IMG/VR virus record: IMGVR_UViG_3300027736_000240
Location: 1-24,593 of that record
Origin: a virus
Reading direction: 5' to 3' (one strand)
Length of the DNA stretch: 24,593 nt
How positions within the stretch are numbered: position 1 is the first letter of the stretch; every line of letters starts with the position of its first letter. Positions 1-24,593 of this stretch are shown here, one piece after another. The notes beneath the pieces were generated by a model that saw nothing but the letters and a program-made list of their open reading frames with translations, was not told the DNA's origin and did not search any database. The position numbers were made by a program, and so were the translations under genes.

Positions 1-7
1 GCGCGGC

Positions 8-253
8 GTGCTCACGACGAGGCAGGCGGTGTGGTCCGACGTGTGGGACATGATCGGACCGTACGGGCGGTATCGCCGTCCGGTCCGCGGTGGCATCCTC
101 CAGGCGTCGGTTCCGGTGGTTGTCGTGCGACCCGAGCGCAGGCCGGACGTGTTCACGATGATTGTGGATGATGCCTCCGGCGACAGCGTGATCGAATGCG
201 ACGAGGATGAGGCCCGCGCCGTCATGCGGTCTGGCTTCGGGGCGATGGCATGA
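8..253 (+). CDS. Hypothetical protein, possibly 5'-truncated
   Basis: I do not recognise this protein. It is read from a GTG at position 8, and no stop lies between that codon and the window edge in the same frame, so the true start may be upstream of the window. The readable part is 81 aa. It has a basic N-terminal half (many Arg around residues 20-45) and an acidic patch near residues 52-68 (DDASGD, then ECDEDEA). There is no membrane segment or signal peptide. Its stop overlaps the next gene's start in an ATGA junction (250-253), which supports it being translated as part of a polycistron of small early phage genes. Confidence 0.55.
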   Translation: MLTTRQAVWSDVWDMIGPYGRYRRPVRGGILQASVPVVVVRPERRPDVFTMIVDDASGDSVIECDEDEARAVMRSGFGAMA

Positions 254-624
254 ATGGCGACCTGATGGACGATGTGGTCACCGAAGTCAGCGTGACCGGC
301 GCGGTGACGACTGATGGGCGGTTGCGGTTTCGCAGTCCGCTCGACGTGGAGGCGTGGGCGCACGATCACCTGCTGGCACGCCTGGCGTGGGAATACCTGA
401 TCGACGGTGACGATAACGGTGTCCAAAGGGACACGGATTCGGCACTGGAGCGCGTCCGTACACGGTTGATCCCGGAGGCGGTCCGGCGCACGATGATCGG
501 ACGTCAATCGGACGGCCACTATCTGACGTGGGCGGTGTACGGGCTGGATGACAAGCGACAGGTGGAGTTCCTTGACCGCGCTTGGCACGAGTTCCTTGCG
601 CTGATCGTGCGGGGTACCGCGTGA
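250..624 (+). CDS. Hypothetical early phage protein (124 aa)
   Basis: I do not recognise this 124-aa protein. It starts at an ATG overlapping the preceding stop (ATGA) and ends overlapping the ATG of the next gene (TGATG, 622-626), so it sits inside a translationally coupled run. It begins with an acidic stretch, followed by a probable beta-strand pair (residues about 10-30) and a helical body containing AWAHDHLLARLAWEYLIDG. No catalytic motif, cysteine cluster or hydrophobic segment is visible. Neighbours are a ribbon-helix-helix-like protein and an HTH protein, so an accessory early function is likely, but this is context only. Confidence 0.65.
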   Translation: MNGDLMDDVVTEVSVTGAVTTDGRLRFRSPLDVEAWAHDHLLARLAWEYLIDGDDNGVQRDTDSALERVRTRLIPEAVRRTMIGRQSDGHYLTWAVYGLDDKRQVEFLDRAWHEFLALIVRGTA

Positions 625-866
625 TGCCGGACTTCGAGCGTGCCAGCGTGATGCTTGATAGTGAATCCCGCACGCTAGCCGTCCGTCGACCCTCGACGGA
701 TGCATGGCACACCAGGCGCGTCTGCGCGACGCTTCCCATTGTCATCGTCGAGACGCTCGACGCCATCGCACGGGACACTGGCCGGTCGCGTTCCCTTGTC
801 ATCACCGACGCTCTCCGGGCACACCCTGCCATCGCGGCTGCATTGACGGCACGTGGGCACTGGTGA
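624..866 (+). CDS. Ribbon-helix-helix (CopG/Arc-like) DNA-binding protein
   Basis: The 80-aa product fits a small ribbon-helix-helix regulator. Residues about 37-70 read as a short strand (VCATLPIVIVE), a helix (TLDAIARDTGRS), a turn and a second helix (SLVITDALRAHPAI), the arrangement seen in CopG/MetJ-type domains that dimerise through the strand and touch the DNA major groove. The ATG at 624 overlaps the previous stop by one base (TGATG). An in-frame GTG at 582 would add 14 residues inside the upstream gene and is less likely. The stop overlaps the ATG of the HTH gene in the same TGATG way. A role in early or lysogeny control is inferred; the target site is unknown. Confidence 0.6.
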   Translation: MPDFERASVMLDSESRTLAVRRPSTDAWHTRRVCATLPIVIVETLDAIARDTGRSRSLVITDALRAHPAIAAALTARGHW

Positions 867-1285
867 TGCCGGACAACGTGACGCCGGCGTGGCGCGGGTA
901 CGGCGATGATGTCCAGATCTCCGGTGAGACCATGCGTCAGGTGCGCCTATTGGCGGGCCTGTCGATGGAAGGGTTGGCACGCGCTAGCGGGCTGGCGTAT
1001 GCCACGATCTTCCGCGCCGAGCGTGGTCGTGACCGTCGGGGTCGGCCAGACCGTGAGGCACGGATGCGGAAGAAGTCGGTCGAACGGATTGCACAGGCGC
1101 TCGGGGTGGTCCCGGCGCTATTGATCAGGCGGACGGAACGGAAGGCACGGGGACATGGGCGGAATCATGCAGATCAGGGGCAAGCCGTACGCGACGGTGG
1201 CGCACCGGGCGCAGCAGGCGCACGGGGAACACATCCGGCCGATGGGGATCGCGTCGACGGTGACGCGGTTCACGAGCCTCGGTGA
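866..1285 (+). CDS. Cro/CI-type helix-turn-helix regulator
   Basis: This 139-aa protein carries an XRE/Cro-CI HTH. Residues about 20-88 contain VRLLAGLSMEGLARASGLA (helices 1-2), YATIFRAERGR (recognition helix and the conserved E-R/G after it) and, after a basic insert (DRRGRPDREARMRKK), the closing helix SVERIAQALGVVPALLI. The insert between recognition helix and helix 4 is longer than usual. After residue about 96 the sequence becomes low-complexity (GGAPGAAGARG) and overlaps the next gene by 131 nt in another frame, so the tail may be non-functional read-through into that gene. It probably represses or modulates early phage promoters; operators were not identified. Confidence 0.75.
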   Translation: MPDNVTPAWRGYGDDVQISGETMRQVRLLAGLSMEGLARASGLAYATIFRAERGRDRRGRPDREARMRKKSVERIAQALGVVPALLIRRTERKARGHGRNHADQGQAVRDGGAPGAAGARGTHPADGDRVDGDAVHEPR

Positions 1286-1586
1286 GTTTCACATCGTCGT
1301 GGTGACGGTGCAATTCACCGACGGGCGCGTGTTCGAGGGATCGTCCGAGGTCACGCGCGGGTCCGGCGGTGGCGCGCAGGCATCCTCTCCGGTCGAGACC
1401 GCGGAGACGTCGGCGTACGGCAGGGCGCTTGCGATGGCGGGGTATTACGGGTCCGGTGACGGGCTGGCGGGATACGAGGAGGTGACGTTCAGCGAGGCAC
1501 GCACGACGGTGCGTCCGGCGCAACCACGGGCGGTGACGTCCGGCATCAATGGCGCGACGACGGTTGCGAATGACAGCGAGTTCTAA
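1155..1586 (+). CDS. Conserved-looking phage early protein with GRALAMAG motif
   Basis: The product is 143 aa from the ATG at 1155, which has GGAAGG about 9 nt upstream; an alternative ATG at 1167 (MQIRGK) has a poorer ribosome binding site. An alpha/beta body with a likely strand pair (HIVVVTVQFTDGRVFEGSS) is followed by ETAETSAYGRALAMAGYYG. A similar 'A-T-A-GRALA-AG-G' helix occurs in many small phage proteins near recombination or ssDNA-binding genes, including relatives of single-strand annealing proteins. That link is from memory and weak. The C-terminus ends NDSEF, reminiscent of the acidic tip of the next protein. It precedes a zinc-ribbon-like protein and a nuclease, which fits a DNA metabolism role. 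Confidence 0.6.
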   Translation: MGGIMQIRGKPYATVAHRAQQAHGEHIRPMGIASTVTRFTSLGEFHIVVVTVQFTDGRVFEGSSEVTRGSGGGAQASSPVETAETSAYGRALAMAGYYGSGDGLAGYEEVTFSEARTTVRPAQPRAVTSGINGATTVANDSEF

Positions 1587-1596
1587 GGAGCCCATG

Positions 1597-2415
1597 ATGG
1601 CAATGCAGCGACCACAACGGACCAGTTTGCCCGCGTTCCAGCGCGTGGCTGGCAATGCCGAAAAGCACGACTACGCAATCACGCACCTGTGCGGCCACAC
1701 CGGGATCATCCAGGTGTTCGCCGGTTCCAACCCGGACAACAGCCGGTGGGTGCAGGCGCAAAAGGACCGCGACTGCCGGGATTGCTACACGGCGAAGATG
1801 GTGGATAGCGATCAGGCGTCGGTCGATGCCGGAAAGCGCGTCGCGCTCGATGGTGGACCCAAGCAGGTTCCGTGGGCGCAAAGCGTCCGGCAGTCCCGCG
1901 CATCCGAAATGCGGACGTGGCTGGAAAGCGTCACGGCGGTCGGTGCCGGTGCCGTCAAGGCGGGTCGGTTGACGCAGGCCGAGTTTGCGGCAGGCATCCA
2001 GGACGTTCGGGTCGCGTTCAGCGACCTCATGATGGGCGTCGAGTTCTCGGACGAGGACTATGATCACTCCGGCTACGCGAAGTGGTGGATCGACTCGCGG
2101 AAAGACTCGCTCGACGGCATCATCGCGCGGCTGTTGCCGGACAGGGACATCCTCGGGACCGGCGTGTTCACGCGCCTGTCCGAGGACGGATGGTCGCCAG
2201 CCGAGGATGCGACGCTGTTGCCGGTTGAGGTCGAAAAGGTCGAACCGGAACCCGTGCAACGCACCGCAACGCCGTTGCCTGGCACCGCACCGGAACCGTT
2301 CAATCCGCATGCGCGGGGCAAGGGTCGCCTGCCAGTCAAGGTCGTCGCCGGTCCGGCGGCTGGACAGTGGGAACGCGCCGTCGAGGCAATGGATCTGGAC
2401 GACAGTCCGTTCTGA
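1597..2415 (+). CDS. Zinc-ribbon-like protein with SSB-type acidic C-terminal tip
   Basis: This is a 272-aa protein using the ATG at 1597, 6 nt after a clear AAGGAG (1585-1590); the ATG at 1594 is too close to it. Residues C32, H34, C60 and C63 (LCGHT and CRDC) make a plausible zinc site. A helical middle (residues about 95-190) is followed by a Pro/Glu-rich linker. The C-terminus ends MDLDDSPF, closely resembling the DDDIPF tip by which bacterial SSB recruits partner enzymes. I do not see an obvious OB fold, so calling it SSB would be premature. Position between a possible annealing-type protein and a nuclease supports a replication or recombination role. Confidence 0.65.
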   Translation: MAMQRPQRTSLPAFQRVAGNAEKHDYAITHLCGHTGIIQVFAGSNPDNSRWVQAQKDRDCRDCYTAKMVDSDQASVDAGKRVALDGGPKQVPWAQSVRQSRASEMRTWLESVTAVGAGAVKAGRLTQAEFAAGIQDVRVAFSDLMMGVEFSDEDYDHSGYAKWWIDSRKDSLDGIIARLLPDRDILGTGVFTRLSEDGWSPAEDATLLPVEVEKVEPEPVQRTATPLPGTAPEPFNPHARGKGRLPVKVVAGPAAGQWERAVEAMDLDDSPF

Positions 2416-2439
2416 TCCGCGGTGGTATGCTGATCTACC

Positions 2440-2477
2440 CAATGATGGGCGGGAATCTTTCCCGCCCATCGTCATTG
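2440..2477 (+). promoter_or_regulatory. Strong intergenic hairpin in the leader of the nuclease gene
   Basis: A perfect 12-bp stem (GATGGGCGGGAA at 2444-2455 with TTCCCGCCCATC at 2459-2470) closes a 3-nt TCT loop; flanking CAATGA/TCATTG can extend or rearrange it. No T-run follows, so a classical intrinsic terminator is unlikely. It lies just before the GGAGGG ribosome binding site (2481-2486). An extended -10-like TGGTATGCT occurs at 2423-2431 without a recognisable -35, so the hairpin could be at the 5' end of a transcript starting near 2438. That promoter reading is tentative. Confidence 0.6.
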
Positions 2478-2491
2478 AACGGAGGGCACGG

Positions 2492-3172
2492 ATGACATTC
2501 CGAACCTACAAAGAGATCGAAGGCGGTGGTCTGTCGCGTCCACAAGAGTGGATGGGGGTCACATGGCAAAGCACCGCCGAGGCGCGCTGGGTGCGTTTGC
2601 TTGCGGATCTTGGACAGACGGTTGCGCCAGGTCGCGCGATTACGCTCTCCGAGCCGGTCGTCCAGCATGACGGGTATGTTCGACGGTGGTACAAGCCCGA
2701 CGCGTGGTTGCCCGATCTCGGGTGGCATGTCGAGGTCAAGCCAAGCGGGATCACTGACGAAGAGGCGACGGTCATCGCATCCGCGCTTGAGACATCGGAG
2801 AATCCGGTTCTTCTGCTTGACAAGGCAATGCCCGCGCAACGGTGCTACACGCTTGTGCATGGCTACTACGAAGAGGGCATGGCGATGATTGACGGTGTCG
2901 ACCCTGAAGTGCGGTCGTATGTCGACGTTCGAGATGGGAACACGTGTGGTCTGGCGTGCACATTCCGCTACCTGTGGTTGGGTAGATTTCCTGCCATTCA
3001 CGCAGGGCTTGCCGCATGCAAGACGCATCGCAGAGGGGGACAACTATCTGACACGCATGGTCTTGAAGCCGGAACCGGACGATTTAGGCCATACGGAATT
3101 GAAGTGCCGGATAACAAGTGGTTCAAGGATATGAAGCGCAACTTCGTGCGTCCGTTCGGCGGTGAGGCATGA
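2492..3172 (+). CDS. PD-(D/E)XK nuclease superfamily protein
   Basis: The 226-aa product starts at the ATG at 2492, 5 nt after GGAGGG. The N-terminal half shows the PD-(D/E)XK layout: an upstream acidic residue in a helix (E30 in STAEARWVRLLADLG), the KPDAWLPDLG turn with D70, and the EVK strand with E81 and K83. This arrangement is common in phage and bacterial TnsA-like or 'restriction-like' small nucleases. The C-terminal half contains C152, C156, C176 and H179, a possible second metal site. It would cut DNA, perhaps in recombination, replication or host-DNA degradation; specificity cannot be read. The stop overlaps the primase start in ATGA. Confidence 0.75.
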   Translation: MTFRTYKEIEGGGLSRPQEWMGVTWQSTAEARWVRLLADLGQTVAPGRAITLSEPVVQHDGYVRRWYKPDAWLPDLGWHVEVKPSGITDEEATVIASALETSENPVLLLDKAMPAQRCYTLVHGYYEEGMAMIDGVDPEVRSYVDVRDGNTCGLACTFRYLWLGRFPAIHAGLAACKTHRRGGQLSDTHGLEAGTGRFRPYGIEVPDNKWFKDMKRNFVRPFGGEA

Positions 3173-5556
3173 ACGCACGTGCATTGCCGCCACGTGAGTT
3201 GCCGGACAACATTGCGCACCTTGGCACGATGCGCAACTGGATTGCGTGGGAACGCGTCAAGGTTCTGAACGACGATGGCACCGTCAAGTTGAATGTCGAC
3301 GGTACGCCGAAGATATCCAAAAAGCCGCGTACGGCGAGCGGCACACATAAGCGGTGCCATGAGGATTGCACTGGCGATGGTGGTTCCACGGGGACGAATG
3401 ACACGTACATGAAGACGTGGAGAACGTATGCCGAGGTCCGCACGGCGATTGACCGGCGACCCGGACTGGCGGGCATGGGATTCGTGTTCCCGCTTGAAGG
3501 TGGCATGGTCGGCGTCGATCTGGATCACGTCATCGACGCTGACGGCGTCATGAGTCCCGAGGCTGACGCGATCATCGAGGAACTCGGCAGTTACGCCGAA
3601 TGGTCGCCCTCCGGGACAGGCATTCACATCCTGTGCCTCGGGGCACTGCCGGAAGGTGGACGCAAGCGCGGCAACGTCGAGATGTACGCGACCGGGCGGT
3701 ACTTCACGTTCACCGGACGTGGCTACAGTCGGTTTGGGGATCTTCCGATACGTGATGCGACGGCGGAACTCGCGGCCATACACGCGCGGGAGTTTGATGC
3801 GCCATCGCCGCAGGGCCGGTTGCCGACGGTTGCGAGCGATGACGTCGCGCCGTTCGACGCCGAACCGATGACGGACCCGGACCTGATGCGTCACATGTTC
3901 GCAGCGCGCAACGGTGAGGCCATCGAGCGCCTGTGGCAGGGCGACGACGGGGCGCATGGTGGCGACACTTCATCCGCGGACCTTGCGCTGTGCAACCACC
4001 TGGCGTTCTGGACGAATGCCGACCGGCTGCGGATGGACGCGATGTTCCGTGCGAGCCGACGCATGCGCGACAAATGGGACGAGCGCCACCACGCCGATGG
4101 ACGCACCTACGGCCAGGGGACCATTGACCGCGCCATTGCCGGGACGTCAACCACGATTGGTCAGCGGCGATCCGCAAGGACTGCGGTGGCGACTGCGACA
4201 CGGGCCGGGGACAGCATCGGCGACCGCTTGCCGTTCACCGACCTCGGGAATGCCGAGCGGTTGGTGCGGGCGCATGGCGACAACATCCGGTGGGTGACCG
4301 ATTGGAAGGTCTGGATACGTTGGAACAATCTTTATTGGGAGCGTGACGCCGACGGTGCGGTCATGCGACTGGTCTTCGATGTGGTGCGTGACATCGTTTT
4401 GGAGGGCGAGGACGAGGCAGTCGTCAAGTTTGCGGTTCGCTCGGAGGCGCTCCAACGGATGGTGGCAGCCGTGGAACTGGCAAAGGCGCTTCCGGGCATC
4501 AGCATCCGGTCGGACATCCTGAACCAAGGGCGCGACACGCTCGTGGTGCGTGATGGCACGCTTGACCTTCGCACCGCCGAGGTCACGCCGCACCGGCGCG
4601 AGGACATGATCACGACGGTTATCAAATGGGACGGGGAACTCGCGCACTTCGACCTGAATGCCGAATGCCCGGTCTTCATGCAGGCGCTTGCCACATGGCA
4701 GGCGGACCCGGAGGTGCGCAGGTACCTGCAACGGTTCGCGGGGTACGCGCTGACCGGCCACGTCCGTGAGCGTGCCATCGCGATCTTCTGGGGGACTGGG
4801 CGGAATGGCAAGTCCACCTTCGTGGAGGCGCTGAAACAGACGTACGGCGACCACTCGCACCAGTCGTCCACGGACTTGATCATGCAACGGCGGGGCACGG
4901 ATGCGGGCGCAGCATCGCCGGAACTCGCAGCCTTGCAGGGCAAGCGCCTGGTGGTGATGGACGAAACATCCGAAGGCGGCAAACTTGACGAGGCACGCGT
5001 CAAGTGGCTGACCGGCAACGACCGCCTGTCCGCGCGGAAACTGTACGGCGAACCGTTCGAGTTCAATCCAACGCACACGATCCTGCTCACGACCAATCAC
5101 CGGCCGGTCATACGGTCCGGTGGCGAGGCGATCTGGGACCGCATCCACCAGGTGCCGTGGGAGACGCGGATCTCGGACGCCGATCTGGATCGCACCCTGC
5201 CGGACCGGCTGCATGCCGAACGCCCGGGCATCTTCACGTGGGCGGTGCTCGGCACCGGGTCGTGGTACGAACGGGGACTCGACCCGCCACCATCTGTCCA
5301 AAAAGCGACCGAGGAATATCGCGATTCCAGCGACTGGTTTGGCCTGTTTTTGGAGGATCGGTGCGTGCTTTTGGAAGGTCAGATGACGACCGCAAAGGAT
5401 CTGCACCGTGCATACGATGCATGGGCGAAAGAGTCGGAAGAACGGCTTCTATCGGTGATAACGCTTGGGCGCATCCTGTCCGAGCGCGGGTTCCGAAGCG
5501 CCAAGGACCGGCGCGGACGGCGTGGATGGGACGGCATCGGATTGACACCTCAGTGA
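3169..5556 (+). CDS. Primase-polymerase / SF3 helicase (NrS-1-like)
   Basis: This 795-aa protein appears to combine priming and unwinding. The N-terminal archaeo-eukaryotic primase-like domain (residues about 15-215) has the acidic pair D117 and D119 in GVDLDH, the SPSGTGIHI signature (146-154) and RKRGNVEMYATGRYFTFTG. A helix-bundle domain follows (residues about 240-320, with TSSADLALCNHLAFWT and KWDERHHADGRTYG), as in the phage NrS-1 polymerase. The C-terminal half is a D5/P4-type SF3 helicase: Walker A GTGRNGKST (542-550, K548), Walker B VVMDE (D598, E599), and a sensor segment LLTTNHRP. It should prime and unwind phage DNA independently of host DnaB/DnaG. A likely origin lies directly downstream. 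A CATCTGTCCAAA copy of the origin repeat occurs inside the gene at 5291. Confidence 0.88.
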   Translation: MNARALPPRELPDNIAHLGTMRNWIAWERVKVLNDDGTVKLNVDGTPKISKKPRTASGTHKRCHEDCTGDGGSTGTNDTYMKTWRTYAEVRTAIDRRPGLAGMGFVFPLEGGMVGVDLDHVIDADGVMSPEADAIIEELGSYAEWSPSGTGIHILCLGALPEGGRKRGNVEMYATGRYFTFTGRGYSRFGDLPIRDATAELAAIHAREFDAPSPQGRLPTVASDDVAPFDAEPMTDPDLMRHMFAARNGEAIERLWQGDDGAHGGDTSSADLALCNHLAFWTNADRLRMDAMFRASRRMRDKWDERHHADGRTYGQGTIDRAIAGTSTTIGQRRSARTAVATATRAGDSIGDRLPFTDLGNAERLVRAHGDNIRWVTDWKVWIRWNNLYWERDADGAVMRLVFDVVRDIVLEGEDEAVVKFAVRSEALQRMVAAVELAKALPGISIRSDILNQGRDTLVVRDGTLDLRTAEVTPHRREDMITTVIKWDGELAHFDLNAECPVFMQALATWQADPEVRRYLQRFAGYALTGHVRERAIAIFWGTGRNGKSTFVEALKQTYGDHSHQSSTDLIMQRRGTDAGAASPELAALQGKRLVVMDETSEGGKLDEARVKWLTGNDRLSARKLYGEPFEFNPTHTILLTTNHRPVIRSGGEAIWDRIHQVPWETRISDADLDRTLPDRLHAERPGIFTWAVLGTGSWYERGLDPPPSVQKATEEYRDSSDWFGLFLEDRCVLLEGQMTTAKDLHRAYDAWAKESEERLLSVITLGRILSERGFRSAKDRRGRRGWDGIGLTPQ

Positions 5557-5578
5557 TGTCCGGTGCGCGTGCCTTTTT

Positions 5579-5602
5579 GGACAGATGGACAGATGGACAG
5601 AT
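5579..5602 (+). repeat. Three tandem 8-bp repeats GGACAGAT
   Basis: Exact tandem copies at 5579-5586, 5587-5594 and 5595-5602. Their reverse complement ATCTGTCC recurs at 5678, 5775 and 5795, so the unit is part of the larger origin-candidate array. Confidence 0.9.
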
Positions 5603-5742
5603 GTTCGGCAAAGTCCCCTTTGTGTGCGCGTGTGCGCGTGTGCGGGTGCGGGCGCGAATGGTTACTTTTCTGTATTTATCTGTCCAATCTGCCGTCAGAT
5701 ATGTAAAACATACAAGTTGACAGGGAAGAAAGTCAAAAAAAG

Positions 5743-5766
5743 GTGACGGCAGATGTGACGGCAGAT
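5743..5766 (+). repeat. Two tandem 12-bp repeats GTGACGGCAGAT
   Basis: Exact tandem copies at 5743-5754 and 5755-5766. They share the CAGAT core with the GGACAGAT units. The related GCCGTCA arm also appears at 5691-5697 and the GCCGTCATCTG arm at 5789-5799. Confidence 0.9.
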
Positions 5767-5773
5767 GTGTTTT

Positions 5774-5805
5774 CATCTGTCCAAAAGCGCCGTCATCTGT
5801 CCAAA
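5774..5805 (-). repeat. Two direct repeats CATCTGTCCAAA, 20 bp apart
   Basis: Exact copies at 5774-5785 and 5794-5805, two helical turns apart start to start. A third exact copy lies at 5291-5302 inside the primase-helicase gene. They are the reverse complement of the TTTGGACAGATG unit, so protein binding on one face of the helix is plausible. Confidence 0.85.
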
Positions 5806-5877
5806 GATGATCGCGGGCGATTGGCCGCAACCACTTGACAATACGTCCGTTTAAGAGGGTGGAACGGGGGATGTACC

Positions 5878-6054
5878 ATGACGGGATACTGGCTGGCGGT
5901 CGGGTTGGAAATGGCGATGCTGGTACTGCTCCTGGCTATCGCACTGTGGGCGCTGTTCGATGCAGATCGGCTACGCGGACTGTGGATCACGGAACGGGAG
6001 CGACGGGTGACGGGATCACGCGAGTGCACTTGCGGGGCGTACCGCCGGTGCTGA
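5878..6054 (+). CDS. Small single-span membrane protein (58 aa)
   Basis: A short ORF starts at the ATG at 5878 with a GGGGG ribosome binding site about 7 nt upstream. The 58-aa product has one strongly hydrophobic segment (residues about 5-27, including LVLLLAIALWALF), then a charged basic tail (DADRLRGLWITERERR) ending in a cysteine cluster C50, C52, C58 (ECTCGAYRRC). Little N-terminal charge and a positive C-terminal side suggest an N-out/C-in topology. It overlaps the start of the sigma-like gene by 7 nt, implying coupled translation. It could be a holin-like or regulatory membrane peptide, or tether the sigma factor. None of these is demonstrated, and the coding assignment rests on composition, RBS and spacing. 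Confidence 0.65.
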   Translation: MTGYWLAVGLEMAMLVLLLAIALWALFDADRLRGLWITERERRVTGSRECTCGAYRRC

Positions 6055-6659
6055 TCGACGATGTACGCGAGACGTTTGACGCGCTGTACAGCGATCTCGG
6101 TGGCGAGGTCACGGGACACGTGCACCGCCTGATGAAGGGGCGCACGCTTGACGCGCTGTCCGCCGAGGATTGCATCCAAACCGTGTGGACGAAGGTGTGG
6201 GCGAACTTGCCGGACGCCGAGCGCCGACCCGGACGGGGACGCCATGACGGGCTGCGCGCGTGGGTCCACATGATCACGCGCAATACGGTCCTCGACTTGG
6301 CGAACCGTGCATCGTACCGGCGTCACGTCAGCCTGGCACCGGACGGGATGCTGGACCACGGAACCGTCAACCGGTCCGGCGACGCGGTCCGTACGGACCC
6401 GCACTTCGAGGCGTCACCGGCCACCGACCCGCATGCACGCGCGGTCGGCAACGAGGTCGCGTCAATGGTCAACGAGGCGCTCGGCATGATGACGGCGTAC
6501 CAGGCGCGATGTGTCCGGACGATGCTGGTAGGACTCAACAGCGTCGAGTCGGCGCAGCGCCAGGGCAAGACCGGCCGGGGCGTTCGCCACGCGCTGTTCC
6601 GTGGCCGGCGGACGTTCGAGGCCGTCGCGTCACAAAGGGGCTACGACCTATGCCATTGA
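6048..6659 (+). CDS. Sigma-70 family (ECF-like) RNA polymerase sigma factor
   Basis: The product is about 203 aa from GTG 6048, which overlaps the previous stop by 7 nt; GTG 6024 is an alternative. The region-2 part (residues about 7-94) holds FDALYSDLGGEVTGHVHRLM, then AEDCIQTVWTKVWANLP, the region 2.2 core-polymerase contact, then LRAWVHMITRNTVLDLANR, the region 2.3-2.4 promoter-melting and -10 helix. After an acidic, His-rich linker, region 4 (residues about 137-192) reads ALGMMTAYQARCVRTMLVGLNSVESAQRQG followed by a basic recognition helix, TGRGVRHALFRGRRTF. It should redirect host RNA polymerase, most likely to late promoters, given its place between replication and morphogenesis genes. 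Target promoters could not be identified. Confidence 0.75.
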   Translation: MLIDDVRETFDALYSDLGGEVTGHVHRLMKGRTLDALSAEDCIQTVWTKVWANLPDAERRPGRGRHDGLRAWVHMITRNTVLDLANRASYRRHVSLAPDGMLDHGTVNRSGDAVRTDPHFEASPATDPHARAVGNEVASMVNEALGMMTAYQARCVRTMLVGLNSVESAQRQGKTGRGVRHALFRGRRTFEAVASQRGYDLCH

Positions 6660-6982
6660 TTGACGGGTTCGGTCTGCCGGCACGCTTGGTTGTGTGGATC
6701 AGGGCGCAGTCGTGCGGCGTCACGATGCAGGTGAATACGGAAGACGTGCTGGAAGAACTGCGGATCATCTACCCGCCACGCCCCGACCTCGGGTCGCCCG
6801 AGGAGTTGTGGGATGCCATCCGCCAGGCCGACGCCGAGGATGAGGCGCTCGGCAACGCGAACCATTGGCGATCGTTTGTCCTTGTCGCGTGGGCGTTCGA
6901 ACCGGGCGACAGCGTCACGGGCGGCGTACCGCGGACAATCCGGTTCGTGTGCCCGCGGTCCACCTGGGAGGTGGCGCTGTGA
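6650..6982 (+). CDS. Hypothetical protein (110 aa)
   Basis: I do not recognise this 110-aa protein. The ATG at 6650 has AAAGGGG 9 nt upstream and overlaps the end of the sigma gene by 10 nt. The N-terminus is hydrophobic (GFGLPARLVVWIRA) but too short and charged for a clear membrane span. The middle is acidic and helical (SPEELWDAIRQADAEDEALG). The C-terminal half contains probable beta strands (SFVLVAWAF, TIRFVC). The stop overlaps the GTG of the next gene (GTGA). Confidence 0.65.
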   Translation: MPLIDGFGLPARLVVWIRAQSCGVTMQVNTEDVLEELRIIYPPRPDLGSPEELWDAIRQADAEDEALGNANHWRSFVLVAWAFEPGDSVTGGVPRTIRFVCPRSTWEVAL

Positions 6983-7209
6983 CGTACGTGCACCGCACCG
7001 CGCTGGCGATTGACGTGTGGGAGGCATCCGTGAAACTGTGCGCACGCACTCCGACCGATGAGGAGCAGGCCGCAGCGTGCGCGTACATTGACATCCTCGT
7101 GTCGCACCAGGCGATTCCGGACCTGTCGAGGATCGGCGTGGATGAAGTCGCCGTGCTCGCCAGCGTCGTCGTCCGGCGCACGATGCCCGACGCGATGGCA
7201 CGCGCATGA
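6979..7209 (+). CDS. Hypothetical protein (76 aa)
   Basis: I do not recognise this protein. The GTG at 6979 overlaps the previous stop (GTGA) and has a good GGGAGG site at 6967-6972. The 76-aa product is mostly helical, with a body TPTDEEQAAACAYIDILV and a C-terminal helix GVDEVAVLASVVVRRTM. No motif is visible. The stop overlaps the RusA start in ATGA, so it is probably co-translated with the resolvase. Confidence 0.65.
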   Translation: MTYVHRTALAIDVWEASVKLCARTPTDEEQAAACAYIDILVSHQAIPDLSRIGVDEVAVLASVVVRRTMPDAMARA

Positions 7210-7547
7210 TCACGCTCGTGTTGCCATACCCACCGACCGTCAATCACATGTACAGACGCGCGCGGGGTCATCTGGCGCTGACGCCGGAGGCGCTTGCATT
7301 CCGTCACGCGGTCCGGATGATCGCGATGGTGCAAGGCGTCACGCCGATCCTCGGACCCGTGGCGGTGTTCCTTGATGTGCACCGGCCACGCCGACGGGGA
7401 GATCTGGACAATATCCTGAAGGCGACGATCGACGCGATGAACGGGATCGCGTACCGGGATGACGATCAGGTCACGGAGATCCATGCGCAACGGTACGAGG
7501 ACAAGCGCGCACCACGCGTCGAGGTCAGCGTGGTACCGTTGACGTGA
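7206..7547 (+). CDS. rusA: RusA-type Holliday junction resolvase
   Basis: The 113-aa product matches the RusA family in length and motifs. The N-terminus has the typical LPYPPTVNHMY. The catalytic carboxylates lie in RRGDLDNILKATIDAMNG (D66, D68, with K72) and in YRDDDQVTEI (residues 85-87), the acidic and basic positions known to bind magnesium and DNA in this family. RusA enzymes work as dimers and cut four-way junctions symmetrically; in phages they resolve recombination or replication intermediates and trim branches before packaging. Position just before the terminase genes fits the packaging-related role. The start overlaps the previous stop in ATGA. Confidence 0.92.
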   Translation: MITLVLPYPPTVNHMYRRARGHLALTPEALAFRHAVRMIAMVQGVTPILGPVAVFLDVHRPRRRGDLDNILKATIDAMNGIAYRDDDQVTEIHAQRYEDKRAPRVEVSVVPLT

Positions 7548-7583
7548 TCAGTTGCACTTTTGCATTGATCCACGTGAGGCATG

Positions 7584-8006
7584 ATGGCTGAACAGCGATA
7601 CACCATGACGCAGATCGCGGATGCCTTGCGTGCGCATGGTGGCTTCGTCAGCGACACCGCAGTGCACCTCGGCTGTTACGCCACAACAGTCAGGCGATAC
7701 ATTGCGCGGTACCCGGCGCTCCAGCAGATCATCGACGATGAACGCGAGCGCGTGCTTGACGTGGCCGAACGCGCCAACGCCAAACTGATCGCGGATGGAC
7801 ATCCCGAGCAAGTGCGCTGGTTTCTCGGCAAGATGGGCCGCAAACGTGGCTACACCGACAAGACCGAGGTCGAACTAAGCGGACCCGGTGGAGGGCCAAT
7901 CCGTCTTGACGTTGACCGATTCCTCGACGCTCTCGCCGTTGCAGAGGCTGGCACGCTTGCCGCGCCACCTGCAACGCCAGGTGTTGCAACAGGCGACGCG
8001 GACTGA
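7584..8006 (+). CDS. terS: Terminase small subunit
   Basis: This is about 140 aa. The ATG at 7581 leaves only 1 nt after GAGG, while the ATG at 7584 leaves 4, so 7584 is preferred. An N-terminal HTH (residues about 8-45) contains MTQIADALRAHGGFVSDTAVHLG and TVRRYIARYPALQQII, followed by a long helix (DDERERVLDVAERANAKLI) and PEQVRWFLGKMGRKRGY, a segment typical of phage TerS proteins that assemble as rings. It would recognise the packaging site and load the large subunit. It sits directly upstream of TerL and shares 119 nt with it. The C-terminus is low-complexity Ala/Pro/Gly. Confidence 0.82.
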   Translation: MAEQRYTMTQIADALRAHGGFVSDTAVHLGCYATTVRRYIARYPALQQIIDDERERVLDVAERANAKLIADGHPEQVRWFLGKMGRKRGYTDKTEVELSGPGGGPIRLDVDRFLDALAVAEAGTLAAPPATPGVATGDAD

Positions 8007-9210
8007 CGCGGACCTCGGCGCAATGCGCCGGGAGTGGCGCATCGTCGGACGTCCGAACCAGCAGCCACCCGTCACCGATTGGCGGACGTGGCTGGTGCTC
8101 GCGGGCCGAGGCTTCGGCAAGACGCGCACGGGCGCGGAGTGGGTCCGCGCGCAGGTTGAACAGCACGGACGCCAGCGCGTCGCCATCGTCGGCGCAACCG
8201 CAGCGGATGCGCGCGACGTCATGGTCGAGGGCGAGTCCGGCATCCTTGCCGTTGCACCGCCTGGCAACCGACCCGAGTACGAGCCGTCGAAGCGTCGCCT
8301 GCGGTGGCCGAACGGCGCGATGGCGACGACGTACTCGGCCGACGAGCCGGATCGGTTGCGCGGTCCGCAACACGACGCCGCATGGTGTGACGAACTTGCG
8401 GCGTGGCGCTACCCGGAAGCATGGGACATGCTGCAACTCGGACTGCGTCTCGGCACCGACCCGCGTGCCGTCGTGACGACGACGCCGAAGCCGACGCGCA
8501 TCCTGCGTGACCTGATCGCCGCACCCGGCACCGTTGTCACCACCGGGTCCACGTTCGACAATGCGTCCAACCTGCCGGCGGCGTTCCTTGCGCAGATCCG
8601 ACGGCAATACGAGGGCACCAGACTCGGACGCCAGGAACTGTACGCCGAACTCCTTGAGGACACACCAGGCGCGCTGTGGACGCGGGCGATGATCGACGAT
8701 CACCGCGTGCGTCACGCGCCAACGTTCCGGCGCGTCGTCGTCGCCGTCGACCCGGCCGTCACGTCCGGCGAGGATGCGGACATGACGGGGATCGTCGCCT
8801 GCGGTCTCGGCGAGGACGGGCACGCGTACGTCATCGGGGATTACACGCTGCGCGCGTCACCTGATGCGTGGGCGCGGGAGGCGGTGCGCCGGTATCGTGA
8901 CCTCGGCGCCGACCGGCTTGTCGCCGAGGCGAACAACGGTGGCGACCTTGTCGAGACGGTCATGCGCACGGTCGACGCGAATATCGCGTATCGTAGTGTC
9001 AGGGCCAGCCGGGGCAAGCTGGCACGGGCCGAGCCGGTGGCGGCGTTGTACGAACAGGGGCGCGTGCATCACGTCGGCGTGTACCCTGACCTTGAGGACC
9101 AAATGGCGACGTACACCGCGGACGCTGCGAAATCCCCTGACCGGCTGGACGCGCTGGTGTGGGCGCTGACCGATCTCATGCTCGGCGGTGGCGAGTGGGT
9201 GATGGTATGA
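7888..9210 (+). CDS. terL: Terminase large subunit (packaging ATPase/nuclease)
   Basis: The 440-aa product carries both terminase activities. The ATPase part has Walker A AGRGFGKT (72-79, K78), preceded by the family-typical DWRTWLVL, Walker B AAWCDEL (D168, E169), and the coupling motif VVTTTPKPT (195-203). The RNase H-like nuclease has D288 in VAVDPA, E347 in VAEANNGG and acidic D418/D421 in SPDRLDALVWAL. It would drive DNA into the prohead through the portal and cut the concatemer. The GTG at 7888 gives a 119-nt overlap with TerS. The overlapping reading (LQRLARLPRHLQRQVLQQ) looks like the normal N-terminal helix of this family, so the overlap is probably real. The stop overlaps the portal start (ATGA). 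Confidence 0.93.
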   Translation: MEGQSVLTLTDSSTLSPLQRLARLPRHLQRQVLQQATRTDADLGAMRREWRIVGRPNQQPPVTDWRTWLVLAGRGFGKTRTGAEWVRAQVEQHGRQRVAIVGATAADARDVMVEGESGILAVAPPGNRPEYEPSKRRLRWPNGAMATTYSADEPDRLRGPQHDAAWCDELAAWRYPEAWDMLQLGLRLGTDPRAVVTTTPKPTRILRDLIAAPGTVVTTGSTFDNASNLPAAFLAQIRRQYEGTRLGRQELYAELLEDTPGALWTRAMIDDHRVRHAPTFRRVVVAVDPAVTSGEDADMTGIVACGLGEDGHAYVIGDYTLRASPDAWAREAVRRYRDLGADRLVAEANNGGDLVETVMRTVDANIAYRSVRASRGKLARAEPVAALYEQGRVHHVGVYPDLEDQMATYTADAAKSPDRLDALVWALTDLMLGGGEWVMV

Positions 9211-11366
9211 GGTGGCGCGACCGCATCGCGAAGGCGTTCCGTCTGGGTCCGGCAACCGTCGACACTTTCGAGACGACCTACGGGCACGATCAGGAGCGGT
9301 ACGCGCCAGCCGCCTACGGCGATTACCCGGCGACGAACGCTGCCGTCTTCGCTTGTTCCAACATCCGGGCGAAGAACCTAGCGAAACTGAACCTCAAGAT
9401 CTACAAGCGCGCCACGAACGGCGAGCGCGTCGAGGTGACATCAGGGCGCCTGTACGATCTGATGCGCTCGATCAACGGCTATTGGACATTCCGCCGGTTG
9501 ATCCGCATGACCGAGATGAGCCTCTGCACCTACGGTCAGGCGTTCTGGGTCTTGGAGAACGGCGTCGAGGGGCGCACTTCGGCGCAATCCGCACCACGGG
9601 AGATCTGGTGGGCGAACCCGTCGAAGATGACGGTCGTGCCGGACCCGGTGCGGTACATCAAGGGGTACCTCTACGAGGATCAGGGCAAGACCATTGCGTT
9701 CGACCCTGCCGACGTGATCTGGCTGAAATACGACAACCCGGCAGACGAGTTCAGCGGGTTGTCACCGATCGCATCCGCGCGCCTGGCAATCGACACGGCT
9801 GCGGGCGCGATGCGGTCCAACCGCCAGATCTTCGACTCCGGCATGATGCTGTCGGGCGTCATCGGTCCCGCCGACAAGGGGTCGAGCCTGACCCGCGAGC
9901 AGGCCGAACAACTCAGCCAGATGCTGGAACGCCGGTTCAAGGGCGCTGACAAGGCGCACCGCACGGCGGTCCTGACGCAGCCGATCTCGTTCACGCCCAT
10001 GAACCTGACGCCGAAAGACGCCGAGTTCCTGTCCCTGATGTCGTACGGGGTCCGCGAGGTGTGCACGGTGTACGGCGTCGCACCGCAACTGATCGGCGAC
10101 CAGACGCATTCGACCTACTCCAACTACGAGCAGGCAGCGAAGGCGTTGTGGACGGACACATTGCTGCCTGAGGCGCGGTTCCTGGCCGACGAGATCACCG
10201 AACAGTTGGTCCCGTTGTTCGGCACCGAGGCCGACGAAGTCGAGTTCGACGCGTCGGACATCGAGACCCTGCAGGAGGACCGCGCCGAAGTCATCGATCA
10301 GGTCGTCAAGTTGGTCGGCGTCGGCGTGCCACTCAACCGCGCACTTCAGGAACTGGCACCACGGTTCCTGCCACCGGGCAAGACCGGCTACGCATGGGGC
10401 GACGCGGCGTGGCTGAACACGACGATCTTTAGTCCCGTTACCGAGGAGACGATGGCGGGTCTCGCCAAGGCACCGGCACCGACGGCGTTGCCATCGACCG
10501 AGGTATCGACGACACCGGCACCCGTCAAGGCGCTGCAATCCATCGCGTGGCCGGTGCTAGCGCTTCCGTCACCGGTCGTCACCGCGTCCGGCAAGGCCTA
10601 TCACGAATACGACAGCGCAGGCCACATGGCTACATGGAAGGCGTTCACTACCGAGACCGACAAGCACGAACCGGCGTTCGAGCGCATGATGCGCGACTAC
10701 TTCCGGCGTCAGCAGGCGAGTGCGCTGTCGCGCCTGCGGTCCAAGGCGGCAAAGGCACCCGGCGACGCAGCCGAGGAGCCGATCAGCCTCGCGGAATGGA
10801 ACCGGCGACTGCGCGCGCTCGGCCAGCCGCTGATCACCGCAACGGTCGGTGACGCGGGCGATGCGACCCTGACCGACCTCGGCATCCTCGCGCGGTTCGA
10901 CCTGAACTCGCCGCAAGCGGTGGCGATGATCGAGGGCCGGGCGCAACGGTTCGCCAGGTCCGTCAACGACACGACGTACGCGGCGCTGCAACAGACGCTT
11001 GTCGCCGGGATCAACGCAGGCGAGGGCATTCCCGAACTATCGGCGCGGGTCGCCACCATCTTCACGGACGCAGCCACATGGCGAACCATCGCCATCGCGC
11101 GCACCGAGGTCGTTGGCGCGTACAACTCCGGTGCACTTGAAGGCGCGCACCAATCCGGCGTCGTCACGGGCAAGAATTGGCTAGCAGCGCTTGACAGCCG
11201 GACGCGCGAGAGTCATGTCGCGGCGCATCGCGATCCTCGCAACCGCAACATTCCACTCGATCAGCCGTTCCACGTCGGCAACGTGACCGGCATGGCACCG
11301 CACGACCTGCCATCGGCGAAAGAAGTGGTCAACTGCCGGTGCACCCTGACTTTCGAAACCGACTGA
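9207..11366 (+). CDS. Portal protein fused to Mu gpF-like minor head protein
   Basis: The 719-aa product is nearly twice the usual HK97-type portal. Residues about 30-400 look like a phage_portal domain: YPATNAAVFACSNIRAKNLAKLNLKIYK, TFRRLIRMTEMSLCTYGQAFW, DVIWLKYDNP, SGLSPIASARLAIDTAAGAM, and the VCTVYGVAPQLIG/STYSNYEQA segment near the stem and clip. A Pro/Ala/Thr linker (residues about 415-460) leads to a Mu F/SPP1 gp7-like domain at the C-terminus with TIAIARTEVVGAYNSG, DSRTRESHVAAH and the final VNCRCTLTF. The portal forms the dodecameric vertex. MuF-type proteins are minor head components, sometimes ejected with DNA. No frameshift or stop separates the two halves. Confidence 0.9.
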   Translation: MRWRDRIAKAFRLGPATVDTFETTYGHDQERYAPAAYGDYPATNAAVFACSNIRAKNLAKLNLKIYKRATNGERVEVTSGRLYDLMRSINGYWTFRRLIRMTEMSLCTYGQAFWVLENGVEGRTSAQSAPREIWWANPSKMTVVPDPVRYIKGYLYEDQGKTIAFDPADVIWLKYDNPADEFSGLSPIASARLAIDTAAGAMRSNRQIFDSGMMLSGVIGPADKGSSLTREQAEQLSQMLERRFKGADKAHRTAVLTQPISFTPMNLTPKDAEFLSLMSYGVREVCTVYGVAPQLIGDQTHSTYSNYEQAAKALWTDTLLPEARFLADEITEQLVPLFGTEADEVEFDASDIETLQEDRAEVIDQVVKLVGVGVPLNRALQELAPRFLPPGKTGYAWGDAAWLNTTIFSPVTEETMAGLAKAPAPTALPSTEVSTTPAPVKALQSIAWPVLALPSPVVTASGKAYHEYDSAGHMATWKAFTTETDKHEPAFERMMRDYFRRQQASALSRLRSKAAKAPGDAAEEPISLAEWNRRLRALGQPLITATVGDAGDATLTDLGILARFDLNSPQAVAMIEGRAQRFARSVNDTTYAALQQTLVAGINAGEGIPELSARVATIFTDAATWRTIAIARTEVVGAYNSGALEGAHQSGVVTGKNWLAALDSRTRESHVAAHRDPRNRNIPLDQPFHVGNVTGMAPHDLPSAKEVVNCRCTLTFETD

Positions 11367-11373
11367 GGACGCG

Positions 11374-12753
11374 ATGAACGACAAAACCTACACCGACGCA
11401 ACGTACCAGGCCAAGCAGGTCGGCGCGGACGGCGTGCCCATTTACACGTTCCTGTTCACGAACGACCGGCTGGACCGTCAGGGCGAGGTCGTGACGCTTG
11501 AAGGGTGGGACTTTACCCAGTATCTGACCAATCCTGTCGTGCTTGACAGTCATCAATACATGAGCATCGAGGCCATCGTCGGCCGGTGCGTGGCGATCAG
11601 TCGCAGCGACGCGGGCTGGCTGGCGGACATCCGCTTCAACGACAGTGAGTACGGCGCGCTTGCGCGGTCGCTGGTCGAAGGCGGAGACCTGCGCGCGGTC
11701 AGTGTCGGGTTCCGGCCGCTCGCAATCGAGTACCCGGACATGGCATCGCTGCGCGCATCACGCGCGTTCGATGACGACACCATCAAGGCGCTCGTGACCG
11801 TTGCGCCGGACCCGGCCACGGCCGTCCGGCATGTCAGGAAGGAACTCCTCGAGATCTCGGTCGTGCCAATTCCGGCGAATGCCGACGCGATTCGCGTCAG
11901 GTCCGTTGACCCGCCGGTGACGACATCCGGTACCGCCATGTCAGTCACCAAGATCGAGGCACCCGGCTGGTTGCGCCAGAACGCGCGTCAGGGTCTTGAG
12001 TGGCACGCGGACGGACTGTCCGGCGACGGGGTCACGGACAAGACGCTGGCGGAAGCGCGGTCGATGGCCGGAGGCAACGTGTCGGACGACAAGGCGGCCC
12101 GCATGGGCGCGTGGTTTGCCCGGCACATGGGTGACCTTGACGCGCCATCCGCGGACCGCGGACATCCCGACTACCCGTCACCAGGCGTGGTCGCGCATGC
12201 GCTCTGGGGCGGTGGCAGCCGCACCGAGAGCGAACGTGCCGCAGCGTGGGCGCGCGGTCAGTCCGGCAAGGGCGCTGACGCGTCACCGCCAGACCGTGAT
12301 ATCGTTGTGGCAAGCACCGGCTTTGTGCGGGACGTGTGGCCGTCGGTCGCGAGCGCGATGCTCGCGGTGCTGACATCCACGGCCGATGACGCGACGCGAC
12401 GTCGCGCCTACAACGGTCTTGAGCGTGTGTACAAGGTGCTTGGCAAGGAGCCACCCGAGTTCATGAACGCCGACACGGTCGCCAAACTTGGCACCACCGA
12501 ACGCAACGGCATGTTCTGGGAAGGCGAACCAACCCACGCGAAGGCCGCGGGACCGATCAGTCCCGAGACCGAGGCACTGATCCGGCAGGCGCACGACCTG
12601 CTCATGCGCGTCGTCGAGGCACTTGACGAGACGCCTGAACCTGTCGTCACGGATCGACCACCGACGGATGAACCCGTCATGTACCAATCCGCGGACCCGT
12701 TCCGCGCATTCGACCCGCAGGCATTGCGGGCATTCCTGGAGACACGCAAGTGA
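11374..12753 (+). CDS. HK97-type prohead protease with extra C-terminal half
   Basis: The N-terminal ~175 residues are a prohead protease of the S78/HK97 gp4 class: DRLDRQGEVV, the catalytic His in DSHQ (H60), the Ser in AVSVGF (S110), and the ELLEISVVPIPANADA signature (157-172). It should mature the capsid by cleaving the capsid protein's N-terminus and itself. Residues about 193-300 form a second module: LEWHADGLSGDGVT, ARMGAWFARHMGD, HPDYPSPGVVAHALWGGG and ERAAAWARGQ. I recall this pattern as an accessory domain scattered among phage proteins, function unknown. Residues about 305-459 are helical and acidic and could act as an internal scaffold. The usual protease is roughly 200 aa, so the length is unusual. 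The ATG at 11374 follows a GAGGA site. Confidence 0.88.
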   Translation: MNDKTYTDATYQAKQVGADGVPIYTFLFTNDRLDRQGEVVTLEGWDFTQYLTNPVVLDSHQYMSIEAIVGRCVAISRSDAGWLADIRFNDSEYGALARSLVEGGDLRAVSVGFRPLAIEYPDMASLRASRAFDDDTIKALVTVAPDPATAVRHVRKELLEISVVPIPANADAIRVRSVDPPVTTSGTAMSVTKIEAPGWLRQNARQGLEWHADGLSGDGVTDKTLAEARSMAGGNVSDDKAARMGAWFARHMGDLDAPSADRGHPDYPSPGVVAHALWGGGSRTESERAAAWARGQSGKGADASPPDRDIVVASTGFVRDVWPSVASAMLAVLTSTADDATRRRAYNGLERVYKVLGKEPPEFMNADTVAKLGTTERNGMFWEGEPTHAKAAGPISPETEALIRQAHDLLMRVVEALDETPEPVVTDRPPTDEPVMYQSADPFRAFDPQALRAFLETRK

Positions 12754-14258
12754 ACACCGACGAGATCGGCATTATCCTCAGCGACGTGCAGGCACGCCTG
12801 AAAGGGCTTCCCGAGCACGTGACCAGCGACGCAGCCTTCGAGGCACGCGCCGCACAGATCGCCAAGCAGATCATCGACGCGGAGGTCGCCAATCCGAACA
12901 GCGAGTTCGTGCGGAAGATCCGCTTCGGCACCGACCAGAAACTGGTTGGTTCCAAGTTCGCCCGGCATAACCTCAACATCAGTGACGTCGAGTTCCTCTA
13001 CGACATCGCCGTCGCCGAACAGCGCAGCGGTCGTGGACGCGGACCATCGCCGGACCTTGAAAACGCGTTCAAGGCAATCTCCGAGGCGTACTACCTGCCG
13101 GAGGCCGAGGTCAAGGCAATTGACCAGCGCGCCATCGACAACCTGTTCCCGCGCGTGCCGGTAAGTTCCTTCGCAGGCGCTGATCGCGAACTCGCGGCCA
13201 AGGGCATGTGGTGGGCGACCAGCGCATACCGCAAGGCAATGGACTCGGCCGAGAGCGGCTTCGGTAGCCAGTTGATTGGGGCGCAATACGTCCGTGACCT
13301 GTGGATGTCGGCGCAGGCCGAGAGCCGCATCATGGCGCTGATCCCGCAATTCGAGATGACCGACCCGACGGTGTATGTGCCGGTCGAGGCGGACCTTCCG
13401 GAGATGCTCCTGTTCTCCGAGGCGACGACCTACAACGCAAGTGCGAACACGTCGACGAAGACGGGTAGCAACCGCGTGTCGATCACCGCGTCCAAACTCG
13501 GCTTCAACCAGTATTGGTCTGGCGAACTCGACGAGGACAGCATCATCCCGTTCGTGCCGTTTCTGCGGGCACAGTTGGCACGCGCCACTGCGCACTACAT
13601 GGATAGCCTGATCCTCAACGGTGACACGACCAACACCGCGACGGGAAACATCAACCTGGACGACGCCGATCCGGCGGACACCAAGCATTACCTAGCGTTC
13701 AACGGCATCCGCAAGGCGGGATTGGTTGACAACACCGGGAACAAGAAGGACGCGGCTGGCGCGGTCACATGGGGTCTTCTCAAGGCCCAGCAGGCGCGCA
13801 TGCGCTCGGATGCGCTCCTTCAGGATTGGGGTCATCCGACCAACCCTGCCGACTTGATCTACGTCGCTGACCCATCCACCGCCGACGCGTGCGCGAGCCT
13901 TGATGAGGTCATCTCGGTTGACAAATTCGGACCATCGGCAACCGTCCTGACCGGACAGTTGGGACGCATCGGCCAGTCGCCATTGATCACCTCGATGGCG
14001 ATGTCGAAGACTGAGGCGGACGGCAAGGTGTCAACGACCAGCGCCAACAACGTCAAGGGCCAGGTTGCCGCATTCAACCGCAACGGGTTCCGTCTCGGGT
14101 TCCGTCGGCGCATCCGCGTCGAGACCTTCCGCGACATCAAAACCGATCAGTTCGTAATCGCGCTCTACGTCCGTGCGGGTCTCGGCCGGTACTCCGGTAC
14201 GGGCGCTGTATCGGGCATCGAGTGCGCCGACGTCCTGTACAACATCACCGTCGCCTAA
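12750..14258 (+). CDS. Major capsid protein, HK97 fold
   Basis: The 502-aa product starts at a GTG overlapping the protease stop (GTGA). The N-terminal ~160 residues are helical and charged, consistent with a delta/scaffold-like region that the protease may remove. From about residue 165 the sequence resembles HK97 gp5-like capsids: SGFGSQLIGAQYVRDLWMSAQAESRIM, then PVEADLPEMLLFSEAT, KLGFNQYWSGELDEDSI, LARATAHYMDSLILNGD, a P-domain segment with YVADPSTADACASLDE, and the C-terminal RLGFRRRIRVETFRDIKTDQFVIALYVRAGLG. Placement after portal and protease is the canonical order. It is larger than HK97 gp5 (385 aa), so insertions or a long delta domain are likely. The start of the mature protein is not determined. 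Confidence 0.88.
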   Translation: MNTDEIGIILSDVQARLKGLPEHVTSDAAFEARAAQIAKQIIDAEVANPNSEFVRKIRFGTDQKLVGSKFARHNLNISDVEFLYDIAVAEQRSGRGRGPSPDLENAFKAISEAYYLPEAEVKAIDQRAIDNLFPRVPVSSFAGADRELAAKGMWWATSAYRKAMDSAESGFGSQLIGAQYVRDLWMSAQAESRIMALIPQFEMTDPTVYVPVEADLPEMLLFSEATTYNASANTSTKTGSNRVSITASKLGFNQYWSGELDEDSIIPFVPFLRAQLARATAHYMDSLILNGDTTNTATGNINLDDADPADTKHYLAFNGIRKAGLVDNTGNKKDAAGAVTWGLLKAQQARMRSDALLQDWGHPTNPADLIYVADPSTADACASLDEVISVDKFGPSATVLTGQLGRIGQSPLITSMAMSKTEADGKVSTTSANNVKGQVAAFNRNGFRLGFRRRIRVETFRDIKTDQFVIALYVRAGLGRYSGTGAVSGIECADVLYNITVA

Positions 14259-14277
14259 CACGCGACACCAGCCGATG

Positions 14278-14315
14278 GGCAGGTGACGGTTGGGCGACCG
14301 ACCGTCACGCTTGCC
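14278..14315 (+). promoter_or_regulatory. Hairpin after the capsid gene, GNRA-type loop
   Basis: An 11-bp stem (GTGACGGTTGG at 14283-14293 with CCGACCGTCAC at 14298-14308, one G-U pair) closes a GCGA tetraloop; GGCA/TGCC can extend it across a small internal loop. No T-run follows. It sits in the 72-nt gap between the capsid gene and the next start, so it may trim or stabilise the abundant capsid mRNA or act as a partial terminator. Confidence 0.65.
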
Positions 14316-14330
14316 TGAAGGAACGCACAC

Positions 14331-14777
14331 ATGACCGCCATTGAACGCATCATTTCCAAGGGCCAGTTGATCGCATTGCACTTCGGGCAAGCCGATGTGG
14401 CTGACAGCCAGACGGCTGTCGCCATGAACATCGTGGAAGTGCGCGACGCTGCTGCGACCACTGACGACGTGCTCGCGGTACCGGGATACACCCTGCCATT
14501 CGACTTCGAGATCGTCGGGGTCTCCATCCGCGCAAGCACCGCACGCACGGCCGGGACGCTGACCGCCGATGCCACGATTGATGGCACCGTCACCGGATTG
14601 CAGGCTGCGCTGAACGCGACTGACACGACCGCCGCGTATGCCAAGCAGCCTCGCGAGAGCGACCGCGGCGTTGCCGGATCGTACGTCGGCGTCAAACTCA
14701 CCACGGCATCGTGGACGCCGATCACCGCCGACATCGTGGTAACGGTATGGGTGCTGGCGTACCTCGAAGGCATCTAA
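14331..14777 (+). CDS. Probable head decoration/structural protein
   Basis: The 148-aa product starts at the ATG at 14331 after GAAGGAA. It reads as an all-beta protein: VAMNIVEVRDAAAT, YTLPFDFEIVGVSIRAS, AGTLTADATIDG, GVAGSYVGVKLTTASWTP and a final hydrophobic strand IVVTVWVLAYL. Such small beta proteins immediately after the capsid gene usually decorate capsids or form appendage parts. I cannot assign a specific family. A strong hairpin lies on each side of the gene, suggesting separately tuned expression. Confidence 0.65.
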   Translation: MTAIERIISKGQLIALHFGQADVADSQTAVAMNIVEVRDAAATTDDVLAVPGYTLPFDFEIVGVSIRASTARTAGTLTADATIDGTVTGLQAALNATDTTAAYAKQPRESDRGVAGSYVGVKLTTASWTPITADIVVTVWVLAYLEGI

Positions 14778-14784
14778 CACGACG

Positions 14785-14825
14785 GGTGCAGGTGCGTGCC
14801 GGTCTCCGGCATGCGCCCATGCACC
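14785..14825 (+). promoter_or_regulatory. Long intergenic hairpin before the second decoration gene
   Basis: An inner stem (TGCGTGCCGG at 14793-14802 with CCGGCATGCG at 14806-14815, two G-U pairs, TCT loop) is continued by GG/CC and, past a 2-nt bulge, by GGTGCA (14785-14790) with TGCACC (14820-14825). There is no T-run. The GGAGG site of the next gene begins 11 nt later, so translation or mRNA stability may be affected. Confidence 0.65.
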
Positions 14826-14846
14826 GTGCAATTCTGGAGGTTTACG

Positions 14847-15179
14847 ATGGCGCGTCAATCCGGCGTGACGGCAATGCAGACCGCAGCGGTAGCGACTGGC
14901 GCGGGGACGTCGATCCTGATGGCCGGGTACAACCGGGCCATGTTCCAAGTCAGCGGGACGTTCGTGGGAACGATCACATTCCAGGCGACGGTTGACGGCA
15001 CGAACTACGTGACGTACGCGCTGTCCGACCTGTCAACCGCAGCGCGCACGCACTCGACCACGCAGACGACGGCTGGTGTGTACATCGCTGACGATGCCTC
15101 CGGCTTGACGGCGATCCGCGCCAACATCACGGCGTATACGTCCGGCAGCATCACCGTCGTCGGTTCGGCGAGCGAATAA
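14847..15179 (+). CDS. Small beta-rich structural/decoration protein
   Basis: The 110-aa product starts at the ATG at 14847, 6 nt after GGAGG (14836-14840); an upstream in-frame ATG at 14796 lies in the hairpin and lacks a binding site. The pattern (ILMAGYNRAMFQVSGTFVGTITFQATVDGTNYVTY, then GVYIADDASGLTAIRANITAYTSGSITVVG) is a beta-sandwich motif common in phage virion decoration and adhesion proteins. The 'G-ITFQATVDGTNYV' segment resembles the C-terminal extension of the larger tail tube-like protein at 19356-20093 (KVQHSSDNSTWVDF), so the same fold may be used on head and tail. Function is inferred from the fold pattern and neighbours. Confidence 0.65.
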   Translation: MARQSGVTAMQTAAVATGAGTSILMAGYNRAMFQVSGTFVGTITFQATVDGTNYVTYALSDLSTAARTHSTTQTTAGVYIADDASGLTAIRANITAYTSGSITVVGSASE

Positions 15180-15181
15180 CG

Positions 15182-16693
15182 ATGTCCGGACCGCTCGGCA
15201 CAAGTGGCGGTGGCGCAGCCGGTGTGACATCCGTGACCGCCGGTAACGGCATCACGGTCACCGGCACGACGACGCCGACGATTGCAGCCTCGATTGCGGC
15301 TGGCACCGGCGTGTCGATTGCAGGCACCACGACCCTGACCGTTTCGGCCACCGGCGTCAATAGCGTCAGCGCAGGCACCGGCATCAGCGTGTCCGGCACC
15401 ACGGCGCTCACGGTCAGTGCAACCGGCGTGCAATCGCTGACCGCCGGAAACGGCATCACCGTCTCGGGAACCACGACGCCGACCGTTTCGGCGAGCCTTG
15501 CGGCTGGCACTGGCATCGGGATCAGTGGCACAACCACGCTGAGTGTGAGCAACACCGGCGTCACATCCATCGTCGCCGGGACGAACGTGTCGGTCTCCGG
15601 CGCAACAGGTGCCGTCACGGTGAACGCACCGGCGTTTGCCACTCCCGGATCGTCAGCGGTGGGTGACAGCGCAGCCGCTGGCACGGCGACCACGGTAGCG
15701 CGGTCAGACCACACGCACGGACGCGAGGCGTTCGCCACGCCTGGCGCATCCGCAGTTGCGGACACGGCGTCAGCAGGCAGTGCGACAACGGTGGCGCGGT
15801 CAGACCATCGCCACAGTCGCGAGGCGTTCGGCACCACTATCACCGCCTCGACAATCGGCGGGACGGCTGCGGCTGGCACGTCAACCGGCGTGGCGCGGGA
15901 GGATCACAAGCACGCGTTTCCCGCCGGTGCTGCGCCATCCGCATTGACCGTGTCCAGCACGCAGGCAACGGGCACCAGTGCCAGTCCGGCGTTGGCTGAT
16001 CATGTCCATGCCATGCCTGGATCAGCGACTGCTGGGGCATCCGCGGTTGGCGACACGGCGGCGACTGGGACTGCAACCACCGTCGCGCTGTCCGATCATC
16101 GGCACAGCCGCGAGGCGTTCGGGACACCGGGCGCGGTGACAGGCGGTGCAACGGCTGCATCAGGCAGCGCGACAACCCTTGCCCGTTCAGATCACGTCCA
16201 TTCAACGGCGAGCTTGGGGGTGCTGCTGGCGTCAACCACGTTGAGTAGTGCGGCGGCGAGTATTACTTTCAGTTCTATTCCGCAAACATATAAAACGTTG
16301 CAAGTAGTCGTCCAAGGACGCGCAGCGGCGGCCACGACATTGACAGGCGTGATGGTGCGGTTTAACGGAGATACCAGCGCAATATACGACAACGGATACG
16401 GGGCAAACCGCACAGATCTACACGCAGGGTTTATTACCGGAGCGAGTACGTTTTGGTCAGCAGCAACTGGCATAGGCATAATGTTTATACAAGACTATAC
16501 ACAAACTATATTCTACAAGAGTTGTTTTTCTATTGGGGGATCATCCAATAATAGCGGGTCAACATACTCGCACTCGGGAATGACATCACATGGTCAATGG
16601 CGGAACACTGCGGCGATCACCAGCATAACCTTGACCGTGGAGTCAGGTGGCAACTTTGTAAGCGGAACCAGCGCAACTTTGGTGGGGTCATAG
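15182..16693 (+). CDS. Fibre/appendage protein with HxH repeats
   Basis: This 503-aa protein has three zones. Residues 13-150 are Gly/Thr/Ser/Val beta repeats built around AGxG(I/V)xVxGTT, with a 68-residue super-period (copies at 20/88, 40/108, 64/132). Residues 150-340 carry six DHxH motifs with HxH at 177, 209, 242, 274, 306 and 338, each preceded by G-T-T-VARSD or similar. Residues 345-503 form a C-terminal module starting ITFSSIPQTYKTLQVVVQGR with VRFNGDTSAIYDN, a type I recall at the tips of many phage fibres. HxH motifs in T4 long tail fibre gp37 bind iron in the trimer, so metal-stabilised trimerisation is a reasonable guess. Being next to the capsid genes, it may be a head fibre or neck appendage. 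Confidence 0.78.
   Translation: MSGPLGTSGGGAAGVTSVTAGNGITVTGTTTPTIAASIAAGTGVSIAGTTTLTVSATGVNSVSAGTGISVSGTTALTVSATGVQSLTAGNGITVSGTTTPTVSASLAAGTGIGISGTTTLSVSNTGVTSIVAGTNVSVSGATGAVTVNAPAFATPGSSAVGDSAAAGTATTVARSDHTHGREAFATPGASAVADTASAGSATTVARSDHRHSREAFGTTITASTIGGTAAAGTSTGVAREDHKHAFPAGAAPSALTVSSTQATGTSASPALADHVHAMPGSATAGASAVGDTAATGTATTVALSDHRHSREAFGTPGAVTGGATAASGSATTLARSDHVHSTASLGVLLASTTLSSAAASITFSSIPQTYKTLQVVVQGRAAAATTLTGVMVRFNGDTSAIYDNGYGANRTDLHAGFITGASTFWSAATGIGIMFIQDYTQTIFYKSCFSIGGSSNNSGSTYSHSGMTSHGQWRNTAAITSITLTVESGGNFVSGTSATLVGS
15233..15630 (+). repeat. In-gene repeats encoding AGxGIxVxGTT units
   Basis: The N-terminal third of the fibre gene is an internally duplicated array. DNA around 15241-15280 and around 15445-15484 is clearly related at 204-bp spacing (shared AACGGCATCAC and ACGACGCCGAC). 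Three unit types alternate with 20-24 codon spacing. Confidence 0.8.
15692..16203 (+). repeat. Six 96-99 bp units encoding DHxH repeats
   Basis: Six units encode a Gly/Ala/Thr stretch followed by VARSDHxH or a variant. The first His codons lie at 15710, 15806, 15905, 16001, 16097 and 16193, giving periods of 96, 99, 96, 96 and 96 bp. The third and fourth units are the most diverged (REDHKH, LADHVH). Confidence 0.88.
16241..16693 (+). other. AT-rich segment encoding the fibre tip module
   Basis: GC content falls sharply here. By hand count the 60-nt blocks at 16261, 16381, 16441 and 16501 have 38%, 50%, 42% and 37% GC, while the rest of the window is around 60-65%. Codons such as ATA, TTT and TAT that are scarce elsewhere cluster here. 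The boundary coincides with the start of the C-terminal fibre module, pointing to acquisition of the tip from another phage. Confidence 0.8.
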
Positions 16694-16694
16694 C

Positions 16695-16967
16695 GTGGAT
16701 ACTGAACCACCCATCGCCATCGAGATCAACTGCGAAACCGGCGTGGAGACCGCGAGACCGTTGACGGCGGAGGAGCAGGTGCAACGGAATGCGGACATGT
16801 CCCGAGCCGAGGCGGAGAGGCAGGCCAAGGAACAGCAGGAGGCCTTGGAACTGGCCGAGCGGACCGCGCTTGCAACGTGGATCGCGGGACAGTCCACATT
16901 GCCCGAGGCGGCCCGGAACGCACTGGCGCGGGCGACCGGGGTGACGTTGCCTGGAGGAACCGGCTGA
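16695..16967 (+). CDS. Small coiled-coil protein next to the fibre gene
   Basis: The 90-aa product uses the GTG at 16695, 7 nt after GGTGGGG, which lies in the fibre gene's end; only 1 nt separates the genes. Residues about 22-60 are a charged helix with coiled-coil character (TAEEQVQRNADMSRAEAERQAKEQ and onward). A second helix (LPEAARNALARATGV) follows and a Gly-rich end. Comparable short proteins follow fibre genes in many phages and may act as fibre assembly chaperones or trimerisation partners. No family is recognised. Confidence 0.65.
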   Translation: MDTEPPIAIEINCETGVETARPLTAEEQVQRNADMSRAEAERQAKEQQEALELAERTALATWIAGQSTLPEAARNALARATGVTLPGGTG

Positions 16968-16968
16968 C

Positions 16969-17664
16969 ATGCCACTTGAACAGACCGGCGTCGCGCTGAC
17001 GTTCTACGCCTTTTACGTCGCCAGCAAGCAAGGCGTCACGGGTCTCACCGTGACGGTCGATGTGTGGCGCGTCAACACGTCAGCCTCACCGACGCAAGTC
17101 GTGACGGCGGGCAGCGCGACCGCAGTCGGTGGCGGTCTGTACCTGTACCAACTCGCATCGGCATCAGTGACCGTGGAGGGCGAGTACGTCGCCATCTTCA
17201 AGACGACGAGTTCCACGCCGGATCAGCAACACATCCCGGCAATATGGGTCGTGTCGAAAGCGGGCACCGAGTACCTCGACGCGTCGATCGCGTCACGGTT
17301 GCCAACCGCGTCGTACACCGCGCCGTCCAGCGTCACCAGTTTGCAAGCGGACGTCACGACAATCCTCGGACGAACCGACGTGGCGACAAGCACGCGACTG
17401 GCATCATCGGCGTACGCACCGGCGACGGGAAGCGGATCATCGACCTACGTCGTGACGATCAGGCAACCCGACGGACTGACCGCCATCGAGGGGTGCGCGG
17501 TGTGGATAAGCACCGACAGCGCGGGCGCAACCGTCGTTGCCGGTACGCTGTACACGAGCGCGGCTGGCGTGGCGACGTTCACCATCGACCCTGGCGCGTA
17601 CTATCTGTGGAGGCAACTGGGTGGCTGGAACTTCAGCAACCCGACGGCGATCACGGTGACATGA
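16969..17664 (+). CDS. Beta-rich virion/appendage protein (231 aa)
   Basis: The ATG at 16969 follows GGAGGAA by about 10 nt and the previous stop by 1 nt. The N-terminal half resembles an Ig-like or fibre-base fold (GLTVTVDVWRV, GGGLYLYQLASASVTVEGEYVAIFKT, QHIPAIWVV). It is followed by a linker-like ASIASRLPTASYTAPSSVTSLQADVTTILGRTD stretch and a C-terminal domain like a carboxypeptidase-regulatory/transthyretin beta sandwich (VVTIRQPDGLTAIEGCAVWIST, AAGVATFTIDPGAYYLWRQLGGW). The order of domains suggests an adapter or spike component of the appendage encoded just upstream. No membrane segment or enzyme motif is present. Confidence 0.65.
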   Translation: MPLEQTGVALTFYAFYVASKQGVTGLTVTVDVWRVNTSASPTQVVTAGSATAVGGGLYLYQLASASVTVEGEYVAIFKTTSSTPDQQHIPAIWVVSKAGTEYLDASIASRLPTASYTAPSSVTSLQADVTTILGRTDVATSTRLASSAYAPATGSGSSTYVVTIRQPDGLTAIEGCAVWISTDSAGATVVAGTLYTSAAGVATFTIDPGAYYLWRQLGGWNFSNPTAITVT

Positions 17665-17668
17665 CGAC

Positions 17669-18313
17669 ATGCCAACATTCCTAGCCACCTCGGCGGCGAC
17701 CGCGACATTCGATTACTGCACCCTGGCGCAGGTCAAGGCGCGTGCGTCAATTGCGAGCGCGACAACCACGCACGATACGGTCATAGCAGCCGCCATCACG
17801 GCAGCGTCGCGCGTCATCGACGAGGACACCGGACGCATCTTCTACAGCGTCTCGGCGACAAAATACTACACACCCGACAACGCGCTGACCCTGTTCGTGC
17901 CGGACGATGTCCTGTCAGTCACGACGATCCAGACCGTTTCGTCGTCCGGATCGGGCACGCGTGTGTACGGGTTCACGTGGTCGGCAACCGATTACGACCT
18001 TGAACCGGCCGACGGTCCGCCGTACACGAGGATCGTGGTCAACGACACCGGGCAATACCAGTTCCCGACGCGCCGACGGGGTGCACTGGTCACCGGATCA
18101 TTCGGGTACAACTCGACAGGGTCGTACCCTGACGCGATCAATGAGGCGTGCATCCGCATGGCGGCGCGCCTGTTCGAACGCAACAAGGTGCCGCTCGGCG
18201 CGATCGGAACCGCGGACTTCGACGGACTCAAGGTCGCGAGCATTGACCCCGACTACCGGATGCTGATCATGCCGTACCGCCGGTACGACGCTGTGGTGAC
18301 CGCGTCATGGTAA
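17669..18313 (+). CDS. Head-tail connector (adaptor) protein
   Basis: The 214-aa product fits the gp6/gp15-like connector group. The N-terminal helices contain TLAQVKARASIASATTTHDTVIAAAITAASRVIDEDTGRIFY, followed by a beta segment with KYYTPDNALTLFVPDDVLSVTTIQ, the usual 'strand-hairpin then YDLEP' loop, and a C-terminal helix NEACIRMAARLFERNK. These proteins form a ring under the portal and receive the tail. Order (connector, gp10-like, terminator, tube) supports it. The start is the ATG at 17669, 4 nt after the previous stop; the ribosome binding site is weak. It overlaps the next gene by 7 nt. Confidence 0.8.
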   Translation: MPTFLATSAATATFDYCTLAQVKARASIASATTTHDTVIAAAITAASRVIDEDTGRIFYSVSATKYYTPDNALTLFVPDDVLSVTTIQTVSSSGSGTRVYGFTWSATDYDLEPADGPPYTRIVVNDTGQYQFPTRRRGALVTGSFGYNSTGSYPDAINEACIRMAARLFERNKVPLGAIGTADFDGLKVASIDPDYRMLIMPYRRYDAVVTASW

Positions 18314-18735
18314 CGCCGTTCGAGGTGACCATCCGCGGGGTCGAGCGCCTGGTGCGCGCGTCCGACACGAACGCGATCTTCCGCCAGCCACTGACCGACG
18401 CGCTCATGCGGTCGCAATTCAGGATCGTCAAAGAAGCGAAGCAACTGACGCCGGTCGATACCGGGCGGTTGCGCGCATCGCTCGGATCACCGTACGGATT
18501 CCGCGGGCGCAAGGGCCGCAATGGCGGATCAGCCGAGGAGTTCAACGCGTCCGAACTGGACGCACGGCGCATCCCGCTCTACGTCACCGTCGGCACCAAT
18601 GTCGTCTATGCACGGCAGGTGCACCAGCGCAGGCCGTTCCTCGCGACCGGCTTTGCGAATAGTTTGTCAGCGATCCAAGGGTTCTTCAGCCGTGCGGCGG
18701 TCGAGATCTCGCAGTTGTGGGCGCAAGGCGGATGA
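18307..18735 (+). CDS. HK97 gp10-like neck/tail completion protein
   Basis: The 142-aa product matches the HK97-gp10-like pattern: a long N-terminal helix (ALMRSQFRIVKEAKQLTPVDTGRLRASL, with the hallmark TPVDTGRLR), then a beta segment with IPLYVTVGTNVVYARQVHQRRPFLATGF and a C-terminal helix. Members sit at the head-tail junction and are needed for tail joining in siphophages. A Gly/Arg-rich loop (GFRGRKGRNGGSAEE) interrupts the middle. The ATG at 18307 overlaps the connector's stop by 7 nt, and the stop overlaps the next ATG in ATGA. Confidence 0.88.
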   Translation: MVTPFEVTIRGVERLVRASDTNAIFRQPLTDALMRSQFRIVKEAKQLTPVDTGRLRASLGSPYGFRGRKGRNGGSAEEFNASELDARRIPLYVTVGTNVVYARQVHQRRPFLATGFANSLSAIQGFFSRAAVEISQLWAQGG

Positions 18736-19142
18736 GCGTCACCACGATCCGCGCGGCAATCGCGACGCGGCTGGCAACCATCACGGGTCTGGCGGCGTAT
18801 ACGCATGTGCCGACCAACCCGGCGGTGCCATGCGCCATCGTCCGTCCGACCGAGACCGATTACGACTTGACCATTGCCAACGGCGGAGACATCCAGCGGT
18901 ACGAGATCCTGCTACTCGCGACCAGCGCGGGCACACCGTGGGACGTTGCGCAGTCGTCGATTGACGCGTACCTCGACCGCTCCGGCGCGTCCAGCGTGCG
19001 TGCGGCGTTGCAAGGCGACGTCACCCTGGGGTCCACGGCATCGACGTGCCGGTTGACCGGCTGGAGGGATTACGGCACTTTGGCGTACGGTGGCGTAGAA
19101 TATTTCGGGGTGCGCTTTTCGCTAGAGGTATGGGCACTATGA
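18732..19142 (+). CDS. Tail terminator-like protein
   Basis: The 136-aa product starts at the ATG overlapping the gp10-like stop (ATGA, 18732-18735), with AAGGCGG just upstream. It shows the short alpha/beta pattern of siphovirus tail completion/terminator proteins: an N-terminal helix TTIRAAIATRLATITGLAAYTHVP, PCAIVRPTETDYDL, a long helix PWDVAQSSIDAYLDRSG, and C-terminal strands ending GVEYFGVRFSLEVWA. Such proteins cap the tail tube and join it to the head. Sequence conservation in the family is low, so the assignment leans on gene order and fold pattern. Confidence 0.7.
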   Translation: MSVTTIRAAIATRLATITGLAAYTHVPTNPAVPCAIVRPTETDYDLTIANGGDIQRYEILLLATSAGTPWDVAQSSIDAYLDRSGASSVRAALQGDVTLGSTASTCRLTGWRDYGTLAYGGVEYFGVRFSLEVWAL

Positions 19143-19363
19143 CGAATTGGACTGCAACCGCCGGGATCGACTGGGACGACGCTGGCAAGGCGCGCCGGAT
19201 CGAGGCCGGGGAGCCGGTGCCTGACCGATTGGTGCGCGCCGCACCGTGGCTTGCCGATCAGGGACACGTCGTCGAGGGAGGCACGGGAGTGCCCGACCCG
19301 GTGCCCGACCCTGAACCGGAACCTGCGACGTCGTCGCCGGTGGAGGAGGTGACCCTTGGCTAG
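19139..19363 (+). CDS. Small acidic/Pro-rich protein before tail tube genes
   Basis: The 74-aa product is read from the ATG at 19139, overlapping the previous stop (ATGA); an ATG at 19130 is possible but too close to GAGG (19125-19128). The centre (KARRIEAGEPVPDRLVRAAPWLADQGHVV) resembles a short motif seen in small phage proteins between neck and tail genes. The C-terminus is a Pro/Asp/Glu repeat (VPDPVPDPEPEP). Function is unknown. Its last codons hold the very strong ribosome binding site of the tail tube-like gene. Confidence 0.65.
   Translation: MTNWTATAGIDWDDAGKARRIEAGEPVPDRLVRAAPWLADQGHVVEGGTGVPDPVPDPEPEPATSSPVEEVTLG
19342..19358 (+). promoter_or_regulatory. Strong RBS selecting a TTG start
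   Basis: GGAGGAGGTGA at 19342-19352 contains a near-perfect anti-16S complement. It lies 5 nt (counting from GGAGGAGGT) before TTG 19356 and 14 nt before ATG 19365. Spacing favours the TTG, giving a protein that begins MARMHG, matching the MARVHG start of its downstream paralogue. Confidence 0.75.
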
Positions 19364-20093
19364 GATGCACGGATCAGACGTCCGGGTCTATTTCGGCAAG
19401 CGCGACATCAGCGGTGACCTCGTGTCGATCGACATGTCCGGCACGATCGAGACGCACGACGTCACGAACTTCGCCAGCGCCAACTTCCGCGAGTTCGCAC
19501 CCGGGCAATCATCGTGGGAGGCGTCCTTCTCGGCGCTTTACCAGACGGAGGCGACGCCCGGATTGACGACGATCAGTCGTCAACTCGACGCGCTGTTCGG
19601 ACTCAACACCGCCGACACGCAGGTGCTGAGTGTGTACGACGGTGACGCGGACCTGGCGGGTGACCGTGGATGGCTTGGCGGTGACGCCGTGCTCAACAAG
19701 GTCACCGAGCCGATATCGGTCGGCGACATGATCAAGATGACGGCGACCATCCAAGGCAACGGGTCGCTCGGACTCAACGGCGTGCTGCTGGCACCGTTGG
19801 CGACCGTGACCAGTGCGACGAACGGCACGTCCGTCGACAATGCGGTATCCACGGCAAACGGCATGCGGGCAAACCTGCATGTGACCGCGGTGACCGGCAC
19901 GGGCGGGACCGTCAAGGTCCAGCACTCATCCGACAATTCAACGTGGGTGGATTTCCACACGTTCACGGCGGCGACGGCGGCGACGGCGCAAACGAAGACG
20001 GCGACGGGCACCGTGAATCGGTACCTGCGGTCGGTGATCACTCCGGTGGCGTCGTCAGGGTTGACGTGCGTCGTCGGTGCGGCGCGGTATTAA
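19356..20093 (+). CDS. Major tail tube-like protein with C-terminal beta domain
   Basis: The 245-aa product starts at TTG 19356. Residues 1-150 look like a siphovirus tail tube fold: MARMHGSDVRVYFGKRDISGDLVSIDMSG, IETHDVTNFASANFREFAPGQSSWEASFSALYQ, and EPISVGDMIKMTATIQGNGSLG. Residues about 155-245 add a beta domain (GMRANLHVTAVTGTGGTVKVQHSSDNSTWVDFHTF, YLRSVITPVASSG), comparable in position to the surface C-terminal domain of lambda gpV. It would polymerise around the tape measure protein. A shorter paralogue follows 12 nt downstream. Which of the two is the principal tube subunit is not decidable from sequence. Confidence 0.8.
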   Translation: MARMHGSDVRVYFGKRDISGDLVSIDMSGTIETHDVTNFASANFREFAPGQSSWEASFSALYQTEATPGLTTISRQLDALFGLNTADTQVLSVYDGDADLAGDRGWLGGDAVLNKVTEPISVGDMIKMTATIQGNGSLGLNGVLLAPLATVTSATNGTSVDNAVSTANGMRANLHVTAVTGTGGTVKVQHSSDNSTWVDFHTFTAATAATAQTKTATGTVNRYLRSVITPVASSGLTCVVGAARY

Positions 20094-20105
20094 AGGAGCA
20101 CAGCG

Positions 20106-20507
20106 ATGGCACGGGTTCACGGCAAGGACATCACGTCGATCAACATCGACAACGCAAGTGGCACGGCAGCCGACTTCAAGGCCGAGACGATCAGCCTCGA
20201 CTTCAGCGCGTCGGCCGAGACGCACGACACGACCACCATCGGGGACTCGTTCCGCGAGTTCACCAGCGGTCTCAAGGGCGGCGACGATGTGTCGCACACG
20301 TTCATGTACAACAACACGTCGACCACCGGCATCTGGGCGGTATACACCGGACGTCTCGGCATCAGCAACACGCTGGATTTCACCGATGGCACCCGGACGG
20401 TCTCGATGGAGACCATCGTCACCAAACTGTCCATGCCGATTGCGGTAGGCGACATGATCAAGTGCACCGCCACGCACAAGATCAACGGCGCGATCACGTT
20501 CTCGTAG
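20106..20507 (+). CDS. Second tail tube-like protein (paralogue)
   Basis: The 133-aa product starts at the ATG at 20106, about 7 nt after AAAGGAG. It shares landmarks in the same order with the preceding protein: MARVHGKDI, AETHDTTTIGDSFREFTSGLKGG, and a C-terminal MPIAVGDMIKCTATHKINGAI. It lacks the extra C-terminal beta domain. Likely a tail tube subunit or a modified ring/initiator subunit that arose by tandem duplication. The gene is followed by tail assembly chaperones, as expected for the tube gene in siphoviruses. Confidence 0.78.
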   Translation: MARVHGKDITSINIDNASGTAADFKAETISLDFSASAETHDTTTIGDSFREFTSGLKGGDDVSHTFMYNNTSTTGIWAVYTGRLGISNTLDFTDGTRTVSMETIVTKLSMPIAVGDMIKCTATHKINGAITFS

Positions 20508-20538
20508 CCACAATCACCACGCCGTCAGGGGAGACGAC

Positions 20539-20823
20539 ATGGCAACACTCGCGAAACGCAAACCCGATCCGATCAATGTCGAGTTGGATGGCGACCTGAA
20601 GGGGTCGTCCATCCTTGTCGACCCAAGCGCGCTCACGATGGGGCTGCTGGAAGACATCCAGGCATCAGCGGCAACGGTGATGCTGGACGCGGTTGCCGCG
20701 ACACTCGTCGGTGGCGACCTCGAACACGGCATCGACCGGGCCGGGTTGAGACGACTGACACCGGCCGAGTTTGCCGAGGTTTGCAGCGGGGTGGCCAGTT
20801 GCATACGCATCAGGAAAAGTTGA
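20539..20823 (+). CDS. Tail assembly chaperone (gpG-like)
   Basis: The 94-aa product starts at the ATG at 20539, 5 nt after GGGGAG. It is acidic and mostly helical (DPSALTMGLLEDIQASAATVMLDAVAATLVGGD, then RLTPAEFAEVCSGVA). Position between the tail tube and tape measure genes is diagnostic for the gpG-type chaperone that coats the tape measure protein during tail assembly. The gene ends AGG AAA AGT TGA, where a run of four A overlaps the point at which the downstream frame opens, so a fraction of ribosomes probably shift to make a longer G-T product. Confidence 0.78.
   Translation: MATLAKRKPDPINVELDGDLKGSSILVDPSALTMGLLEDIQASAATVMLDAVAATLVGGDLEHGIDRAGLRRLTPAEFAEVCSGVASCIRIRKS
20812..20823 (+). 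other. Probable +1 programmed frameshift site
   Basis: In the gpG-like frame the codons are AGG AAA AGT TGA. A tRNA-Lys on AAA (20815-20817) can re-pair perfectly one base forward on AAA (20816-20818), after which reading continues GTT GAC ATC into the downstream open frame. The stop two codons after the slip and the rare-type AGG/AGT codons fit a pause. The downstream frame is +1 (equivalently -2), so the common GGAAAAG -1 logic does not apply. Confidence 0.65.
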
Positions 20824-21016
20824 CATCAACGAGTTCGTCAAGTGGCTGAGCGAAATGCCGAACACGGTGGACCCGGCGCTTGTGAACCTCTACTACCGCG
20901 CGCAATTGTGCAAGGCGTTTCCGGCATACACGCTTGAGAGCGCCCGTGACGCCAACGCGCGCGAGGTGTTCGTCGCGTTCGAACTGCTGAACCTTGCGGC
21001 GAAACTGGCGGAGTAG
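20819..21016 (+). CDS. Tail assembly chaperone T-part, made by frameshift (gpGT-like)
   Basis: This 65-aa segment has no convincing start of its own: the first candidate in frame is TTG 20771 without a usable binding site and with its first 16 codons buried in the G gene. It is best read as an extension of the gpG-like protein, giving a fused product of about 158 aa (joined 20539-20817 and 20819-21016). The segment is helical (VDINEFVKWLSEMP, DPALVNLYYRAQLCKAFPAYTL, AREVFVAFELLNLAAKLAE). In lambda the T domain recruits the tail tube subunit to the tape measure complex. The tape measure gene begins 6 nt after the stop. Confidence 0.7.
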   Translation, partial: VDINEFVKWLSEMPNTVDPALVNLYYRAQLCKAFPAYTLESARDANAREVFVAFELLNLAAKLAE

Positions 21017-21022
21017 CCACCA

Positions 21023-24000
21023 ATGGCATCGGCGAACCTCGACATCCGCATCGAAGCCAAGGACGCGTTCAGCGCGACCTTCGACTCGTTGCACAATAGC
21101 CTCGGCCAGGTCAACACCGCCACGAAGGCGACGGGTGCCGGGTTTGGCGGACTGGTCGAGGGACTCGGCAAGATCGGTCTCGCGGCCGAGGGCGTCAAGG
21201 CCATCTTCTCCGGCATCGTCAGCGTGTTCGGTGCGCCTGTCAAGGCGGCATCGGACCTGAACGAAAGCATGGGCAAGTCCGTCGTCATTTTTGGCGACGC
21301 GGCGGCCGGTGTGCAGGAGTTCGCGGCTGGCGCAGCCGAGGCGCTCGGCATGTCCAAGCAGCAGGCGCTTGAGGCGTCCGGCAGTTTCGGGAACCTGTTC
21401 GTCTCGATGGGCGTCGGCACGGACGCCGCAGCCGCATTGTCGCAACGCCTGGTCACTGCGGCTGGCGACCTTGGCGCGCTTAACAACGTCAGCAACGAGG
21501 ACGCGCTTGAGAAACTGCGCGCAGGACTGATCGGCGAAGCCGAACCGTTGCGCAGCCTCGGCATCCTGTTGTCAGCCGCAGCGGTCGAGGAGCGCGCGCT
21601 AGCCGAGACGCACAAGGCGTCAGCCAAGGAACTGACCGAAGGCGACAAGGCGCTGGCGCGCTATTCGCTGATCCTCGAAGGTGCAGCGACGTCGCAGGGA
21701 AACTTCGCGGACACGGCGACGGACTTCGCCGGTGCACAGAAGCGCATGCAGGCCGGGTTTGCGAACCTGCAGGCCGAGGTGGGTGGCATCTTCCTGCCGA
21801 CGGTCAACCGGCTGCTGAACGTGTTCACAAGCGAGGCACCGGCCGCATTCGAGGCACTCAAGTCGCCACTCGGTGCCATCGGCGTCGTGTTTCAGGACGT
21901 CGCAGGGGAAATCCTGACGTTCATCCGGACAGTCCGCAACATCGGCGAGGCCGAAGGCGTCGACGTGTTTACGGCGACGATCACCGCGCTGGAACTGCGG
22001 ATCGGCGAGGTGTTCGGCACGACCGCGCAATCCATCTTCCACGGGTTTGTCGACCTGCTATCGGACGTGCGCGTGGCGGGCGGCGTGCTCTACGACGCGC
22101 TTGCCGACTTGGTCGGGTTCATCGCCAACAACCTGCTGGCACGGTTTGGCGAGGCAACCGAGAAGGGCCGTCCGGTCGGATTGACGCTGACCGACATCGG
22201 ACTGGCTGCAAAGGCCGGGGCGCAGGCCGTGCGTGAGATCACCGACATGTTCATGTCGGCGACACCGGCAGGCGAGGCGTTGCGCCTGGTGGCAGACATC
22301 CTCGTGGTGTCATTCGTCACGTGGAAACTGGCGCTGATCGCAACCACGCTGGCGACGAACGCGTACGCAATCGGGTTGGGCATCGTGACCACGGCGCAGG
22401 CCGCGTGGTCGGCGGTCACGACGGTAGCGTCCGGCATCGGGATCGCGTTCGCGGGCGTCATGAGCGCGATCAATCTCGTGCTGTCCCTCAACCCGATCGG
22501 ACTTGTCGTCATCGGGTTGGCGCTGCTCGCAGGCGGGTTGGTGCTTGCCTACCAGAACTCCGAGACGTTCCGCGAGGTGGTCGGTGCGGCGTTCACCGTC
22601 GTGCGCGCCGTCGTCGTCGAGGCGATGGAGTTTGCATCGAAAGCCATCAAGGCGTTGGTCGAAGTGTTTTCAGGCACGCCGTCCGAGATCGGCGCAAAGG
22701 CGCTCGAACTTGGCAAGCAGTTGCTTTTGGGACTGATCCAAGGCATCGGGCAATTCAACAACGCGCTGGCGCAGGCCGTCACGAACATGGCGCTCGGCAT
22801 CATCCGCACCGCAAAGGAGGCGCTCGGCATTGCGTCGCCATCCACGGTGTTTGCCGAGATCGGCGAGGAACTCACCAACGGCTTGGCGGGAGGCATCCTT
22901 GACGGCACGTCAACCGTCGAGTCGGCGGTCATGGACCTGGCATCCGCCATCGGCGCGACCGTGCCGGTGGTCCTGTCCGCCAGCGAGCAGGCAACCGGCA
23001 GGATGATGGCGTCAATCGAAGGCGCGCAGGCCGAACACCACAAGCGCGTGCTGGACGCCGAGGCCGACCACAACGTCAAGATCGCGGACCTGACCGCGGA
23101 TCTTGCAGCCGCGAAACCTGCACAACGCAAGGCAATCCTTGACCGCATCGCTGATGAGGAGACCTCTTACCAGCGCAAGTCCGAGGGTCTGGCGGTTGAC
23201 CATGAAGATCGGCTGACGGAGATCCGCCAGCGTGGCGCTGAAGATCAGTTGGCAATTGCCGAACGTCAGAACGCCACGAACTACCAAGCCGCGCAAGATC
23301 TCATGTCCGGGTTGGCGACCATCGAGGCCAGCACCGCAAGTGCGCTTGACGGCGTGGGCGAACGCACCGGCACGCGGATCAACGAGGCGATACAGGCCGC
23401 CGCATCCGCCATTGCCGAGGTCTCACAACGTGCCACCGACCAGATTGCATCGGCGAGCGGGAACCTTGACGCGTCACGCGAGTTGCGCGGACGGCGCGCG
23501 GAGTTCGGCGCGGGGCAGACCGCACAGGCCGACGAACGCAAGGCGGCGCAGGAAGCCTCGGACCTGATCGACAAGCGCGCACGCGAGGATGCGGATCGCG
23601 CGGTCAAGATGTCTGCGGACCTTGCCAAGGCAAAGACGGACGTTGAACGCAAGGCGGTCACTGATCGGTTCGAGGTCGCGACGTCGGATCTGACTGCACG
23701 GCGCAACGCCGAGGACGCCGACACGATCCGCAAGCGCGCGCGTGCGGAGGATGACCGTCGGTTCCGCCAGGCGCAGGCGATTGCGTTGCAATCGTTCAAC
23801 GACGGCATCGACAACGAGAACCTGACCAAGCAGATCACGCGCATCGGGGTCGAGCGGGATGCGCGCATCACCGGCATCAACGACGCGCTCGTGGAAAAGC
23901 AGGCGCAGATCGCAGCCGACGCCAAGTTGGAACTGGAGAAGATCGGCGCGTCGGCCGACGAGCGCATCGCGGCACTCAAGGCGAAGTTCTTTGACAAGGT

Positions 24001-24502
24001 CGGTCCGTTGACGGACGGGGCGCGCGCATCCATCGACACGTACATCCAAGGCGTGCAAGGGCGCATCGGCGCATTGCATGCCGCAGCGGTGGCAGCGGCT
24101 GCGGCGGTGGCGTCGGTCGGCGGTGGTGGCGCAGACAACGGCGTGTCAAGCGTGCTTGCCGACGCGCTCACCAGCGTGGCGGGCGGTGTCGTCCAGACGA
24201 TTGATGACGCCGGGAATGACATCGCACGCGGACGGCAGCGCATGGGTGGTCAGGTCTTCGCGGCTGGCGGACGGTCCGTGCCGGGTGGCATGTCACTCGT
24301 TGGCGAACGCGGACCCGAACTCGTGCGGATGCCTGGTGGCGCTGACGTGTTCAGCGCAAGCGACACCGGGCGCATGCTGTCCGGCGGAGGCAACGACAAC
24401 CGGCCGATCATCATCCAACTTGACGGACAGGTGATCGCCCGCACGACGTGGTCGTACCTCAAGCGACAGAACCTCGTCGGTTCGAACCTCGGGTTCGCCT
24501 GA
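21023..24502 (+). CDS. Tail length tape measure protein
   Basis: The 1159-aa product, the largest here, starts at the ATG at 21023 with GGCGGAG 9 nt upstream. The N-terminal ~270 residues are helical with repeated Ala/Gly-rich segments (GKSVVIFGDAAAGVQEFAAGAAEALGM; KLRAGLIGEAEPLRSLG), typical of phage tape measure proteins. Residues about 425-512 contain consecutive hydrophobic helices (LALIATTLATNAYAIGLGIV; NPIGLVVIGLALLAGGLVLAY) that could enter the host membrane at DNA ejection. Residues about 653-752 and 818-990 are charged coiled coils rich in Arg/Glu/Ala. The C-terminus has the frequent SLVGERGPELVRMPGGADV motif. Scaling at about 0.15 nm per residue suggests a tail near 170 nm, if unprocessed. 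Confidence 0.92.
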   Translation: MASANLDIRIEAKDAFSATFDSLHNSLGQVNTATKATGAGFGGLVEGLGKIGLAAEGVKAIFSGIVSVFGAPVKAASDLNESMGKSVVIFGDAAAGVQEFAAGAAEALGMSKQQALEASGSFGNLFVSMGVGTDAAAALSQRLVTAAGDLGALNNVSNEDALEKLRAGLIGEAEPLRSLGILLSAAAVEERALAETHKASAKELTEGDKALARYSLILEGAATSQGNFADTATDFAGAQKRMQAGFANLQAEVGGIFLPTVNRLLNVFTSEAPAAFEALKSPLGAIGVVFQDVAGEILTFIRTVRNIGEAEGVDVFTATITALELRIGEVFGTTAQSIFHGFVDLLSDVRVAGGVLYDALADLVGFIANNLLARFGEATEKGRPVGLTLTDIGLAAKAGAQAVREITDMFMSATPAGEALRLVADILVVSFVTWKLALIATTLATNAYAIGLGIVTTAQAAWSAVTTVASGIGIAFAGVMSAINLVLSLNPIGLVVIGLALLAGGLVLAYQNSETFREVVGAAFTVVRAVVVEAMEFASKAIKALVEVFSGTPSEIGAKALELGKQLLLGLIQGIGQFNNALAQAVTNMALGIIRTAKEALGIASPSTVFAEIGEELTNGLAGGILDGTSTVESAVMDLASAIGATVPVVLSASEQATGRMMASIEGAQAEHHKRVLDAEADHNVKIADLTADLAAAKPAQRKAILDRIADEETSYQRKSEGLAVDHEDRLTEIRQRGAEDQLAIAERQNATNYQAAQDLMSGLATIEASTASALDGVGERTGTRINEAIQAAASAIAEVSQRATDQIASASGNLDASRELRGRRAEFGAGQTAQADERKAAQEASDLIDKRAREDADRAVKMSADLAKAKTDVERKAVTDRFEVATSDLTARRNAEDADTIRKRARAEDDRRFRQAQAIALQSFNDGIDNENLTKQITRIGVERDARITGINDALVEKQAQIAADAKLELEKIGASADERIAALKAKFFDKVGPLTDGARASIDTYIQGVQGRIGALHAAAVAAAAAVASVGGGGADNGVSSVLADALTSVAGGVVQTIDDAGNDIARGRQRMGGQVFAAGGRSVPGGMSLVGERGPELVRMPGGADVFSASDTGRMLSGGGNDNRPIIIQLDGQVIARTTWSYLKRQNLVGSNLGFA

Positions 24503-24593
24503 TGGTCACCGCAACGTACACCGTGGAACTCGCAACCGCGGACGGGGCAAACCCGTCGACGTTCACGGACATCACGTCGTACGTGCAGAGCGT
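24502..24593 (+). CDS. Distal tail/minor tail protein, 3' truncated by window end
   Basis: The ATG at 24502 overlaps the tape measure stop by one base (TGATG). Thirty complete codons are visible; the reading runs through VTATYTVELATADGA and FTDITSYVQS, the latter resembling the 'W/F-x-DIT-x-YV' opening found in siphovirus distal tail or minor tail proteins. Position after the tape measure gene is where the distal tail protein is expected. Only the beginning is available, so the family is inferred from this motif and gene order. Confidence 0.65.
   Translation, partial: MVTATYTVELATADGANPSTFTDITSYVQS

Follow-up and report, generated by a model that had tools for sequence, protein, structure and literature searches.

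A probable iteron-type replication origin directly downstream of the primase-helicase gene of an uncultured tailed phage, and its exchange as a cassette

Replication origins of PICIs are located immediately 3' of rep, with an AT-rich region between two iteron sets (PMC6092414, PMC7581432), and the rep-ori segment supports replication (PMC6092414). SaPI Rep acts through its C-terminal domain on iterons that immediately follow the gene encoding it (PMC7581432). A comparable position was shown by deletion for the plasmid pRN1, where the origin lies immediately downstream of the gene for ORF904, a protein with Prim-Pol, SF3 and winged-helix parts (PMC4234260). For NrS-1, two copies of an 8-nt recognition sequence were described as a possible origin (PMC7102993).

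An uncultured-virus record of 24,593 bases, incomplete and with its genes on one strand, was analysed over its whole length (the window). Initial annotation had proposed a repeat array in this window as a likely phage replication origin, and had considered its architecture of two unit types to match no known origin. The latter statement was wrong, as the layout is the one published for SaPI and PICI elements (PMC6092414, PMC7581432), and two variants of one repeat unit are also present in phages PSA and phiadh. With regard to function, the array is very probably the iteron-type replication origin of this phage, and the primase-helicase from the adjoining upstream gene is very probably the protein that recognises it.

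The primase-helicase and the repeat array

Coordinates of all features are listed in Table 1. The presumed initiator was assigned to the PHROG category 'DNA primase' (E 8e-158). It has both the AEP catalytic domain and the HBD of the NrS-1-like Prim-Pol family (PF22763, E 5.5e-26), and it matched NrS-1 structures with an E-value of about 1e-24. A profile built from 46 relatives was matched over the full length to PDB 7ola (E 5e-89), which is titled 'Structure of Primase-Helicase in SaPI5'. The AF2 model had a pLDDT of 83.9 and ended in two helices (742-755 and 763-772) and two strands (776-779 and 785-792), which is the pattern of a winged helix. VIA-align gave a Z of 29.5 to 7ola over residues 349-795, and a Z of about 21 to NrS-1 N-terminal structures. 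Other genes of the window encode a sigma factor, RusA, terminase, portal and capsid-family proteins.

Table 1. Position of the replication cassette, the primase-helicase with its domains, the repeat units and the downstream operon in the window
Feature	Position	Strand	Evidence or remark
Exchangeable replication cassette (upstream gene, primase-helicase and array)	2415-5827	+	DNA similarity breakpoints
Primase-helicase, presumed initiator	3169-5556	+	Pfam, PHROG, profile, AF2 model, fold match
NrS-1-like AEP Prim-Pol of the primase-helicase	residues about 70-260		
NrS-1 HBD of the primase-helicase	residues 268-329		
D5_N of the primase-helicase	residues 362-508		
SF3 ATPase of the primase-helicase, GTGRNGKS	residues 542-549		
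C-terminal winged helix of the primase-helicase	residues about 742-792		
Left iteron block, TGGACAGATG x3 direct, 8-bp period	5578-5603	+	kept in L001, L002, L003
Strictly alternating purine-pyrimidine tract, 24 bp, TGTGTGCGCGTGTGCGCGTGTGCG	5621-5644		between left block and AT-rich core
AT-rich core, presumed unwinding region	5661-5740		66% AT; sits between iteron blocks
Inverted iteron TGGACAGATA, TGGACAGATG with last base changed	5677-5686	-	
Inverted second-type iteron TGACGGCAGATT, TGACGGCAGATG with one mismatch	5686-5697	-	
Second-type iterons, TGACGGCAGATG x2 direct, 12-bp period	5744-5767	+	
Right block, inverted TGGACAGATG	5774-5783	-	
Right block, inverted TGGACAGATG	5794-5803	-	20 bp from the 5774-5783 copy
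Conserved GCAACCACTTGACA leader, small ORF (about 5878-6054) and sigma-70 region 2 protein (6048-6659)	5828-6659	+	outside replication unit

The array is located in the large non-coding gap that had been described after the primase/helicase gene and before the sigma operon, and this gap extends from the primase stop at 5556 to the next start at about 5878. Ten CAGAT/ATCTG cores had been reported against about 0.5 expected, and the same number was counted in the window (5582-5799); shuffles of the array's own 234 bp contained 0.48 cores on average and four at most, and none of 5000 shuffles reached ten. Six copies of TCTGTCCA/TGGACAGA are present in the array, compared with at most four for other 8-mer clusters of equal span and 3-4 in shuffled genomes. 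The two unit types, with tandem, inverted and 20-bp-phased copies, were confirmed by the unit coordinates (5578-5803). From left to right, the three TGGACAGATG units are followed by the AT-rich core, the direct TGACGGCAGATG pair and the two inverted TGGACAGATG copies. At the left side of the core, each unit type is present once in inverted orientation. The tenth CAGAT core (5696-5700) falls outside any full unit. The inverted iteron blocks could pair across about 200 nt.

In this record of 65% GC, the AT-rich core is the second most AT-rich 80-bp locus. The alternating purine-pyrimidine tract is the longest run of such kind in the record and is possibly a Z-DNA-prone element. Its GC/GT alternation is retained in the relatives L001 and L002, in the latter with a different sequence and the alternation largely kept.

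In the window, the type-1 and type-2 repeats point in opposite directions, which departs from the simplest pattern. Both are probably variants of one site, and we infer that GGACAGATG and CGGCAGATG have the core GRCAGATG in common. In L002 and L003, the position of one TGACGGCAGATG unit is occupied by CTTGGACAGATG, which suggests that both unit types serve the same protein.

Iterons of plasmids often have roles in autoregulation or copy control (handcuffing). The repeats of the window could likewise be bound by the primase-helicase chiefly for such control, with the firing origin elsewhere, and an additional exact copy of TGGACAGATG inside the primase gene (5291-5300, minus strand) would fit such a role. 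We consider this improbable, as an array 3' of the gene with an AT-rich core equals the PICI layout that was functionally tested (PMC6092414), and no other comparable 8-mer array is present in the 24.6-kb record, which is incomplete.

Close relatives and cassette exchange

Comparison with related phages had been proposed as a check of the origin. The array was found at the same site in three close relatives that keep the primase-helicase, with amino acid identities of 97% (L001) and about 85-88% (L002 and L003). No DNA similarity of the array region to named phages was found.

In relatives with one of two other cassettes (B and C), DNA similarity to the window ends at 2415-2427 and returns at 5819-5827. 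Cassette B was present in L063, L065, L075 and L174. In all four, the sequence from 5825-5827 onwards is as in the window (72-93% DNA identity), and the upstream sequence up to 2415-2427 is also as in the window in L063, L065 and L075 (77-87%). The primase-helicase of cassette B is 47% identical to that of the window in the SF3 part, 45% in the C-terminus and 18% in the N-terminus, and its array consists of GTACGGCGGG in two or three direct copies, an AT-rich core and two inverted copies. Cassette C (L175 and L180) has TGCCACTA repeats and an extra gene between the array and the same right junction. Three cassettes thus occur in one phage group, and each type was found in contigs from at least two different samples, which makes assembly chimaeras unlikely. 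The proteins of cassettes B and C are about 92% identical over their first 240 residues and differ in the helicase and the C-terminus, as do the arrays; the array therefore follows the helicase half. This natural swap of three primase-helicase/array cassettes is a ready-made set for tests of how the presumed initiator recognises its iterons.

The N-terminal domain of the cassette B and C proteins is TOPRIM-like (Toprim_2), and that of the window protein is a Prim-Pol. Comparison of L063 (3212-5431) and L175 (3048-5288) with the window (3169-5556) showed that non-homologous primase domains were swapped before a homologous D5 helicase. One cassette swap exchanges an archaeo-eukaryotic primase domain for a TOPRIM domain.

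The exchange also bears on other functions of the array. An operator for another protein had been named as one of the outcomes that would speak against an origin, and the array is located directly upstream of the small-ORF/sigma-factor operon, of which it could be an operator or enhancer; repeated sites are often operators. The GCAACCACTTGACA leader, the small ORF and the sigma-70 region 2 gene are the same whichever array precedes them. As this operon with its leader, from about 5825, is 72-93% identical in relatives in which the array was swapped together with the primase-helicase, the operator function is disfavoured. In cassette C the extra gene separates the array from the leader, and the arrays of other phages stand before unrelated genes. 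The probability of an operator is rated low, slightly below that of copy control. Least probable is a role of the array in partition (centromere-like) or packaging (pac/cos). In its favour, partition sites are likewise repeat arrays, and the gene for the large terminase (7888-9210) follows at a distance of 2 kb. Against it, no ParA/ParB-like gene was found among the window proteins examined, and relatives with different arrays have the same downstream region while the array changes with the helicase.

Arrays beside other primases and covariation with the protein

A search for the CAGAT array beside homologous primases had also been suggested, and repeat arrays were found at the corresponding position of such loci. 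Fifty representative primases with <70% identity were surveyed, and the 350 bp 3' of each gene were scored as a repeat tile. This was the top repeat tile of its locus for 31 of the 50 primases (1.25 expected), and the repeat word differs phage by phage. The iteron sets flank an AT-rich core in 26 of 30 clear cases, and in 21 of the 30 the G-rich strand is the plus strand on the left and the minus strand on the right. The phages phi105, PSA, A2, SP119-3 and phiadh, with primases 29-34% identical to that of the window, have a post-primase gap of about 250-390 bp with their own iterons round an AT-rich core, and a rep_origin is annotated in this gap in A2 and phiadh. In about 15 of the 50 representatives the 3' iterons were weak or absent (score under 4.5), and no iteron array was found after the primase in EL753P1, BPP-1, Jovita, Shambre1, Tuck and Vash; the rule of iterons 3' of the primase is not universal. 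Together with the co-exchange of array and primase-helicase, the arrays beside homologous primases support the origin function that had been proposed.

The relation of iterons to protein domains was analysed in 47 phages whose iterons are clear, with correction for GC content and for every other domain. Iteron similarity was correlated with C-terminal identity (partial r 0.23 with exact matching and 0.18 with one mismatch, reached by none of 1000 permutations in either case), a signal that could partly be due to genetic linkage because the end of the gene adjoins the array. Covariation was weaker for D5_N, and none was found for AEP, HBD and SF3 in the 47 phages. In a sliding analysis the peak was at residues 770-795, where the AF2 model has the last part of the recognition helix followed by the wing.

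Two further observations were made in the survey. GAGAGTAAGG is located 177-213 bp past the primase stop in L007, L010, L005 and L168 (Firmicute-type phage origins), with a single further occurrence elsewhere in 448 kb. In Mycobacterium phage Atiba (L182, 4377-4733), gene 71, annotated as 'hypothetical protein', overlies the iteron array; the same stretch was left non-coding by other annotators of that phage group, and gene 71 may be a false gene call on top of an origin.

Viral contigs were also searched for the exact array word. Apart from close relatives, arrays of GGACAGAT were found adjoining a Toprim/DUF3987 primase gene (L193, near 10943) and a CHC2 zinc finger primase gene (L196, near 229). 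As these are unrelated TOPRIM-type primases, the repeat word alone does not identify its reader, and its presence in both contigs suggests convergence. In L188 (minus strand, about 4550-4750), a GGACAGAT/ATCTGTCC array was located within the reading frame of a D5 helicase, past the winged-helix part, so that the presumed origin would be translated as a C-terminal extension. Matches of the array word in L191, L192, L194 and L195 look like coding coincidences, and the repeated TGACGGCAGAT in L197-L200 was discarded, with no D5 primase beside the repeats in the stretch examined.

Proposed function and comparison with described origins

By analogy with the SaPI family, a course of events from binding and melting to double-ring loading and origin firing can be proposed for this phage. 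The C-terminal winged helix would bind the GGACAGATG/CGGCAGATG iterons to the left and right of the AT-rich core, where subunits of the primase-helicase would assemble, probably into a pair of opposed SF3 rings. The core would melt, the helicase would load itself, and the N-terminal Prim-Pol would make the first primers. GC skew, calculated for the whole sequence and for fourfold sites, had no turning point at the array, which is uninformative in a 24.6-kb fragment that carries its genes on a single strand.

As many tailed phages and prophages in the survey have the layout of the window, sequence alone could serve to locate the origin in many uncultured phages. Our judgement is evenly balanced on a more general proposal, namely that the C-terminal winged helix and the post-gene iterons of tailed phages with a D5-type primase-helicase form a matched, exchangeable lock-and-key cassette. 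In such a cassette the repeat word would in principle be readable from the protein's final residues, and the slot would take a primase domain of archaeo-eukaryotic or of TOPRIM type. If true, origins would be predictable in uncultured phages, and PICI and phage replicons may have a module in common.

The closest described systems are the pri-rep-ori modules of SaPI and PICI elements (SaPI5 Rep, and E. coli PICIs such as EcCICFT073), which have a fused primase-helicase as in the window. As in these, a primase is combined with a D5-type helicase carrying a C-terminal DNA-binding domain, and an origin-like array with two iteron sets flanking an AT-rich region lies directly 3' of the helicase gene. 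The window differs in its repeats, in having two variants of them, and in the 24-bp alternating tract between the left block and the core. Unlike a PICI it is not a satellite, as the tailed phage to which it belongs itself encodes terminase, portal and capsid-family proteins.

The Lactobacillus phages A2 and phiadh have a primase of the same family (about 30% identity) and inverted iteron blocks round an AT-rich core in the same position, whereas their iterons are ACGGGAGGAT and GTGTAGGGTT/GTGTATAGTT, respectively, and their hosts are AT-rich. A counterpart of the GAGAGTAAGG element of A2 and some other Firmicute phages was sought in the window origin and was absent. In the Mycobacterium phage Atiba/Adephagia group, GGCACAGAT iterons, tandem and inverted, directly follow a D5 primase/helicase, and 168 mycobacteriophage records match the Atiba array region. 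The C-terminal domain of this group is 37% identical to that of the window over 81 aa, but the match is limited to the helicase half, and Pfam reports no NrS-1 HBD or AEP domain there. pRN1 differs in being an archaeal plasmid with a 100-nt stem-loop as origin instead of an iteron array, and for the NrS-1 phage polymerase two recognition copies are reported as a possible origin, where the window has an array. Staphylococcal islands and a few phages therefore already provide examples of this origin design; the present analysis adds its breadth in tailed phages and the exchange of the cassette.

Follow-up and report, generated by a model that had tools for sequence, protein, structure and literature searches.

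ECF sigma factors are commonly paired with membrane anti-sigma factors. In the RseA, RsiW and CnrY pairs, the gene for a single-span membrane protein lies beside that of the ECF sigma factor, and cnrY lies upstream of cnrH; NepR is a soluble two-helix anti-sigma factor. Hallmarks of the ECF group are AAC/CGT promoters, a co-transcribed anti-sigma factor and positive autoregulation (PMC8103513). In Sphingopyxis, the -35 box of EcfG promoters is most often GGAAC or GCAAC and the -10 box most often CGTT; a promoter of this kind precedes the overlapping nepR2-ecfG1 genes, which encode a small anti-sigma/sigma pair (PMC7083833).

ECF-type sigma factors are also encoded by phages, for example phi32_gp36 of phiEco32 and SaPh711_gp47 of 7-11 (PMC8948821, PMC4331800). 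7-11 gp47 drives late promoters, a proven case of ECF-type late control by a phage (PMC8948821). Host transcription is inhibited in phiEco32 by gp79, a protein that 7-11 lacks (PMC8948821, PMC4331800). For the well-annotated, ECF-encoding phage Privateer, neither a soluble nor a membrane anti-sigma candidate has been recognised (PMC7881722).

The window analysed here (the whole of the 24.6 kb IMG/VR virus record IMGVR_UViG_3300027736_000240) is a tailed-phage fragment with all genes on the plus strand, running from early genes through a D5-type primase (3169-5556) to RusA, terminase, portal, capsid and tail genes. A 58-aa ORF and a sigma-like gene sit between primase and RusA, at the replication/packaging junction. 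The arrangement resembles the nepR-ecfG operons of alphaproteobacteria, for example nepR2-ecfG1 of Sphingopyxis granuli: in both, a small gene precedes an ECF sigma gene and overlaps it, a GGAAC/GCAAC-N16-CGTT element stands in front, and autoregulation is proposed (PMC7083833). It differs in that the phage microprotein is a membrane protein without detected similarity to NepR, no PhyR or kinase was seen in the phage, and the phage sigma factor is no closer to EcfG than to other ECFs. As with RseA, RsiW and CnrY, the gene of a single-span membrane protein lies beside an ECF sigma gene; unlike them, the phage microprotein has no recognisable anti-sigma domain and no extracytoplasmic sensor domain, and its predicted cytoplasmic part is a C-terminal tail of about 28 residues, which is short beside known anti-sigma domains. 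The genomes of phiEco32 and 7-11, which likewise encode ECF-type sigma factors, are unrelated to this one.

Results

A conserved element, reported here for the first time, lies just upstream of the microprotein gene. This intergenic candidate ECF-type promoter, GCAACCACTTGACAATACGTCCGTT (5827..5851, plus strand), comprises a -35 GCAAC (5827-5831), a 16-nt spacer and a -10 CGTT (5848-5851). GCAACC and CGTCCGTT are invariant in 12/12 aligned contigs, while an internal TTGACA and the leader length vary; the constant block starts at about 5826, and the modules upstream of it differ among relatives. Exactly 12 of 2.9 million viral contigs contain the element block, once each, and in all of them the microprotein gene follows directly downstream. 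An invariant AAC-N15..18-CGT appeared in 0.075% of column shuffles, which is not a clean p-value because the motif had been noticed before the shuffle test. GCAAC-N16-CGTT matches the published EcfG-type ECF consensus (PMC7083833). By sequence, the sigma gene has an AAC/CGT candidate promoter before its own operon, as expected of an ECF member. A sigma-70 promoter using the TTGACA at 5835 was ruled out, as this hexamer is not kept in L002, L008 and L015. These genomes contain few further matches to GCAAC/GGAAC-N16/17-CGTT, and those that were checked are unconserved or within coding sequence; extra copies of the element as late promoters were ruled out, none being conserved outside coding sequence.

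The ORF at 5878-6054 (plus strand) encodes MTGYWLAVGLEMAMLVLLLAIALWALFDADRLRGLWITERERRVTGSRECTCGAYRRC. Its translation, hydropathy and conservation agree with the original prediction of a 58-aa single-span peptide with a basic tail and cysteines at positions 50, 52 and 58. There is one hydrophobic span (Kyte-Doolittle peak 2.41, residues 5-26; transmembrane segment at about residues 5-27), followed by a basic C-terminal tail with ECTCGAYRRC. Residues 31-58 include 8 Arg and 3 Glu, and few charges lie N-terminal to the hydrophobic stretch. Under the positive-inside rule the predicted topology is probably N-out/C-in, which would place all three cysteines in the cytoplasm. AlphaFold2 gives a single long helix (2-54), with pLDDT of 90 or more in the transmembrane part and 53-63 in the tail. 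The gene has a strong Shine-Dalgarno sequence, GGGGGA (5866..5871, plus strand), identified by sequence and anti-SD pairing; predicted duplex energies across the window and its relatives range from -7.8 to -11.8 kcal/mol.

Conservation and substitution pattern identify the 58-aa ORF as a real gene and rule out a chance ORF. The microprotein is intact in 13 other viral contigs (IMG/VR), the absence of its first 2 codons in L004 being due to the contig end, and the sequences form two clades, with 86-97% and 76% identity to the window. The pN/pS ratio is about 0.23 in the microprotein frame, compared with 1.16 and 3.5 for the two alternative frames, and variable sites fall 21/7/40 by codon position (p about 5e-6); these figures pool related sequences whose columns are phylogenetically non-independent and are therefore indicative only, although their direction is clear. 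Variation in the last ten codons is almost all synonymous, and C50, C52 and C58 are invariant. The microprotein matched no known family in Pfam or NCBIfam, NepR included, and was not found in annotated isolated phages.

The segment encoding the tail (window 5990-6054) is nearly identical at the nucleotide level among clade-1 contigs: it is 100% identical to L004 over 77 nt, and L004 and L015 are 92% identical to each other here, with flanks at 65-88%. This could be either a recombination patch or a nucleotide-level constraint.

The downstream gene (6048..6659, plus strand, with an alternative start at GTG 6024) encodes a two-domain ECF-type sigma factor, with region 2 at about 6117-6311 and region 4 at about 6444-6635. 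The earlier view of it as sigma-70-like holds, and it can now be placed in the ECF group. Pfam Sigma70_r2 was found in 13/13 homologues (E 8.1e-8 for the window protein) and Sigma70_r4_2 was significant in 5/13; NCBIfam sigma70-ECF models match all 13, the window protein falling below the curated cut-off. The best PDB sequence matches are Streptomyces SigG1 (1e-7) and M. tuberculosis SigL (9e-4). A structural model has ECF sigma factors as its top fold matches in Foldseek, although its confidence is low (pLDDT only 66), a shallow alignment being the probable cause; in it, helices 74-99 and 136-204 are separated by about 37 residues. This agrees with the ECF build of a region 4, a short linker (under 50 residues) and no region 3, and the sigma2-sigma4 separation of about 40 residues is typical of ECFs. 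Searches of annotated isolated phages with the sigma factor gave weak matches (E 0.05 or worse), with no close kinship to the sigma factors of those phages, and the plasmid matches are distant sigma factors. The ‘RNA polymerase sigma factor’ annotated upstream of the terminase in a Desulfofustis phage was rejected as a counterpart; it is a 123-aa basic protein that by eye is not sigma-like, with no membrane partner annotated beside it. The next gene in the run (6650..6982, plus strand), encoding 110 aa of unknown function, overlaps the sigma stop.

The overlap between the peptide and the sigma start that had been predicted is present, but its likely extent is the 7 nt given by RTG 6048 (RTGCTGA; GTG in clade 1, ATG in clade 2) rather than the 31 nt given by GTG 6024. 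The later start is favoured because each of the five variable sites within 6022-6051 is a third codon position when read as microprotein (four changes are synonymous and one is E49D), while the putative sigma frame evolves neutrally there, with a ratio of 1.03. The microprotein stop and the probable sigma start would then share GTGCTGA (ATGCTGA in clade 2; 6048..6054, plus strand), and the pair is probably translationally coupled. Given this neutral evolution of the sigma frame, it follows that the cysteine codons are kept on the microprotein’s own account, and retention merely through dual coding with sigma is ruled out. A stop codon directly before the equivalent of 6024 in L025 and L026 makes a sigma start further upstream impossible in those contigs.

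Replication and packaging genes are swapped among relatives, while the element, microprotein and sigma genes stay together, so that strong mosaicism surrounds a constant regulatory unit. The peptide is present, and overlaps sigma in the same way, in 11/11 relatives showing both regions, and none of these keeps sigma without it, the outcome originally named as one that would refute the idea; all sequences come from one narrow phage group, which makes this co-occurrence weak evidence. In the contigs searched the microprotein occurs in no other context, and in sigma-bearing relatives it is always promoter-proximal. The one case of a microprotein without an intact sigma gene is L015 (IMGVR_UViG_3300041016_000846), a single contig in which an in-frame internal deletion at about 5290-5370 joins the first 30 or so sigma codons to the last ones, keeping the overlap with the next gene as well as the microprotein and the promoter element. 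The tail segment of L015 is almost identical to that of sigma-bearing relatives while its flanks have diverged, so that sigma may have been lost recently or by recombination, or its absence may reflect faulty assembly. Two recombinants are also present, with what looks like exchange of the transmembrane half in L004 (clade-2 type) and of region 4 in L008 (nearer clade 2). In both, the microprotein tail and sigma region 2 remain of one clade, which fits a contact between tail and sigma2 as well as simple linkage or proximity.

Between primase and microprotein (window 5557-5825 and the corresponding position in L003, L005-L008, L015 and L024-L027) we observed three different cassettes, each of which goes with its own primase type: GGACAGATG/CATCTGTCC repeats accompany a 795-aa primase, CCCGCCGTAC inverted repeats one of about 742 aa, and a 163-aa ORF one of about 746 aa. 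They look like exchangeable primase/origin modules. The packaging/head modules also differ between the window (7888-14258) and the contig of L003 (L036/L037) despite the common microprotein-sigma unit, relatives with this unit having either a 440-aa terminase or a 510-aa terminase with an HNH gene.

Three microprotein-bearing relatives (G001, G003, G004) encode, at another place, an M23 peptidase endolysin with two or three further small membrane proteins next to it. This lysis cassette lies at L036:110-1743 (minus strand), with matching places in L038 and L040, and its small membrane proteins (84-85 aa with one span; 92-155 aa with one or two) are candidates for the true holin.

The analogy with membrane anti-sigma factors, on which the original prediction was built, stands in part. 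We found a conserved, probably coupled ECF pair behind a conserved ECF-type element, and hydropathy, the positive-inside rule and the helix model predict one transmembrane helix plus a cytoplasmic part, as in membrane anti-sigma factors. However, Pfam and NCBIfam searches gave no anti-sigma family at a significant E-value, the ZAS motif HxxxCxxC is absent (the spacing is CxC...C, with no histidine in clade 1), and L015 keeps the peptide with sigma deleted. With the cysteines predicted to face the cytoplasm, the data do not point to sensing of an extracytoplasmic state.

Discussion

Our data give good support to a conserved ECF operon that begins with the gene of a membrane microprotein. An ECF promoter followed by a small protein gene and an overlapping ECF sigma gene is the anatomy of the autoregulated nepR-ecfG operons of cells. 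This favours a regulatory operon where replication genes give way to packaging genes, and the conserved candidate ECF-type promoter in front of the pair strengthens this reading. What the microprotein does is a more tentative matter. The leading reading, which we favour with some reserve, is that it controls sigma, and an independent membrane function is almost as plausible.

We can propose how such an operon might work. Transcription from the ECF-style promoter (5827-5851), probably autoregulated, would enter the microprotein gene, and ribosomes ending there would start again on the overlapping RTG and so translate the ECF sigma gene; transcription could continue into RusA, terminase and the structural genes. 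The microprotein would insert N-out/C-in, leaving its Arg-rich, Cys-bearing tail in the cytoplasm, where the tail would most likely bind sigma, or the sigma-RNA polymerase complex, at the membrane; the microprotein, co-translated with sigma, would serve as its negative regulator or its tether. Activity of sigma would then require either that a threshold be passed or that the tail be altered or lost. Both the binding and its sign are hypothesised, and it is gene order and position that suggest control of late transcription by sigma. Taken as a whole, a compact autoregulated ECF-type operon whose microprotein tail binds sigma as negative regulator or tether is our working explanation, put forward with somewhat less than even confidence. 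The stronger version, in which a membrane-anchored anti-sigma or tethering microprotein, expressed from an autoregulated ECF promoter, controls when the phage passes from replication to packaging and structural genes and so forms a membrane-bound viral counterpart of nepR-ecfG, is doubtful.

The alternative that fares best, and that may well be correct, is an independent phage inner-membrane protein, with a role for example in host take-over, superinfection exclusion or the envelope, that merely has promoter and operon in common with an ECF sigma factor that is controlled by nothing but its own expression. Phages commonly encode small membrane proteins of unknown function, closely packed overlapping genes are usual in this genome (250/253, 6650/6659, 7206/7209 and 12750/12753 in the window), and the absence of anti-sigma similarity and the survival of the microprotein without sigma in L015 point the same way. 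However, the sigma loss in L015 may be recent, and the microprotein’s constant position, promoter-proximal and overlapping sigma in every sigma-bearing relative and found nowhere else in the contigs searched, speaks against it.

A different alternative concerns the promoter and is compatible with either reading of the microprotein. A host ECF sigma factor, of the EcfG-like general stress response, could read the element at 5827-5851 in place of the phage sigma, so that host stress would switch on the gene run and the phage sigma would act on other promoters. The exact EcfG-type consensus and the retention of the element in L015, where most of the sigma gene is gone, agree with this, but we consider it unlikely: a second conserved promoter on which the phage sigma could act was not found, no relative was present in 84,980 species genomes, and terminase, portal and capsid searches gave no consistent host signal.

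It is quite improbable that the ORF serves chiefly as a translational leader, coupling or limiting the synthesis of sigma, with a product that matters little. The RTGCTGA overlap would suit such a role, as would a sigma Shine-Dalgarno sequence (-6.1 kcal/mol) weaker than that of the microprotein (-8.6 kcal/mol in the window), but purifying selection acts at the amino-acid level along the whole ORF, and the transmembrane segment and cysteines are conserved. Least likely is the holin or other lysis role that was also considered originally, since the protein, although small and single-span, is encoded between replication and packaging genes, and the lysis cassette of three relatives is elsewhere.

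Few groups of phages are known to encode ECF sigma factors. The GCAAC-N16-CGTT element is a ready-made reporter, with which one could ask whether the phage sigma or a host stress sigma reads it. If control of sigma by the microprotein, the reading that we tentatively prefer, is true, then this co-translated membrane partner of sigma would be an instance of a virus tying a transcription switch to the cell membrane.
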